A program made the position numbers and the translations under genes. A stretch of DNA of 64,000 nucleotides. Source: Exiguobacterium artemiae 255-15. Lineage in GTDB: Bacteria > Bacillota > Bacilli > Exiguobacteriales > Exiguobacteriaceae. The notes beneath the pieces were generated by a model. That model had not been told where the DNA came from. It was given only the letters and a program-made list of their open reading frames with translations, and ran no database searches. Where the stretch lies: contig NC_010556.1 of the NCBI RefSeq assembly GCF_000019905.1, forward strand, positions 1,824,001 through 1,888,000, written 5' to 3'. Below, piece by piece: positions 1 to 64,000 of this stretch (the stretch's first letter is position 1; each line of letters opens with the position of its first letter).

Positions 1-1406
1 ACGACAGACGGCGGATCAACGACCGTGTATCCGGACATCTCGGCCCGGCTTCTCGTCCGTTCGTCAATCCATAAGGCCGGCATCCCGAACGCGGGTTCAA
101 CCGTCTCGATGCCTTGAATTTCCGGATCATCGACACCGGGACTCATCGCCAGATAATGATCAAGCAACAGTTCACCGGTTGCCATCTCACTTCCGCGGAT
201 TTTGATCCGGTAATGGTTTGGCGGGAGTTGCAGATGGTCGCGAATCCGGACCGTCGGTAAGACGAACCCGAGTTCAAGAGCCAGCTGTCTCCGAATCATA
301 ACGACCCGGTCAAGTAAGTCGCCGCCCTGTGCTTCATCGGCGAGCGGGATCAAGCCGTAGCCGAATTCAAATTCAATCGTATCGACATTCAAAAGTGAAA
401 TGACCGATTCGCTCGATCGCAGATTTTCAGTCGGTGCTTCTTCGACAGCGACTTCTTCCTGCGTTGCTTTTGACGTTCGTGTCAATCGCCAAGCGAAGAA
501 GGCCGCTGCAGCCGCGACAGGAATCGTCACGTAATCGGGAATTGCCGTAAAGAGACCTAACAGGAAGATGGCACCGGCTCCAATCATGACGAGAAGCGGT
601 GTCCGGGAGAGCTGACCGATGATGTCTTCTCCTAAATTTCCGTCCGAAGTCGAACGGGTAACGATGATACCGGTCGCAACGGAAATCAACAATGCCGGAA
701 TTTGACTGACCAGACCGTCACCGACCGTCAACAGCGTGTAGAGTTTTACGGAATCTGCCATCGGTAATCCTTGTTGGACGACACCGATGATCATTCCGAA
801 AATCAAGTTGATGATGACGATGATGATTCCGGCAATCGCATCTCCTTTAACGAACTTTGATGCTCCGTCCATCGCGCCGTAAAAATCCGCTTCCGATTGG
901 ATTTTCTGACGGCGTGTCCGGGCCTGTAATTCATCGATCATACCGGAGTTCAAATCGGCATCGATGGCCATCTGCTTTCCGGGCATCGCATCGAGGGTAA
1001 AGCGGGCGGATACTTCCGATACCCGCTCAGACCCTTTTGTAATGACCAGAAACTGAATCAAAACAAGAATCAGGAAGACGACGAATCCGACGAGCGCATT
1101 TCCGCCGACAACGAAATCACCGAATGCTTCAATGACTTCCCCACCGTTCCCGTTCGAGAGAATCGATCGGGTTGTCGAGACGTTCAGAGCCAGCCGGAAC
1201 AAAGTCACGATCAATAAGAGTGTTGGAAAAACTGAAAACTCCAGTGCTTCCTTCGCATTCATGGCGACAAGTAACACCATTAAGGCAATCAAGATGTTGA
1301 TGATGATAAGAAAATCGAGTAAAAATCCTGGCAGTGGAATGACGAGCATGAAGACAATCATAATGACGCCTAGCAGGACAGATAAATCTCGTGTTGAAAT
1401 GGTCAT
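1..1406 (-). CDS. flhA: Flagellar export gate protein FlhA (C-terminal part cut by window edge)
   Basis: Integral membrane component of the flagellar type III export gate, which drives export with proton motive force and docks chaperone-substrate complexes through its cytoplasmic domain. The 468 codons visible begin MTISTRDLS and hold the usual N-terminal membrane segments, the conserved RLALNVSTTR segment, and the charged cytoplasmic loop with QSEADFYGAMDG. The start of the soluble C-terminal domain follows. Family members are near 680 to 700 residues, so about one third is missing beyond the left edge. ATG at 1406 follows an AAAGGATG ribosome site. It lies just after flhB, as in Bacillus fla/che operons. 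Confidence 0.97.
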   Translation of the reverse strand, partial: MTISTRDLSVLLGVIMIVFMLVIPLPGFLLDFLIIINILIALMVLLVAMNAKEALEFSVFPTLLLIVTLFRLALNVSTTRSILSNGNGGEVIEAFGDFVVGGNALVGFVVFLILVLIQFLVITKGSERVSEVSARFTLDAMPGKQMAIDADLNSGMIDELQARTRRQKIQSEADFYGAMDGASKFVKGDAIAGIIIVIINLIFGMIIGVVQQGLPMADSVKLYTLLTVGDGLVSQIPALLISVATGIIVTRSTSDGNLGEDIIGQLSRTPLLVMIGAGAIFLLGLFTAIPDYVTIPVAAAAAFFAWRLTRTSKATQEEVAVEEAPTENLRSSESVISLLNVDTIEFEFGYGLIPLADEAQGGDLLDRVVMIRRQLALELGFVLPTVRIRDHLQLPPNHYRIKIRGSEMATGELLLDHYLAMSPGVDDPEIQGIETVEPAFGMPALWIDERTRSRAEMSGYTVVDPPSV

Positions 1407-1420
1407 GATGCTTCATCCTT

Positions 1421-2512
1421 TCATTTCGCTTGTTTCATTTGATAGACAAAGGCGAGTGTTTCAGCGAGTGCCTGATAAAATGATTCATCCACTGCCATTC
1501 CTATTTCTGATTTTGCGAATAATGCTCGTGCGAGCGGTCTGTTTTCGATAATCGGGATCTCAGCTGCTGTCGCCTTCTCCCGAATCCGGAATGCGACAGC
1601 ATCCACTCCCTTGGCGACGACAATTGGGGCGGCATGTTTGCCGTCATCATATTGAATCGCGACGGCATAATGGGTCGGGTTCGTAATGACAACATCGGCG
1701 TTCGGTATTTCCTGCATCATCCGCCGCATCGCCATCTCCCGTTGTTGCTGTTTAATTTTCCCTTTGATTTGCGGGTCACCTTCCGTATTCTTATGTTCAT
1801 CCTTTAAATCCTGTTTACTCATCCGAATCGACTTTTCAAAATCGAATTTTTGATAAGCGAAATCCAGTACAGCAAGGACAATCAACGCGATACTGACCGA
1901 AATCCCTAACAGGAAAGTCAGATGACCGATAATCGCCAAGGCGTCACCAATCGGTTCTGACGTTAAACGTGAAATTTCCACTTTGTTATTCCATAAGACG
2001 GTTCCGCTTGTCGCACCGATGACAAGCAATTTAAAAACGGATTTCAAGAATTCAATCAATGCTTTCATGCTGACGATCCGTTTGATTCCTTGCAGCGGAT
2101 TGATCCGGTCAAGTTTCGGTTGAATCGATTCCGTACTGAGCAAAGCTCCAATCTGTACGAAATTCCCTAAAATACCGATGACGACGGCCGTCACAAAAAA
2201 TGGAGCCACTAGGATGCCCATTTGAACCAGCATTTCAATCATGACTTCCTGAATACGCCCCTCTTCAACGGCGACTAACACCGTTTGGGCACTCAGTCCA
2301 TTCTCAAGCACCATGACGAACCGTTTTCCGAGAAACGGCCCAAAGAAAAATAAAATCAAAAACATGCCAAACAACATCAAACTGCTTGTTAAGTCGGCTG
2401 ACTTTGCCACCTGACCTTTTTTACGGGAGTCATCACGTTTTCGGGGTGATGCTTTTTCCGTTTTTTCACCTGCGAAATACTGGAGGTCAAGCGTTAATGT
2501 ATATTTTCCCAT
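1421..2512 (-). CDS. flhB: Flagellar export switch protein FlhB
   Basis: Export-gate protein that switches secretion from rod/hook to filament substrates. At 363 residues it has normal length. A basic N-terminal stretch (KASPRKRDDSRKKGQ) precedes four membrane segments (roughly residues 40 to 210) and a cytoplasmic domain. The autocleavage motif NPTH is intact in ITNPTHYAVAIQY, so self-processing between Asn and Pro is expected. The ATG has a strong AGGAGG site 6 bases upstream. It sits between fliR and flhA. A shorter homologue of its C-terminal half is encoded at 27623-27883. Confidence 0.98.
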   Translation of the reverse strand: MGKYTLTLDLQYFAGEKTEKASPRKRDDSRKKGQVAKSADLTSSLMLFGMFLILFFFGPFLGKRFVMVLENGLSAQTVLVAVEEGRIQEVMIEMLVQMGILVAPFFVTAVVIGILGNFVQIGALLSTESIQPKLDRINPLQGIKRIVSMKALIEFLKSVFKLLVIGATSGTVLWNNKVEISRLTSEPIGDALAIIGHLTFLLGISVSIALIVLAVLDFAYQKFDFEKSIRMSKQDLKDEHKNTEGDPQIKGKIKQQQREMAMRRMMQEIPNADVVITNPTHYAVAIQYDDGKHAAPIVVAKGVDAVAFRIREKATAAEIPIIENRPLARALFAKSEIGMAVDESFYQALAETLAFVYQMKQAK

Positions 2513-2513
2513 C

Positions 2514-3281
2514 TCAACCTCCTAGTAAATGAACCGCATCGGACAGTACTTCTTGTAGTAAAGGAACAAATCGCGAAATTCCGGTAATGGTTGCTCCAGC
2601 AAGCAAAAACAAAATTGCATAACCCATCAACAATTTAACGGAAAATCCAATCGCAAAAATATTGAACTGAGGCGCCGTTTTTGCTAAAAAACCAAGCGCC
2701 AGGTCTACTAAAAATAAAGCGACAACTAGCGGCATCGCAATTTGAAGCGCCGTGAGCATGGCTAGACCCACAACCCGCACGACTAAACTCATGCCGGCTT
2801 CTCCGGAAACATCAATCGCACTACCGGGCGGAAAGATTTTAAAGCTCGTATAAATCCCGTCCAGTAAAATCAAATGCATATCGGAAGCCAGCAATACAAG
2901 CAACGTCAACATGTAATAAAATCGACCGACAATCGGCGACTGTCCGCCGAACATCGGATCATATGCCGAGGCCATGGCTAGACCCATCTGTAAATCGATG
3001 ATGGATCCGGCGATTTGCGGGGCATACAGTAAAAAACTGGCGAGCAGACCGAGGGCGAGTCCGATAATGACTTCTGTCCCCATCCGAAAAAAGAAATCGA
3101 TGTCATCGACTTGAACGGTCGTCTTGACCGCATAACTGGCAAAATAGGCGAGTCCGGCCGCAATGGCCAACTTATGCTGGGCAGGTAACTGCTTGGATGA
3201 AAACAGAGGTGCTGCCACTAAAAATCCGACAAGTCGACCAAATACAAGTAAAAACACGCTGACAAAGGACAGTAACGTCAT
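2514..3281 (-). CDS. fliR: Flagellar export gate protein FliR
   Basis: Membrane protein of the export gate, which forms the core pore with FliP and FliQ. The 255-residue product is hydrophobic throughout with about six predicted membrane segments, typical FliR length. Conserved features include the N-terminal VFGRLVGFLVAAPLFS-type segment and the central MASAYDP/QSPI region. Its ATG overlaps the fliQ stop by four bases (ATGA), indicating translational coupling, and flhB starts after its stop. Confidence 0.97.
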   Translation of the reverse strand: MTLLSFVSVFLLVFGRLVGFLVAAPLFSSKQLPAQHKLAIAAGLAYFASYAVKTTVQVDDIDFFFRMGTEVIIGLALGLLASFLLYAPQIAGSIIDLQMGLAMASAYDPMFGGQSPIVGRFYYMLTLLVLLASDMHLILLDGIYTSFKIFPPGSAIDVSGEAGMSLVVRVVGLAMLTALQIAMPLVVALFLVDLALGFLAKTAPQFNIFAIGFSVKLLMGYAILFLLAGATITGISRFVPLLQEVLSDAVHLLGG

Positions 3282-3550
3282 TTTCGTGAAACCTCGGCAA
3301 TCTGTTTGAAGATTTCAATCGTAAACGTTTTGAGCTCTTCCATAATCCATGGTCCAAAAAAGACGAGTGCTAAAAATACGGCAACAATCTTTGGCACAAA
3401 CGATAAGGTCTGCTCTTGGATTTGGGTCGTCGCCTGTAAGATGCTGACGAGAAGTCCAACGACGAGTGAGACGAGCAAGAGCGGGGCTGAAACCTTTAAC
3501 AAGGTCCATACGGCCGAACTGGCTAATTGAATAATCATTTCCTGCGTCAT
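3278..3550 (-). CDS. fliQ: Flagellar export gate protein FliQ
   Basis: Small two-helix membrane protein of the flagellar export gate. The frame is open 18 codons further upstream, but the ATG at 3550 (MTQEMIIQLA) gives the family's usual 90 residues and has a GGGAGGG ribosome site six bases upstream, so I use it. The two membrane segments flank the conserved SILQATTQIQEQTL loop. It lies between fliP and fliR and overlaps fliR. Confidence 0.97.
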   Translation of the reverse strand: MTQEMIIQLASSAVWTLLKVSAPLLLVSLVVGLLVSILQATTQIQEQTLSFVPKIVAVFLALVFFGPWIMEELKTFTIEIFKQIAEVSRK

Positions 3551-3561
3551 GTCGTCCCTCC

Positions 3562-4230
3562 CTATCGCATGCTGACGAGCAGTGATTCGACAATCAAATG
3601 CCAACCATCCACTAAAATAAACAATAATAATTTAAACGGTAAGGCAATCATGACCGGCGGCAACATCATCATCCCCATCGACATCAAGACACTCGAGACA
3701 ACCATATCGATAACGAGGAACGGGATGAAAATCATGAATCCGATTTGAAATGCCGTCTTTAACTCACTGATGGCGTAAGCCGGTACTAAAGCGACGAGCG
3801 GAATATCTTCCACCTTCTCCGGCTTTTCATAATTGCCGTACTTCAGGAATAGTTCTAAATCATTGCTCCGCGTGTACTGGGACATGAAACGTTTCATTGT
3901 TCCGCCCGCTTGATCGAAGGCTTCATCCTGACTGATTTTTTCATCCATGTACGGTTGTAACGCCGTCGTGTTCAATTCGGTCAGGACAGGCGCCATGACG
4001 AACAATGTGATGAATAATGCCAATCCGACGAGCAGTTGGTTCGGCGGTGTTTGTTGCGTTCCCAGTGCCGACCGCACAAAGGACAAGACGACGATGACGC
4101 GTGTGAAGCAGGTCATCAGAATCAGCAGGGATGGTGCTAATGATAAAAGCGTAAGTAAAACCAACAGTTTAACGGAAGTCGCCGTCCCGGACGGCGTATC
4201 CAAGGAAATCAAATTTTCAATCGTCGTCAT
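3562..4230 (-). CDS. fliP: Flagellar export gate protein FliP
   Basis: Core protein of the export gate; five or so copies form the channel with FliQ and FliR. The 222 residues match the Bacillus FliP length. Conserved segments are visible: TCFTRVIVVLSFVRSALGTQQTPPNQ near residues 40 to 65 (quoted here by its ends only as TCFTRV and TPPNQ), LVPAYAISELKTAF, and the C-terminal IGFMIFIPFLVID. The ATG overlaps the fliO stop (ATGA). Confidence 0.97.
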   Translation of the reverse strand: MTTIENLISLDTPSGTATSVKLLVLLTLLSLAPSLLILMTCFTRVIVVLSFVRSALGTQQTPPNQLLVGLALFITLFVMAPVLTELNTTALQPYMDEKISQDEAFDQAGGTMKRFMSQYTRSNDLELFLKYGNYEKPEKVEDIPLVALVPAYAISELKTAFQIGFMIFIPFLVIDMVVSSVLMSMGMMMLPPVMIALPFKLLLFILVDGWHLIVESLLVSMR

Positions 4231-4721
4231 GATCGTCCTCGTTTCTTCTGGAACTGATCAAGCTGTTGCTTAAAGGATTCCAGAAACGGAGACGTGTTTG
4301 ACGTATGTGATGGGCTGTCGGATGTATCCATTGCCGACCAGTCGTCGTCTTCCTCAATCGTATCCAGCAGTTCAACGTTCTGACCGACACCGACAACGTA
4401 AATCTTACCGTGAACTCTTACAAGCTGAACGGAACGATCTTTGCCAAGCGGGACACCTCCGAGATGAGACAGGCGGCTCGATTGACGGACTCCTTTTGTC
4501 CGCTCATTGATGAAACGGACGGCTAACAGAAATCCGCCAATCAAAACTGCGAGCGTCACGACAATCTTTACGACCGTGACGACTGTCGATGACCCGTCGA
4601 CCTGTTGTGTTGTAGGTTCATTGTTCTTAGATGGGTTGAGCTTCTCTTCCACTGTTTCGGCACCGACCTGATGCGTCAGCAGGAACAGGAGAAGACAGGT
4701 CAAACAGGTCAGTCTTCTCAT
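4227..4721 (-). CDS. fliO: Flagellar biosynthesis protein FliO (FliZ in Bacillus naming)
   Basis: Assembly factor for the FliP ring of the export gate. The 164-residue protein has an N-terminal signal-like hydrophobic segment (residues 3 to 21, ending VGAE). A variable extracytoplasmic stretch of about 30 residues and one membrane helix (about 47 to 68) follow. The cytoplasmic FliO domain contains LGGVPLGKDRSVQLVRVHGKIYVVGV (ends LGGVP and YVVGV). The sequence is divergent and the call rests mainly on topology, the SVQLVRVHGK motif and position between cheY and fliP. Its ATG overlaps the cheY stop, and no strong separate ribosome site is visible. Confidence 0.9.
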   Translation of the reverse strand: MRRLTCLTCLLLFLLTHQVGAETVEEKLNPSKNNEPTTQQVDGSSTVVTVVKIVVTLAVLIGGFLLAVRFINERTKGVRQSSRLSHLGGVPLGKDRSVQLVRVHGKIYVVGVGQNVELLDTIEEDDDWSAMDTSDSPSHTSNTSPFLESFKQQLDQFQKKRGRS

Positions 4722-5083
4722 GATGAAATGGTTTTCGAAACAGCTTCGAGTACGCGGTCAGCCTGGAACGGTTTAACGATGAAGTCTTTTGCTCCAGCTT
4801 GGATCGCATCGATGACCATCGATTGTTGACCCATGGCAGAACACATGATGACTTTAGCGGCCGGGTTAAACGCTTTAATTTCTTTTAAAGCGGAAATTCC
4901 GTCCATTTCCGGCATCGTGATATCTAGTGTAACGAGATCCGGCGTTAACTCTTTATATTTCGAAACGGCTTCCCGACCGTTTTCTGCTTCTCCGACGACG
5001 TCATAGCCGTTCTTCGATAAAATTTCCTTAATCATCATTCGCATGAAAGCTGCATCATCTACAATCAAAACTTTTGCACTCAT
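4718..5083 (-). CDS. cheY: Chemotaxis response regulator CheY
   Basis: Single-domain receiver that, when phosphorylated by CheA, acts at the flagellar switch proteins FliM/FliY. The 121 residues carry the full active site: Asp9 and Asp10 (acidic pair), Asp54 (phosphoacceptor in TLDITMPEMDG), Ser82 and Lys104 (VKPF). No output domain follows. The ATG has an AAGGAGG site. It is embedded between fliY and fliO, the normal place in Bacillales, which supports the chemotaxis role over a generic receiver. Confidence 0.97.
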   Translation of the reverse strand: MSAKVLIVDDAAFMRMMIKEILSKNGYDVVGEAENGREAVSKYKELTPDLVTLDITMPEMDGISALKEIKAFNPAAKVIMCSAMGQQSMVIDAIQAGAKDFIVKPFQADRVLEAVSKTISS

Positions 5084-5095
5084 CCTATTTCCTCC

Positions 5096-6226
5096 TTAGA
5101 ACATCCGAAGACGTTCTTTTGTATTGACGATCTCTGTAATCCGGACACCAAAATTTTCTTCGATGACAACGACTTCTCCCGTTGCAATCAACGTGTTATT
5201 GACGAACACATCAACGGGTTCTCCTGCTAATTTATCCAGTTCAATGATCGAGCCTTGTGTCAGTTCTAAAATATCCCGGACAGATCGGCGTGTCCGCCCC
5301 AGCTCGACCGTCACATTCAGCGGTACATCGTAAAGCATCCCGATGTTGCCCGGTGGCCCCTCTTGTTGTACTTCCGAAAACTGACCGAATTGGACAGGAC
5401 TGACGCCTACCGGCTCTTTTTTCTGTTCCGGCGGTGCTTCATACCGGGGTTCCGGTTGCTGTTGAGGAGCGGTCGGCTGTTCCCGGACCGGTTCTTGTGA
5501 ACTGGTTGGAGCTATTGGCGCTGATTCAGTCGTTGTCGTACTGGCACTGAATAATTTCTGAATCAATTGTTTAGAAAAATCAAGTGGTGCCAACTGTACG
5601 ATTTTCGAGTCGATCAACGTCCCGATTTTCAAATCAAATTCGATGATGACCATGCTCTCCCATAGTGAGAAGCTATCAACAATTGTTTTTTCTTGTGAGA
5701 AATCAAAGATTTCGACTGCAGGAGGCGAGATATCAATCCGCATCGAGAAGACGGTCGACATCGAAGTCGCCGCTGCGCCCATCATCTGATTCATTGCTTC
5801 CTGAACGGCAGATAACGCAATCGGTTCCATCTCGAGACTCTCGTCCACGACACCGTCGCCGCCCATCATCAGGTTCGCAATGACGGACGCATCCCGTTGT
5901 GTCAAAATCAACACGTTTTCTCCCTTGAATCCTTCTGTATATCCGACACGAAGGGCGACGTGTGGAATCGGATAACGGCTCCGCAGTTCTTCCATCGTAA
6001 TCATCCGGACGTGTGGTGTTGTGATTTCGACTTTTTGATTCAACAATGCAGAAAGGGCTGTCGCGGAATTCCCTAACGAGATGTTCCCGACTTCTCCAAG
6101 TGCATCAATCTCCATCTCATCCAATTGATGTAAATCATCCGTTAAATGGGTATCGGCTGGTTCTTCAGCCGATGGGGTTCCCCGTAATAAGGCATCGATT
6201 TCATCTTGCGAAAGCATATCGCTCAT
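5096..6226 (-). CDS. fliY: Flagellar motor switch phosphatase FliY
   Basis: C-ring component of Gram-positive flagella that combines a CheC-like CheY-P phosphatase with a FliN-like surface domain. From the N-terminus: a CheY-P binding peptide (MLSQDEIDALLRG), a CheC/FliY core with the EIDALGEVGNISLGNSA helix (about residues 40 to 60) and its repeat around EAMNQMMGAAA. A Gln/Pro-rich linker (about 240 to 290) and a FliN/SpoA domain (VELGRTRRSVRDIL) follow. I choose ATG at 6226 (376 aa) because GAGGAGG lies just upstream inside the end of fliM. The frame is open five codons further. Confidence 0.96.
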   Translation of the reverse strand: MSDMLSQDEIDALLRGTPSAEEPADTHLTDDLHQLDEMEIDALGEVGNISLGNSATALSALLNQKVEITTPHVRMITMEELRSRYPIPHVALRVGYTEGFKGENVLILTQRDASVIANLMMGGDGVVDESLEMEPIALSAVQEAMNQMMGAAATSMSTVFSMRIDISPPAVEIFDFSQEKTIVDSFSLWESMVIIEFDLKIGTLIDSKIVQLAPLDFSKQLIQKLFSASTTTTESAPIAPTSSQEPVREQPTAPQQQPEPRYEAPPEQKKEPVGVSPVQFGQFSEVQQEGPPGNIGMLYDVPLNVTVELGRTRRSVRDILELTQGSIIELDKLAGEPVDVFVNNTLIATGEVVVIEENFGVRITEIVNTKERLRMF

Positions 6227-6227
6227 G

Positions 6228-7211
6228 TTATTCCTCCTCAATTCGTTGTAAGACTTGTAAAGCGAGATGCTTCCCGTTCAGACCAGGCCGCGCTTTGAAC
6301 ATTTTCCGATCATCGACGAACAATTCAACCGGATCGGATGTACGTGTCTGGAGGGACAGGCAATCGCCTACCTCGAGGTGTAACAATTCTCCAAACGAAA
6401 GTTCCGTCTGGCCGAGCACTGCTTTCAAATCGACGATGGATCCCATCAACTGTGTTTGCATATGTTCTGACTCTTGGTTATCGGCTGACTTTCGTTTTTC
6501 TTGTTGCATCCAAAAGTGACTCGATAGTTTCGGAATGATTGGTTCGAGTGTCACGAACGGCAGACAGACGTTAAGCGTTCCGCTCACTTCTCCGACCGTC
6601 ACGTAGATCGAGACGAGAATGACCGTTTCATTCGGTGAGACAAGTTGAAGAAATTGTGGATTGATTTCCAAATCGTCATACTCGGCTTCGATTTCGGCAA
6701 TCGATTCCCACGCTGCCCCGTATTGAACAAAAGCTCGTTTGAATAACTGCGTCAAGATCCGGGTTTCGATTTCCGTCAAGTTCTCAATCTTATTCATGCC
6801 TTCCCCCGGTCCACCGAGTAACCGATCGAGCATCGCATAAGCAATGTTCGGATTCACTTCGAAGATCACTCGTCCGTCTAACGGATGAAGGTTCACCAGA
6901 TTGATCAGTGTCATATTCGGAATGGAATGAATGAATTCATCATATGGCAGTTGCTCGACCGTATTGACCGTAAACTGGACATATGTTCTGAGCTGTGCTG
7001 AGAAATGGGTCGTCAAGACTCGGGCGAACTGTTCATGAATTCGCGTTAAGTTTCGCATCTGGTCTTTTGAGAATCGTAACGCCCGTTTAAAGTCATACAC
7101 TTTCACACGACGTTCTTCTTCTTGACTGCGTATTTCCTCGACTTCCATATCTCCGCTTGAAATGGCTGATAGCAGGGCGTCAATTTCATGTTGTGATAAT
7201 ACTTCGCTCAT
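6228..7211 (-). CDS. fliM: Flagellar motor switch protein FliM
   Basis: C-ring protein that binds CheY-P and transmits the signal to FliG. The 327 residues begin with the CheY-binding peptide (LSQHEIDALLSAI). A pseudo-CheC middle domain containing the GGPGEG-type segment (LLGGPGEGMNKI) and a C-terminal SpoA/FliN-like domain (LGQTELSFGELL) follow. It lies between fliL and fliY; its last codons carry the ribosome site for fliY, so the two C-ring genes are probably translated together. Confidence 0.97.
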   Translation of the reverse strand: MSEVLSQHEIDALLSAISSGDMEVEEIRSQEEERRVKVYDFKRALRFSKDQMRNLTRIHEQFARVLTTHFSAQLRTYVQFTVNTVEQLPYDEFIHSIPNMTLINLVNLHPLDGRVIFEVNPNIAYAMLDRLLGGPGEGMNKIENLTEIETRILTQLFKRAFVQYGAAWESIAEIEAEYDDLEINPQFLQLVSPNETVILVSIYVTVGEVSGTLNVCLPFVTLEPIIPKLSSHFWMQQEKRKSADNQESEHMQTQLMGSIVDLKAVLGQTELSFGELLHLEVGDCLSLQTRTSDPVELFVDDRKMFKARPGLNGKHLALQVLQRIEEE

Positions 7212-7220
7212 GCGGCCACC

Positions 7221-7670
7221 TCACTGGATGATTTTTTTCGTCGTGTAGACACGTTGAACATCGCCTTCTTGCAGAAGCTTTTTAAATTGCCCCCGTAATT
7301 TTTCTTCGAGTTTCGCCATGTCTTGTTTAGAATCTAAATCTTGTTTTTTCATCGAAGCTAAATCCCCTAAGATGATATTGTTGATTTGAAACTTGCGTAA
7401 CTCAAGTTCTTCCCGCGTCGCTGCATCATCCGTGACGATTGTAAACTGAACATTTAAGAATCGTTCGTCTGCAATGTTCGTCGTCAAATCATCTGTTTGA
7501 AAGCTTCGCTCTTCGAGTTCCGCGCCTGTCGGCTGTTCGACTTTCGCTTCAGTCGGATCACTCGTCAATAAATATTTCGAAAGCATATAACCGGCGCCCA
7601 CCATCATGATGGCGACGACAATCATGATGAGCGGTAATTTCAACTTACTCTTCTTCTTTTCTTCTGCCAT
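7221..7670 (-). CDS. fliL: Flagellar basal body-associated protein FliL
   Basis: Single-pass membrane protein near the stator, supporting torque and stator engagement. Starting at the ATG at 7670 (MAEEKKKSKLKL, AGGAGG upstream) it has 149 residues: a basic cytoplasmic tail, one membrane helix (about 12 to 33) and an extracytoplasmic FliL/stomatin-like domain. The last contains TNIADERFLNVQFTI and a C-terminal GDVQRVYTTKKIIQ. Its start overlaps the 3' end of flbD/swrD by 26 bases. Confidence 0.95.
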   Translation of the reverse strand: MAEEKKKSKLKLPLIMIVVAIMMVGAGYMLSKYLLTSDPTEAKVEQPTGAELEERSFQTDDLTTNIADERFLNVQFTIVTDDAATREELELRKFQINNIILGDLASMKKQDLDSKQDMAKLEEKLRGQFKKLLQEGDVQRVYTTKKIIQ

Positions 7671-7881
7671 CTTCGAGCCTCCTAGCACTGTTCAAGCCCG
7701 TTAAACCGACTTGTCGGTAAAAATCGATTGTGGCGTCTTTTACCTCTTCTAACGTTTCTTTAACGACATAAGTCTGTCCCCCGACCAACTGGATCGTCGT
7801 ATCAGGTGTCGACCGGACCGCTTCAATCAAAATTGCATTTAAGACGAGCGGCGTTTCACGTAATGTCGTTAAGGTAATCAT
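7645..7881 (-). CDS. swrD: FlbD/SwrD family flagellar protein
   Basis: Small cytoplasmic protein of 78 residues. Family members in Bacillus (SwrD) raise flagellar power for swarming; the molecular mechanism is not settled. Family features are the N-terminal MITLTTL followed by LVLNAILIEAVRSTPDTTI (ends LVLNA and PDTTI), then VGGQTYVVKE. The charged C-terminal tail (RRLEDGRRKEEE) extends past the usual core and overlaps fliL. The ATG overlaps the flgE stop (ATGA). The position between flgE and fliL is the standard one. Confidence 0.9.
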   Translation of the reverse strand: MITLTTLRETPLVLNAILIEAVRSTPDTTIQLVGGQTYVVKETLEEVKDATIDFYRQVGLTGLNSARRLEDGRRKEEE

Positions 7882-8714
7882 CGTTTCAGGTTAACGAGTT
7901 CTTCTAAAATCTGATCGGATGTCGTAATGATCCGGGTATTCGCCTGAAATCCGCGTTGCGCGATGATCATTTCCGTAAACTCTTCCGATAAGTCGACGTT
8001 CGACATTTCAAGTGTTCCGGATGTTAATTGTCCAAGACCATTTGTGCTTGGTGTTGCGGATGTCGGCTGACCCGAGTTTTGAGAAATCGAGTACATATTC
8101 GAACCGGACTTTTCAAGACCACCTGGGTTCGGGAAATTTGCCAATGAGATATATCCTGCCTGTTGAAGCGTCCCTGCCGGATCGACATACGTAACGAGAC
8201 CGTCTTTTCCAATCGATAAATTTTGTGCATTAGCCGGGATATTGATCGTCTTGTAGCCCCCACCGAGCGGAATCGTCGGTTGACCTAATGGTCCCGCATT
8301 GTCTGATCCGATGACATAGTTCCCGTCTCCTGTTACTAAATTCCCGTCAAGATCCGTGTAAAAGTTTCCTGACCGAGCATAACGGATACCGTCAGCTGTT
8401 TGAATTTGGAAGAATCCTTCACCTGAGATGGCCACATCCAATGTACGGCCTGTATTTTGTAAAGCTCCCTGGTTTGAAACACTGTCAACGGTTGCCATCG
8501 ACGCTCCAAGTCCGACCTGTTTCGGGTTTGCCCCGCCGACGCCACCGCCATTGCCTGATGCCGAACCGACAGATTGACTGACAAGATCTTTAAACGTGAC
8601 ACGGCCTTTTTTGTACCCAAACGTATTGACGTTGGCGATGTTATTCCCGACAACGTCTAATTTTGTTTGGAAGTTCTTTAACCCACTGATTCCTGAATAC
8701 ATTGAACGTAACAT
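7878..8714 (-). CDS. flgE: Flagellar hook protein FlgE (short FlgG-like type)
   Basis: Subunit of the flagellar hook in Bacillales, where the hook protein is short and often labelled FlgG. The 278 residues have the rod/hook family ends: N-terminal MYSGISGLKNFQTKLDVVGNNIANVNTFGYK (ends MYSGI and TFGYK) and the C-terminal SNVDLSEEFTEMI...ANTRIITTSDQIL segment. The central GEGFFQIQTADG marks the family. The location after flgD, the hook cap gene, argues for hook rather than distal rod. A Gly-rich stretch (ASGNGGGVGGAN) is near residue 55. Confidence 0.93.
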   Translation of the reverse strand: MLRSMYSGISGLKNFQTKLDVVGNNIANVNTFGYKKGRVTFKDLVSQSVGSASGNGGGVGGANPKQVGLGASMATVDSVSNQGALQNTGRTLDVAISGEGFFQIQTADGIRYARSGNFYTDLDGNLVTGDGNYVIGSDNAGPLGQPTIPLGGGYKTINIPANAQNLSIGKDGLVTYVDPAGTLQQAGYISLANFPNPGGLEKSGSNMYSISQNSGQPTSATPSTNGLGQLTSGTLEMSNVDLSEEFTEMIIAQRGFQANTRIITTSDQILEELVNLKR

Positions 8715-9184
8715 TATTTTTCCTCCTTTGGTTTGATCTCTGTCAGGTCATAGACACTGACACTTTTTCCGTTCGATAATTCAGCGAGGATATCGACTCC
8801 GTCGCGTTTGACACTGAGGACGTTGGCCGTCTCTTTGACAGTTGATGTCACATCGGCTCCTGTCGCATCTTTTGTGACGGTTTCACTCTCATAGCTGACC
8901 TTATTTCCAATCAGATTACTGTAATTCATCAAAGCGGCAGCATGTTGGTTTAACATCATCGTCTCGATTCCTTTACCGATGGATTGCATCTGTTCAAGCG
9001 AAGAAAACTGAGCCATTTGAGAAATGAACTCCTTGTCTTCCATCGGTGCCGTCGGATCTTGATTGGATAATTGGGCGATCAGAATTTTCATGAACATGTC
9101 TTTATCCATCGAATTACTGGACGGTACTTTCGTTTTATCCGGTAACTGGTAGGACGATGCATCATTTTTGATGGAATCAGTCAT
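8714..9184 (-). CDS. flgD: Flagellar hook capping protein FlgD
   Basis: Scaffold that caps the growing hook and lets FlgE polymerise. The conserved N-terminal region is clear: [38 protein letters not shown] (ends DMFMKI and SLEQM). The protein is 156 residues, about the size seen in Bacillales. The frame opens two codons earlier, but the ATG at 9184 (MTDSIKND) is six bases after GAGGAGG and is preferred. It overlaps the end of fliK, and its TAA overlaps the flgE ATG. Confidence 0.95.
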
Positions 9185-10376
9185 CCTCATCCTCCTCTAA
9201 TTCTTCCTCGTACGGCGTGGGTTCTTCCTGCTGACGTTCCCGTCGTTCTTGCGGTAAACCTTGTTCAAAGTCTTTGACGCTCGCTGCTAACATTCCGGTT
9301 TCGACCTTCACGAGTGGTGCTTGCGGTTGCAAGGACGTATGTAACTTTCCGAGTTGCTGATCGAGCAGTTGTTTCGCTTGTTCCGTCGCCGCAAAAAGCT
9401 TCACCGTCAGTAATCCGTCTTTTTTGTCCAACTGAATGACGACTTCACCCAATTGTTCCGGATACAACCGGATTGACATCCTTGTTGAACCGTCGGCCCC
9501 TTTCAAAAAAGGTGCTTGTTTCATCGCTGCTTCAATGCGTGACGTGAGTTGTTCGTCGACACTCGAATGCATGACTGGCGGACGAACAATCGTGGGTCCG
9601 GCACTGGTCATTCGTTCAAGCTTCAATCCGGTCAGTGGTGCTGGTTGTTCCTTCCCTTCCGGATCGGCAACGACCGGTATAGGTTCAACCCCCTTTTTAG
9701 TCAAGCCGGCAGTCTTTAGGATCGATGCCGGTGATTCAGAAGAAACAAGGCGGTTCGACGACGAAGGTACGACGATTTCCTTTTTAACGACTGCCGCTTC
9801 GGTCAACATCGGATTATTCACCGGTACGGCGGTTACTGTCGGCAATGCCAGGATTGGAGACGGCAGGATAGTTCCTGAAGGATCCATTTTGTGTATGACC
9901 GGCGTATTCATTCCAACCGGCAATTCATTTGCTTTTACCTGTTCTTTAGTTGTCCCGACGACAGTCGACATAGCGGCTGTCAAAACTTGTTGGATCGAAG
10001 CAGGGAATTGTTCGAATAACTCCAGTGCTTGCCCTGGTTGTCCGTCTTGAATCGTCTTGATGAAATGAAGCAGTTCCATCGCTTTTTTCGAATCATGGGT
10101 CATTTTTTCCACATCGGGTTGTTCCAGAAGTTGCAATACTTTTTCCGGCTGTGCCGTCAATTGCTCCACCAACGGTTTGACTTCAAGATCCGTTGTCTCA
10201 TCCGCCGGCATCGTTTGTGGATCGAGTGGAGTGTTCTGTCCGGTCTCAACTGAAGGTTGTACTAAATATTGAAGCAATGAAGCAAAATTCCCGACTCCGC
10301 TTGCCGGCAGCTCTTTCCCGTTAAACTTCGTAAGCGGTTTAGCCGTTTGTGTTTGCTGTACATCCGTCAAGTTCAT
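9177..10376 (-). CDS. fliK: Flagellar hook-length control protein FliK
   Basis: Secreted molecular ruler that triggers the FlhB specificity switch at the correct hook length. The 399 residues are low in conservation through the first two thirds (Pro/Thr/Val-rich). The C-terminal Flg_hook domain (about 290 to 370) shows the expected [14 protein letters not shown] and an alternating amphipathic strand/helix pattern. The tail is very acidic ([17 protein letters not shown]). The call rests on that domain and on position between ylxF and flgD. Confidence 0.92.
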
Positions 10377-10392
10377 CTTGTTTACTCACCCC

Positions 10393-10941
10393 TTATTGGA
10401 CTGCCAATAATTGTGTCAATGCCGCTGCTTTTTTAGGATCCATCTTTGCCATGATCGCCGCTTGTTGCTCGGCATCAATTTCTTTAATGATCGTGACGAC
10501 TTCCGTCGGACTCAATTCGTTAAAGATATTAGCCGCATCTTTTGGTGTCATTTCTGCATACACATCCGTCACATCAGCCGTTTTTTTTGGAGCCGGTTTA
10601 TCTGCAGTTGCCGGTGTAGCCGGCGTGTTTTTCAACCGATCCCGTTCCGCAATCAACCGTACGACTTCCTGTTCTTTTGCTTGGATGAGTTCTGCCTGAT
10701 CCGTTGTCTTCGCCCGCAGCTTTTTGATTTCAGCATTGGCTAATTTCAAGCGTTGTTCGATCTCTGAATTTTTTGAAGACGTTACTTTGGAATCCGTCAC
10801 TTCTTCCGAAGCGAAAGGTAATGAAAAAATCGGGCGCCCATTAGCGTAATTTAATACGAGATAGGCTGTAAATAATAACAATAACAACGGGATGATTAAT
10901 AAGGGCAAAATCCATTGTTTTGATGACTTGTTCTCACTCAT
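10393..10941 (-). CDS. ylxF: YlxF/MotE-family flagellar operon membrane protein
   Basis: The protein has 182 residues: a short cytoplasmic tail, one N-terminal membrane helix (about 10 to 30), and a coiled coil rich in Glu/Lys/Arg (about 58 to 105). A Pro/Ala/Thr linker and a C-terminal MgtE-N-like helical repeat domain (MTPKDAANIFNELSPTEVV then MDPKKAAALTQLL) complete it. Similar proteins in alpha-proteobacteria (MotE) act as chaperones for the periplasmic motility protein MotC. The role in Bacillota is not established, so only family and location are secure. It lies between fliJ and fliK, as in Bacillus. Confidence 0.85.
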   Translation of the reverse strand: MSENKSSKQWILPLLIIPLLLLLFTAYLVLNYANGRPIFSLPFASEEVTDSKVTSSKNSEIEQRLKLANAEIKKLRAKTTDQAELIQAKEQEVVRLIAERDRLKNTPATPATADKPAPKKTADVTDVYAEMTPKDAANIFNELSPTEVVTIIKEIDAEQQAAIMAKMDPKKAAALTQLLAVQ

Positions 10942-11372
10942 GTCGTTCGCCTTCTTCCAAACTGCAATAATGCTAATTCATCCATTTGGTTCTGTTCCAC
11001 CAAAGCGAGTGTCCGCCGATTTTCTTCTAATTGATTTGATTGCAATCGTGTAAATTTCTTTTCTTCAATCAGCGCCTCTTTTAGATCGATTTGAGCCCGC
11101 TCATACTGATTTTTCGCCTGGGTAACATACAATTGTTGGCGTTCAATCTGTTGTTTGACGACATCTCGTGCCCGCTCCCGGTATTGGGACGCTAACAGTT
11201 CAACCGTACCGGTTTCGTTTTGTGCTTTCAAGAAGGCCTCATAACGAACGAGCAAATGATACAGCTTCTCGACCTCGACTTCGTATTGCTTCTTTTTTTC
11301 GGCAGTATGTTTCGAAACACGATCCTTCTCCGCTTCCGCTAAAGGAATGATGCGTTCATATATGGTTTTCAT
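10938..11372 (-). CDS. fliJ: Flagellar export chaperone FliJ
   Basis: Cytoplasmic coiled-coil stalk of the FliI ATPase ring that links it to FlhA. The 144 residues are almost entirely helical and charged (YERIIPLAEAEKDRVSKHTA then ARDVVKQQIERQQLYV), with little sequence conservation as usual for FliJ. The call depends on its position directly after fliI plus the coiled-coil pattern. ATG is preceded by AAGGGAGG. Confidence 0.88.
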   Translation of the reverse strand: MKTIYERIIPLAEAEKDRVSKHTAEKKKQYEVEVEKLYHLLVRYEAFLKAQNETGTVELLASQYRERARDVVKQQIERQQLYVTQAKNQYERAQIDLKEALIEEKKFTRLQSNQLEENRRTLALVEQNQMDELALLQFGRRRTT

Positions 11373-11385
11373 TCGTGAACCTCCC

Positions 11386-12699
11386 TTAACGGATTGTCGA
11401 AATCAGACGACTCATCCCGTCTTCGAAATGACTTTTTTCTTCGACCCGTTGTTTCAAAAACCCAATCAATTCAGGATATTTTTCAACGGCCCGGTCAATG
11501 TCTGGATTCGTACCGCTTTTGTATGCACCGATATTGATCAAATCTTCCGCATCAAGATAAGTGGACAATAACTGTCTGAACGTAATGGCACTATCCTTAT
11601 GTTCGGTCGAGGTAATTTGATTCATGACCCGACTGATGGAACGTAAGATATGAATCGCCGGATATTGTCCTTTGTTGGCCAGATTCCGGTCAAGAACAAA
11701 GTGACCATCGAGAATCCCGCGGACAGCATCTGCAATCGGTTCATTCATGTCATCCCCATCCACTAAGACGGTATAAAATGCCGTGATGGAACCTTCTGTC
11801 GTTTTCCCGCTTCGTTCCAACAGTTGCGGAAGTAAGGCGAATACACTGGGCGTATACCCCTTTGAAGCAGGCGGTTCGCCGGTCGCAAGACCAATTTCAC
11901 GCTGGGCCATGGCAAACCGTGTGACGGAATCCATCATCAGTACGACATTTTTCCCTTGATCCCGAAAATATTCAGCAATGGCCGTCGCCGTGTACGCCCC
12001 TTTGAGTCGGACGAGCGGCGGCTGATCACTTGTCGCTACGACGATGATCGAACGGCTCATCCCTTCCTCACCCAACTCTGCCTCAATAAACTCTTTCACT
12101 TCACGGCCCCGCTCACCAATCAAGGCAATGACATTGATATCAGCCATTGATCGTTTGGCAATCATACCGAGTAAAGTCGATTTACCGACACCGGATCCTG
12201 CAAATAAGCCGACCCGTTGACCTTGTCCGACGGTCAATAAACCGTCGATGGCACGGATTCCTGTCGATAACACCTCATCTATCCGCGGACGATCGAGTGG
12301 ACTTGGCGGTTTCCGGACAATCGAAGTCGTCCGTAAATGCGCCAGTGACTTCCCGTCCAAGGAACGTCCGAGACCGTCGAGGACAGTTCCGATCAGATCA
12401 TCTCCGACCGGAACATGAAGCGGTTTGCCGGTCGCAATGACGATCGACCCCGGTGCAATGGCCGTTGTTTCACCATATGGCATCAGTAAGACGTGTCCTT
12501 CCCGAAAACCGACGACCTCTGCCTCGATTTCGTCACCACGATGAATCCGGATCAAGCACCGTTCTCCGATGGCGACAGCTGTCGGACCACGTGATTCAAT
12601 CATCAACCCGATGACTTGAACGACTTTACCGGAATGCTCGACCAGCTCTTCCCGGCGAACATCTCGTATTGCGGCTTGGAGTTGCTTGAGCTTATACAT
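11386..12699 (-). CDS. fliI: Flagellar export ATPase FliI
   Basis: F1-beta-like ATPase that energises flagellar substrate unfolding and export. At 437 residues it has Walker A GSGVGKST (about residue 165), Walker B VVLMMDSVTRFA, the arginine-rich ALLPQLLERSG segment and the helical C-terminal region. A GTG codon sits just before the ATG at 12699; GAGGTGG gives better spacing to the ATG, which I use. It overlaps the end of fliH. Confidence 0.97.
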   Translation of the reverse strand: MYKLKQLQAAIRDVRREELVEHSGKVVQVIGLMIESRGPTAVAIGERCLIRIHRGDEIEAEVVGFREGHVLLMPYGETTAIAPGSIVIATGKPLHVPVGDDLIGTVLDGLGRSLDGKSLAHLRTTSIVRKPPSPLDRPRIDEVLSTGIRAIDGLLTVGQGQRVGLFAGSGVGKSTLLGMIAKRSMADINVIALIGERGREVKEFIEAELGEEGMSRSIIVVATSDQPPLVRLKGAYTATAIAEYFRDQGKNVVLMMDSVTRFAMAQREIGLATGEPPASKGYTPSVFALLPQLLERSGKTTEGSITAFYTVLVDGDDMNEPIADAVRGILDGHFVLDRNLANKGQYPAIHILRSISRVMNQITSTEHKDSAITFRQLLSTYLDAEDLINIGAYKSGTNPDIDRAVEKYPELIGFLKQRVEEKSHFEDGMSRLISTIR

Positions 12700-13408
12700 C
12701 ACGTACCACCTCGTTAAGTTGTTCCATCAATCTTTGATATCCGATTGAAAGTCCGCCTGTGATGGCACCGTTCTCCGAGTCAATCCGGAAGTCACGTGCC
12801 GCCAGTTCCGGATCAATCCGTAAACTGATGGTTGCGCTTCCGCCTAGAATCGTCTGTAACCGTTCATCCAACAGGACAACCCGTTCAAAGTCTTCGGCTG
12901 AAGTGTAGACGATTAATTTTTCGCGGTCTCTGAACTGAAGAATCAACTGCTGAATGGTCTGATAAAGGGCTTCTTCATCTGTGTCGTGAAGCTGCTCCAA
13001 AAACTGATGTGTCAATTGCAGGGCAAGTGCACACATTTCATCTTCCATCAGGATGATGCGTTCTGCATACATCTGTTCGAGCCGGTTCGAAAATTGGTTC
13101 GTCTCCTCAATCCGTTGTTCAAATTGGATTCGTCCGGCCTGTTGTCCCGCCTGAAAACCTGCTTCGTACCCTTGTTGTCTCGCTTCTTCCAGAACACGGA
13201 TCCGCTCTTGCTCCAACGCAGCCTGACGCGTTTGTTCCTGCTGTTCAATCAACAGTTGCTGTTGGTTAAGCTGAGCTTGACCTTCCCGCATCATTTCTTC
13301 ATAAGAAACAAGCGGTTCGGTTTCGATCACTGGTTCGGTTTCCGTCTGATGAAAAATCGTTCGTTGCGTCCGGTCGAAGACGACTTGACGTTTAATGACA
13401 TTAGACAA
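12692..13408 (-). CDS. fliH: Flagellar assembly protein FliH
   Basis: Negative regulator and stator of FliI, tethering it to the C ring. After a variable N-terminus there is a long Gln/Glu-rich coiled coil (about residues 35 to 110) and a C-terminal V/A-ATPase subunit E-like domain. The frame opens with GTG (13429) and ATG (13417), but GGAGGAG lies immediately before that ATG, too close to use. TTG at 13408 (reading MSNVIKRQVV) has the same site nine bases upstream, so I place the start there with moderate certainty. It overlaps the fliG end by eight bases. Confidence 0.88.
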   Translation of the reverse strand: MSNVIKRQVVFDRTQRTIFHQTETEPVIETEPLVSYEEMMREGQAQLNQQQLLIEQQEQTRQAALEQERIRVLEEARQQGYEAGFQAGQQAGRIQFEQRIEETNQFSNRLEQMYAERIILMEDEMCALALQLTHQFLEQLHDTDEEALYQTIQQLILQFRDREKLIVYTSAEDFERVVLLDERLQTILGGSATISLRIDPELAARDFRIDSENGAITGGLSIGYQRLMEQLNEVVRDV

Positions 13409-14408
13409 CGATATCATCTCCTCCACCACGGGCGACTACGATTTCACCCATATCTTCTAGGCGGCGGATAATGCCGACAATCCGGCTTTGTGCTTCTTCG
13501 ACGTCCCGTAACCGGACAGGCCCCATGAACTCCATATCCTCTTTGAATGATTCGACCATTCGTTGGGACATGTTCCGGTATACCATTTCCTTGACGTCTT
13601 CTGATGAGACTTTAAGTGATAGTAACAAGTCTTCATTCGAAACTTCGCGGATAATCCGTTGGATGGCCCGGGCGTCAAGCGTAACGATATCCTCAAAGAC
13701 AAACATCCGCTTCTTGATTTCTTCCGCCAACTCTGGATCCTGAATTTCGAGCGTATCGAGAATCGTTCGTTCCGTCGTCCGGTCGACACCGTTCAAGACT
13801 TGAACCACAGCTTCGATTCCGCCTGATTGAGCATAATCCTGCATTCCCGCTTGAGACAGATTACGTTCAAGAATCTGTTCGACTTCACTGATGATTTCCG
13901 GATTCATCCGGTCCATCGTCGCAATCCGTCTCGCGACATCGGACTGGGACTCTGCCGGCAGTTCTGATAAAATCTGTCCTGATTTAACCGGGTCCAGATG
14001 GGCCAAGACTAACGCAATCGTCTGCGGATGCTCATTTTGAATGAAGTTCAGCAATTGTTTTGGATCTGCTTTCCGGGCAAACTCAAACGGTCTGACTTGA
14101 AGTGTCGATGTCAAACGATAGATGAGTTCCATTGCTTTCTCTTCCCCTAATGCTTTTTCCAAGACCGATTTAGCGAATCCGATACCACCTTGCGTAATAT
14201 AGTTTTGTGCTGTCGCGAGTTCATGGAACTCTTCCAATACTTCGAGCTTTTCCTCCGGATCAATCCGCTTCATGCTCGAAATCTGTAATGTCAGCCATTC
14301 CATTTCTTCTTCGGATAAATGTTTATATACGCTGGCCGCGACTTCCGGTCCAAGCGAAATCATTAAAATAGCGGCTTTTTCCCGACTACTCATCTCTAAC
14401 TTCTTCAT
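13401..14408 (-). CDS. fliG: Flagellar motor switch protein FliG
   Basis: C-ring protein that anchors the rotor to FliF and carries the torque-generating surface. The 335 residues show the N-terminal SSREKAAILMISLG segment, the middle EHPQTIALVLAHLDP armadillo region with the EHPQ signature, and the C-terminal charged helix (RAIQRIIREV, then MVYRNMSQRM). The length is standard. It lies between fliF and fliH. Confidence 0.97.
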   Translation of the reverse strand: MKKLEMSSREKAAILMISLGPEVAASVYKHLSEEEMEWLTLQISSMKRIDPEEKLEVLEEFHELATAQNYITQGGIGFAKSVLEKALGEEKAMELIYRLTSTLQVRPFEFARKADPKQLLNFIQNEHPQTIALVLAHLDPVKSGQILSELPAESQSDVARRIATMDRMNPEIISEVEQILERNLSQAGMQDYAQSGGIEAVVQVLNGVDRTTERTILDTLEIQDPELAEEIKKRMFVFEDIVTLDARAIQRIIREVSNEDLLLSLKVSSEDVKEMVYRNMSQRMVESFKEDMEFMGPVRLRDVEEAQSRIVGIIRRLEDMGEIVVARGGGDDIVV

Positions 14409-14412
14409 TTCA

Positions 14413-15981
14413 TCAATCCTCCGCTAACCAGGTGCGTAACAACTTCGCAAATTCATCCGGATTGGATGCGGCAAGCTTCTCAAGCTGTTTCCGTTTAACT
14501 GCTCCGTCACTTGTGTCCTCTGTCGACAGTTCAGGAACTTCTGTCTCGATTGGTGTCCATTCTTCCAGTTCCTCAATTTCAGCTGTTTTTCTTCTACGCA
14601 TCAAGAGGAAGATCGCCCCGATTACAACGAGTGCTGCGGCACCTAATGCAAACCAGACCCACATCGGTGTTGTTTCCGTTGTGACTGTCTGTTTTGGTGT
14701 CTCGGCAAACGGTCTTGACATGACGACGACTTTATTCGCAAGTTCTGCATCAGTCAAGGTCGTTTTCGCATCGGTCTTCGTCAATGAAGTCCGGATGATT
14801 GAATACATCATCGTCTGCAGATCAGTTTGAAGTTGCGGATCAATCTGATTTTGTCCTTTAGGTGGCTCGACGATGACTTGAATTCCTAAGTCACGGATTT
14901 CATAAGGAGCACCGGTAATCTGTTTGGTGATCCGGTTGACTTCATAATTGATGATATCGTGTGTCTTTTCACTGGTATCACCTGTTGTTCCTGTACCTTG
15001 CGGGAAATTGATTGTCTCATTTTCACCCGTTCCTGCAGTTCCTTCGTTGGCAGCACCGGTGTATGCTTCGGCAACTTTTTCTGCCGATGTAACAATTCCC
15101 TCGATTTTATCGGGATCAACCGGTTCGACCAGTTTTTGTTCTTCTTGACGTTGCGTGACATCGACGTCTGCCGTAACAGAAACCAATGCTTTTTGCGGAC
15201 CAAGAACAACCGACAACATTTGCTGAATTTGTTGACGCAAATCTTTTTCTGTCGTTTTCTTCAGCTGCATCGGATCCGTTCCGCCCGCAGTCTGTGCTCC
15301 CTTGCCCGGTTCATAATACGTAAAGTACTGATCCATGATGGTAATATTTTCTTCTTTTAAATTCGGGATACTTTTCGCAATCAGATGATACAACCCTTGA
15401 ACTGTCTGCTGATTCAAGTCACTGCCGGCGCTCGATGTCAAAACGACTGAGACAGTTGACGTCTCTTCTTTATCTGACAAGAAGACACTCTTTTCCGGTA
15501 ATGTAATCATAACTTTTGCTGCATCGATTCCATTGACTTGTGTAATCAGGTTTTCTAACTCCGTCTGCATCGTGTCCCGCTCGAGAATATTCATTTCCTT
15601 ATCCGTTGTTCCAAAACCGGCGTTTTCACTAAAGAAGGAATAATCGATTTGTCCTGATTTTGGTATTCCGGCTGTCGCCAATTCAACTTTTAAGTTTTCG
15701 GCACTTTCTTCTGGTACAAGAATCGTTACACCATCTGTTCCACTGACGACTTCAGACTTTACACCGTCTTCATTTAATTTCTCCGTCACTTGACCTGCCT
15801 CTTGGGGAGACAACTTCGAGTACAGCGGTGTCATCGTCGGTTTACTTAGCCAAATCGCTGCAACAATGATCGCAGCGATTAAAAATAAGATGATTCCGAT
15901 GATTGTTGCCTTTTTGACGAGCGACCATTCCTGCCATGTTGTTTTTAATGCGCCAAAGCGCGTTTTCAGTCCTTCATTCAT
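14413..15981 (-). CDS. fliF: Flagellar MS-ring protein FliF
   Basis: Forms the membrane MS ring on which the basal body assembles. With ATG at 15981 (MNEGLKTR; a TTG immediately before is open but less likely) it has 522 residues. These comprise a membrane helix at about 24 to 46, two secretin-like ring-building domains (TPLYSKLSPQEAGQV and the following region) and a long periplasmic loop. A second membrane helix at about 443 to 465 and a cytoplasmic FliG-binding tail ending LLRTWLAED complete it. The length agrees with the family. Confidence 0.97.
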   Translation of the reverse strand: MNEGLKTRFGALKTTWQEWSLVKKATIIGIILFLIAAIIVAAIWLSKPTMTPLYSKLSPQEAGQVTEKLNEDGVKSEVVSGTDGVTILVPEESAENLKVELATAGIPKSGQIDYSFFSENAGFGTTDKEMNILERDTMQTELENLITQVNGIDAAKVMITLPEKSVFLSDKEETSTVSVVLTSSAGSDLNQQTVQGLYHLIAKSIPNLKEENITIMDQYFTYYEPGKGAQTAGGTDPMQLKKTTEKDLRQQIQQMLSVVLGPQKALVSVTADVDVTQRQEEQKLVEPVDPDKIEGIVTSAEKVAEAYTGAANEGTAGTGENETINFPQGTGTTGDTSEKTHDIINYEVNRITKQITGAPYEIRDLGIQVIVEPPKGQNQIDPQLQTDLQTMMYSIIRTSLTKTDAKTTLTDAELANKVVVMSRPFAETPKQTVTTETTPMWVWFALGAAALVVIGAIFLLMRRRKTAEIEELEEWTPIETEVPELSTEDTSDGAVKRKQLEKLAASNPDEFAKLLRTWLAED

Positions 15982-16009
15982 CAAACATCTCCCACGCTTT
16001 CCTTAACAA

Positions 16010-16297
16010 TCACAGTTGCATACGCATCATTTCTTGGTATGCTTCGATGCCTTTATTTCGGACTTCGATAGCGAGTTGCATAGAAAGCGATGCTTCTTCT
16101 GTTTTGATCATGATGTTATGTAAGTCCGTCGTTTTTCCAGTCGCAAGATCCACCCTTGCCTGCGATGAAGCTTGTTGTGCGTCATTCAGACCATTCATGG
16201 CCTGGCTGAGTACTTCACTGAAATCACTTGGTGTCGTTTTGGCAACAGATTGAGACGGTAAGACCATCTGCATGCTTTGAATCGGTTGAATCGCCAT
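16010..16297 (-). CDS. fliE: Flagellar hook-basal body protein FliE
   Basis: Junction protein between the MS ring and the rod. The 95 residues include SDFSEVLSQAMNGLNDAQ and the conserved C-terminal half (ATGKTTDLHNIMIKTEEASLSMQLAIEVRNK; ends ATGKT and EVRNK). The ATG has an AAGGAGA site. It lies between flgC and fliF, as expected. Confidence 0.96.
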   Translation of the reverse strand: MAIQPIQSMQMVLPSQSVAKTTPSDFSEVLSQAMNGLNDAQQASSQARVDLATGKTTDLHNIMIKTEEASLSMQLAIEVRNKGIEAYQEMMRMQL

Positions 16298-16313
16298 CGT
16301 GTCATCTCCTTCA

Positions 16314-16712
16314 TTACTTGCCGATTTCCATCGCTTTGACTAACATTGCTTTTGTTGCATTCAATGCCGTGACGTTGGCTTCGTAAGAACGCGTCGCCCC
16401 CATCATATCAACCATTTCCTTCAATAAATCCACGTTTGGCATTTTAACGTATCCGAGTTCATCCGCATCAGGATGATTCGGATTGTATTCCAGCTTAAAC
16501 GGTTCCTGATCTTTTCGAATCTCACTGACTGTCACGCCGGAACCGGTCTCTTTTAAGACCGCCAATTTACGGGCGTAAGGTTGCCACTCTCCGTTAACCA
16601 GCTCACCGCGTGTCGTCTGGGCATTGGCGATATTGGCAGAGACGGTATCAAGTCGCAGCCGCTGTGCCGTCAGTCCTGTTGCAGATGTATGAAAACCTGA
16701 AAACATACTCAT
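16314..16712 (-). CDS. flgC: Flagellar basal body rod protein FlgC
   Basis: Proximal rod subunit. The 132 residues have rod family ends: MFSGFHTSATGLTAQRLRLDTVSANIANAQTT (ends MFSGF and NAQTT) and the C-terminal MVDMMGATRSYEANVTALNATKAM region. The PNVDLLKEMVDMM segment is typical of FlgC. GGGAGG precedes the start. Confidence 0.97.
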   Translation of the reverse strand: MSMFSGFHTSATGLTAQRLRLDTVSANIANAQTTRGELVNGEWQPYARKLAVLKETGSGVTVSEIRKDQEPFKLEYNPNHPDADELGYVKMPNVDLLKEMVDMMGATRSYEANVTALNATKAMLVKAMEIGK

Positions 16713-16715
16713 GGT

Positions 16716-17081
16716 TTAACGTCCTCCCCGGATGACAGATTGAATGCCGGAAAATTTCCGATTCAATTGTTCGACCAGTGCTTCATACTCAATTTGATTG
16801 CGTGATAATTCAGACATTTCGAGGTCAATATCGACCCCGTTGCCATCGTTACGCATAGCAGACGATTGTTCAACGATACTTCCTGAAGTGCCGATTGTCG
16901 CGTGTCGTTTTAGACTCATCTTCATTTCGGAGTCCAACACATCGCTGAACACGACACGTTTTGCTTTATATCCAGGCGTATCGACATTTGCAATGTTTGT
17001 TGAAATTACTTTCTGCGCTGCCACCGTCCGATCGACGGCCTGTGTCATTGTTGCATAATCTGAACCAAGCCAGTTCATCAT
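16716..17081 (-). CDS. flgB: Flagellar basal body rod protein FlgB
   Basis: Proximal rod subunit and first gene of the long fla/che operon. The 121 residues contain VAAQKVISTNIANVDTPGYK near the N-terminus, and VDIDLEMSELSRNQIEYEALV plus a short C-terminal helix. Two ATG codons are adjacent at the start; GGAGG lies seven to ten bases upstream of them. A promoter candidate precedes it in the gap to codY. Confidence 0.97.
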   Translation of the reverse strand: MMNWLGSDYATMTQAVDRTVAAQKVISTNIANVDTPGYKAKRVVFSDVLDSEMKMSLKRHATIGTSGSIVEQSSAMRNDGNGVDIDLEMSELSRNQIEYEALVEQLNRKFSGIQSVIRGGR

Positions 17082-17117
17082 TCAACCTCCACCCCTATTT
17101 ATCTCGTAAAACTTAGT

Positions 17118-17123
17118 ATTATA
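17118..17123 (-). promoter_or_regulatory. Candidate sigma-A -10 box of the fla/che operon
   Basis: A perfect TATAAT (minus strand) sits 37 bases upstream of the flgB start. No good -35 hexamer lies 16 to 18 bases upstream. A second weak possibility with TTGACC about 30 bases further upstream lacks a good -10. I see no sigma-D type sequence (TAAA spaced from GCCGATAT). The 246-base gap to codY also holds the codY terminator and A/T-rich sequence. Confidence 0.45.
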
Positions 17124-17265
17124 CCGTAAGCGGTTAGTAACATATCTGAAATAATTGAAACAAATAGGTCAATGTTTGAAAAGAAGTTTTTTGAAAAAGA
17201 GGGGAATGAGATGTTAATTTTTCGCTTTTTAAACCCTTTTCTTATAAAAATGATAAATAATACCT

Positions 17266-17304
17266 ATAAAAAAAAGAAGACCTAGTACATTACTAGGTCT
17301 TCTT
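17266..17304 (-). terminator. Intrinsic terminator of the codY operon
   Basis: A perfect 14-bp stem, AAGAAGACCTAGTA with its complement, closes a 3-base loop and is followed on the minus strand by a run of T. It lies just after the codY stop and separates codY from flgB. Confidence 0.93.
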
Positions 17305-17327
17305 TAAAATTCTAGCTTTTCCTTTTT

Positions 17328-18107
17328 TTAGTTCGATTTAATACGCTCTAACTCATAAAGGAAATTATCGTTTAAAATTTTGATATACGTCCCCTTCATC
17401 CCAAGTGAACGGGACTCGATGACACCGGCGCTTTCAAGCTTACGCAGGGCGTTGACGATGACGGAACGAGTAATACCGACACGATCGGCAATTTTAGAGG
17501 CGACGAGTAACCCTTCGTTTCCGTCCAATTCCTCAAAGATATGTTCAATCGCTTCAAGCTCCGAATAAGATAAGGAATTGATCGCCATTTGGACGACGGC
17601 TTTTTTCCGCGCCTTATCTTCCGCTTCATGGGCTTTCTCGCGTAAGATTTCCATTCCGACGACGGTTGCTCCGTATTCAGCAAGGACTAAGTCTTCTTCA
17701 TTAAAGTCTTCGAGCATCCGGCCAAGGACAAGTGTTCCAAGGCGCTCCCCGCCACCGATAATTGGAACGATTGTCGTTTTTGAAGTTTCAAACATATCAC
17801 GGTTATCGATCGGGAACGCTGTGTGCTCACTGTCAATCGCGATGTTCGCAGTCGTTTCCGTGACGTTAAATAATTTTTTGGTGTAATCTTCCGGGAACTG
17901 GCGCTCTTCGAGGAATCCACGAATCCGTGCATTCTCGATTTGTTGTTTAATTGCAATCCCTAACAACTTTCCACGACGGCTGACGATAAAGGTATTTGAT
18001 TCCATGACTTCGCTTAACCGATCTGCCATGACCTTAAAGTCGACATGTGTGCTTGCTTCTTGTTGTAACATCGTGTTGAGCTTTCGTGTTTTTGCCAGTA
18101 AATTCAT
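17328..18107 (-). CDS. codY: Global transcriptional repressor CodY
   Basis: GTP- and branched-chain amino acid-sensing repressor of nitrogen metabolism, competence and motility genes. The 259 residues comprise an N-terminal GAF domain that binds Ile/Val (starting [14 protein letters not shown], about 1 to 155), a linker, and a C-terminal winged helix-turn-helix ([23 protein letters not shown]; ends ASKIA and RKLE, about 203 to 226). It is the last gene of the xerC-hslV-hslU-codY operon and is adjacent to the fla/che operon, which CodY represses in B. subtilis. Confidence 0.98.
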
Positions 18108-18123
18108 GATTTTCTTCCTCCAC

Positions 18124-19494
18124 TTATAAGATGAACTGACTTAAGTCACGATCATCTGCTACTTTTCCGACGCGGTCCATGACATATTGAGGTGTGATGG
18201 TGACGTCTGTCTCCGGCATCTCTGCCGCTTCAAACGATAATTCTTCTAATACACGTTCCATGATGGTATATAAACGGCGAGCACCGATATTATCTGTTTC
18301 ATCATTTACTTGTGCCGCAATCCGTGCAATTTGACGAATCGCGTCTTCCGTAAATGTGACATGGACTTGCTCTGCCCCAAGTAAAGCTTTATATTGCTTG
18401 AGCAATGCTTGGTTTGGTTCTGTCAAAATTTTGACGAAGTCATCTTCCGTCAGACTGTCGAGTTCGACCCGAATCGGGAAACGTCCTTGTAACTCCGGAA
18501 TCAGATCGGATGGTTTTGCCATGTGGAAAGCCCCGGCTGCAATGAATAACATATGATCGGTCTTCACAGGACCGTACTTCGTTACGACAGTCGAACCTTC
18601 GACGATTGGAAGGATATCACGCTGGACACCTTCGCGCGATACACCGGCGCTGTCTTGTCCCTTCGTGGCAATCTTATCGATTTCATCAACGAAGATGATA
18701 CCCATCTGTTCTGCACGACGAACGGCTTCATCATGGACTTCATTTAAATCGAGTAAACGTTCTGCTTCTTCTGCTGTCAAAATCGGACGTGCCTCTTTAA
18801 CGCTCAGCTGACGTTTTTTTGTTTTTTTCGGCATGACTTGTCCGAGCATATCCTGCAGATTCGCAAGACCTTCCATACCTTGTTGTCCGGAGAACAAATC
18901 CATTTGACGTTCTTCAATGTCCACATCAATCATGCGGTCTTCTAGTTGACCTTGGAACAGCTGTTGTCGAATGACAGAGCGATCGGCGGTGTCATTCGCA
19001 GTTTCTTGTTCAGGCGGTTTTTGGGTGCCACCGAATAACATCTCGAACGGATTTCCTCCACCGAGACCTGTCGACGCTTTTTTACCGACAAGTGCATCCA
19101 CAATCCGTTCATTCGCGACCGCTTCAGCCCGTTCTTTTAAAGCTTCCTTTTTCTCATCCTTGACGAGGCGGAGTGAAGCTTCGACTAGATCACGGACCAT
19201 TGATTCAACGTCCCGACCGACATAACCGACTTCTGTAAACTTCGTCGCTTCAATTTTAACGAATGGTGCGCGGACCAGTTTAGCAAGTCGACGGGCAATT
19301 TCTGTTTTCCCGACACCCGTCGGTCCGATCATCAGGATATTCTTTGGTGTCACTTCATCACGCAGGCTCGGATCGAGCAGTTGCCGGCGGTAACGATTTC
19401 GAAGTGCAATCGCGACGGCTCGTTTTGCATCCGCCTGACCAATGACATGTTCATTTAGTTTTTCCACGATTTGTCTCGGTGTAAATTCATGCAT
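18124..19494 (-). CDS. hslU: ATP-dependent protease ATPase subunit HslU (ClpY/CodX)
   Basis: AAA+ unfoldase that feeds substrates into the HslV peptidase. It has Walker [10 protein letters not shown] (about residue 58), Walker [12 protein letters not shown], the intermediate domain (about 110 to 245) and sensor/arginine-finger C-terminal region. It ends DRDLSQFIL, the C-terminal peptide that inserts into HslV. I use ATG at 19494 (456 aa), preceded by GGGGGAAG; the frame is open five codons further from a TTG. It overlaps the hslV end by eight bases. Confidence 0.97.
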
Positions 19495-20038
19495 CTGCAC
19501 TTCCCCCAATCGTCTCTAAAATGATTTGATCATTTGTGAATACACATAACTCTCCCGCTGTTTCAAGAGCTGCACGGGCGATTTGCTCAGCCGTCATATG
19601 TCCGGCATGCCGAGCAAGTGCACGACCCGCCGCGAGAGCATAGTTGCCGCCTGAACCGATGGCTAAAATACCGTCATCCGGTTCGATTACTTCTCCGTTA
19701 CCGGAAACAAGCAGTAAATGTGTTCCGTCCATGACAAGCAACAAGGCTTCAAGTTGGCGTAACATTTTATCGCCGCGCCATTCCTTTGCTAATTCCACGG
19801 CTGCCCGTTGCAGGTTCCCGTTGTACATCTCAAGTTTTGCTTCAAACTTTTCGAATAGCGTAAACGCATCAGCTACACTTCCGGCAAATCCTGCAATCAC
19901 TTTTCCACCATAGAGACGCCGGACTTTTTTTGCACTTTTCTTCATGATGACCTGATTACCGAAAGTCACTTGTCCATCTCCGCTCATGGCAGATTGACCG
20001 TTATGTTGAATCGCAAAAATCGTCGTTGCATGAAACAT
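19487..20038 (-). CDS. hslV: ATP-dependent protease peptidase subunit HslV (ClpQ/CodW)
   Basis: Proteasome-like peptidase forming a two-tier hexameric ring under HslU. The conserved core is intact ([51 protein letters not shown]). ATG at 20038 with GGGAGGA upstream gives 183 residues beginning [11 protein letters not shown]. The open frame extends 60 codons upstream but that part is unlike HslV and lacks an equally placed site. The N-terminus lacks the two serines that precede FHATT in B. subtilis CodW, so Thr5 or Thr6 is the likely nucleophile after processing (see findings). Confidence 0.96.
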
Positions 20039-20051
20039 CCTATTTCCTCCC

Positions 20052-20930
20052 TTAGGCACGCGGATGCGCTTGCTGATAAACATGTCGTAGCCGCTCCGTC
20101 GTGACGTGTGTATATTGCCCTGTCGTCGATAATGAAGCATGCCCAAGCAATTCTTGCACCGCTCGTAAATCTGCTCCACGTTCCAGTAAGTCGGTCGCGA
20201 AACTATGTCGTAGAGCATGTGGTGTCACATGTTTCGATAAAAAGGGGTCTGCCTTTTTTAAGATTTTCCGAATTCCGTCCGTTGTCAGACGACGGCCTGA
20301 ACGGGAAAGAAAAACGGCTTGTTCCTCGTCCTCGGTCGGTTGTCGTTCTGCCAAATAGTCGGTCAAGGCTTTTCTCGCAAATGACCCGATCGGTGTAATC
20401 CGTTCTTTTCGTCCTTTTCCGTATACATGAACATATTCCAAGTCCGAATCTAAATCTTTTACGTTCAATCCGGCTAATTCACTGACACGCATCCCTGTTG
20501 CATATAGCAACTCAATCAATGCCACATTCCGTACACCTAATGCATCCGACGTTCGGAAGACTTCTAAAAATCGTTCGTATTCTGATGGGACTAAAAACGT
20601 CGGCAGCGTTTGGACACGCTTTGGTGCCTTTAATCCTTCAAATGGATTGACATCATTTGTATCCCGTGTCACAAAACGCCCGAACTGTTTCAAACAAGAT
20701 ACTTTTTGAGCAATCGTTGATTTAGATGCTTTTTGATCATAAAGAGCAAACAAATAACGCCGTGCAGTTGCCAATTCAATCGATCCCAGCTGATGATCGA
20801 GGCAAAAAGCGGCGTATTGTCGAAGTGTTTGATCATAAGAACGGCCCGTATTTGGAGATAATTGACGTTCGATGTGTACATACCGTAAAAACGATTTTCG
20901 CAGTACGTCAAACTCTAAGTCTACTCCCAT
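20052..20930 (-). CDS. xerC: Tyrosine recombinase XerC (CodV)
   Basis: Site-specific recombinase that resolves chromosome dimers at dif together with XerD. From ATG at 20930 (AAGGGGG upstream) it has 292 residues: an N-terminal SAM-like core-binding domain (about 5 to 90) and a C-terminal catalytic domain. The full active set is visible: Arg in [12 protein letters not shown], Lys in [15 protein letters not shown], the later His in [10 protein letters not shown] and the nucleophile Tyr in QYTHV. It is the first gene of the operon with hslV, hslU and codY, as codV in Bacillus. Confidence 0.95.
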
Positions 20931-20972
20931 GGATGAGCCCCCTTCTAACCATTTCATACTCGAATCGCCCTT

Positions 20973-21001
20973 AGCATAGCACACCGTAAGTAGTCTGACA
21001 A
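20973..21001 (-). promoter_or_regulatory. Sigma-A promoter of the xerC-hslV-hslU-codY operon
   Basis: On the minus strand TTGTCA (21001-20996) and TATGCT (20978-20973) are separated by exactly 17 bases, with TG one base before the -10. It lies 43 bases upstream of the xerC start. Confidence 0.75.
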
Positions 21002-21059
21002 TAGACCAAAAATCGGAAAAATGACAAAATTATCACGCTTTTATGACAAATCAAGAAAT

Positions 21060-21092
21060 GGGAGAAAAGAACGCTGGATTGCGTCTTCTCCC
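21060..21092 (-). terminator. Hairpin terminator after trmFO
   Basis: A stem of about 12 bp pairs GGGAGAAGACGC with its near-complement (two unpaired T) around a 6-base loop, just after the trmFO stop. The following minus-strand sequence (ATTTCTTGATT) is only modestly T-rich, so termination may be partial. Confidence 0.6.
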
Positions 21093-21101
21093 CCATCTCA
21101 C

Positions 21102-22406
21102 TTACATATCGGTAAAGTCTTTAATCGCTTCTAATGCCCGCTCGGCAAGGAGCGCATATTTTTCAGGTTTCTTCATACGACCTGTCTGTCCGACAAGTCC
21201 CGGTACCAATCCGAAGTTTGCGTTCATCGGCTGGAAGTTCTTTCCTTCCGTCGTCGTGATGTAATGTGCCATTGCACCCATCATCGTCTCTTTCGGGAAA
21301 GCGACCGGTTCCGCCTCATTGACGAGACGTGCCGCATTGATTCCTGCCGTCAAACCGGATGCCGCCGATTCAACGTATCCTTCAACCCCTGTCATCTGAC
21401 CGGCAAAGAACAGGTCATGACGTGTCCGCGTTTGATACGTCGGTTGCAACAGGTTCGGTGAATTGACGAACGTGTTCCGGTGCATGACACCGTAACGGAC
21501 GATTTCGGCATTTTCAAGACCCGGAATCAAACGGATGATCCGTTTTTGCTCGCCCCACTTCAAATGCGTTTGGAAACCGACCAGGTTAAACAGTGTCCCG
21601 GCTGAGTTATCCTGACGCAATTGAACAACGGCATACGGACGTTTACCGGTTTTCGGATCTTCGAGACCAACCGGTTTCATCGGTCCGAATAACAGTGTCT
21701 TCGGTCCGCGTGACGCCAGTACTTCAAACGGCATACACCCTTCGAAGTAGATTTCCTTCTCGAATTCCTTTAAAGGAACGACTTCCGCTTTGATCAACTC
21801 GTTATGGAAATGCGTAAACTCCTCTTCTGTCATCGGACAGTTCAAGTAAGCCGCTTCTCCTTTATCGTAACGTGACTTTAAATACACCTTATCGCGGTCA
21901 ATCGTATCACCGTCAAGAATCGGCGCGGCAGCATCAAAGAAGTACAGATAGTCTTCTCCGGTAAACTGCTTCAGTGATTCGGACAAAGCGGCACTTGTAA
22001 GGGGACCTGTTGCAACGATGGTCGGACCTTCCGGAATCGCTTCAAGTTCTTCATGATGAACCGTGACGTTTGGATGATTTTTTAATGTTTCCGTCACATA
22101 TCCGGCAAAGTCATGCCGGTCGACAGCGAGTGCTCCGCCTGCCGGCACACTTGCCAAGTCAGCTGCTTTCATGATGAGTGAGTCAAGTTGTCGCATTTCT
22201 TCTTTTAATACGCCGACTGCATTCGTCAGTTGATTCGCCCGCAGTGAGTTCGAGCAGACGAGTTCGGCAAACTGATCCGTATGGTGAGCAGGTGTCTGCT
22301 TGACTGGTCGCATTTCATATAAATCTACTTGTACACCGCGTTTCGCAAGTTGCCATGCTGCTTCAGAACCTGCGAGTCCGGCGCCGATTACGGTTACCCG
22401 TTTCAT
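21102..22406 (-). CDS. trmFO: tRNA (uracil-54-C5)-methyltransferase TrmFO (folate-dependent)
   Basis: Flavoprotein that makes ribothymidine at position 54 of tRNAs using methylene-tetrahydrofolate. The 434 residues show an N-terminal FAD-binding motif ([13 protein letters not shown]). The two segments holding the catalytically implicated cysteines of the family are present, ELVCSNSLR near residue 53 and [10 protein letters not shown] near 225. FAD-binding [13 protein letters not shown] lies toward the C-terminus. GAGGAGG at the end of topA precedes the start, so topA and trmFO are probably cotranscribed. Confidence 0.97.
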
Positions 22407-22409
22407 CGG

Positions 22410-24506
22410 TCATTCCTCCTCTTGCTCCTGATCGATGCGTGTTTCATGATGTCCACAAGACGTACATTCTACTTTCACACCGTTCTTGATTTTCTTTTGT
22501 ACCATCATACTGCTACAAACCGGACATGGTTCTTCAACCGGTTTATCCCATGAGACGAATTCACATTCCGGATAATTGGAACAGCCATAGAACAAACGGC
22601 CTTTTTTACTCCGGCGTTCGACGATCTCACCTGTTCCGCACGTCGGACATTTGACACCGATTTCAACTTGAATCGGTTTGGTGTTCCGACATTCGGGGAA
22701 GTTCGAACACGCCATGAATTTACCGTAACGTCCCATCTTGATGACCATCGCGTGACCGCAGACTTCACAATCTTCTCCGGCTGGTTCATCTTTGATTTCG
22801 ATTTTTTCGATTTCGGCTTCAGCACGCGTCAGTCGTTTTTCGAACGATTTATAAATCGGATCAACGACTTCGGTCCACTGCATGTCACCTTTTTCAATCG
22901 CGTCAAGTAAGGCTTCCATATCCGCCGTAAATTGAACGGTGATAAATTCTTGGAAATAATCACTGATCATGTCGATGACCAGCTCTCCGAGTTCAGTCGG
23001 CAGGAATTTTTTCTCTTCCAGCGTCACATAGCCGCGTTTTTGAATCGTATCCAGTGTCGGGGCATAGGTCGACGGACGACCGATTCCGAGTTCTTCCATC
23101 GCCCGGACGAGGCGTGCCTCTGTATACCGCGGTGGTGGTTGCGTAAAATGCTGTTTCGGTTCAATCATTTCCTGTTCCAAGACTTCTCCGTCTTCAAGCG
23201 CCGGTAATAATCCGTCCTTGACGTCCGTTACCGTCTCATCATCTGTGTCTTCAATATAGACTTTCATGAATCCAGCAAATTTAACCGTTGAACCGTTTGC
23301 GCGGAACATGACATCGTTTGAAACCAAATCCACTTTTACAGTATCGAGAACAGCCGGAGCCATCTGACTGGCAACAAACCGTTCCCAAATCAATTTGTAT
23401 AACCGGAACTGATCCCGGGACAAATACGATTTGACAAGCTGCGGATCACGCATCGTCGACGTCGGACGAACGGCTTCGTGGGCATCTTGCGAATTTGCCG
23501 CTTTTTTCTCTTTCCGTTTCTCAACAGCGATATATTCTTTTCCGTACGCATTTTCAATGAAGCCGTGCGCTTCGAGATTCGCCGTTTCAGAAGTTCGTGT
23601 CGAGTCTGTTCGCATGTAGGTGATCAAACCGACTGTCCCTTCTTTTCCGAGCTCGATTCCTTCATATAACTGCTGGGCAATCATCATCGTCTTTTTCGCA
23701 CGGAAGTTCAGCTTACGGGCTGCTTCCTGTTGGAGCGAACTCGTCGTAAACGGCAAGGCCGGATTACGCCGGCGTTCTTTTTTCGTCACGGAATCGACCG
23801 TAAAGGACTTGGATAGTTTAGCCAATACTTCATTGACTTCTTCTTCCGAGTGCAGTTCACGTTTCTTTCCGTCAATTCCGTAAAAATTCGCTTCCAGCTT
23901 TTCGCCGTTTGCATCAAGCTCCAGTTTGATCGTCCAATATTCTTCCGGTAAAAAGGCGTTGATTTCCTGTTCGCGGTCGATGATCATCTTCACGGCAACC
24001 GATTGAACACGTCCTGCTGACAAACCTTTTTTAATTTTCTTCCAAAGTAACGGACTCATGCTGTAACCGACAAGACGGTCCAAGATACGCCGTGCCTGTT
24101 GTGCATCGACAAGATCGTAGTTGATCTTGCGGGGTCTCTTGAACGAATCTTTGATGGCGTCTTTTGTGATTTCATTAAAGACAACCCGGCATTCTGTCGA
24201 TTCATCGACACCGAGGGCTTTCGCTAAGTGCCAAGCGATCGCTTCCCCTTCACGGTCCGGGTCGGCTGCGAGATAAATTTTTTGTGCTTTTTTAGCGGCC
24301 GTTTTCAATTCCTTTAAAACCGGCCCTTTACCACGAATCGTAATATACTTTGGTTCATAGTCATGTTCTACGTCAACACCCATTTGACTTTTCGGTAAGT
24401 CGATGACATGTCCCATCGAAGCTTTCACGGTATAGTTTGAACCGAGATAACGTTTGATGGTTTTTGCCTTTGCAGGTGATTCGACAATTACTAAATATTT
24501 TGCCAT
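22410..24506 (-). CDS. topA: DNA topoisomerase I
   Basis: Type IA topoisomerase that relaxes negative supercoils. The N-terminal Toprim domain has [12 protein letters not shown] and the acidic [14 protein letters not shown]. The active-site Tyr is in [12 protein letters not shown] (about residue 295). The C-terminus holds two intact four-Cys zinc ribbons (CEVCGHAM to [15 protein letters not shown] to CSNYPEC). A third follows, starting CPVC and ending CTSCGHH. At 698 residues it matches Bacillus TopA. Confidence 0.98.
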
Positions 24507-24552
24507 TACAATCGCTCCCTATTAGAGGCGTACTCGTATTTTAATCTCACTT

Positions 24553-24582
24553 ATCATAGTAGTCTCGATTCCCATTTGTCAA
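24553..24582 (-). promoter_or_regulatory. Sigma-A promoter of topA
   Basis: A perfect TTGACA (24582-24577) and TATGAT (24558-24553) lie 18 bases apart on the minus strand, 47 bases before the topA ATG. The promoter lies within the last codons of dprA. Confidence 0.75.
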
Positions 24583-25381
24583 CGTTCATCAAGATACTTT
24601 TTGAAACTTCTTCCGGATTTAAGAGTGGAATCGCGCCTTCTGCAATCAATTGATTTGTTCCTTGAAAGTGTTTTTCCGTCGGACATCCCGGAATGCAGTA
24701 CACGTCTTTTCCTTGTTCAAGCGCATGTCCGGCTGTATTCATCGTCCCACTTTTCCGTGTCGCTTCGACGATGATCAATCCTGATGCCAAACCTGAGATG
24801 ATCCGGTTTCTTTCTAAAAATTGATGTTTTTTGACGGGTGTCGGAGCAGGATATTCCGATAAAAGCAGTCCGTCTTGTTGAATCCGTTGAAACAACGGCG
24901 CATGCCTTGCAGGATACAAAAAGTCAAACCCGCTCGCTAGTACGGCAATCGTCGCCTGATGATGTTTGAGGGAAAGACGGTGTACGAGAGAATCAATACC
25001 AAGTGCGCCACCCGACACGGTAACGAACGGCGATTCAAAAAATGGACGTAAGAAAGATAGACGTTTTGAGTGAGAAGGAGAAGGTTGACGGCTTCCGATG
25101 ATACTGATCATCGGCTGTCTCAATAAGGAAGGATCACCACTGAAGAAAAGTCCATAGACGGGTTGAGGAATCTGAAGTAACGGCATTGGGAAATACGGAT
25201 CTCCCGGAACAAGAAGGTTCGTTGGGACTTGATCCAATTGTAGGGCTTGCTGATAGCGGTTTTTGATGGATCTCGACACAGGCAAATCCTCTACCGGTAA
25301 AAGACCGTACTGCTCGATCAAGACAACGATTGAATACGGAACCCGGCAAGTCGCAAAACGTGCATACAGTTCTCTCTCCAT
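24554..25381 (-). CDS. dprA: DNA processing protein DprA (Smf)
   Basis: Loader of RecA on incoming single-stranded DNA during natural transformation. The 275 residues have an N-terminal helical region and an extended Rossmann domain with ISIIGSRQPS, SGGALGID, a FDFLYPARH strand, FLERNRIISGLASGLIIVEA and KSGTMNTAGHALEQGKDVYCIPG (ends KSGT and CIPG). It stops soon after the Rossmann fold, without a C-terminal winged helix. The segment usually reading SGLARGID or SGLAKGID has Leu in place of the basic residue. ATG at 25381 follows AAGGAG. Confidence 0.92.
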   Translation of the reverse strand: MERELYARFATCRVPYSIVVLIEQYGLLPVEDLPVSRSIKNRYQQALQLDQVPTNLLVPGDPYFPMPLLQIPQPVYGLFFSGDPSLLRQPMISIIGSRQPSPSHSKRLSFLRPFFESPFVTVSGGALGIDSLVHRLSLKHHQATIAVLASGFDFLYPARHAPLFQRIQQDGLLLSEYPAPTPVKKHQFLERNRIISGLASGLIIVEATRKSGTMNTAGHALEQGKDVYCIPGCPTEKHFQGTNQLIAEGAIPLLNPEEVSKSILMNVDKWESRLL

Positions 25382-25402
25382 TCATTACGCTCCTTTTATA
25401 TA

Positions 25403-25434
25403 GAAGAAAGCCGTCCTGATTAGATCAGGACAGC
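25403..25434 (-). terminator. Intrinsic terminator of sucCD
   Basis: An 11-bp stem (GCTGTCCTGAT with ATCAGGACGGC, one G-T pair) with a 3-base loop is followed by TTTCTTC on the minus strand. It lies in the gap between the sucD stop and the dprA start. Confidence 0.85.
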
Positions 25435-25445
25435 TGACATCTTGT

Positions 25446-26360
25446 TTAGTTCACAGTTGAACCTGTGACACATTCATCGTAAATACCGGCTTCTTTAATG
25501 ACACGAATTAACGTCTCACCAATGATTGCTGGTGTTTCTGCCACTTCGATCCCGTTGGCACGAAGTGTTTTGATTTTTTCTGCAGCAGTTCCTTTACCAC
25601 CTGAAATGATAGCACCGGCATGACCCATCCGTTTGCCTTCAGGCGCTGTCTGTCCACCGATGAATCCGATGACCGGCTTCGTCATGTTGGCTTTGACCCA
25701 CTCTGCCGCTTCTTCTTCTGCCGTTCCACCGATTTCACCAAGCATGATGACGGCTTTTGTTTCCGGATCTTCATTGAACGCTTTGAGCGTATCGATGAAG
25801 TCTGTTCCGTTGACCGGATCGCCACCGATTCCGACTGCAGTAGATTGACCAATTCCTGCTGTCGTCAATTGATGAACCGCTTCGTACGTCAACGTTCCAG
25901 AACGAGAAACGATACCAACGTGACCTGGTGTATGAATGTATCCAGGCATGATTCCGAGTTTCGCAACGCCCGGTGTAATCACACCCGGACAGTTTGGTCC
26001 AATCAGACGAACGGGTTTTCCGTCCAGGTAACGTTTTACTTTGACCATATCAAGAACCGGAATTCCTTCCGTGATACAGATGATCAAGGCGATGTTCGCA
26101 TCTGCCGCTTCCATGATGGCATCCGCTGCAAATGCAGGCGGTACATAGATGATCGAAGCATTGGCACCTGTTTTTTCGACTGCTTGAGCGACTGTATCGA
26201 AGACCGGTACACCTAATACTTCTGTGCCGCCCTTTCCTGGTGTCACACCACCGACGAGGTTCGTTCCGTAATCAATCATCTGTTCACCGTGGAACATTCC
26301 TTGATTCCCTGTAATTCCTTGAATGATGACTTTTGTTGATTCATTTACCCAAATACTCAT
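25446..26360 (-). CDS. sucD: Succinyl-CoA synthetase alpha subunit
   Basis: With SucC it interconverts succinyl-CoA and succinate with substrate-level phosphorylation in the TCA cycle. The 304 residues have the N-terminal CoA-binding Rossmann fold ([22 protein letters not shown]; ends IIQG and DYGT) and the phosphohistidine region [14 protein letters not shown]. Its ATG has a GGGGGAG site and starts 13 bases after sucC. Confidence 0.98.
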
Positions 26361-26373
26361 CCTTAGCTCCCCC

Positions 26374-27534
26374 TTACTTCACGAGCGCAGCAATTTTTTC
26401 TGCGCCGTCTGCCATTGATGTAGCTGCTGTAATCGCTAGACCTGAATCTTTGAGAATTTGTTTTCCGGCATCGACGTTTGTTCCTTCGAGACGGACGACG
26501 AGTGGCAATTCTAAGCCCACTTCTTTTGTTGCTGCAACGATACCTTCTGCAATGACGTCACATTTCATGATTCCACCAAAAATGTTAACGAAAATTCCTT
26601 TGACGTTCTCATCCGACAAAATCAATTTAAAGGCTTCTGTTACTTTCTCTTTCGTCGCACCGCCGCCAACATCAAGGAAGTTTGCCGGATCGCCGCTGAA
26701 GTGCTTGATGATATCCATCGTCGCCATGGCAAGTCCTGCACCGTTGACGAGACATCCGATGTTTCCGTCAAGTGCAATATAGTTTAAGTCATTTTTAGAA
26801 GCTTCCACTTCGCGTGGATCTTCTTCCGTTTCGTCACGAAGTGCAACGACATCGGCATGACGGTATAACGCGTTTGAATCAAAGTTCAGTTTTGCATCAA
26901 GTGCCAAAACATCACCGTCTTTTGTTGTGACGAGTGGATTGATCTCAGCGATTGAACAGTCTTTATCGACGAAGAATGTATACAATTTCGTCACCATGCC
27001 GACGAACTTGTTGACAAGCTTAACCGGAACACCCATTGCAAACGCCAGTTTACGCGCTTGGAAAGCTTGTAAGCCGACTGCCGGATCCACTACTTCTTTG
27101 ATAATTTTTTCCGGAGTTGCTTCTGCGACTTCCTCGATATCCATTCCGCCTTCACTTGAACCCATGATGACGACACGTCCCGTTACACGGTCAAGGACAA
27201 TCCCGAGATAGTATTCTTTGTCAATCGCACAACCTTCTTCAACAAGAAGACGTTGAATGACTTTACCTTCTGGACCTGTTTGATGCGTGACGAGTGTTTT
27301 GCCGAGTAACTCTGTCGCGAATTCTTTCACTTCTTCTTGCGATTTAGCCAATTTAACACCACCGGCTTTACCGCGACCCCCTGCGTGAATCTGTGCTTTT
27401 ACGACTTTGATCGGACCTGACAATTGTTCTGCTGCATCGACTGCCTCTTCGACTGTAAATGCTGCAATTCCGTTCGGAACAGGTACACCGTACGAACGAA
27501 GTAACTCTTTTGCCTGATATTCATGTACATTCAT
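26374..27534 (-). CDS. sucC: Succinyl-CoA synthetase beta subunit
   Basis: ATP-grasp subunit of succinyl-CoA synthetase. The 386 residues begin [20 protein letters not shown] and contain [19 protein letters not shown] near residue 45, and the C-terminal [17 protein letters not shown] segment. It heads a two-gene unit with sucD behind its own promoter and not directly coupled to the upstream ylqH gene. Confidence 0.98.
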
Positions 27535-27573
27535 GAAAAAATCCCCCTTAACCCCTTTAGTTTCGGCTCTTTC

Positions 27574-27602
27574 ATTGTAGTTAAAATTGGAAGCGCTGTC
27601 TA
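27574..27602 (-). promoter_or_regulatory. Sigma-A promoter of sucCD with cre-like overlap
   Basis: TAGACA (27602-27597) and TACAAT (27579-27574) are 17 bases apart on the minus strand, 40 bases before the sucC start. On the plus strand 27588-27601 reads TGGAAGCGCTGTCT, which matches the catabolite-response consensus TGWAARCGYTWNCW at 12 of 14 positions and overlaps the -35 box. CcpA control is inferred only. Confidence 0.6.
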
Positions 27603-27622
27603 TCGTTATCGACCGAAAGCAT

Positions 27623-27883
27623 TTATTTCTTCAAAATTTCCGTTTGATCGAGCTGATATAAAAAGGCAAACAACTCGGCAATGACTCCGTATAATTCGTT
27701 TGGAATTTGTTCCGAGACTTGAACGGTATTGAGCAATGTAATCAGTGTCGCGTCTTCACGGATTGGAATGTTGTGCTGTAACGCCTCTTCAAGAATTCGT
27801 TCCGCGACCCGTTCCGATCCTTTCGCGACGACCTTAGGCGCCTGCATCTGTTCCTCATACGATAAGGCGATGGCTTTTTTCAT
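27623..27883 (-). CDS. ylqH: FlhB C-terminal homologue (YlqH/FlhX type)
   Basis: Cytoplasmic protein of 86 residues aligned to the C-terminal fragment that FlhB produces after autocleavage. Its [32 protein letters not shown] (ends KAIALSY and ILEEA) parallels FlhB residues just after NPTH, and both end with a FAFLYQ/LAFVYQ motif. There is no membrane part and no NPTH. In other bacteria, for example Helicobacter pylori HP1575, such proteins can replace the FlhB C-terminal piece; whether this one does is unknown. It overlaps ylqG by four bases (ATGA). Confidence 0.88.
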
Positions 27884-28758
27884 ATCTGATAGTCCACCCT
27901 TCCGTTTCGATCCGTCGGTTGAAATGAAATCCGTTCTTTTTCCGATTCGATCTGTTCAAAACGAATCAAATCATACCCTTGCTCGTGCAGACGCTGCTCG
28001 ATAGTCGGCTGATAATGGGACATGAACGTTGCTATCCGCTCATCCGGATGAAAAACGGAAATCGCAATCTTTCGATCCGTAATTAATAAATCCAATGCGA
28101 TTTCACCGGTTTTCGGCAGTTTTAAGTAAAAAGCGATGCGGGCGTGATCGGGATTAAATTCTTTTTGATCAAACGGCGCTTCCATTGTGATATCGACTTC
28201 CTCAAAAGGGCCGAATTGCGGTAATTGAAACAAAAAAATACCGCGCCCGGTTTCATTCGTTGCTTGAATGACTTGTTGGGCGAGCACTTGATCACTGGTC
28301 TTCCGGTCCAATTGTCCTTCCGTCATGCCGTCCGCATGCCGAGCGAGTTGGACCAATTCGATGATTGCTTGTTTAAATGCCGTTCCGGATCCTTCCATCA
28401 CTTTTTGCCCCAGCTGTTGCAACACATCCCGCGTCGTTTGCGGGATCGAGTCATTCGAAAAGTGGGTTAACCGGTTAAAGGCCGGTAAGACTGTCGCCTT
28501 ATTTGGTGCGGACTCTTCTGCTATGATTTTTAGAACCGGTTGTCCATCTGTGCTCGTGACGGTAAAACGGTAGGTCGCACCTTCTTTCAGCTCGGCTGTC
28601 GTTCCTGCCGTCAAGACACGTTGACCAACCTGCAGTTCCATCAGACCGTCCGGAAGCAGCTTCAATACTTTGCCGATGACGTTGGCCCCTTCACGCAACG
28701 GTTGGTTGGTCGCATCAATGATTTTAAAAGGCAGTAAGGCCCGATGTTCAATCTGCAC
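27880..28758 (-). CDS. ylqG: YlqG-like protein with FliK-type C-terminal domain
   Basis: The protein has 292 residues and no signal peptide or membrane helix. The N-terminal region (about 1 to 85) looks like a small beta domain (GKVLKLLPDGLMELQVGQRVL; ends GKVLK and QRVL). The C-terminal third (about 205 to 275) contains LKLPKTGEIALDLLITDRKIAISVF followed by a helix, the pattern of the FliK Flg_hook domain in the true FliK at 9177-10376. The function is unknown. Being next to an FlhB-like gene, it makes a FliK/FlhB-like pair. The same gene order is found in Bacillus. Confidence 0.8.
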   Translation of the reverse strand: MQIEHRALLPFKIIDATNQPLREGANVIGKVLKLLPDGLMELQVGQRVLTAGTTAELKEGATYRFTVTSTDGQPVLKIIAEESAPNKATVLPAFNRLTHFSNDSIPQTTRDVLQQLGQKVMEGSGTAFKQAIIELVQLARHADGMTEGQLDRKTSDQVLAQQVIQATNETGRGIFLFQLPQFGPFEEVDITMEAPFDQKEFNPDHARIAFYLKLPKTGEIALDLLITDRKIAISVFHPDERIATFMSHYQPTIEQRLHEQGYDLIRFEQIESEKERISFQPTDRNGRVDYQI

Positions 28759-28771
28759 GATGGTTTACCTC

Positions 28772-29524
28772 CTAAAGTCGGTCGAGGACCGGTTTAAATG
28801 TCTTCCGGTGAATCGGTGTCACCCCGACACGATCGAGTGCCTGTAAGTGTTGTGCTGTCCCGTACCCGGCATGTTGATCAAAACCGTACTCCGGATAGAG
28901 AACGGCGTATTGTTCCATCATCGTATCCCGTGTTTCTTTAGCGATGACACTCGCCGCTGCAATCGAGACGCTCCGCGCATCTCCTTTGATCAGGGACTCT
29001 TGCGGAAGATCGACATCGAGTGTCATTGCATCCACTAACAAGGCATCCGGTGTCAACTGAGCAACAGCCTGTTGCATCGCTTGCTTCGAGGCCTGATAGA
29101 TGTTGATCCGGTCGATCTCTTCCGGCTCGATGATACCGATTGCGACTTCTGCGACCTCCTGAATATGTTGATAAGCGGCGCTTCGTTGCTTTTTGGACAT
29201 CTGTTTTGAATCCGTCAATCCGGGATGATAAAAGCCGGCCGGCAGGATGACGGCTGCTGCGACAACGGGACCGGCGAGCGGTCCACGGCCGACTTCATCC
29301 ACTCCGGCAATTCGCTGATGCCCTTGTGCACGGTACCGGTCTTCGAACAGGGACCGTTCCTGGAACTGGACACGTTGCTGCTCTTCCTGTAACAATCGGC
29401 GTTCTGCTTGTTTCAAGGCCGTGACAACACCTTTTCGGCCATCTTCGGCGAATTCCTTTTTAAATTGTTCCAATTCTTCCTGCGAAACGTGTGCCAATCG
29501 GGTTTTGATTTCCGTTATGTTCAT
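28772..29524 (-). CDS. rnhB: Ribonuclease HII
   Basis: Removes RNA from RNA-DNA hybrids and single ribonucleotides misincorporated into DNA. The family motif GVDEVGRGPLAGPVV (about residue 74) supplies the catalytic acids, and later motifs include LLVDAMTLD and KGDARSVSIAAASVIAK. From ATG at 29524 (AAGGAG upstream) it is 250 residues; the frame is open 27 codons further through the preceding terminator and is not used. Confidence 0.96.
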   Translation of the reverse strand: MNITEIKTRLAHVSQEELEQFKKEFAEDGRKGVVTALKQAERRLLQEEQQRVQFQERSLFEDRYRAQGHQRIAGVDEVGRGPLAGPVVAAAVILPAGFYHPGLTDSKQMSKKQRSAAYQHIQEVAEVAIGIIEPEEIDRINIYQASKQAMQQAVAQLTPDALLVDAMTLDVDLPQESLIKGDARSVSIAAASVIAKETRDTMMEQYAVLYPEYGFDQHAGYGTAQHLQALDRVGVTPIHRKTFKPVLDRL

Positions 29525-29539
29525 GACGTAGCTCCTTTT

Positions 29540-29579
29540 TGAAAAAAGCTTGGATTTCTCATCATGAGAAACCCAAGCC
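29540..29579 (-). terminator. Intrinsic terminator of rbgA
   Basis: A stem of about 15 bp with one mismatch (GCTTGGGTTTCTCAT against ATGAGAAATCCAAGC) is followed by TTTTTTC on the minus strand. It lies between rbgA and rnhB, so rnhB needs read-through or its own promoter. Confidence 0.9.
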
Positions 29580-29583
29580 TGTC

Positions 29584-30450
29584 TTATTCTGTGACGGTTG
29601 CCCACTCTTCGACGGTCTCGAGCGTGACACGACCAATTTTCTCCGTCCGTAGCTCATGAAGCAACATTTCACTTGTCCGTTCAAAGTCGACATAACCGCC
29701 TGTTACGAAACCGCGGTTTTTACCGATCGCTTCGAGCACTTCGACGGCTTCACCTGACACATCCTGTAACCGATAACGGGCTTTCAGTTGCTCCGGATAA
29801 CGGGACTTGAGCTCTCGGATTGCAAACAAGGCGATATCATCGATATTCAGGATATCATCTTTAATGGCACCCGTCGCCGCTAAACGGTAACCGACAAGCT
29901 GGTCATCGAACTTCGGCCAAAGAATTCCCGGTGTATCGAGTAGTTCCATTTCACCTGTTTTCATTTTGATCCATTGTTGACGTTTCGTTACACCTGGACG
30001 GTCGCCTGTGATTGCGATGTTCCGTCCGGCCAACCGATTGATCAAGGTTGATTTTCCGACGTTCGGAATCCCGATGATCAACGCGCGAATCGCACTCGGG
30101 TTCCGTCCCTTATCCCGCATCCGGTCATGTTTGTCTTTCATCAAGCGTAAGGCACCTTCATGAATCTGACCCAACCCTTTACTGTGCTTCGCATCCACGG
30201 CGATGACGTCGACACCGTCTTTACGGAGTGCATGCATCCATTTTTCCGTCAGCCGGGCATCCGCCATATCTGATTTATTCAGGACGATCAGTCGTGGTTT
30301 GCCTGCTGTGATTTGTTCGACCATCGGATTACGGCTCGACATCGGTAAACGTGCGTCGACTAATTCGATGACGACATCAATCAATTTTAATTTTTCCGTC
30401 ACTTCACGGCGTGCTTTCGCCATGTGTCCCGGGAACCATTGTATTGTCAT
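29584..30450 (-). CDS. rbgA: Ribosome biogenesis GTPase RbgA (YlqF)
   Basis: Circularly permuted GTPase required late in 50S subunit assembly. GTPase motifs appear in permuted order: NKSD (G4, about residue 60), GIPNVGKST (G1, about 125) and DTPG (G3, about 175). A C-terminal RNA-binding domain follows. I use ATG at 30450 ([13 protein letters not shown], 288 aa; GAGGTGG upstream); the frame opens three codons earlier. Confidence 0.97.
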
Positions 30451-30561
30451 TTCTTCCACCTCAAGTTTTCATAGTGCTTGGACTGCTAATAATGAACGAT
30501 ATATACGTCGTGTCCCGTGTTACCGATTCACCGTCTGTTCGAGAGAAACGATCCATTCTCT

Positions 30562-30567
30562 AGTATA
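30562..30567 (-). promoter_or_regulatory. Candidate sigma-A -10 box and leader of rbgA
   Basis: TATACT on the minus strand lies 112 bases before the rbgA start, inside a 214-base gap that also holds the lepB terminator. The -35 region is poor. The predicted leader starts with AGAGAA paired to TTCTCT (6 bp, loop 8). I recognise no known riboswitch in it. Confidence 0.4.
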
Positions 30568-30607
30568 CGCAACTTTTCGACAGAAAAGAACCCTGTCCCC
30601 GTCCGAA

Positions 30608-30641
30608 CAAAAAAACGAAGTCCACATTTTGTGAACTTCGT
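30608..30641 (-). terminator. Intrinsic terminator of lepB
   Basis: An 11-bp stem with one mismatch (ACGAAGTTCAC against GTGGACTTCGT) with a 5-base loop is followed by seven T on the minus strand, immediately after the lepB stop. Confidence 0.92.
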
Positions 30642-30664
30642 TTCTTGAAAGAGGATCGCCGTCA

Positions 30665-31204
30665 TCAATCAACGGACCGGACATCATTAAACGGGTAGAA
30701 GACGAAATTCGTCGTACCGACGATTTGATCCTCGTCCACAAAACCGATATCACGGCTGTCTTTCGAGTTTTGACGGTTATCTCCCATCACAAACACTTTT
30801 CCTTTTGGAACAGTCTTTTGCGCTGTTTTTTCTTCCAATGTAAAGTCTTCTGTTAAAGGAACACCGTTCATCTGTGCCTTAAATTCGTTCAGATAAGGTT
30901 CCTCGACTTTTTTATCGTTGACGTATAACGTATCATCTTTGTAGTACATCGTATCACCTGGAACAGCAATCACACGTTTGATGTAGTCCCGTGTTTCTGT
31001 CGCATGGAAGACCACGATGTCCCCCCGTTCCGGTTCATTGAAATAATAAGGAACCTTATTGACAATCATTCGGTCCGAATTGTGTAAGGTCGGCATCATC
31101 GATTCGCCGTCCACGATAACCGGGACGAATAAAAACGTTCGGATGATGAACGCAATTACGAGCGCCACGACTAGCGCCTTAATCCAACTAAATAACTCCT
31201 TCAC
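30665..31204 (-). CDS. lepB: Signal peptidase I
   Basis: Membrane serine protease that releases secreted proteins from their signal peptides. One N-terminal membrane helix (about 10 to 30) is followed by DGESMMPTL with nucleophile Ser35, YIKRVIAVPGD with general base Lys76, and GDNRQNSKDSR near the C-terminus. The frame opens at GTG 31213, but AAGGAG is well placed only for the in-frame GTG at 31204 (179 aa), which I use. The size fits Bacillus SipS-type enzymes. Confidence 0.95.
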   Translation of the reverse strand: MKELFSWIKALVVALVIAFIIRTFLFVPVIVDGESMMPTLHNSDRMIVNKVPYYFNEPERGDIVVFHATETRDYIKRVIAVPGDTMYYKDDTLYVNDKKVEEPYLNEFKAQMNGVPLTEDFTLEEKTAQKTVPKGKVFVMGDNRQNSKDSRDIGFVDEDQIVGTTNFVFYPFNDVRSVD

Positions 31205-31259
31205 GCGTTCCACTCCTTCAACTCAATCTCTTGCCTAAACCTAGTATACGCATAAACGA

Positions 31260-31290
31260 TAAAAAAAAGAAGCTTGTCCGGAGACAAGCC
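31260..31290 (-). terminator. Intrinsic terminator of rplS
   Basis: A 7-bp GC-containing stem (GCTTGTC with GACAAGC) and 4-base loop is followed by TTCTTTTTTTT on the minus strand, just after the rplS stop. Confidence 0.88.
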
Positions 31291-31304
31291 ACTTTTTCAC
31301 ATGA

Positions 31305-31658
31305 TTAACGACGAATTTCTTTAATACGAGCCGCTTTACCACGAAGGTTACGGAGGTAGTAAAGTTTCGCACGACGGACTTTACCGTAACGAACGACTTC
31401 GATTTGCGCAACACGTGGTGAGTGAAGCGGGAATGCACGCTCAACGCCAACTCCGTAAGAAATCTTACGAACTGTAAACGTTTCGCTGATGCCGCCACCG
31501 TGACGTTTGATGACTACGCCTTCGAAAAGCTGGATCCGCTCACGCGTTCCCTCGACGACTTTAACGTGGACGCGGACTGTATCACCAGGACGGAATGCAG
31601 GGACGTCTGACTTGATTTGTTCTTGTGTAATTTCACGGAACAATTGTTGTGTGTTCAT
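31305..31658 (-). CDS. rplS: Large ribosomal subunit protein L19
   Basis: Binds at the 30S-50S interface. The 117 residues contain the L19 signature [29 protein letters not shown] (ends FRPGD and EGVVI) and the [21 protein letters not shown]-terminus. It follows trmD with a 112-base gap that may hold an autoregulatory leader. Confidence 0.98.
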
Positions 31659-31662
31659 GAAT

Positions 31663-31740
31663 GATTTCTCCTTTTTTCACCAATGTTCGTATCTTCATTT
31701 GCCTCTGGCATCCAACAGCGGAACATCGTTAATAGGTGGC
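31663..31740 (-). promoter_or_regulatory. Possible L19 (rplS) mRNA leader
   Basis: Between trmD and rplS, TTGTCA and TAAGTT spaced 17 bases apart (minus strand, about 31779 to 31751) could be a promoter that initiates near 31745. The downstream leader has a compact GTGGC-AAAA-GCCAC hairpin and further potential pairing before the AAAAGGAG site. Many Bacillota carry an L19-binding leader here. I cannot fold it against the known consensus, so this is tentative. Confidence 0.4.
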
Positions 31741-31770
31741 TTTTGCCACATGTTTTAACTTATCACAGTT

Positions 31771-32499
31771 TCAGTCGTTTGACAATCCTGAAATTGATTG
31801 CAGGTAACGGCGGTCGGTCTCGGACAGGTCGGCCGTTTCGAGTAAATCCGGTCGCCGCTCAAGCGTCCGTCTCAATGCCTGTTCACGGCGCCAAGTTTCA
31901 ATCCGGGCATGATTACCCGACAATAAAACTTCCGGGACCGTCAAACCGCGAAAATCAGCCGGCCGTGTGTAATGCGGGTATTCGAGCAGACCGGTCGAAA
32001 ACGAGTCGTCTTCATGGCTCGCGGCCTTTCCGAGAACATCCGGCAACAGGCGAACCGTCGCATCGATCATCGTCATGGCTGCAAGTTCGCCGCCGGTCAG
32101 AACAAAATCGCCAAGTGAGACTTCATCTGTCACCAGTTCATCATGAACCCGTTGGTCGAACCCTTCATAATGACCGCATAAAAAGACAAGATCCGTTTCT
32201 TTGGACCATTCTTCCGCAAGACGTTGATCAAACCGACGCCCTGTTGGTGTCAACGCAATGATACGCCGTTTTGCTTCAGGCAAGTCGGCGATTGCGTCAA
32301 AAATCGGTTGGGGCATCAATAACATGCCTGCCCCACCGCCGTAGGGGGAATCATCGACACGACCATGACGATTCGTCGAGTAGTCCCGAAAATTGACATA
32401 GTTGAGTTCAATCCGTTTCTCCTCTTGCGCACGGGCGACAATCGAGTGATTCAGTGCCGTGAACATTTCCGGAAATAGCGTCAGGACCGTGATGTTCAT
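31771..32499 (-). CDS. trmD: tRNA (guanine-37-N1)-methyltransferase TrmD
   Basis: SPOUT methyltransferase that makes m1G37 to prevent frameshifting. The 242 residues start [13 protein letters not shown]. They carry [10 protein letters not shown], the knotted SAM site with [13 protein letters not shown] and [15 protein letters not shown] (about residues 110 to 145), and a C-terminal tRNA-binding domain. The ATG overlaps the rimM stop (ATGA). Confidence 0.98.
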
Positions 32500-33005
32500 C
32501 CTTCTATCAAACCCGGTAACGGTGTGATTTGAATCCGTTTGGCTTCGACGTCAATTGAAGCGACGACTTGTTCGATATAGGGAATCAGCACATCTTTTTT
32601 GCCGGGACGTTTGATCGTCCAGACGTCGTTTGCGCCCGTCTCGAGAATCTCGGATACGACACCAATTTCATCCTCACCGTCAAAGACGGTACAGCCGATG
32701 ATTTCATGGTAATAAAATTCATGTTCTCCGAGCTCTTGTAAGGCTTCCGGATGCACATACAGTTTCAAGCCTTTATATTTCTCGACATCATTGATGTGTT
32801 GCATGCCTTTAAACGTCACCATGATGAATTGTTTATGTTTGCGGTAACTGCTGATCATAAACGGCGTGTAGATTCCGTTCGACTCAAGAAATACCTCATT
32901 ACCGACTTTAAAACGCTGTTCCGGAAAATCCGTGCTTGCGAGGAGTTTCAATTCGCCTTTCAAACCGTGCGTGTTGGCGATTTTTGCGACTTCCAACCAT
33001 TCCAT
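32496..33005 (-). CDS. rimM: Ribosome maturation factor RimM
   Basis: Assists 30S head maturation through binding uS19. It has 169 residues from ATG at 33005 ([27 protein letters not shown] upstream). The N-terminal RimM barrel has the THGLKGELK motif, and a C-terminal PRC-barrel ends in [15 protein letters not shown] and [10 protein letters not shown]. Unlike Bacillus, it directly follows rpsP with no khpA/ylqD genes between. Confidence 0.95.
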
Positions 33006-33057
33006 CTGTTTCACTTCCTTATCCACAAGTCTTATTTCTTGTTATTATTTTGCCATA

Positions 33058-33087
33058 CAAAAAGGAGGTAAGCTTTCGCTCACCTCC
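33058..33087 (-). terminator. Intrinsic terminator of rpsP
   Basis: A 10-bp stem with one mismatch (GGAGGTGAGC with GCTTACCTCC) and GAAA tetraloop is followed by TTTTTG on the minus strand. It sits eight bases after the rpsP stop and may give partial read-through into rimM, since no strong promoter is visible in the 52 bases before rimM. Confidence 0.9.
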
Positions 33088-33094
33088 AATAGTC

Positions 33095-33370
33095 TTACTT
33101 CGCGAGTTTCGCGTTGTGGAATTTCTCCATGATACCAGCTTTTGAGAAGAGGTTACGAACTGTGTCCGAAGGTTTAGCACCTTCAGCGAGCCATTTAAGA
33201 GCAAGCTCTTCGTTAAGTTTTACTTCTGCTTCTGGTTTAGCAACCGGGTTGTAGTATCCGATTTGCTCGATGAAACGACCATCACGTGGTGCACGTGAGT
33301 CTGCTACTACCACACGGTAGAAAGGTGATTTGTTTGCGCCCATGCGCTTAAGACGAATTTTAACTGCCAT
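33095..33370 (-). CDS. rpsP: Small ribosomal subunit protein S16
   Basis: Small-subunit assembly protein. ATG at 33370 ([19 protein letters not shown]) gives 91 residues, the usual length, with GGAGGG upstream. The conserved [15 protein letters not shown] and GYYNP segments are present. The open frame extends 38 codons upstream across the promoter and is not coding there. Confidence 0.98.
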
Positions 33371-33430
33371 TCGTAAGTCCCTCCAAATAGTAAATAATTT
33401 TTTTCGTTTAGTCAAATTGACAACTTCACT

Positions 33431-33459
33431 AGTATACAACGTTCCAGCAAAAGTGAAAA
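33431..33459 (-). promoter_or_regulatory. Candidate sigma-A promoter of rpsP
   Basis: TTTTCA (33459-33454) and TATACT (33436-33431) are 17 bases apart on the minus strand, 60 bases before the rpsP start and just past the ffh stop region. Confidence 0.5.
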
Positions 33460-33464
33460 GACTT

Positions 33465-34817
33465 TTAGAAGAATGGGAGGCCAAAGCCGCCTTTCTTTTT
33501 CCCTTTGCCCATTTGGCCGGAGAATTGTTTCATCATCTTCCGCATGTCTTCAAATTGCTTAATCAATCGGTTTACTTCTTGAATGCTGCGACCACTGCCG
33601 CGCGCAATCCGTTTCCGACGACTGGCATTGAGAATTTCCGGTTCAGTCCGCTCTCGTTTTGTCATCGATTGAATAATCGCTTCGACATAGACGAGTTGCT
33701 TCTCATCGATTTGGGCATTTTTCAGACCCTTCATCTTTCCTTTACCGGCACCCGGAATCATTCCTAACAACTCATCCAAAGGACCCATCTGTTTCACTTG
33801 CTGTAACTGCTCGATGAAATCGTCAAACGTGAACGATGCATCGCGCATTTTGCCTTCGAGCTCTTTGGCGCGTGTTGCGTCCATTTGAGACTCCGCTTTT
33901 TCAATCAGCGTCAGCATATCTCCCATGCCGAGAATCCGTGACGCCATCCGCTCTGGATAGAATGGCTCGATTGCGTCCAGCTTCTCTCCAAGACCGACGA
34001 ATTTAATCGGTGCTCCGGTGACTGCCTTGATGGAGAGTGCTGCTCCGCCTCGAGTATCCCCGTCGAGCTTCGTCAAGACGACACCTGTCACACCCAGCTT
34101 TTCATTAAAGCTTTGCGCGACATTGACAGCGTCCTGACCCGTCATTGAATCGACGACAAGGAAAATTTCATTTGGTTTGGCGATTTCTTTCACATCAACC
34201 AGTTCCTGCATCAGGTCCTCGTCGATATGTAAGCGTCCCGCCGTATCGATCAACACGATATCGTGGTGATGCTCTTTTGCATAGTCGAGAGCGTTCGTAA
34301 CAATCTCTTGTGGACTGACCTGATCTCCCATTGAGAAAACCGGCAGTTCGAGTTGTTTCCCTAACGTCTCGAGCTGTTTGATCGCAGCCGGTCGGTAAAT
34401 ATCCGCTGCGACGAGCAGTGGACTGCGATTTTGTTTCTTCCGTAAATGATTCGCGAGTTTTCCGACCGTCGTCGTCTTACCTGCCCCTTGTAAACCGGTC
34501 ATCATGATGACGGTTGGCGGACGGTTCGATAACGTCAACGGAGAAACTTCTGACCCCATCAGTTTCGTCAATTCGTCATGGACGATTTTGACGACTTGCT
34601 GACCTGGTGTGAGAGACGTCATGACATCTTGCCCGACTGCACGTTCTTTCACATCATTTACGAATTGTTTAACGACTTTGAAGTTGACGTCAGCTTCTAA
34701 TAACGCAAGGCGGACCTCACGCATCATTTCTTTTACGTCCGCTTCAGAAATCTTACCTTTACCCCGCATTTTAGCGAGGCTGGCTTGAAGCCGTTCCGAT
34801 AATCCTTCGAATGCCAT
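33465..34817 (-). CDS. ffh: Signal recognition particle protein Ffh
   Basis: GTPase of the signal recognition particle that binds signal sequences and 4.5S RNA. The 450 residues comprise an N domain, a G domain with [24 protein letters not shown] and [10 protein letters not shown], and a Met-rich M domain from about 300 ([16 protein letters not shown] is the RNA-binding part). The C-terminus ends [14 protein letters not shown]. It follows ylxM, as in most Bacillota. Confidence 0.98.
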
Positions 34818-34828
34818 GAAATTGCCCC

Positions 34829-35149
34829 CTACTCTAATTGCTCAAGTGCCGCAATGGTCACGTGAGCTTCGCTCGGAAGGTCAAGTTGCTTTAACTGATC
34901 AAGGAGTAACTTTCTCTGTTCATACTTTGCAAACAGACCCAGTCGTTCTTCATATTGTTCAAGCATCGCTTCCGTACGTTTTATGTTGTCGTAGACTGCT
35001 TGTCGGCTGACTTCAAACTCATCGGCGATCTCACCTAACGAAAAGTCATCCAGATAATAGAGTGACATATAATTCCGTTGTTTCGGCGTCAAAAGCTCCT
35101 GATAAAAGTCAATCAGATAATTCATCCGGTTCGTCTTATCAAGTGTCAT
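34829..35149 (-). CDS. ylxM: YlxM/p13 family SRP-associated protein
   Basis: Helix-turn-helix protein of 106 residues, sigma-region-4-like: [42 protein letters not shown] (ends LTPKQ and IKRTEA). It is conserved next to ffh. Work in streptococci and Bacillus links it to SRP assembly or function; it is not a typical DNA-binding regulator. Promoter and ribosome site (GGAGGTG) are clear. Confidence 0.92.
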
Positions 35150-35194
35150 TCGAGCACCTCCACGGTTGTTAAGTGAAATTCCTTTACAGATAGT

Positions 35195-35223
35195 ATAGTA
35201 CAGCCCTCACAGTGTGTTGTCAA
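35195..35223 (-). promoter_or_regulatory. Sigma-A promoter of ylxM-ffh
   Basis: Perfect TTGACA (35223-35218) and TACTAT (35200-35195) are spaced 17 bases on the minus strand, 45 bases before the ylxM start, in the 101-base gap after ftsY. Confidence 0.8.
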
Positions 35224-35250
35224 GTTTTTTTCTTTACAAGGAAATCGAGG

Positions 35251-36255
35251 TCAGTCCTCTTCTCGGACTTCTTCGACTGTTTCTTTTTCTTCAAAGACAT
35301 CCCCGAATAATCCATAGACGAATTGTTCGGCATCGAACGGTTGTAAGTCATCGATTTTTTCACCGAGACCGACGAATTTCACCGGCAGATCCAGCTCATT
35401 CTTAATCGCAAGAACGATTCCGCCTTTCGCCGTTCCGTCAAGCTTCGTCAGAACGATTCCGCTGACATCGGTCGCCTGTTTAAAGGCTTTGGCTTGAACC
35501 ATTGCATTTTGACCCGTCGTCGCGTCAAGCGCAAGCAATACTTCATGCGGTGCTCCCGGAATTTCCCGTTCGATGACACGTTTTACTTTTTCAAGTTCAT
35601 TCATTAAATTGACTTTGTTTTGCAGACGACCGGCTGTATCGCAAATCAGCACATCGACACGGCGTGCTTTTGCGGCCTGGACAGCATCATAGATGACTGC
35701 CGCCGGATCCGATCCTTCTCCCTGACGGATGACCGGAACACCGGAACGTTCACCCCAGACTTGAAGTTGGTCGATTGCACCGGCCCGGAATGTATCGCCG
35801 GCTGCGAGCATTACCGTTTTGCCTTCGTTTTTCAGACGATTCGCCAGTTTACCGATTGTCGTCGTTTTCCCGACGCCGTTGACACCGACAAATAAGATCA
35901 CATTGAGTTCATGACTGAGATCAAGTTCGGACTCTTCTTCTTCCACCAGCATGTTGGCGACAACTTCGACAAGTACGTCACGCACTTCTTTTGTATCCTT
36001 AACGTTTTTACGTTTGACTTCAACTTTTAACTTTTCGACAAGATCCATCGTCGTCGTGACACCGACATCGGCCTGAATCAATACTTCTTCCAACTCTTCG
36101 AAAAAATCTTCGTCGACTTCCCGGAAGCGGTAGACGAGATCATTGACGGCATTCGCCAGTCCGTCCCGTGTTTTCGTCAAACCTTCCGTAAACTTCGATG
36201 TCACTTCTTGTGTCGAAGTCGTCAACCGGTCTTTTAACTTTTTAAAGAAACTCAT
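35251..36255 (-). CDS. ftsY: Signal recognition particle receptor FtsY
   Basis: Membrane-associated GTPase receptor for SRP. The 334 residues have a short charged N-terminus ([16 protein letters not shown]), an NG domain with [34 protein letters not shown] and the C-terminal [15 protein letters not shown]. The long acidic A domain of E. coli FtsY is absent, as usual in Bacillota. Its ATG overlaps the smc stop (ATGA). Confidence 0.98.
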
Positions 36256-39200
36256 TTTTTTATCCCCTTTGGTTCTACTTCTTCGCTTAATGTCCGTCTC
36301 GCTTCTTCCAGTTTAACGGATAATACTTCGGAAATACCGTTTTGTTGCATCGTCACACCATACAGGACATCAGCTGACTCCATCGTTCCCTTACGGTGGG
36401 TGATGATGATGAACTGGGTCTCACGTGCCAGTTGATGAACGAACTCTCCGAATCGGGCGACGTTCGCCTCATCGAGGGCTGCTTCGACCTCATCAAGAAC
36501 ACAGAACGGAACCGGTCGTGTTTTTAAGATAGCAAACAATAAAGCAATCGCTGTCAGTGCTCGTTCTCCGCCCGACAACAAGGACAGGTTCTGTAACTTT
36601 TTACCGGGCGGTTTAGCCACGATATCAATACCGCTTGTCAACAGATCTGTAGGGTCGACGAGAATCAAGTCGGCTTCTCCGCCGCCAAACAGTTCGCGGA
36701 ACGTTTCCCGGAAATGTTCCCGGACCGCTGTGTACGTCTGTTTGAACAGCCGGATGACTTCCCGGTCCATTTCTTCGATGACCGCATATAAATCGGTCTT
36801 CGCACTGACCAGATCGTCGCGTTGCGTGGACAGGAACGTAAAACGTTGATCGACTTCGGCAAACTCTTCAATCGCACCAAGATTGACAATCCCGATTTCC
36901 TCGAGTTGTCGTTTCAGAAGATGCAATTCTTCCTTTGCCTCCTCGAAAGAGATCGTCAGCGGTTGAATCAACTCGGCAACCAGCCCCATTTCTTCAAGTG
37001 TCTCATGACGGGTCTCAAGGCGTGTACTGAGCCGTCCCTGAGTAAGCCGGGCTTGATCGAGACGCTGTGTCGTTGCTTGCCGGGCTTCTGCCAGTTTCGC
37101 TTCCTGAATCCGTAACAGACGTAAGTTTTCTGCCGCCTGCTGAATTTCTGCCGTCACATGCGTCAATTCGCGTTCGACTGAAGTTTGTTCCTGTTGCATC
37201 TGCGTTTTCTCAGTGTGCAGGGCATCAATCTTCGCTTCGTCGAATCCTTCCAGGACATGCTTCAGATCACGGCGTTTATGACTTCGTTCTAATTTTGCAT
37301 GACTCAATGTCTCACGGAGGCGTGTTACCTCACGGTCGATTTGGTCATGTGTCATGCTGACCGTCCGTTCCTCAAGCAAGGCTTCCGCTTGCTGTTGCTT
37401 TAATTCTTCGACCGCAACTGCTCCGCGTGACTGTGCTTCCTTCAGTTGATCGATCGCTTGCCGCAATTCCGCTTGCCGGTTCGTTAACCGTTCCATGTCC
37501 TGCTCTGATGCCGCGATGATGGACTTCGCCTCTGCCGCTTGTTCAGCGAGACGGGTCAATTGACCGTCGTGGACCGATAATTCAGAAGATGTGACGGCTA
37601 GACTGCGCTTCGCATCCGTGTAGGCTTCGCGAACACTTTCCAACTGTGCTTGAACCAATTGAATATCACGGGTATTTGTTTCCAGCGAGCCGACGAGTTG
37701 TTGCATGGCTGTTTTCATTTCATCACGCCGACGCTCTTGTTCACGAATGACAGCTTGACCTTGTTTCAATCCCGCCTGCAACTCTTCCAGTTCACGGGAT
37801 TGGCTGAAGAGCGGTGTTCCTTTTTTACGACTGCCTCCCGTCATCGATCCGCCGACGTTAACGACGTCACCCTCGAGCGTCACGATCCGGTAACGGTGTC
37901 CGGTGGAACGGGCGATGGCATTGGCTTGTTCAAGTGATTCGACAACGAGTGTCGTCCCAAGCAGATTATCTTTTAATTTCGTAAAGTCTTCCCGCGTCGT
38001 GACCAGTTGACTTGCGACACCGAGATATCCTGGCATCCCTGACACGCTTTGTTGAACGGAAGCACTCAGTTCCCGGCGCTGAATCGACGAGAGCGGCATA
38101 AATGTCGCACGCCCCGCATTCAGCCGGCGCAACTCTTGGATCAGTTTCCGTCCCGTCACATCGGTATCGACGACGACGTTTTGCATCGCGCCGCCCAGTG
38201 CGGTCTCAATCGCCGCCTCGAAGCGGGCGGGAACGGTGATCAGTTCCGCGACGGCACCGTGGATACCGGCAATCCGGTCCCGCTGTTTTAAGACGGTTTT
38301 GACGGCTCCGAAATAACCACTGTAGTCGGCTTTGACGGATTCCAGAAATTCAATCCGGTCTTCGGTCTTATCGCGGCGTCGGTGAAGGTCGATGATCGAT
38401 TGTTCCATTTGGCGCAACGTATCCTGTTGCTGGCGATGCTGGTCTTGCTGTGTCTTTTCTTCCTGACGCAATGTTTCCAAGCGATTCCGTAATTCTTCTA
38501 CCTGTTCTGCAAGACGAATGGTTTCGGCTTCATACGTCGAACGATCCGTTTGTTTTGAGCCGACGTTTTCCGAAAAACTCCGTTGCTGCTCTTCGGCATG
38601 TAACAGATCTTGTTGCGCCCGATGGTATGCATTGGTCGTCGCTGCCAACCGGCTCGCTACTTCAAACGCTTCCGAACGCAATTGTTCGGCTTCTTTTTCA
38701 AAGTCCCGGTCGGAGTAAGATAAGGCGGCATCGGCTTGTTCCCGTTTTGCGACTGTTTGAAGGTACAATTGTTGTGTCTCTTGCTGTTGCTTCAGCACCG
38801 TCTGTTCTTCTTGTTCGATTTGTGCTACCCGTTGTTCTGCAACCGTTACTTCCTGTTCGAGACGCGCCTTCATTTCCGCTCCGTGCTTTTCCCTTTCTTT
38901 CGCCAGGTTTAAAGCCCCTTCGATTTCAACGAGTTTCGTCGATACGAGCCGCAGGCGGTCCTGCATTTCCGTTTCTAAGCGCCGCTTCTCTTCTAACGAT
39001 GTTTCTTGTGTTTCCCTTGTCGCTATTGTTTCTTGCAACCGCTCCTGCTCCGCAAGCAGTTGGGCTTGGCAGGATTCGATTTCCGTCGACACGTCAGTGA
39101 GTTGCGTCATATACTGCTCGATTTCGGTCGCAATGATTCCCCGTTCCAAGAAGTCATACCGTTCACGGGCTACTAAAAATTCTTTTGCCAGTGACGCTTG

Positions 39201-39821
39201 TTCCCGTAACGGCTCAATTCGTCCACCCAGTTCGTACAGAATATCATCGACACGGGAAAGATTTGTTTCTGTATCCGTCAGCTTTCTTTCGGCTTGTTTT
39301 TTACGGTTCCGGTATTTCAAAACACCGGCTGCCTCTTCGATGACAGAGCGCCGTTCTTCCGGTTTCCCGGAAATGACTTGTTCGACCCGTCCTTGACCGA
39401 TGATGGCAAACGCATCGCGGGACAACCCGGTATCCATGAATAAATCAAGCACGTCTTTTAAACGACACGGTTTTTTATTTAAGAAGTAATCACTGTCTCC
39501 GTTTCGCGTGACACGCCGCGTTACATTGATTTCTTGATACGGCAAAGCGACCGTCCCCGATTCATTGTCGAGCACAAGGGTGACTTCCGCAAATTGTTTC
39601 CGATGTTCCGAGATACTTCCGGCAAAGATGACATCTTCCATCTTCGCACCACGTAATGATTTAGCCGACTGCTCACCGAGCACCCAACGCACTGCATCCG
39701 ATATATTGGACTTCCCGCTGCCATTTGGTCCGACGACAGCCGTGACTCCCGGAAGGAAGTCGAGCTCCGTCCGACTAGCAAATGACTTGAAGCCATTGAT
39801 TTCAATTCGTTTTAAGTACAT
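36252..39821 (-). CDS. smc: Chromosome partition protein SMC
   Basis: Condensin ATPase that organises and segregates the chromosome. The protein has 1189 residues. The N-terminal head has Walker A GPNGSGKSN, followed by a coiled coil (about 170 to 500) and a hinge (about 510 to 680, with GGSMTGGSRK near its end). A return coiled coil (about 680 to 1020) and a C-terminal head with LLSGGERALTAIA and Walker B FCVLDEVEAALD complete it. I use ATG 39821 (GGGTGG upstream); a GTG three codons earlier is open. It forms a unit with ftsY. Confidence 0.97.
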   Translation of the reverse strand: MYLKRIEINGFKSFASRTELDFLPGVTAVVGPNGSGKSNISDAVRWVLGEQSAKSLRGAKMEDVIFAGSISEHRKQFAEVTLVLDNESGTVALPYQEINVTRRVTRNGDSDYFLNKKPCRLKDVLDLFMDTGLSRDAFAIIGQGRVEQVISGKPEERRSVIEEAAGVLKYRNRKKQAERKLTDTETNLSRVDDILYELGGRIEPLREQASLAKEFLVARERYDFLERGIIATEIEQYMTQLTDVSTEIESCQAQLLAEQERLQETIATRETQETSLEEKRRLETEMQDRLRLVSTKLVEIEGALNLAKEREKHGAEMKARLEQEVTVAEQRVAQIEQEEQTVLKQQQETQQLYLQTVAKREQADAALSYSDRDFEKEAEQLRSEAFEVASRLAATTNAYHRAQQDLLHAEEQQRSFSENVGSKQTDRSTYEAETIRLAEQVEELRNRLETLRQEEKTQQDQHRQQQDTLRQMEQSIIDLHRRRDKTEDRIEFLESVKADYSGYFGAVKTVLKQRDRIAGIHGAVAELITVPARFEAAIETALGGAMQNVVVDTDVTGRKLIQELRRLNAGRATFMPLSSIQRRELSASVQQSVSGMPGYLGVASQLVTTREDFTKLKDNLLGTTLVVESLEQANAIARSTGHRYRIVTLEGDVVNVGGSMTGGSRKKGTPLFSQSRELEELQAGLKQGQAVIREQERRRDEMKTAMQQLVGSLETNTRDIQLVQAQLESVREAYTDAKRSLAVTSSELSVHDGQLTRLAEQAAEAKSIIAASEQDMERLTNRQAELRQAIDQLKEAQSRGAVAVEELKQQQAEALLEERTVSMTHDQIDREVTRLRETLSHAKLERSHKRRDLKHVLEGFDEAKIDALHTEKTQMQQEQTSVERELTHVTAEIQQAAENLRLLRIQEAKLAEARQATTQRLDQARLTQGRLSTRLETRHETLEEMGLVAELIQPLTISFEEAKEELHLLKRQLEEIGIVNLGAIEEFAEVDQRFTFLSTQRDDLVSAKTDLYAVIEEMDREVIRLFKQTYTAVREHFRETFRELFGGGEADLILVDPTDLLTSGIDIVAKPPGKKLQNLSLLSGGERALTAIALLFAILKTRPVPFCVLDEVEAALDEANVARFGEFVHQLARETQFIIITHRKGTMESADVLYGVTMQQNGISEVLSVKLEEARRTLSEEVEPKGIKK

Positions 39822-39947
39822 CTTGACCACCCATATGTTTAAATTTCTTTTTGATTTTCTTTTAGTTTACCATAGCCGAAAGGTCTACAAAATGGTAGCT
39901 TTTATGGTAATGTTAGGCTTAAAGAGATGAAGAGGAGATTTTAAGAC

Positions 39948-40148
39948 ATGACAATTGAACAAATGATCGTAGAGATCCTGGATAAATTGAACATCATTAA
40001 CAAAGGCGTCATCAAGGCGGAACAATTCGACGGAACAAAAAATGACGATTTAAAAGAGATTTATGATTTCGTCATGATGCGTGAGTCGTTGACATTGGCA
40101 GAAGTCGATGCCATCGTCGATGAACTGAAATCACTGAAAACTGTTTAA
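39948..40148 (+). CDS. DUF1128 (UPF0435) family small protein
   Basis: Cytoplasmic protein of 66 residues, helical and charged: MIVEILDKLNIINKGVIKAEQF, then DDLKEIYDFVMMRESLTLAEVDAIVDEL (ends DDLKE and VDEL). It resembles the YfkK family of Bacillus; no function is established. The ATG has an AGAGGAG site. It is one of only three plus-strand genes here and sits between rnc and smc, which are neighbours in Bacillus. Confidence 0.85.
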   Translation: MTIEQMIVEILDKLNIINKGVIKAEQFDGTKNDDLKEIYDFVMMRESLTLAEVDAIVDELKSLKTV

Positions 40149-40157
40149 GATTCCTCA

Positions 40158-40194
40158 CAAAAAGGCACTCCATTTTGAAATGGGTGCCTTTTTT
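40158..40194. terminator. Bidirectional intrinsic terminator between DUF1128 gene and rnc
   Basis: Stem GGCACTCCATTT / AAATGGGTGCC with one mismatch, flanked by A-tract on the left and T-tract on the right. It serves the plus-strand DUF1128 gene and the convergent minus-strand rnc. Confidence 0.92.
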
Positions 40195-40198
40195 CATG

Positions 40199-40969
40199 TC
40201 AAAAGCTGTTTTTCAGTTCAAGCAAGGCTTGTTTGGCAGCTTGCTGTTCTGCTTCTTTTTTCGAGCGGCCGGTCCCGATGCCTTCCAGCTTATCCGCGAT
40301 GTGCACGCGTGAAATAAACTCCCGACTGTGTGCCGGTCCGCGTTCTTCGATGATTTCATACTCGATTTGTCCCAGTCCGACCCGCTGGATTGCTTCTTGG
40401 AGCTGACTTTTAAAATCAGTTTGTTCTTCAAAAAATCCAGACGCCACTTTCGGAAAAACCGCTTCGGCGAGGAATCGTTCTGCAGCTTCAATCCCTTGAT
40501 CGAGGTATAAGGCACCGATGAAGGCTTCAAATACATCCGCGAGTAGTGCCGGACGATTTCTTCCCCCTGTCAGTTCCTCTCCTTTACCAAGTAGAATCAT
40601 TTCAGAAAACTCATAATGATTCGCGAACTGGACCAGTGACGGCTCACAGACGATGGCCGCACGCAGCTTTGTTAATTCCCCCTCGGAACGTTCCGGGTAG
40701 TGTTGAAAGAGATAACGGGAGACTGTCAATTCAAGTACCGCGTCACCCAGAAATTCAAGACGTTCATTATCCCCGTCTGATTCACGCTGCTCATTCACAA
40801 ACGAAGAATGTGTAAATGCTTGTTTTAATAGTTCTACATTCGCAAAATGAATATCCAGCCGTTCCTGGAGCTGTCCGAACTTCTGTTCAATTTGCGCCAA
40901 AGCCCGTGAGTCTTTGCGTCGCTTTACATAGGGTCCTTTTCGGACACGACGTCCTTTTTGATTTGTCAT
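40199..40969 (-). CDS. rnc: Ribonuclease III
   Basis: Double-strand-specific endoribonuclease for rRNA and mRNA processing. It has 256 residues from ATG at 40969 (AGGAGG upstream). A basic N-terminal extension ([18 protein letters not shown]) precedes the catalytic domain with [17 protein letters not shown] (acidic active site). A C-terminal double-stranded RNA-binding domain ends [17 protein letters not shown]. It is the promoter-distal gene of the fap/fab operon region after acpP. Confidence 0.97.
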
Positions 40970-40986
40970 AATGCCTCCTAAACAGC

Positions 40987-41018
40987 TAAATCCCACCGCA
41001 AATACGCGGTGGGTTCAG
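40987..41018 (-). terminator. Hairpin between acpP and rnc (weak terminator or mRNA stabiliser)
   Basis: A perfect 8-bp stem CCCACCGC/GCGGTGGG closes a 6-base loop, with outer AGCT pairing. The following minus-strand ATTTAGCTGTTTAG is poor in T, so it may only attenuate transcription into rnc or protect the abundant acpP message. Confidence 0.55.
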
Positions 41019-41027
41019 CTTCATATA

Positions 41028-41267
41028 TTAGACTTGTGTTTCGATGTAGCTAACGACATCGCCGACTGTTTTTAAGTTTTCTGCTTGGTCATCTTCGATT
41101 GTGATTTCGAATTTATCTTCGAGATCCATGACGAGTTCCATGACTTCAAGTGAATCTGCTCCGAGATCGTCTTTAAACGATTTGTCGAGTGTGATTTCAC
41201 TCTGTTCTTTCCCTAACTTCTCTGCGATTGCTTCTTGCACGTCTACTAAAATTTGTTCTTTTGTCAT
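41028..41267 (-). CDS. acpP: Acyl carrier protein
   Basis: Carrier of growing acyl chains in fatty acid synthesis. ATG at 41267 gives 79 acidic residues with the phosphopantetheine site LGADSLEVMEL (Ser39). The open frame reaches 23 codons further but that part covers the promoter. It follows fabG, as in Bacillus, and has its own promoter candidate. Confidence 0.98.
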   Translation of the reverse strand: MTKEQILVDVQEAIAEKLGKEQSEITLDKSFKDDLGADSLEVMELVMDLEDKFEITIEDDQAENLKTVGDVVSYIETQV

Positions 41268-41289
41268 TTTAAAATCCCTCCATGAGTTG

Positions 41290-41318
41290 AGTATATAAGA
41301 TGATTGCCAATTTGGCAA
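41290..41318 (-). promoter_or_regulatory. Sigma-A promoter of acpP with a dyad over the -35 box
   Basis: TTGCCA (41318-41313) and TATACT (41295-41290) are spaced 17 bases on the minus strand, 23 bases before the acpP start. The -35 box lies inside a perfect inverted repeat, 41304-41318, with TTGCCAA and TTGGCAA arms around one base. Confidence 0.65.
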
Positions 41319-41336
41319 AGTACTACCACAGTTCAC

Positions 41337-42068
41337 TTACATTGTCATGCCGCCATCGACTGCCAAAGTTTGACCAGTGATGTAACGGGCATTGTCTGAT
41401 GCGATGAAACTGACGAGCGATGCGATATCGTCCGTCTGACCAAATCGTTTTAACGGAATTTGATCGAGCGTCTGATTACGTTGCGCTTCTGTCAATTCAT
41501 CCGTCATATCGGTTTCAATGAAACCGGGACAAATCGCATTTGCCGTAACGCCTTTACTTGCCAGTTCACGTGCGACCGACTTCGTAAATCCGATCAGTCC
41601 CGCTTTCGCCGCTACATAGTTAGCTTGACCGGGATTACCGGTAATGCCGACGACGGAAGCAATATTGATGATGCGACCGCTCGTTTTTAATAATGGCCGC
41701 GTCGCCGCTTGTGTCACAAGAAACGCACCTTTTAAATTGGTGTTTAGAACCGCATCGAAATCTGCTTCTTTCATTCGCATTAACAGACCGTCACGCGTGA
41801 TTCCGGCATTGTTGACGACACAATCCAACTGACCGTAAGTATCGAGTGCCGTTTTCAGCAATGCCTTGACTTGCTCGGCATCAGCCACGTCTGCCTGGAC
41901 GGCGATGGCCTCACCGCCCGCATCGACGATAGCCGAAACAACTTCTTCTGCTTTTGCTGTATTCCCGGCGTAGTTCACGACGATCCGGAATCCGTCTGCC
42001 GCCAACCGTTTGGCGATAGCGGCTCCGATTCCACGTGAGGCGCCTGTGACGAGTGCTACCTTATTCAA
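41337..42068 (-). CDS. fabG: 3-oxoacyl-[ACP] reductase FabG
   Basis: NADPH-dependent short-chain reductase of the fatty acid elongation cycle. The 243 residues have the cofactor motif [16 protein letters not shown], and the Ser-Tyr-Lys site ([21 protein letters not shown]; ends NIAS and YVAAK). The start is a TTG at 42068 overlapping the fabD stop (TTGA), with GGAGG seven bases upstream. Confidence 0.97.
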
Positions 42069-42985
42069 CGAATCGCCTCCGCTTCCAATTGTTCAAGTGT
42101 CGTGATGCTGACAATCTTGACGTCTTTTTTAATCCGCTTGACGAGACCGCTGAGCGGTGACGAAGGACCGAATTCAATGAATGTATCCGCACCTTCTGCA
42201 ATCAATTTTTCCACACAGGCTTCAAAACGAACCGGTGAATACAATTGTTGGACAAGTAAACGGATCAACTCATCCGGCTGATCGTGGAAATCACTGTCGA
42301 CATTCGAGATGAATTTCGTTTTTGCCGCCTGGAATGGTGAAGAAACTAAGATATCTTCGAACCGTGAGGCAAACGGTGTCATTAACGACGAGTGGAATGC
42401 TCCTGATACATCAAGCGGCAGGACACGTTTCGCGCCCAACTCTTTTAATTTCGCAGTCGCCGTCTCGACAGCTGCAACTTGTCCTGAAATCACGAATTGT
42501 CCGGGACAGTTGTAATTGGCGATTTGAACGATTTCTCCCGTTGCCGCAATGGACTCGACAGCATGATGGGCTGCTTCGACGTCGTTTAAACCGATGACAG
42601 CTGCCATCGTCCCGCCCGTCACTTGATTCATCAGATTTCCTCGTTCGCGTACGAGATAAACTGCTTCACTTGCCGTTAAGACAGATGCGGCAACGAGTGC
42701 ACTGTACTCTCCGACGCTATGTCCGAGTACGAAGTCCGGCCGATGACCAAGCGCCGCATAACGATTCGCAAGCAACGTACTGTGTGCAACGATGGCAGGT
42801 TGTGCGATTTCCGTCGGTTTCAAATCTTCTTTTGTCCCTGTCGTCAACAGATCCGTTAAATCAAGACCAATCCGTGTCCCGAGGTCCATCAATGCTTGAC
42901 GTGACTCTTCATGATGGAGAAGTGTTTGTCCCATTCCTGGCATTTGTGATCCTTGACCTGGGAACATCCAAACCGTTTTACCCAT
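42065..42985 (-). CDS. fabD: Malonyl-CoA:ACP transacylase FabD
   Basis: Loads malonate onto acyl carrier protein. The 306 residues start [19 protein letters not shown]. The nucleophile motif [10 protein letters not shown] is near residue 90, and the catalytic His is in GAFHSSLM near 197. ATG at 42985 is used; the frame is open three codons earlier. It lies between plsX and fabG. Confidence 0.97.
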
Positions 42986-42998
42986 CCGTCTCACCCCT

Positions 42999-43994
42999 TT
43001 AGATTTCTTTCGTTTTTTTTGCCTCGATGATTTTTGTAACTACCTGCTGTTCGACCATCTGCTCTGCTTGTACCAACGCCCTGCTGAACGCGTAGGCATT
43101 ACTCGAACCGTGGGCTTTGATGACCGGAGCGGCAATCCCGAATAATCCGGCTCCGCCGTATTCTTCATAAGCAAGCAGTTGTTTCATTTTTTTCAGCTTC
43201 GGTTTTAAAATCAAAGCCGCGATTTTTGAACTGAATGAACTCATGAATTGTTCTTTCATGACGCCCATGATCATACTGGCGGCGCCTTCTGTGCTCTTTA
43301 ACAGCGTGTTTCCGGCGAAGCCTTCCGTCACGATGACATCCACTTCCCCGCTCATCGCTTCTCGCGCTTCGACATTCCCGACAAAATGGATGGGCGCGGT
43401 CTCAAGCAGAGGATAGGTCTCTTTCGTCAGGGCATTCCCTTTACCGGCTTCTGATCCGATATTCAGCAAGGCCACTTTCGGTTGTTTGATTCCTCTGACT
43501 TGTTCTGCGTAGACCGACCCCATGATCGCATAATCCAAAAGATGTTCGGCTTTTGCGTCTGGATTGGCACCGACATCCAAGATGACGACCCCTTTTCCAT
43601 TTCGTGTCGGGAACGTCGGCGCTAATGCCGGACGGTCAATCCCTTCAATCCGACCAATCACGAACAATCCGGCTGTCATGAGTGCACCCGTGTTGCCTGC
43701 TGAAATCAAAGCATCTGCTTCATTTGATTTCACCAGGTTTGCAGCCACCACGAGTGAGCTGTCTTTCTTGCGACGGATTGCTCGGACCGGTTCGTCTTCT
43801 CCGGTAATGACGGATGCGGCGTGAACGATTTTCACACGCGGATCCTTGATGTCATACGAACGTAATTTCAATTCGTCGCCGACCAGACGGATTTCAATTT
43901 GTTCCGTCGGACGCTCTGCTAAAAATTGAACGACTCCTTCTACGATGGCGCGTGGAGCATGATCTCCTCCCATTGCGTCTACTGCTAAAATCAT
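42999..43994 (-). CDS. plsX: Phosphate acyltransferase PlsX
   Basis: Converts acyl-ACP to acyl-phosphate for phospholipid synthesis. The 331 residues start [14 protein letters not shown], a family hallmark. Further motifs include SAGNTGALM and [23 protein letters not shown] (ends NVEAR and FAGN). The ATG has GGAGGAG inside the end of fapR; the genes are overlapping. Confidence 0.98.
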
Positions 43995-44560
43995 TTTGAC
44001 TCCTCCTTACTACTTCGATACACCGTAAATTCACCGATGAACACACACTCATCGCCGACAAAACTCTCGACGTTGATGTCCGATCGGCCATCCTGCCGGT
44101 GCGAACTGACGAATGCTTTTGCCACGACACGTTCACCGACGTGAACGGACCGTGTAAACTGGACGTTGGCTTTTGTCGTCAAAGCCAGTTCATCATCAAT
44201 CAAGGCGATGGCTAATGAATTGGCTTGGGCAAACAAAATATGTCCGCGGGCAATGGCATTTCGGCTGAACGCGTGTTCCGGTAGGATTTCTAAAATCGAA
44301 ATTGCCGATGTATCTAGTTTCAGGTCAATCATATCACCAATGACTTCATTTTCAGTCAATGTACGCACATCATCTAGCCGTTCCGTCGCGACGTGTTTAA
44401 TCCGTTCACGTAATTCCGGAATCTTCATTTCCATCCGGTCCAGTCGAATGGTCTGGATACTGACATTGAAATGAGTGGCTAATGCTTCATCCGTAATGAA
44501 CGGATTTTGTTCAATTGTATGCTGTAGTTCAGTTTGTCGCTCTTTTTTAGGTACCCGCAT
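43991..44560 (-). CDS. fapR: Fatty acid biosynthesis repressor FapR
   Basis: Malonyl-CoA-responsive repressor of lipid synthesis. The 189 residues from ATG at 44560 (GGGAGGA upstream) have an N-terminal DeoR-type helix-turn-helix ([24 protein letters not shown]; ends RQTEL and ATHF). A hotdog effector domain follows, with [19 protein letters not shown] and [10 protein letters not shown]. It is first in the fapR-plsX-fabD-fabG operon and its operator lies at its own promoter, implying autoregulation. Confidence 0.96.
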
Positions 44561-44592
44561 GTACGTTCCTCCCACAAGAAGGATAACTACCA

Positions 44593-44609
44593 TTATTACC
44601 TGGTACTAA
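44593..44609 (-). promoter_or_regulatory. FapR operator
   Basis: Minus-strand TTAGTACCAGGTAATAA is a near-palindrome that matches the Bacillus FapR site (TTAGTACCTRDTACTAA as I recall it) at nearly all positions. It begins a few bases after the -10 box, over the expected transcription start, so binding would block initiation. Confidence 0.85.
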
Positions 44610-44613
44610 TAGT

Positions 44614-44642
44614 AGTATATATCCCTTGTTGTTCACTTTCAA
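44614..44642 (-). promoter_or_regulatory. Sigma-A promoter of the fapR-plsX-fabD-fabG operon
   Basis: TTGAAA (44642-44637) and TATACT (44619-44614) are spaced exactly 17 bases on the minus strand, between the recG stop and the FapR operator. Confidence 0.8.
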
Positions 44643-44645
44643 GTA

Positions 44646-46676
44646 TTATTCGATTCTTTCTCCGTCCAGTAGTCCCTGCTGTTCGATATATCGGCGTAAA
44701 ACCGCGTACTCCGGATGTTGCCAAAAGGCATCGGAACGGAGCAGACGAACCGCGTCGTTTCGCGCAGTCTCCATCACCTGGATGTCGAGTGCCGGATCCG
44801 TCAAGATGAAACGGGGCAACCCGCTTTGCTCGGTCCCAAAAAAGTTTCCGGCTCCGCGTAACTCAAGGTCCTTTTCTGCCAACTTAAATCCGTCGTTCGT
44901 TTCCGTCATCGTTTTAATCCGTTCTTTTCCGGTATCGGAAGACGGATCGGCGATCAAGATACAAAAAGACTGGGTTGCGCCCCGACCGACCCGACCGCGC
45001 AACTGGTGTAATTGTGCCAGTCCAAAGCGTTCCGCGTCGTAAATGACGATGATCGATGCGTTTGGAACGTTGACGCCGACTTCGACGACGGTCGTCGAGA
45101 CGAGAACTTGGACTTGATTTTCCTTAAAGGCCTGCATGACGTCGTCTTTTTCAGACGAACTGAGTCGTCCGTGCATCAGACCGACTTGATGTGTCGAAAA
45201 ACGTTCCGTCAAAAGCACGTGCAGTTCAATGGCATTTTGAACATCAAGCGATTCAGATTCCTCAATCAGTGGCGTGATGACATACGCTTGATGACCGAGC
45301 AGCAACTCTTTTTCGACAAAACCAAATACACGATCAATCTGTTCCGGTTTTGCCCAGTAAGTTTCGATCTCTTTTCTGCCTGCTGGCATCTCGTCAATGA
45401 TTGAGACATCCATATCTCCAAACACGGAAATCGCTAACGTCCGCGGAATCGGTGTTGCCGTCATGTAAAGAACATCTGCCTGTTCTGCTTTCGCCCGCAG
45501 GCGTTTTCGTTGTTCGACTCCAAACCGGTGTTGTTCATCCGTGATGACGAGATGAAGGTCCTTGAAGACGACCGTATCTTGAATCAAGGCATGGGTCCCG
45601 ACCAATACATCGATTTTCCCTTGCCGTAACGCTTCCAGCAGAAGGAGCCGGCTTTTTCCTTTGACGGAACTCGTCAATAATCCGACTTTAATGCCGAGCG
45701 GCTCGAGGAGCGGTGCAAGCGAAGAGGCATGCTGTTCCGCTAAAATTTCCGTCGGCACCATCAAGGCCCCTTGTTTATTCGCACGGACCGCTGCAAAGAG
45801 GGCAATCGCCGCCACGACCGTTTTTCCGCTTCCAACGTCTCCTTGGAGAAGCCGGTTCATCCGTTCCGGTCGATGCATATCAGCCAAAATTTCGTCCGTC
45901 ACCCGCTTTTGTGCTCCGGTGAGCGGAAACGGTAACGTGGCAATGAATTGATCGATTTCTTGCTGGAACAACGGTAAAGCAAGACCTTGTCCCTTTCGTT
46001 TCCCGAGGCGTAACGTCTGTAACTTCAGTTGGAAGTAGAGACATTCTTCATAGACATAACTTCTCCGTGCAGTCGTCAAATCTTGCCGGGTTGTCGGGAA
46101 GTGCAACCGGCGCAACATCGTCATCCGGTCCAGCAGTCGATATGTCTTACGAATGTTCTCCGGAATTCGTTCCTCGAGCGCTTCGCATTCGGCAAAAGCC
46201 AGTTCGACGACCCGCCGGAACGTCTTCATCCGCATGTCCCCTTTGAGCGAATAGACCGGTGTCAATTCCCCTTCAATCGCTCCGAATTGTAATTCTGTCG
46301 CTGAGATCGTCATCCGGTGTAAATCCCATTTGCCGCTGACCGTCACTTCTTCTCCGAGTTTCAACTGATCTTTATAAAAGGCACGGTTGAACATCGTCAC
46401 AGTGACGCTGTAACGGTCTTCGACAAGCAGACGGAACGTGAGTCGGTTTTTTCCTTTTCCGTAATACCGGACAAGCGCTTCCGATTGAACCTGTCCTGTG
46501 AATTTCACCTTGTCTTCATGGATTGCCTCTGTCAGACTGCCGGTCACAAAATCGTCATAACGAAACGGGACGTGCTCAAGCACGTCCGCAATCGTCAGCA
46601 TATCCATTTCTTCGAGTTTACGGGCTAAATCGCGCCCGACTCCTTTTAAGGCGGTTACTTTATTTGATGGATTCAT
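44646..46676 (-). CDS. recG: ATP-dependent DNA helicase RecG
   Basis: Branch-migration helicase that remodels stalled forks and recombination intermediates. The 676 residues have an N-terminal wedge/OB domain, then helicase motifs GDVGSGKTVVA (I), DEQHRFGVEQR (II) and MTATPIPRTLA (III). Motif VI is HQLRGRVGRG. ATG at 46676 (MNPSNKVTALKGVG, GGGGAA upstream) is used; a TTG five codons earlier is open. Its start overlaps the sdaAA end. Confidence 0.97.
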   Translation of the reverse strand: MNPSNKVTALKGVGRDLARKLEEMDMLTIADVLEHVPFRYDDFVTGSLTEAIHEDKVKFTGQVQSEALVRYYGKGKNRLTFRLLVEDRYSVTVTMFNRAFYKDQLKLGEEVTVSGKWDLHRMTISATELQFGAIEGELTPVYSLKGDMRMKTFRRVVELAFAECEALEERIPENIRKTYRLLDRMTMLRRLHFPTTRQDLTTARRSYVYEECLYFQLKLQTLRLGKRKGQGLALPLFQQEIDQFIATLPFPLTGAQKRVTDEILADMHRPERMNRLLQGDVGSGKTVVAAIALFAAVRANKQGALMVPTEILAEQHASSLAPLLEPLGIKVGLLTSSVKGKSRLLLLEALRQGKIDVLVGTHALIQDTVVFKDLHLVITDEQHRFGVEQRKRLRAKAEQADVLYMTATPIPRTLAISVFGDMDVSIIDEMPAGRKEIETYWAKPEQIDRVFGFVEKELLLGHQAYVITPLIEESESLDVQNAIELHVLLTERFSTHQVGLMHGRLSSSEKDDVMQAFKENQVQVLVSTTVVEVGVNVPNASIIVIYDAERFGLAQLHQLRGRVGRGATQSFCILIADPSSDTGKERIKTMTETNDGFKLAEKDLELRGAGNFFGTEQSGLPRFILTDPALDIQVMETARNDAVRLLRSDAFWQHPEYAVLRRYIEQQGLLDGERIE

Positions 46677-47556
46677 TCGAGAGTTCCCCAAAGATTTTTG
46701 ATTCGAGCCAACGCCCTGTCGGTGTGTTGGCGAGTCCGCCTTTCGCGGTTTCCCGTAAGGCGGACGGCATCATTTGACCGATTTCATACATCGCTCCGAT
46801 GACTTCGTCACACGGAATCCGTGACGTGATACCGGCTAACGCCATATCGGCTGCAACAAGCGCGTTCGCTCCGCCCATGGCATTTCGTTTCACACATGGT
46901 ACTTCAACAAGTCCGGCAACCGGATCGCAGACGAGTCCGAGCATGTTCTTAAGGGCAATCGCAAACGCGTGGGCCGATTGATCAGGTGTTCCACCTGCCA
47001 TTTCAACGATTGCCGCCGCTGCCATGGCAGTTGCCGAACCGACTTCCGCCTGACATCCGCCTGCCGCGCCGGAAATGGACGCGTTGTTCGCTACAACAAA
47101 ACCGAACGCACCGGATGTAAACAGGAAGCGCAGCATCTGTTCGCGACTCGGATTCAAACGTTCCCGAACTGCGAATAACGTTCCCGGAACGACGCCTGCA
47201 CTACCGGCTGTCGGTGTGGCACAGATTTTTCCCATGGCCGCATTGACTTCATTTGTGCCAATCGCCTTGCTGACGGCGTCTAACAACAGATCGCCGGATA
47301 ATCCTCGCCCGCTTGCCCGGTATCGCTGTAACAACACAGCATCGCCACCGGTCAGACCAGTAACCGATTCGACACCATCTCCTGTCAGTGACCGTTCGAC
47401 TGCTGCTTCCATGACTTCAAGATTCCGTTCCATCATCCCGAGGACTTCATCACGTTCGAGGTGCCGGACCGTCATTTCCTGTTCAATCATGATTTCTGAA
47501 ATCGGTACATTTTTTTCAGTCGCCAGTGCGACGAGTTCTTTTACGGATTTAAACAT
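46660..47556 (-). CDS. sdaAA: L-serine dehydratase alpha chain (Fe-S type)
   Basis: Catalytic chain of the two-subunit iron-sulfur L-serine dehydratase, which deaminates serine to pyruvate and ammonia. The 298 residues have TAGSAGVVPGTL and cluster-related cysteines such as GKICATPTAGS, GGCQAEVGSATAM, GLVCDPVAGLVEVPC (Cys in each). It pairs with sdaAB just upstream, the common arrangement in Bacillota. Confidence 0.97.
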   Translation of the reverse strand: MFKSVKELVALATEKNVPISEIMIEQEMTVRHLERDEVLGMMERNLEVMEAAVERSLTGDGVESVTGLTGGDAVLLQRYRASGRGLSGDLLLDAVSKAIGTNEVNAAMGKICATPTAGSAGVVPGTLFAVRERLNPSREQMLRFLFTSGAFGFVVANNASISGAAGGCQAEVGSATAMAAAAIVEMAGGTPDQSAHAFAIALKNMLGLVCDPVAGLVEVPCVKRNAMGGANALVAADMALAGITSRIPCDEVIGAMYEIGQMMPSALRETAKGGLANTPTGRWLESKIFGELSNESIK

Positions 47557-47560
47557 CTCT

Positions 47561-48223
47561 TCACTCTCCCATCATGACAGAACGCTCGACTTGTGGTAAA
47601 CGGTTGATTTCTTCGAGTACAGCAGTCGGCATGCGGTCGTCGATTTCGATCGCCATTAATGCCTGCTTGCCTTTTTCGTGCCGCGATACTTCCATGTGAC
47701 CGATGTTGATTTCATAATCGGCCAAAATACTTGTGACGGCTGCGATGGCCCCAAAGCGGTCATGGTGCAGGACGATCAGGGCCGGTCCACCGCCTGACAG
47801 CTTCAATGGTACTCCGTTCAACTCAGTAATCTCAATCGTTCCCCCACCGATTGAAATGCCTACGAGTTCAAACTCCGCCTGTCCATCCGTCAAATGAACA
47901 CGTGCCGTATTCGGATGATCCGTCAATGCCTCACTCGTTTCAAAATGAATCCGGATTCCTTTTTGTTCCGCAATTTTAATTGATTCCGGAATCCGGTCGT
48001 CAAACGTATCATAGCCGAGGACACCGCCGATAATGGCGACGTCCGTTCCGTGTCCCCGGTAAGTGTCTGCAAATGACCCATAAAACGTAATCGTAATATC
48101 CGTCGGCTGTTCGCCAAACAATTTCCCCGCCATCAATCCAATCCGTGCTGCCCCCGCCGTATGCGAACTGGATGGTCCGACCATGATTGGACCGATGATA
48201 TCAAATACACTCCGATACTTCAT
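47561..48223 (-). CDS. sdaAB: L-serine dehydratase beta chain (Fe-S type)
   Basis: Partner chain. The 220 residues have the N-terminal beta domain (FDIIGPIMVGPSSSHTAGAARIG; ends FDIIG and AARIG) with the substrate-related SSSHTAG motif. A C-terminal ACT domain (about residues 148 to 220; ALIVLHHDRFGAIAAVTSIL) may sense serine. It is four bases before sdaAA. The fakA terminator precedes it. Confidence 0.97.
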   Translation of the reverse strand: MKYRSVFDIIGPIMVGPSSSHTAGAARIGLMAGKLFGEQPTDITITFYGSFADTYRGHGTDVAIIGGVLGYDTFDDRIPESIKIAEQKGIRIHFETSEALTDHPNTARVHLTDGQAEFELVGISIGGGTIEITELNGVPLKLSGGGPALIVLHHDRFGAIAAVTSILADYEINIGHMEVSRHEKGKQALMAIEIDDRMPTAVLEEINRLPQVERSVMMGE

Positions 48224-48250
48224 CTTCTTTTCCCCTCTCTTTCAACTAAA

Positions 48251-48286
48251 CAAAAATCCCACCTCTATTATCGCAGATGGTGGGAT
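48251..48286 (-). terminator. Intrinsic terminator of yloU-fakA
   Basis: Stem ATCCCACC/GGTGGGAT with an inner imperfect extension and loop, followed by TTTTTG on the minus strand, in the gap between fakA and sdaAB. Confidence 0.88.
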
Positions 48287-48314
48287 ATGTGAAAAGGTAC
48301 GTTCACGTTTTATA

Positions 48315-49988
48315 TTATTCGACGCTTAAGATATACGAGTAGAGCGGTTGTTTTCCGTCATGGACTTCTACTTCCGCTTCCGGATTGATGGATTCGATGT
48401 AAGCGACAAGTTCGTCAACTTCTTCTTGTGCCACTCCTTCACCAAACAGGACCGTGATGATTTCATCTTCGTCTGTCACAAGTGTATCCACGAGTTTCTT
48501 GACAGCCCCGAGGCTCGAATGATCCGTTGCGATGATTTGTTTTTCGGCAATCGCCATATGATCGTCTTTTTTAATCTCGACACCATCGATGCTTGTATCG
48601 CGGACGGCATATGTGACTTGACCGGATTTAACGGCTGCGATCGCATCCGTCATATGACGTTCGTTTTCAGCGACGGTCGCTTCCGGATTGTAGACGATGG
48701 TCGCCGCAAGTCCTTGAGGTACGGTCTTCGACTTCACAACCGTCACACCACAAGAAGCAACTGATGCCGCTTGTTCTGCTGCCATGATGATATTCGAGTT
48801 GTTCGGATAGACGTAGACGTGTTCCGCATGGGCATCTTCAATTGCTTTGACGATGTCTTCCGTTGACGGGTTCATCGTTTGTCCGCCTTCGATGACGATA
48901 CTGACGCCAAGTGATTTAAAGAGTTCGCTGATTCCTTCACCCATTGCTACCGTTACAAGCGCTGACTGGGCTTTTGCTTTTGTCGCAACCGGAGCCGCCA
49001 TTTGATTGACGCCTTCTTCTTCGAGGATCGTCGAGTGCTGTTGACGCATGTTTTCAATCTTGACGGCAACAAGTTCACCAAAACGTTGACCTTTCGTGAT
49101 GACTTCACCCGGTGTTTCCACGTGAACATGAACCTTCAGTAACTCTTCGTCTGCAACGACGAGTAATGAATCACCGAATTCCGCGAGTTCGTTCCGGAAT
49201 GCTTCTTCACTGAACGGCGTATCTGCTAATTTATCGTCCTGGAAACGCACCATGATTTCCGTGCAGTAACCGTAATGAATTTCTTCCGTCGACATGAAGC
49301 TTTGAGCCGATTTGTGATGCTCTGCTTCGACGAGTGCTTCCATGACAGGCACATGCGGTTTCTCAAGCTCTTTCCCTTCGAGTGTCGCAAGGAATCCTTC
49401 ATAGATACAAACCAGTCCTTGACCACCGGAATCGACGACGCCGACTTCTTTAAGTACAGGTAACAGGTCCGGTGTGCCTTCGAGTGACACTTTTGAAGCT
49501 TCAACGACACCGCGCATCAGTTCGAGTAAATCCGTTGTTGTCTCGGACTGGGCGATCGCTGCGACAGCTGTCTCGCGTGCTACCGTCAAAATCGTTCCTT
49601 CAACCGGTTTCATGACTGCTTTATATGCTGTGTCGACCCCTTTTTGTAAGGCATCTGCGAATTCCTTTGTATCAATCGCATCTTTTCCTTCGATTGATTT
49701 TGAGAAACCACGGAACAATTGGCTTAAGATAACGCCTGAGTTTCCGCGCGCTCCCATTAAAAGACCTCGTGCAAAGACCGTGGCAACTTCTGAGACCGAG
49801 TCTGTTGTTGTTTTGGCTGCTTCTTTTGAACCCGACGTCATCGTCAAATTCATGTTTGTTCCCGTGTCACCATCTGGGACCGGGAAAACGTTCAGCGAAT
49901 CGACAAAATCCGCATTTTGATAGAGATTCGCTGCGCCATTCTGAATCATCTTGACCAGTTGCGCTCCTGTTAAACGATCTACACTCAC
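48315..49988 (-). CDS. fakA: Fatty acid kinase catalytic subunit FakA (YloV, DegV-partner)
   Basis: DhaL-like kinase that phosphorylates FakB-bound fatty acids for incorporation by PlsX/PlsY. The 557 residues have an N-terminal DhaL domain with NVFPVPDGDTGTNMNLTM (Asp cluster for Mg-ATP, about residue 30 to 45) and ARGLLMGARGNSGVILSQ. Middle and C-terminal FakB-binding regions include VYPNNSNIIMAAEQAA. I use GTG at 49988 (MSVDRLTG), which has GGAGG eight bases upstream; an ATG 11 codons earlier overlaps yloU and lacks a well-spaced site. Confidence 0.94.
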   Translation of the reverse strand: MSVDRLTGAQLVKMIQNGAANLYQNADFVDSLNVFPVPDGDTGTNMNLTMTSGSKEAAKTTTDSVSEVATVFARGLLMGARGNSGVILSQLFRGFSKSIEGKDAIDTKEFADALQKGVDTAYKAVMKPVEGTILTVARETAVAAIAQSETTTDLLELMRGVVEASKVSLEGTPDLLPVLKEVGVVDSGGQGLVCIYEGFLATLEGKELEKPHVPVMEALVEAEHHKSAQSFMSTEEIHYGYCTEIMVRFQDDKLADTPFSEEAFRNELAEFGDSLLVVADEELLKVHVHVETPGEVITKGQRFGELVAVKIENMRQQHSTILEEEGVNQMAAPVATKAKAQSALVTVAMGEGISELFKSLGVSIVIEGGQTMNPSTEDIVKAIEDAHAEHVYVYPNNSNIIMAAEQAASVASCGVTVVKSKTVPQGLAATIVYNPEATVAENERHMTDAIAAVKSGQVTYAVRDTSIDGVEIKKDDHMAIAEKQIIATDHSSLGAVKKLVDTLVTDEDEIITVLFGEGVAQEEVDELVAYIESINPEAEVEVHDGKQPLYSYILSVE

Positions 49989-50013
49989 TAAAGTTTCCTC
50001 CTCTATTCCCGCC

Positions 50014-50376
50014 TTAGACATTCGTCAAGCGGACTCCTTGGACAAAAATATTTACAGATGTCACTTCTAAACCAAGTGCCTGGCTGAGTGAATATTTCAC
50101 ACGGCTCTGGACGTTGTTTGCGACTTCTGAGATTTTCGTACCGTAACTAACAATGATATGCATATCGATGTGAACTTGTTCCGATACCTGACGTACGATG
50201 ACACCGCGTGCAAAGTTTTCGCGTTTCAGCAGTTCAGCCAGCCCGTCTTTGATTTGTGACTGGGACGCCATACCAACGACACCAAAACATTCCATCGCCG
50301 CTCCGCCTGCAAGTTGCGCAACGACATCGTTGTCTACATCAATTTTTCCATAGGTCGTTTTCATCTCGATCGCCAC
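50014..50376 (-). CDS. yloU: Asp23/Gls24 family envelope stress protein (YloU)
   Basis: Small Asp23-domain protein conserved upstream of fakA; related proteins act at the membrane in envelope homeostasis, but the role of YloU is not firmly known. Starting at GTG 50376 (AAGGGGG upstream) it has 120 residues, the Bacillus length, beginning AIEMKTTYGKIDVDND after Met, with VHIDMHIIVSYGTKISEV and VNIFVQGVRL. The frame is open another 29 codons, into the promoter region. Confidence 0.92.
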   Translation of the reverse strand: MAIEMKTTYGKIDVDNDVVAQLAGGAAMECFGVVGMASQSQIKDGLAELLKRENFARGVIVRQVSEQVHIDMHIIVSYGTKISEVANNVQSRVKYSLSQALGLEVTSVNIFVQGVRLTNV

Positions 50377-50577
50377 CTGAGTAGCCCCCTTTGTTAATTG
50401 TGTTCTTCCCATAATTCTACTATAAGGACCTACTATTGAAAAGTCGCCGTACTGACTATACAATGAATATGTGAAAAATAGTAGCGGTCAAATGAACTTT
50501 TACCATCATCCTCATTCATTATTTTAAATTTTGAGGTTGTCTGTCAAGTTTTTTTCTTGTCAGCTACTTTTTTTATG

Positions 50578-50606
50578 TTGCAACCGTCTTAACAGCATGC
50601 TAAGAT
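50578..50606 (+). promoter_or_regulatory. Sigma-A promoter of rpmB
   Basis: TTGCAA (50578-50583) and TAAGAT (50601-50606) are spaced 17 bases, with TG one base before the -10, 54 bases before rpmB. It lies in the 283-base divergent gap to yloU; the rest of that gap is A/T-rich and shows no gene. Confidence 0.78.
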
Positions 50607-50659
50607 AGCAAAGTGTCTATTAGGACGAACGCAAAACAACATAAAAGGAGGCGGAACAC

Positions 50660-50848
50660 ATGGCACGTAAATGCTACGTTACTGGGAAATCGCCGAAGTC
50701 GGGAAACAACCGTTCACACGCATTGAACAAAACGAAACGCACTTGGGGAATCAACGTACAAAAAGTACGTATTCTCGTTGACGGTAAACCTAAAAAGGTT
50801 TGGGTTTCAGCTCGAGCGCTCAAATCAGGTAAAGTCGAACGCGTATAA
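50660..50848 (+). CDS. rpmB: Large ribosomal subunit protein L28
   Basis: Basic protein of 62 residues: [20 protein letters not shown] at the start and [17 protein letters not shown]-like C-terminus (here [12 protein letters not shown]). Only one N-terminal Cys and no CxxC pair, so it is the zinc-independent type. AAAGGAGG precedes the ATG. It is divergent from yloU, as in Bacillus. Confidence 0.98.
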
Positions 50849-50856
50849 GGCGCAGT

Positions 50857-50893
50857 AACCGGATGGGAATCTTCCCTTCCGGTTCTTTTTTTG
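50857..50893 (+). terminator. Intrinsic terminator of rpmB
   Basis: Stem AACCGGA-GGGAA paired with TTCCC-TCCGGTT (one mismatch each side) and a short loop, followed by CTTTTTTTT. Confidence 0.92.
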
Positions 50894-50921
50894 TCCTTTT
50901 TTTATTTTTCTTATAAACTAA

Positions 50922-50950
50922 TTGTCCGAATAATTGAAAACGCTTACAAT
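50922..50950 (+). promoter_or_regulatory. Sigma-A promoter of the amino acid permease, overlapped by a cre site
   Basis: TTGTCC (50922-50927) and TACAAT (50945-50950) have 17-base spacing. TGAAAACGCTTACA at 50935-50948 fits the catabolite-response consensus TGWAARCGYTWNCW at all 14 positions and covers the spacer and -10. CcpA binding there should block transcription when preferred sugars are present. Confidence 0.78.
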
Positions 50951-50990
50951 AAGTGAGCAGTTATTTTTTTCAAGGGGGGAAGGGTCAGAC

Positions 50991-52394
50991 ATGCAGTTAA
51001 AAAGAGAAATGACAAGCCGGCATCTCTTCATGATTTCACTCGGAGGGATTATCGGTACGGGACTGTTCCTCGGTTCCGGATTAACGATTTCGCAAGCAGG
51101 ACCGCTCGGGGCGGTCCTCAGTTACATCGTGGGTGGGACCATTATGTATCTGACAATGTTATGTTTAGGAGAGATGGCTGTCCATATGCCGGTTTCCGGA
51201 TCATTTCAAACGTATACGACACGTTTCATCGGACCGGGTATCGGATTTGCCGTCGGCTGGATTTACTGGCTCGGATGGGCCGTGACGGTGGCACTTGAAA
51301 TCACGGCAGCCGGAAGTCTGATGGATCGGTGGTTTCCGAACACCCCTATCGTCATCTGGTGTGCCATCTTCACCGTCATTTTATTCGGACTTAACGCCGT
51401 ATCTGCCAAAGCCTTTGGGGAGGCTGAATTCTGGTTCTCGAGCCTGAAAGTCCTGGCCATTCTATTTTTCATCGCGCTCGGGGGAGCGGCTTGGTTTGGC
51501 TGGATTGATATGACGGCAGCACGCCCGGAAAGTTTATTCGCCAACTTTACTTCAAACGGATTGTTCCCGAACGGTGCGCTCGGAGTCTTGACGACGATGA
51601 TCGCCGTCAACTTCGCATTCCAGGGGACGGAACTGATCGGGGTTGCGGCCGGAGAGTCGAACGATCCCGAAAAATCGATTCCGAAAGCGATCCGCAATAC
51701 GGTTTGGCGGACGTTCATCTTTTTTGTTCTTTCGATTACAATCGTCGGCGCCTTGATTCCTTATGAAACAGCCGGCGGTATCAGCAGTCCGTTCATCATG
51801 GTCTTTGATGCGATCGGGATTCCGTACGCGGCCGATTTGATGAACATCGTCGTTCTGACTGCCTTACTGTCGGTCGGGAACTCGGGATTATACGCTGCTA
51901 CCCGGATGTTATGGTCGATGTCTCAAGAAGGCATGATTTCGAAAAAACTTGCGATCGTCAACTCGCGTGGTGTACCGATGCGGGCGTTATGTTTTACGAT
52001 GCTGTTTGCGATGTTATCGCTTCTGACCGCCTTTTTCGCGGAAGATACCGTCTTCATCTGGTTGTTGTCACTAGCAGGACTCGGTGCACAAGTCGGATGG
52101 ATTTCAATTTCCGCTTCGCAGATTGCGTTCCGTCGTCAATTCATCAAAAACGGGCATACTGTCAGTGAATTAAAATTCAAGACACCGTTCTTCCCGGTCT
52201 TGCCGATCATCTCGTTTTCTCTGAATATGCTCGTATTGATCAGCTTGGCGTTTCAGGCGGATCAACGGATTGCGCTGTATATCGGTGTTCCGTTCTTCCT
52301 CTTGACATGGGGTTGTTACCATCTGTTCGTCAAAGGAAAACATATTGCAGCTCAAACCGAGCGTCAGGCAGCCAGTTCCACGTTAGAATCTTGA
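50991..52394 (+). CDS. Amino acid permease, APC family (RocE/RocC-like)
   Basis: Twelve-helix proton-coupled amino acid importer. ATG at 50991 (AAGGGGGGAAGGG upstream) gives 467 residues; the frame opens 19 codons earlier inside the promoter. Near the N-terminus it reads SRHLFMISLGGIIGTGLFLGSG (ends SRHLF and LGSG), the GTGLF substrate motif. GSFQTY, NFAFQGTELIGVAAGES (ends NFAF and AGES) and RRQFIKNGHTVSELKFKTP near the end resemble RocE/RocC arginine-ornithine permeases. The exact substrate is inferred. It has its own promoter and terminator and is not part of this block in Bacillus. Confidence 0.9.
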   Translation: MQLKREMTSRHLFMISLGGIIGTGLFLGSGLTISQAGPLGAVLSYIVGGTIMYLTMLCLGEMAVHMPVSGSFQTYTTRFIGPGIGFAVGWIYWLGWAVTVALEITAAGSLMDRWFPNTPIVIWCAIFTVILFGLNAVSAKAFGEAEFWFSSLKVLAILFFIALGGAAWFGWIDMTAARPESLFANFTSNGLFPNGALGVLTTMIAVNFAFQGTELIGVAAGESNDPEKSIPKAIRNTVWRTFIFFVLSITIVGALIPYETAGGISSPFIMVFDAIGIPYAADLMNIVVLTALLSVGNSGLYAATRMLWSMSQEGMISKKLAIVNSRGVPMRALCFTMLFAMLSLLTAFFAEDTVFIWLLSLAGLGAQVGWISISASQIAFRRQFIKNGHTVSELKFKTPFFPVLPIISFSLNMLVLISLAFQADQRIALYIGVPFFLLTWGCYHLFVKGKHIAAQTERQAASSTLES

Positions 52395-52417
52395 ACTGCC
52401 TCCACCTACAGAATCCT

Positions 52418-52460
52418 AAAAAAGCGTGTTCGTTAGGCAATCCTAACGAACACGCTTTTT
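52418..52460. terminator. Bidirectional intrinsic terminator between the permease and thiN
   Basis: A perfect 14-bp stem (GCGTGTTCGTTAGG and complement) with a 4-base loop, flanked by six A and five T, so it ends transcription from both convergent sides. Confidence 0.95.
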
Positions 52461-53068
52461 CAATGGTCCGACAAACTCCGTAATGCGATAACTTCACCTG
52501 TGTGCACCGTCACTTTTGCCGGTCCCTGATTCGTCCATTCATTGCTAACGGTCAACGATCCGCCGACCGGGACATCGTGTTGTGTCAACGGATACTTGAC
52601 CCTTTGGAGCGTCAAACGCGTCGGGACGAGCGGAATGAAGGACAGATAATGATACTGGTCTGCTTTGATGTCATACTGTCCCTGTTGCAGGAAACGGATC
52701 TCTTCCCGCTTCGTCATCAAACGGACGAGCGGGAATTGCTTTAACAGATAGACATTTTGAAGCGTCATATCCAGTCGTCCGCCGGTCGCACCGAATACCA
52801 GCACTTCCGTTGCTTCATAATGTTGACTGACGTAACGTAATGCCAGTTCCAAATCGGTCTCATCCTTTTCAGCCGGATGAATGATTGCCCCTTCCGGTTT
52901 GTATCCGAGCGAATCAAAGTCACCGATGGCCAAGTCAAAAGCGAGACCTTGTTGCGCCAATACGGTGACCCCGCCGTCGACAGCAATGACAACCGGCTTC
53001 TCCTCCATAAACGGTTGTAAGGATGGAATGTCTTCCGCCGGACCGGCTGCTACAATCACGACCCGCAT
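52460..53068 (-). CDS. thiN: Thiamine diphosphokinase
   Basis: Makes thiamine diphosphate from thiamine and ATP. The 202 residues from ATG at 53068 (GAGGTG upstream) contain AVDGGVTVLAQQG, AIGDFDSLG (metal and ATP site) and EKDETDLELAL, followed by GATGGRLDMTLQNVYLL (ends GATGG and VYLL). It overlaps the thiT stop (TGATG), so both are controlled by the upstream TPP riboswitch. Confidence 0.96.
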   Translation of the reverse strand: MRVVIVAAGPAEDIPSLQPFMEEKPVVIAVDGGVTVLAQQGLAFDLAIGDFDSLGYKPEGAIIHPAEKDETDLELALRYVSQHYEATEVLVFGATGGRLDMTLQNVYLLKQFPLVRLMTKREEIRFLQQGQYDIKADQYHYLSFIPLVPTRLTLQRVKYPLTQHDVPVGGSLTVSNEWTNQGPAKVTVHTGEVIALRSLSDH

Positions 53069-53628
53069 CAGACACCTCGTGCCGAATAACGAAGAAGCCG
53101 TGGCGCCGTCGTAAACAGGAGCCCTGCGACAATACCGCATAACAGATAGGACGGAACCATATACGTCGCGTTATAGATCAAGGAATACGGAACGACCGGA
53201 CCTTCCGCATATTCAGCAAAGAAGACGATTCCGCTGATGACGTGACAGACATAACGTAAGCCCGCACCTAACAATGTCGCACCTAATACAATCGCCATCA
53301 AACGGCCGTTCTTCCCGGCTGCTGCTGCTTTTTTAACTTGACGGGCAAACAGTCCGCTCAGTCCGACGACTCCGAACGCAATCGTATAATCGAGTAACGG
53401 CTGAACGACCGTCAGAATTTGTGGAGCGAACATCAGTTGGATTGTTCCAACGAGTGCTCCCGTCACGACCCCACCGACAACGCCGTGACGAAACGCCATG
53501 ACGAAAATCGGTAACATTGCCAAACTGATGGAACCTCCTTGAGGCATTTTAAACGGGATCAATAAATCGAACACCACACCAAGACTTGCAAAGATTGCAA
53601 TTTCCATTAACATTTGTAGCCGTTTCAT
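53068..53628 (-). CDS. thiT: Thiamine transporter substrate-binding protein ThiT (ECF S component)
   Basis: High-affinity thiamine-binding membrane protein that works with the energy-coupling factor EcfAAT, encoded elsewhere. The 186 residues have six membrane segments, a GGSISLAMLPIFVMAFRHG segment and the family C-terminal half (LRYVCHVISGIVFFAEYA; ends LRYVC and FAEYA) with aromatic thiamine-binding residues. The riboswitch upstream supports the substrate. Confidence 0.95.
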   Translation of the reverse strand: MKRLQMLMEIAIFASLGVVFDLLIPFKMPQGGSISLAMLPIFVMAFRHGVVGGVVTGALVGTIQLMFAPQILTVVQPLLDYTIAFGVVGLSGLFARQVKKAAAAGKNGRLMAIVLGATLLGAGLRYVCHVISGIVFFAEYAEGPVVPYSLIYNATYMVPSYLLCGIVAGLLFTTAPRLLRYSARGV

Positions 53629-53663
53629 CCTTTTTTCCTCCTAAAAATAAAATCGCAGGACGG

Positions 53664-53695
53664 CAAAAAGACAGTACGACGAACGCCGTACTGCC
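53664..53695 (-). terminator. Expression-platform terminator of the TPP riboswitch
   Basis: GGCAGTACGGCG with near-perfect complement CGTACTGTC around a short loop, followed on the minus strand by CTTTTTG. It lies between aptamer and thiT and should form when TPP is bound, stopping thiT-thiN transcription. Confidence 0.85.
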
Positions 53696-53705
53696 TGCGT
53701 GCGCC

Positions 53706-53790
53706 ACATCCCTACGTCCGTCTGAACGGAACAGGTTCGAAGGGTTAAAGTCCAATCACTTCTCTCAGCCGCTTGACGCGACACCCCTTG
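53706..53790 (-). promoter_or_regulatory. TPP riboswitch aptamer (THI element)
   Basis: The minus strand reads GGGGTG, then GGCTGAGAG, ACCCTT, GAACCTGTTC and ACGTAGGGATG in the order of the thiamine pyrophosphate aptamer, including the conserved CTGAGA and GTAGGGA segments. It precedes thiT. Confidence 0.96.
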
Positions 53791-53820
53791 CGGTCTTCAT
53801 TCAATTTTGATTCTGCTCTT

Positions 53821-53826
53821 ATTATA
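53821..53826 (-). promoter_or_regulatory. Candidate -10 box of the thiT-thiN transcript
   Basis: A perfect TATAAT on the minus strand about 30 bases before the aptamer, overlapping the end of rpe. The -35 region is weak. Confidence 0.5.
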
Positions 53827-54478
53827 CGTGAGCGGCATTCCGAATACTAGTGATTGCTTCTGAATAATCCGGCGCATTATAAATCGCCGAACCTGCGACC
53901 AAAACATTTGCACCGTTTTCGATACATAATTTGGCCGTCTCTGCGTTGACTCCGCCATCGATTTCAATCTCAAACGATAGATCATGTTCCGCTTTCAGCG
54001 CAGCCAGTTGACTTAATTTCTTCATGACACCCGGAATAAAGGCTTGACCACCGAAACCTGGATTGACCGTCATCAACAACACCATATCGACTTCTTCCAG
54101 CACGTGTTCAATCATCGAAAGTGGTGTATGCGGATTGAGCACGACGCCCGCTTTCGCACCGGCTGCTTTGATCTGTTGCAGGACACGGTGGACGTGATTC
54201 GTTGCCTCGACGTGGAATGTCACGATATCAGCCCCTGCTTCAACGAATGCTTCGACAAAGTTTTCCGGACGGTCAATCATTAAATGCACATCCAAAATCA
54301 TGTCTGTTTTTTGACGTAAACTGCTTAAGACAGGAAGTCCGAATGAGATATTCGGAACAAATTGACCGTCCATGACATCAAAATGAATGTAGTCGGCACC
54401 TGCCGCTTTTACTGCTTTGACATCCCGCTCTAAATTTGCAAAATCCGCTGATAAGATTGATGGGGCGATTTTAATCAT
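53822..54478 (-). CDS. rpe: Ribulose-phosphate 3-epimerase
   Basis: Interconverts ribulose 5-phosphate and xylulose 5-phosphate in the pentose phosphate pathway. The 218 residues form a TIM barrel with APSILSADF, IHFDVMDGQFVPN and VHLMIDRPENF. VLLMTVNPGFGGQ and EIDGGV carry the metal and catalytic residues. GGAGG precedes ATG. It follows rsgA, as in Bacillus. Confidence 0.98.
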   Translation of the reverse strand: MIKIAPSILSADFANLERDVKAVKAAGADYIHFDVMDGQFVPNISFGLPVLSSLRQKTDMILDVHLMIDRPENFVEAFVEAGADIVTFHVEATNHVHRVLQQIKAAGAKAGVVLNPHTPLSMIEHVLEEVDMVLLMTVNPGFGGQAFIPGVMKKLSQLAALKAEHDLSFEIEIDGGVNAETAKLCIENGANVLVAGSAIYNAPDYSEAITSIRNAAHV

Positions 54479-54479
54479 G

Positions 54480-55385
54480 TTAATACCTCCGTGTCCGATT
54501 CTTGATTTCCTCTACAAACATACCATAATTCGTATACCGCGAACTCATGATTTCATGTGCCTCGACAGCCTGCTTAACGGCACAACCGGGCTCATTCAGA
54601 TGCAGGCAGCCGCGGTATTTGCAATCATCCTGTAAAGCAACGAATTCAGGAAAACACCAACGTAACTCTTCCAGTTCCATTTCATGCGGAAAATCGAGAT
54701 TCGAAAATCCCGGAGTATCCGCAATTAATCCATCACCGAGCGGCATCAGGGTCACGTGGCGGGTCGTATGGCGTCCGCGTCCAAGTGCCTTCGAGATATG
54801 ACTTGTTTCCAGTGCCAATGAAGGTTCTAAAGCATTCAGCAACGAACTTTTTCCTACACCGGACTGTCCGGCCAGGACACTCGTTTTATCTTTCAGCAAC
54901 GGACGGACGGATTCGACTCCGGTCAAGGTCTCACTTGACGTTTCGATGACCTGGTAGCCGATTGTCCGGTAGGCAGCAATCGCTTCGGATACATGCTGTT
55001 CGGCTTCTCCTTGCAGCAAGTCCATCTTCGTCAAGATAATGATCGGTTGAATCTCTTTTGCTTCGATCAGTACCAAAAACCGATCGAGAAGATGGGCAGA
55101 AAAATCAGGTTCTGCTGCTGAAACAACCAACAATGCTTGATCAATGTTGGCAACCGGCGGGCGAACGAGGAAGTTTTGACGGTCCTTTACTTCCAGGATA
55201 TATCCGGTCTCACTTTCAATGTGTAGAACGACTTCATCCCCAACAACCGGGCTGATGCCCCGTTTTCTGAAATTACCGCGTGCCCGTGAACGAATCTCGC
55301 CTTGAGGTGTCATGACATCATAAAATCCACCCTGAAGCCGAATGATCGTTCCTTCCCGATTGTCTTCAATTCGATTTTCTGCCAT
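54480..55385 (-). CDS. rsgA: Ribosome small subunit-dependent GTPase RsgA (CpgA)
   Basis: Circularly permuted GTPase that checks late 30S assembly. ATG at 55385 (AAGGAGG upstream) gives 301 residues. An N-terminal OB fold precedes GTPase motifs in permuted order, TKMD (G4), GQSGVGKSSLLN (G1) and DTPGF (G3). A C-terminal zinc motif CKYRGCLHLNEPGC has the Cys-Cys-His-Cys pattern. The 45 codons open upstream are not used. Confidence 0.97.
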   Translation of the reverse strand: MAENRIEDNREGTIIRLQGGFYDVMTPQGEIRSRARGNFRKRGISPVVGDEVVLHIESETGYILEVKDRQNFLVRPPVANIDQALLVVSAAEPDFSAHLLDRFLVLIEAKEIQPIIILTKMDLLQGEAEQHVSEAIAAYRTIGYQVIETSSETLTGVESVRPLLKDKTSVLAGQSGVGKSSLLNALEPSLALETSHISKALGRGRHTTRHVTLMPLGDGLIADTPGFSNLDFPHEMELEELRWCFPEFVALQDDCKYRGCLHLNEPGCAVKQAVEAHEIMSSRYTNYGMFVEEIKNRTRRY

Positions 55386-55422
55386 CCTATGCCCTCCTTT
55401 GTCAGGATCAACTTCCTGCTCA

Positions 55423-57348
55423 TTATTCTTGTGATTTTGCCTGATTGTACGTAATCGTCTTCGCCCGGTAAACTTCGTCATCTTTATAGATGGTGATCTT
55501 ACCTTCTTCTCCCGGATCAATCGTTAACGGAACATCAAACGTTTCGTCCTGATCGATCGATTCTTCGATGACCGTCCGTTTCCCTTTGGCATCTTCCGTC
55601 TCAATCCGGACGAGTTGACGTGGAGCGGGCTCGTCTTCTTCACTGACGCCATCATATACGACTTTTTCAGGGAACGTCGCTGTGACGGTTTTTTCTTCCT
55701 CTCCCCGTGAAATAAAGACCGTGACGGAATCATTCGGCTCGACTTGCGCACCGGCTTGCGGATATTGACGAATGACTTGATCAAGAGCGACGTCGCTCGA
55801 AAACTCTTGCTCAAAAGTGCCGTCGAGTCCCATCTCATCGAGGTAGGCTTTCGCTTCTGTACTCGATAAGTCCGTCAAGTCTTTCAGGACAAACGCCGGC
55901 GATCCATTTGAGACCGTGATGGTGATCATCTGTTCCTTCGCAATGACTTCCGTTCCTGCTGAAATCGACTGTCGGATGACGTTCCCGCGTTTGATGTCTT
56001 CGGATTCTTCCCGTTCAACGTCGACTTTTTCAAACCCGCTGTCCTTCAAGATGGCGATTGCTTTTTTCTCTGTCTCATCCGAAACATCCGGTACTTCGAC
56101 CGGATCACTGCCAGTCGAGACAATCAAATCCACCGTCGATCCTTTTTTGACGGTCGCTTGTTCGCGAGGAGACTGACTGATGACGGCCCCTTCTTCGACC
56201 GTATCACTTGAGCGTTCAGTCGATTCCACAATGAACCCCATTTTTTCAAGCTTCGTTTCCGCCTCGTCGGCGTCCTTGCCTGTTACATCCGGAACGACGA
56301 CAGTTGGGTCTGGCCACATGGCAAAAGTCGTGGCAGCTCCACCGATTAGGACTACCAATAATAAAATGATCCACCATGCGCGTTTCTTTTTTTTCTCGGG
56401 TTTAGGCAGAACGGTCGCGACATTCGGAACCGGTGCGGTTTGTTCGAGTTCTTCTGATGGCAACGATACGGGACTGAGCACCATCGTTTTTTCCATCAGA
56501 TCGTCACCGCGAATTCCTTCGTTCGCCCGTTCGGCTGACATCGCCGTCACCATATCTTCTTTAAAGGCAGCGACCGTTTGTTGCCGGTCGTGCGGTGCTT
56601 TAGAGAGCGCCTGCATGATGCAATTTTCTAAAGCTTGCGGTACGGCCGGATTCAATGCGGTCGGACGGCGGGCGGTATCTTGCAGATGCTTCAGGGCAAC
56701 CGCCACCGGTGAATCGCCTTCAAACGGAACCTGTCCCGTCACGAGTTCATATAACACTGCTCCAAGTGAATAGATATCTGATTTTTCATCCGCAAATTTC
56801 CCTTTTGCCTGTTCCGGCGAAAAATAATGAACGGACCCAAGTACTGACATCGTATGGGTAAGGGTCGCATTCGACATCGCGACCGCAATTCCGAAATCTG
56901 TCACCTTGACGGTTCCATCCTCACGAATCAACATATTTTGAGGTTTGATATCCCGGTGGATGATCCGGTGGGCATGGGCATGATCGATCGCATCACAAAT
57001 TTGACTGATGATGTCAATCGCTTTTGTGACGGGCAGTGCCCGCCCTTCACAATACGTTTTCAGTGTCATACCATCGATATATTCCATCACGATATAATAA
57101 ATCGCTTCTTCTTCTCCTACATCATAGACCGCGACGATGTTGGGATGATTTAAACTCGTCGCAGCATGGGCCTCTCGTTCAAACCGGCGGATGAATTGTT
57201 CATCATGCGAAAACTCGGTACGTAAAATTTTGATTGCGACAGTTCGATTCAAGATTTCATCATATGCCTGATAAACGTTTGCCATTCCGCCATTTCCAAC
57301 TAACCGTTCTATGCGGTAGCGGTCGTTCAATCGATCTCCGTAACGCAT
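55423..57348 (-). CDS. prkC: Serine/threonine protein kinase PrkC (PASTA type)
   Basis: Membrane kinase that senses cell-wall fragments. The 641 residues contain a kinase domain with VGNGGMANVY (P-loop), Lys40 in VAIK, HRDIKPQN (Asp133), DFG and an activation loop rich in Thr/Ser (NATLTHTMS). A basic juxtamembrane patch and a single membrane helix (about 330 to 352) lead to three extracellular PASTA repeats (about 357 to 561) and a C-terminal beta-like region. It partners with the phosphatase gene directly before it. Confidence 0.97.
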   Translation of the reverse strand: MRYGDRLNDRYRIERLVGNGGMANVYQAYDEILNRTVAIKILRTEFSHDEQFIRRFEREAHAATSLNHPNIVAVYDVGEEEAIYYIVMEYIDGMTLKTYCEGRALPVTKAIDIISQICDAIDHAHAHRIIHRDIKPQNMLIREDGTVKVTDFGIAVAMSNATLTHTMSVLGSVHYFSPEQAKGKFADEKSDIYSLGAVLYELVTGQVPFEGDSPVAVALKHLQDTARRPTALNPAVPQALENCIMQALSKAPHDRQQTVAAFKEDMVTAMSAERANEGIRGDDLMEKTMVLSPVSLPSEELEQTAPVPNVATVLPKPEKKKKRAWWIILLLVVLIGGAATTFAMWPDPTVVVPDVTGKDADEAETKLEKMGFIVESTERSSDTVEEGAVISQSPREQATVKKGSTVDLIVSTGSDPVEVPDVSDETEKKAIAILKDSGFEKVDVEREESEDIKRGNVIRQSISAGTEVIAKEQMITITVSNGSPAFVLKDLTDLSSTEAKAYLDEMGLDGTFEQEFSSDVALDQVIRQYPQAGAQVEPNDSVTVFISRGEEEKTVTATFPEKVVYDGVSEEDEPAPRQLVRIETEDAKGKRTVIEESIDQDETFDVPLTIDPGEEGKITIYKDDEVYRAKTITYNQAKSQE

Positions 57349-57350
57349 AT

Positions 57351-58085
57351 TCAGATCCTCTCTCTTTCTTTAAAACGGATTGCAGCAAGCGTGATATTGT
57401 CTGCGCCTCCCCGGTCATTTGCCTCTGATACGAGACGTTCGACAATCGTATCGAGCGGTGCATCTTCTTGAAGCAACCGCTCGATGACTTCATGGGGAAC
57501 TTCATCCGACAAACCGTCGCTGCACACTAACACGATATCATAGTCCGGTGCATCCCGAACTTGAATGTCGACATCAACGGATTCGTTCGAACCGACGGAT
57601 CGTGTAATGACATTACGACGGGGATGATTTTCAAGCTCTGCTTCCGATAATTCCCCCAACTGTTTAAGCATGTTGACATAGGAATGATCATCCGTCAGTT
57701 GTTTCAGGTGTCCTGCTTCCAGTGCATACACGCGGCTGTCGCCAACGTGACCAATCACCAGTAAATCATCCGACCAACAGACGCAGGCCATCGTCGTGCC
57801 GACAATCGATAAATTTTCGACTTGAGAAAAACGTAGAATCTGCGTATTGGCTTCTTTCACTAACCGCTCGATCCAGGAAGATAACTCCATCGGTCGGCTT
57901 GGCATGTCTGCGTATGCTTCGGCAAAAGTCTGTTTGACGATGGCACTCGCCGTTTCACCGGCCGCATGCCCTCCCATGCCGTCAGCGACGACGGCCAATC
58001 CTTGTGTGGCATCGCCTACCAATAAAACCGTATCCTCATTTTTTGAACGGACCTTTCCAGTCGTCGTCAAATAAGCTAACTCCAT
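57351..58085 (-). CDS. prpC: PP2C-family protein phosphatase PrpC (Stp)
   Basis: Manganese-dependent phosphatase that reverses PrkC phosphorylation. The 244 residues show the family motifs GKVRSKNEDT, AVVADGMGGHAAGE, GHVGDSRVYAL, VCSDGLSD and GGADNITL, with all metal-binding Asp present. GAGGAGG precedes the start. It ends two bases before the prkC start, so the pair is cotranscribed. Confidence 0.97.
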   Translation of the reverse strand: MELAYLTTTGKVRSKNEDTVLLVGDATQGLAVVADGMGGHAAGETASAIVKQTFAEAYADMPSRPMELSSWIERLVKEANTQILRFSQVENLSIVGTTMACVCWSDDLLVIGHVGDSRVYALEAGHLKQLTDDHSYVNMLKQLGELSEAELENHPRRNVITRSVGSNESVDVDIQVRDAPDYDIVLVCSDGLSDEVPHEVIERLLQEDAPLDTIVERLVSEANDRGGADNITLAAIRFKERERI

Positions 58086-58109
58086 ACCTGTCCTCCTCTT
58101 CGTTTTTGA

Positions 58110-59450
58110 TTATCCCATTGTTTCATTCATTTTTTTGAATGCAGCGATATAAAAACCATCTGTGCCAAGCGATGTAGGGAGTAATTTCAATTCAGCCCGT
58201 TCACCAATCAATGATTGAACCGCTTCCGGCATCCGTGTTTTGAACGTCTCGTCAAAAACAAATCCTTGGCTGAGGATGAATTCCGTTTGCTGTTCATTTT
58301 CGAGCGGATCCATCGTACAAGTCGAATAGACGAAGGTTCCGTCCGGTTTGACGAGCGGAAGAACCGCTTCAAGGATTTGCCGTTGAATGACCGGCAATTG
58401 CGTTAAATCTTCGGGACGTTTCGTCCACTTGATATCGGGTTTCCGGCGAATGACACCAAGTCCGGAACATGGTGCATCGACCAATATCCGATCAAATGAT
58501 GCCGTCTCAAAACGTGTGCCTGCCTGACGGGCATCCAGTGCCTCCGCCTGCACATTGTGCAGGCCAAGACGAGTTGCCTGCTTTTCTAATAATTTTACTT
58601 TATGTGGATGAAGATCCAATGCGACTAACGATCCCGTCGCCAAACCTTCCGCGATATGCATCGCTTTTCCGCCCGGTGCCGCGCAACTGTCCAAGACATG
58701 ATCCGTCGGTTGTGCACCTAAAGCGGCAGCGACCAACATCGAACTTTCATCTTGGAGCGACAAATAACCGCGTTCCAACAAATCCGTCTGTTGCACGCTG
58801 CCACTGACGATTTCAAGTCCGTCTGGTGCCGCATGAGCCGGTTTTGCAATGACTCCTTGTTCTTCCAGCAATACAATCGCTTCTTGTTGGTCTGTCCGGG
58901 TCCGATTAACACGGACGGTGACGGGTGCCGGTTCATTATTCAGTCGGCACATCTTCCATGTCTCTTCTTCTCCAAACAGTTCCAGCCATCGCTTGACCAG
59001 CCAGACCGGATGACTCGTTTCGATGCTGATCCGGTCAACCGTCGAAGGAATCGCTGAGAAATCCGGTTTTCCAGTCCGAAGCACGTTCCGCAGCACACCG
59101 TTGACGACCTTGGCGATGTGCGGTTTCCCGCGTGTCTTGGCAATCTCGACTGCTTCGTTGATGACCGCATGATCCGGAATCCGGTCGAGATAAAACAGTT
59201 GGTAAACACTCATCCGTAATAACGGACGCATGAAAGGGTCCAACTTTTTTTGTTTCGTTAAGAAAGGTTCCAAAATATAGTCCAGTGTCAGTTCACGACT
59301 GAGTGTACCGTAAACCAGTTCTGTATATAAACCGACATCTGCTTTTGAGATAGCACGTTTTTCAAGCATCTGGTGGACGGAAATTGTGGAAAAAGCGCCG
59401 CCCTGGCCGATTTTTAATAAAGTTGTGACTGCTGCATCTCTGACATTCAT
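58110..59450 (-). CDS. rsmB: 16S rRNA (cytosine-967-C5)-methyltransferase RsmB
   Basis: SAM-dependent methyltransferase. The 446 residues have an N-terminal NusB-like RNA-binding domain (about 1 to 140). A Rossmann domain follows with DSCAAPGGKAMHIAE (SAM), DAPCSGLGVIRRKPDIKW (first catalytic Cys; ends DAPCS and DIKW) and YSTCTMDPLENEQ (second Cys, catalytic). Its ATG overlaps the def-fmt stop (ATGA). Confidence 0.97.
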   Translation of the reverse strand: MNVRDAAVTTLLKIGQGGAFSTISVHQMLEKRAISKADVGLYTELVYGTLSRELTLDYILEPFLTKQKKLDPFMRPLLRMSVYQLFYLDRIPDHAVINEAVEIAKTRGKPHIAKVVNGVLRNVLRTGKPDFSAIPSTVDRISIETSHPVWLVKRWLELFGEEETWKMCRLNNEPAPVTVRVNRTRTDQQEAIVLLEEQGVIAKPAHAAPDGLEIVSGSVQQTDLLERGYLSLQDESSMLVAAALGAQPTDHVLDSCAAPGGKAMHIAEGLATGSLVALDLHPHKVKLLEKQATRLGLHNVQAEALDARQAGTRFETASFDRILVDAPCSGLGVIRRKPDIKWTKRPEDLTQLPVIQRQILEAVLPLVKPDGTFVYSTCTMDPLENEQQTEFILSQGFVFDETFKTRMPEAVQSLIGERAELKLLPTSLGTDGFYIAAFKKMNETMG

Positions 59451-60832
59451 GCTTGTTCGCCTACTTTCTGTCCAATCGTCAGTGTCTGTCCGACACCTCG
59501 CATGAACGTTGCACCGTCCATCCGTTTTTTACCGGCCGGCTGTACGTCGACTAACTTCAAGGCTGTGTCTGAACCGGTTGCAACGACAGGTCCATCCGCT
59601 TCCAAGGCAATGATTTCGCCTGCGCTTCCGCGACCCGGCACTTTTTCAGCAAAGTATACTTTCAGACGATCTGAACCGAGCAGCGTATAGGCGCTCGGGA
59701 ATGGATTCATGCCGCGGATTTGATTATATAATTCTTCTCCGGAACGTGAAAAATCGAGTCGTTCCCGTTCCCGGCTGATATTCGGAGAAAACGTAACATC
59801 TTCTTCCCGTTGTGCTTCAGGTGTCGACGTGCCTGCAATCAACTGCGGTAATGTTTCGATTAATAATTTGGCACCGGCAGCGCTGAGCTTGTCAAACATC
59901 GTTCCGACCGTGTCACGCTCTTCAATCGGTACGATGATTTTTGATAACATATCTCCAGCATCCAGCTTGTCGACCATATACATGATCGTGACCCCTGTTT
60001 CTGTTTCCCCGTCGATGATCGCCTGGTGAATCGGGGCTCCGCCGCGATACTTCGGCAATAAGGACGCGTGGACATTAATCGCGCCGTATTGTGGGGCTTC
60101 GAGCACTGCCATCGGAACGATTTGTCCGTAAGCAGCCGTAATGATCAGGTCCGGTTTCAAGTCGAGCAAGCCTTGATAGTCTTCCCGGATTTTAGCGGGT
60201 TGTAAGACAGGAATATCGTGAGCTAATGCCACTTCTTTCACTGGTGTCGGTTTGATTTCACGTTTGCGTCCGACAGGTTTGTCCGGCTGGGAAACGACAC
60301 CGACGACGTTATATCCGGCGTCAATCACTTCCCGGAGTGTATTTGCAGCAAACTCTGGTGTTCCCATGAAAACGACACGAGGCGTTGCTTCCGTCTCCAC
60401 TAATTTGTCCGTGAACAACACACCGTCCAAATGATCCATTTCGTGCTGGATGGCCCGTGCAAAAAAGCCGTTCGCCTTAATTTTGACACTTCGTCCAAGA
60501 CGGTCCTGTGATTTGACGACAATCTGTTCAAAGCGTTCCACGGGTCCGAAAATCCCCGGCATGCTCAAACAGCCTTCGTCGTCGATTTCCGATCCGGTTG
60601 CTTCGATGATTTCCGGATTAATCAGCTCGATTGGTCCCGTCTCATCATCCGTATGGACGACAGCGACACGAATCGGTTGGTTGATTTGTGGCGCTGCTAA
60701 TCCGACGCCGTCATATTCATACATCGTATCGAACATCCGATCAATCATTTTTCCTAATTTCTTATCAAACTTCGTTACACGTTGGCATTTTTGACGCAAC
60801 ACTTCATTTGGTACTTCCACAACTTTGTACAT
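59447..60832 (-). CDS. Bifunctional fusion: peptide deformylase - methionyl-tRNA formyltransferase
   Basis: A single 461-codon frame encodes both enzymes of the formyl cycle. Residues 1 to about 145 are a type 1 peptide deformylase with all motifs: GVGLAAPQ (42-49), EGCLS (86-90, Cys88) and HEMDH (130-134, His-Glu-His metal site). From about residue 151 a complete Fmt begins VVFMGTPEF. It contains NVHASLLPKYRGGAP (Asn253, His255), LDAGDML (Asp291) and a C-terminal OB-like tRNA-binding domain. The junction DKLVETEATPR replaces the usual deformylase tail and Fmt start, with no stop codon and no internal ribosome site. ATG at 60832 follows GAGGTGG. Bacillus has two separate genes, def and fmt, here. 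Confidence 0.93.
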   Translation of the reverse strand: MYKVVEVPNEVLRQKCQRVTKFDKKLGKMIDRMFDTMYEYDGVGLAAPQINQPIRVAVVHTDDETGPIELINPEIIEATGSEIDDEGCLSMPGIFGPVERFEQIVVKSQDRLGRSVKIKANGFFARAIQHEMDHLDGVLFTDKLVETEATPRVVFMGTPEFAANTLREVIDAGYNVVGVVSQPDKPVGRKREIKPTPVKEVALAHDIPVLQPAKIREDYQGLLDLKPDLIITAAYGQIVPMAVLEAPQYGAINVHASLLPKYRGGAPIHQAIIDGETETGVTIMYMVDKLDAGDMLSKIIVPIEERDTVGTMFDKLSAAGAKLLIETLPQLIAGTSTPEAQREEDVTFSPNISRERERLDFSRSGEELYNQIRGMNPFPSAYTLLGSDRLKVYFAEKVPGRGSAGEIIALEADGPVVATGSDTALKLVDVQPAGKKRMDGATFMRGVGQTLTIGQKVGEQA

Positions 60833-60843
60833 AGTTTGCCACC

Positions 60844-63168
60844 TCACATGAATACAAATGGATTCAAATCCACTGTTACTTGGACTTTTTGTTTGATGCG
60901 TAATGCAAGCATCGCACGGAGTGCCTCCCGCACTTCTTCTTGACCTTTATGTTTTAGAATCACCTGGTATCGGTACATGTTTTTTAGCCGTGCCAGCGGT
61001 GCTTCAAGCGGACCGTTGACAATTAAATCGTCTGATTCCAGATGCCGGAGTTCTCCTGCAATCGCTTCTGCTTCCGCTTGTGCTTCGAGCGGATGAGCTG
61101 CTGAAATCGTCACTAGTCCTAAAAACCAGAACGGAGGGTGTCCGCCTAACTTACGTAACTGCATTTCTCGCTGATAAAACGCTTCATAATCATGACGTTT
61201 CGCCGTCTGGATGACGTAATGATCCGGATTATAAGTCTGAATAATCGATTGTCCGGCAAGCGCTCCCCGGCCGGCACGACCTGAAACTTGCGTAATCAGT
61301 TGAAACGTTCGTTCACTCGCCCGGAAATCAGGAATCCCGAGTGTTGCATCCGCCGCAATGACACCGACCAGTGTCACGTTCGGAAAATCAAGCCCTTTGG
61401 CAATCATTTGGGTTCCGAGCAGGATGTTTCCTTCACCGCGCTCAAACGCATTCAATAATTTTTCATGCGCGCCTTTGCGTGACGTCGTATCTTGATCCAT
61501 GCGGATGATTTTGGCTTCCGGAATCAAATGGGCCAGTTCTTCTTCGATTTTTTGCGTCCCGGTACCGAACTGCCGAATTTTTTTCGATTCACAGGACGGA
61601 CAGGTTTTCGGCATGGCTGCTTCAAATCCACAATAATGACATTTCAGACAATCCTGGTGTTGATGATAGGTCAGATTGACGGCGCAATGTGGGCATTGAA
61701 GCGTTTCACCACAATCCCGACACAGGACAAACGTCGTGTATCCCCGTCGATTGAGGAGCAGGACCGTCTGTTCGCCCCGTTCGATGCGTTGTTTGATTCC
61801 TTCGACAAGAGGCAGGCTGAACGGTGTTCGATTGCTGCGTTCCAGTTCTTTTCGCATATCGATGATCTCGACCGGTGGAAGTTCGCCTCCGAATCGTTCT
61901 TTTAGAGGGAGGTAACGATAGACCCCTTTCTGAGAACGTGCATACGTTTCTAGAATCGGCGTCGCACTTCCAAGGACGACGGGACATTTGTGATATGCCG
62001 CTCGCCACGTGGCCACATCCCGGGTATGATACCGCGGATTTTCTTCCTGTTTATACGTCGTTTCATGTTCTTCATCCAAAATGATGACACCGATATTCGT
62101 CAACGGTGCAAAAATCGCAGAACGTGCCCCGACCACGACATCAACTTCTCCGTGGGAAATTTTCCGCCATTCATCGTATTTTTCACCTAACGACAGACCG
62201 CTGTGCAGCACAGCCACCCGATCCCCGAACCGGCGTTTAAAACGTTTGACCATCATCGGCGTCAAACTGATTTCCGGTACGAGCAAAATCGCTTGGCGCC
62301 CCCGCTGAAGCATTGTATGAATCGATTCCAAATAGACTTCCGTTTTCCCGCTGCCGGTCACCCCGTGGAGTAAAAACGTACTCGTCTCTTCCGATGCCGT
62401 GATCGCATCGACCGCATCCTGCTGATGTGTCGTCAGGGTGGACGGAACAAAGATATCTTGGACGAGATGTTCGTACGGATTGCGATTTACATCAATTGTC
62501 TCGACCGTAATGACACCTTTTTTCTCTAAACTGTTAAGGATGCTGACAGTCAAATCCAGTTCATGCATCACTTCACTCCATAACACTTCCGGACGTGCCA
62601 TCAGATACTCACGGAGCAGAATCTGTTTTGTCGCTTGTTTCGATAATTCAATCGTCGAATCGAGCAGACGAATCCGCTTGTCGGTTTTGGACGTCTTCTT
62701 TTCTTTGACGATCGGTTGCAGTCGGATATCCCCATTTTGGGCAGCCACTAATATCTGTTGTTGGACCTCACTCGGAAACTGGCTGATTTTCTTCTGGTTC
62801 CAGTGAATCAGCCGCGGATTTTCCGCCAAAATCAGTTTATCATAACTGACTTTCAAAGCAGCGGGCAACATCGCAAGTAGTGCCGTTGCCTGATAGCAAA
62901 GGGTCGTCTCGGACAGGTAACTCGATAGTTGGAGCAATTCTTCCGTGTACGTCGGTGTCTCATCGAGAACGCGTACAATCGGTTTGATGCGCGCGAGATC
63001 CGTCTCGTCCTTCACGGCTACGACGATTCCGAGCAACGCCCGCGGACCGAACGGCACTTCGACACGCATACCGGGAACAACGAGATCACGCCATAAATCC
63101 GGTACTTCATAATCAAATGGCCGGTCGACCGTCGCCGCCGCGACATCGACGATGACTTCGGCAATCAT
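60844..63168 (-). CDS. priA: Primosomal protein PriA (replication restart helicase)
   Basis: Recognises stalled forks and reloads the replisome. The 774 residues have an N-terminal 3'-DNA-binding domain (VDVAAATVDRPFDYEVP; ends VDVAA and YEVP) and a winged helix. Helicase motifs are GVTGSGKTEVYL (I) and DEEHETTYKQ (II), and the cysteine-rich zinc region runs from CRDCGETLQCPHC to CPSCESKK. Motif VI is QVSGRAGRG. Its ATG overlaps the coaBC stop (ATGA). Confidence 0.97.
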   Translation of the reverse strand: MIAEVIVDVAAATVDRPFDYEVPDLWRDLVVPGMRVEVPFGPRALLGIVVAVKDETDLARIKPIVRVLDETPTYTEELLQLSSYLSETTLCYQATALLAMLPAALKVSYDKLILAENPRLIHWNQKKISQFPSEVQQQILVAAQNGDIRLQPIVKEKKTSKTDKRIRLLDSTIELSKQATKQILLREYLMARPEVLWSEVMHELDLTVSILNSLEKKGVITVETIDVNRNPYEHLVQDIFVPSTLTTHQQDAVDAITASEETSTFLLHGVTGSGKTEVYLESIHTMLQRGRQAILLVPEISLTPMMVKRFKRRFGDRVAVLHSGLSLGEKYDEWRKISHGEVDVVVGARSAIFAPLTNIGVIILDEEHETTYKQEENPRYHTRDVATWRAAYHKCPVVLGSATPILETYARSQKGVYRYLPLKERFGGELPPVEIIDMRKELERSNRTPFSLPLVEGIKQRIERGEQTVLLLNRRGYTTFVLCRDCGETLQCPHCAVNLTYHQHQDCLKCHYCGFEAAMPKTCPSCESKKIRQFGTGTQKIEEELAHLIPEAKIIRMDQDTTSRKGAHEKLLNAFERGEGNILLGTQMIAKGLDFPNVTLVGVIAADATLGIPDFRASERTFQLITQVSGRAGRGALAGQSIIQTYNPDHYVIQTAKRHDYEAFYQREMQLRKLGGHPPFWFLGLVTISAAHPLEAQAEAEAIAGELRHLESDDLIVNGPLEAPLARLKNMYRYQVILKHKGQEEVREALRAMLALRIKQKVQVTVDLNPFVFM

Positions 63169-64000
63169 TGTAATGCCTCCGTGAACTGTTCAATCAATGC
63201 GGCTGCCAATCGGGTTTTCGATTGTTGATCATAATGAACGGCCGGATGATTATTCCCGTAAACCGTGACTTGATTCTCATCACTTGAAAAACCGATGTCT
63301 GCACGGGAGACATCATTTGCGACGATGAAATCCGCCTGTTTTCGAATCAGTTTTTGTTGCGCATGTTTTTCCAGATTTTCAGTTTCGGCTGCAAACCCTA
63401 CTAAAATCTGGTTTGTCTTCCGCTCACCAAGCGTACGTAAGATATCTGTCGTCTCTTCCAGTTCAATCCGTAACGGTCCGTCAATTTTCTTTTGTTTGCG
63501 GTCATACCGGACGGTCGGACGATAATCTGCCACCGCCGCTGCCATGATGACCAGATCCTGTTTGTCATAGTCAGCTAACATCGCTTCAAGCATCTCGTCA
63601 CCGGACTCGACAGCCTTCGTCGTTATACCGGTCGGCAAGGCTTCTCGAACCGGACCATGAACAAGCGTGACGGTTGCTCCGGCATCCCGGGCCGCTTCTG
63701 CAAGTGCAATGCCCATTTTACCGGACGAATCGTTCGTCAAATAACGAACCGGATCAATCCGTTCGACGGTCGGACCGGCACTGATCAGGACATGGCGATT
63801 CGCGAGCGGTTTCGGTTGGAACAAGCCGGATAACGTTTCGACCAACTCTTCCGGTTCAGGCAACCGTCCCTTTCCGATCCAGCCACATGCCAAGTTACCG
63901 ACTCCGGGTGCGATCAAGTGGACTCCGTCTGCCATCAGCCGTTCCATATTTCGCACCGTCGCCGGATGTTCGAGCATATTGACGTTCATCGCCGGAGCAA
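63165..64000 (-). CDS. coaBC: Coenzyme A biosynthesis bifunctional protein CoaBC (C-terminal part)
   Basis: Cysteine ligase and decarboxylase of CoA synthesis. The window holds the end of the CoaC flavoprotein half (PAMNVNM, the substrate motif, then ACGWIGKGRLPEPEE; ends ACGW and PEPEE). The whole CoaB half follows, with LISAGPTVERIDPVRYLTNDSSGKMG (ends LISAG and SGKMG) and the KKIDGPLRIELEETTDIL region. The frame runs off the right edge, so the N-terminal part of CoaC is missing. The ATG inside PAMN is internal, not a start. Confidence 0.96.
   Translation of the reverse strand, partial: APAMNVNMLEHPATVRNMERLMADGVHLIAPGVGNLACGWIGKGRLPEPEELVETLSGLFQPKPLANRHVLISAGPTVERIDPVRYLTNDSSGKMGIALAEAARDAGATVTLVHGPVREALPTGITTKAVESGDEMLEAMLADYDKQDLVIMAAAVADYRPTVRYDRKQKKIDGPLRIELEETTDILRTLGERKTNQILVGFAAETENLEKHAQQKLIRKQADFIVANDVSRADIGFSSDENQVTVYGNNHPAVHYDQQSKTRLAAALIEQFTEALQ

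Follow-up and report, generated by a model that had tools for sequence, protein, structure and literature searches.

The 64,000-nucleotide stretch of Exiguobacterium artemiae 255-15 DNA analysed here (the window) carries a gene in which peptide deformylase (Def) and methionyl-tRNA formyltransferase (Fmt) are joined in a single reading frame. We consider this gene, with a probability of about 0.93, to encode a genuine bifunctional housekeeping enzyme that arose by in-frame fusion of def and fmt; its activity is predicted. The two enzymes are classical partners, one opening and the other closing the formyl cycle, and deformylase is also a target for antibiotics. A fusion of this kind has been described before in Exiguobacterium; what is new is that the fusion recurs, and is common, in a second class of Bacillota. 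Def-Fmt fusion is thus very probably a recurrent and stable solution in this phylum, with at least two origins, the majority state in one class, and often the only deformylase locus.

The fused gene and its neighbours

The def-fmt gene occupies 59447..60832 on the minus strand as one open frame of 461 amino acids followed by a stop codon. The open frame itself spans 59447-60847, and coding was assigned from the ATG at 60832, which is preceded by AGGTGG, as are the starts of the four family genes inspected upstream. The ATG lies 12 bases past the end of priA (60844..63168, minus strand, Pfam), which adjoins the fusion on its upstream side. On the downstream side it is adjoined by an rsmB-type gene with NusB and RsmB/F methyltransferase domains (58110..59450, minus strand, Pfam), the ATG of which shares 4 bases with the stop of the fusion. 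Farther downstream on the same strand, at 55423-58085, are a PP2C phosphatase identified by Pfam and, judged by its translation, a Ser/Thr kinase-like protein in which PASTA-like segments are repeated. A phosphatase followed by a kinase in this position is the usual Bacillus-type arrangement.

The deformylase domain makes up residues 1-148 (60389..60832, minus strand) and was recognized by Pfam PF01327 with an E value of 1.3e-49 (168.3 bits, cut-off 22.8) and by NCBIfam TIGR00079 (162.8 bits, cut-off 103.95). Its three motifs are GVGLAAPQ at residues 42-49 (60686..60709), EGCLS at residues 86-90 (60563..60577) and the metal motif HEMDH at residues 130-134 (60431..60445), all on the minus strand. 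They conform to the updated definitions of deformylase motifs, GxGxAAxQ, EGCLS and HExxHxxG, given in the available text of PMC12690207. In an alignment of 11 fused proteins, D41, G42, G44 and A46-Q49 of the first motif, the whole of EGCLS, and H130, E131, D133 and H134 of the metal motif were invariant in all 11. The formyltransferase part carries both of its domains, a catalytic domain at residues 152-328 (59849..60379, minus strand; PF00551, E 8.5e-41) and a C-terminal domain at residues 351-446 (59495..59782, minus strand; PF02911, E 3.8e-22). The NCBIfam fmt model TIGR00460 was matched with 328.8 bits against a cut-off of 201.5 over model positions 2-306 of 315. N253, H255 and D294 of the Fmt half, presumably its catalytic residues, are likewise present and invariant in 11/11 of the aligned fused proteins. 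Between the halves lies a linker of about 8 residues (144-151, VETEATPR less the final R; 60380..60403, minus strand). The earlier note on this DNA, which had described both enzymes as complete, in one frame and with all catalytic motifs, placed the gene and its linker correctly.

Conservation of the fusion in the order

The extent of the fusion in Exiguobacterium, a matter raised in the earlier note, proved to be the entire order: in all 38 genomes, which belong to two genera of one family, a single match free of stop codons covered query residues 1-458 or more, and direct translation gave proteins of 458-466 amino acids in each. The linker varies across the family in both sequence and length while the domains are constant. 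Values of dN/dS were between 0.010 and 0.076 for both halves in the 13 of 16 comparisons that had a finite dS, the other three being saturated; purifying selection acts strongly on Def and Fmt alike. The fused Fmt is the only match above the TIGR00460 cut-off in the window genome. The same search found exactly one Fmt above cut-off in each of the 40 genomes searched, 6 of which are Exiguobacteriaceae.

Structure, linker and lost tail

An AlphaFold model of the window protein together with 56 related sequences had a mean pLDDT of 96.1 and a pTM of 0.77, values which indicate that the relative placement of the two domains is not fixed by the model. In Foldseek searches the structure nearest to the Def half was the Bacillus cereus peptide deformylase 1ws0 (TM 0.94, rmsd 0.7), and that nearest to the Fmt half was 4iqf (TM 0.96 by target). 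No chain spanning both halves was found among the 50 Foldseek chains listed. The model has a short helix at residues 140-143, after which the chain is coil up to the first Fmt strand at residue 152.

The deformylase of Escherichia coli binds ribosomal protein L22 through its C-terminal helix, according to the review and kinetic literature (available parts of PMC9099147 and PMC4378268). When the E. coli enzyme 1bs4 was aligned with the fusion, the alignment reached only residue 147 of 168, and neither this alignment nor the predicted model shows a counterpart of the ribosome-binding helix in the fusion. This counts against co-localisation at the ribosome by means of an E. coli-type anchor. The anchor is a feature of E. 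coli and not a defining one of the deformylase family. A loss of the usual deformylase tail, also claimed in the earlier note, was evident in Exiguobacterium, where only 11-18 residues separate the HLDG sequence from Fmt (38 genes), against 15-28 residues after HLDG in the separate deformylases of other Bacilli (26 genes). In the second class the gap from HLDG to Fmt is 17-79 residues (median 19, 47 genes), and the tail after HLDG in separate deformylases of other Bacillota has a median of 14 (84 genes). Since the gap in the second class is not shorter than these tails, loss of the tail is clear for Exiguobacterium only.

A second deformylase in Exiguobacterium

Two loci matching PF01327 and one Fmt were found in the window genome, and a second def gene, the presence of which the earlier note had proposed to check, was detected in all 38 genomes of the family. 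In the window genome it encodes a protein of 185 amino acids with the motifs HEYDH and EGCLS, and the structures nearest to it are the peptide deformylases 2 2okl and 1lqy and the PDF1 of Staphylococcus aureus. Judged by these similarities, it is a predicted deformylase of the Bacillus PDF2 type that adds to the fused Def. Because such a gene is present in every genome of the family, the fused Def half need not be essential in Exiguobacterium.

Separate genes in other Bacilli and a possible route to fusion

In Bacillus subtilis the gene order is priA-def-fmt-rsmB. The separate def and fmt genes of other Bacilli share with the window the priA and rsmB neighbours, the domain families and the catalytic motifs, but they are two genes, and the junction between them is longer and contains one stop codon or more. 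A survey of the class Bacilli gave 43 joined matches outside the family, every one with at least one stop. Translation was carried out for 26 loci outside the family, namely 21 of the 43 survey matches and five further loci, and all 26 were separate genes. Two Bacilli that had been candidates for independent fusions (G049 and G046) were discarded when translation revealed stops between the genes. In many Bacilli def and fmt share one frame and are separated by only one or a few stops. In the best-scoring relatives (G138 and G264), for example, the junction reads ...EELEG*MPMTNIVFMGTPDF, with 105 bases from HExDH to MGTP as compared with 78 in the window gene. Overall this distance was 69-90 bases in the fused genes of the family and 102-171 bases in the same-frame separate genes of Bacilli.

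These arrangements suggest a simple route. An ancestral priA-def-fmt-rsmB operon with adjacent def and fmt would have lost, in an ancestor of Exiguobacterium, the stop codon of def, the intergenic bases and the start of fmt, leaving the two genes fused in frame; a single in-frame deletion across the def stop and the fmt start would have been sufficient. The one product would consist of two ordinary domains held together by a flexible tether of a few residues. Its C-terminal Fmt would formylate initiator Met-tRNA, and its N-terminal Def would later deformylate nascent chains. Both activities would be made at a ratio of 1:1 with no need for channelling, which seems unlikely because the two substrates, the initiator tRNA and the nascent peptide, are different. 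The PDF2-type enzyme encoded elsewhere in the genome would serve as an additional deformylase. The same join was made at least once more, in another class of Bacillota.

Relation to known systems

The statement of the earlier note that no natural protein of this type had been described does not hold. PMC12690207 (Mol Biol Evol, Nov 2025), a screen of reference genomes, reports in its available text a fusion of def and fmt in four Exiguobacterium reference genomes, all of which carry a second PDF as well; the fusion of the window gene was therefore already known. Genus, domain order and second deformylase are the same, and no difference between the two descriptions was found in that text. The same source reports that a codon-optimised fusion gene of E. 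alkaliphilum enabled an E. coli delta def-fmt mutant to grow again, both activities being retained. Thermaerobacter is not mentioned in the available portion of PMC12690207, and no mention of the second fused lineage was found in the open-licence PubMed Central literature by queries that covered topics other than Symbiobacterium or Sulfobacillus with deformylase. ArnA is likewise a fused bifunctional enzyme having a formyltransferase domain of the same fold, N-terminal in ArnA. It differs in that it combines a sugar formyltransferase with a decarboxylase; the window protein is devoid of such a second domain and reached 153 bits with the ArnA model, the cut-off of which is 777.

Alternative explanations

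Because def and fmt lie in the same frame with one or a few stops between them in many Bacilli, a single base error in one genome could mimic a fusion. That two normal genes were merged by an error of sequencing, assembly or annotation is nevertheless so improbable as to be negligible, given the agreement of 38 independent genomes, the shortened junction in the fused genes and the published complementation, as reported in the available text of PMC12690207. A somewhat more serious alternative, still quite improbable, is that the fused protein is cleaved, or that an internal start yields Fmt as well, the working enzymes then being separate Def and Fmt proteins. In its favour, the linker of the window gene contains a GTG at residue 144, and GTG or TTG codons occur within the linker proper of 11 of the 38 family genes (the window gene included), anywhere from HLDG to the Fmt methionine in 25 of 38, and in the gap of 40 of the 47 fused genes of the second class. 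However, the GTG at the valine of residue 144 is not conserved, being found only in L001 and L007 of the family set, 27 of the 38 genes lack both of these codons in the linker proper, and conservation is also absent from the linker sequence as a whole. No in-frame ATG was found between the deformylase HLDG and Fmt in any of the 38 family genes, and 13 of them have no ATG, GTG or TTG whatever in this interval. Taken together, these two counts mean that a separate Fmt start is not conserved, in agreement with the earlier claim that Fmt had lost its own start; Fmt may still be initiated internally on occasion.

The presence of the second PDF in all family genomes, with its nearest structures among Bacillus-type PDF2 and S. 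aureus PDF1, bears on a different possibility, namely that the fused Def half is a non-catalytic remnant and that the PDF2-type enzyme carries out all deformylation in Exiguobacterium. In B. subtilis the main deformylase is of the PDF2 type (YkrB), which counts for this possibility as well. It is nonetheless very improbable, since the three catalytic motifs of the Def half are intact, its dN/dS is as low as that of the Fmt half or lower, and complementation of the E. coli mutant requires deformylase activity (PMC12690207, available text). A bifunctional enzyme with two working halves remains the preferred reading for the window gene.

Surveys of the phylum

All surveys were made within Bacillota, and a fusion was accepted only when direct translation showed it, as the frame lengths and stop counts listed by the searches were unreliable in both directions; some fused genomes, for example G700, G724 and G698, had been listed with a stop. 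When the window protein was used as query against 398 genomes of the phylum at an E value of 1e-100, 76 genomes matched, and only the window genome (G000) and G434 gave joined matches free of stops; further fused genomes that the sample contained (G317, G363, G401 and G487) escaped detection at this threshold. Five rows of this survey that contained stops (G412, G350, G313, G393 and G340) turned out on translation to be separate genes. Profile searches of a further 160 Bacillota genomes of the same sample matched 158 and gave 7 joined matches, all 7 of which were separate on translation. In a check of 35 loci, 34 were separate and one consisted of Fmt only. No fusion was seen among the matches listed for the 160 genomes, the rows other than those translated being judged by their listed values, with the reservation that a fusion with a long linker can be split into two rows. 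A scan for a short spacing from HExDH to MG returned at least 119 stretches, and the Def-Fmt fusions among the matches listed, as judged by translation and HMM, were L088, L121, L126 and L155, all from Exiguobacterium; the gap limit of this pattern narrowly misses the fusions of the second class. In L159 and L170 the frame was open through the spacing with no Fmt following, and these were not fusions.

A second fused lineage

A search of Bacillota for Def and Fmt in one protein, as the earlier note had suggested, thus revealed the fusion in a second class. G434 was the first genome outside the family with a joined match free of stops. In its order 7/7 genomes matched both domains in one frame, and complete Def and Fmt were confirmed by translation, with Pfam applied to six of the seven. 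We take the class to be that of Thermaerobacter, Symbiobacterium and Sulfobacillus, and among its presumed members Thermaerobacter marianensis is fused, Symbiobacterium thermophilum has separate genes and the genes of Sulfobacillus acidophilus are far apart. Of 81 genomes sampled from the class, 46 belonging to 22 families were fused, each checked by translation, and 25 were separate by translation; in the remaining 10 the genes were far apart or on different contigs, or there was a single match or none. The fused loci, from 47 genomes including the 46 of the sample, are L184, L204-L229, L232-L237, L242-L244, L246, L250-L255 and L257-L260.

A PF01327 search of these 47 genomes, many of which are incomplete metagenome assemblies, found no second deformylase locus in 39 and a second locus in 8. 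TIGR00460 was searched in 34 of the 47 and gave one match above the cut-off in all 34, three of them having an extra match below it. With 39 of 47 genomes having no other Def and 34 of 34 having one Fmt, the fusion is probably the sole Def and the sole Fmt in such genomes. The assembly of G363 is a single contig of 100% completeness; there, provided that the cell makes use of formylation at all, the fusion must act as Def and Fmt alike.

Number of origins

The identical domain order in the two fused groups could point to a single fusion event, spread by descent or by gene transfer, behind all Def-Fmt fusions. In a tree of 109 rows, however, Exiguobacterium was placed among the separate genes of Bacilli (branch 95*, and 99* with five separate Bacilli rows), and the fused genes of the second class grouped with unfused genes from that class. 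Constraining the 16 fused rows from the two groups to a single clade in a thinned set of 40 rows (quick tree), picked before the AU tests were made, was 159 log-likelihood units worse and gave a p-AU of 1.5e-45. A single clade for the fused rows of the second class was not rejected (p-AU 0.355), which agrees with one event within that class, although the 109-row tree contained 9 label changes. One event for all fusions is hence highly improbable, and rejection of the common clade means that the Def-Fmt fusion has had at least two origins.

A fused enzyme fixes the ratio of Def to Fmt. If the reading given here is true, then in bacteria that have only the fusion the whole formyl cycle is carried on one polypeptide, all deformylase inhibitors share a single target protein, and the levels of Def and Fmt cannot scale separately. 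Species with no second deformylase would offer a natural test of whether Def and Fmt must be regulated apart, and of whether a deformylase needs the E. coli-type C-terminal anchor for the ribosome. Two or more independent joins, maintained in many families, suggest either that expressing the two activities jointly is of selective advantage or, at the least, that it carries no cost.

Variation at the locus in the second class

Several loci of the second class depart from the common form. Three fused proteins (L206-L208), from genomes that we take to be of the Thermaerobacter type, contain a long Pro/Gly-rich insert in the C-terminal domain of Fmt that is absent from the Exiguobacterium protein. 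The fused deformylase of L218 (G755) has HEMEH instead of HExDH, and this Def half may be changing its role, given that G755 has a second deformylase locus. In L259 (G704) the PF01327 match is split into two pieces, within one open frame, beside the fused Fmt; from the appearance of the match, this deformylase half is apparently interrupted or misassembled. Finally, three separate deformylases of the class (L231, L261 and L262) possess very long Ala/Glu-rich C-terminal tails, the longest running for 93 residues past HLDG, as though the stretch from def to fmt in this class could extend or fuse freely.
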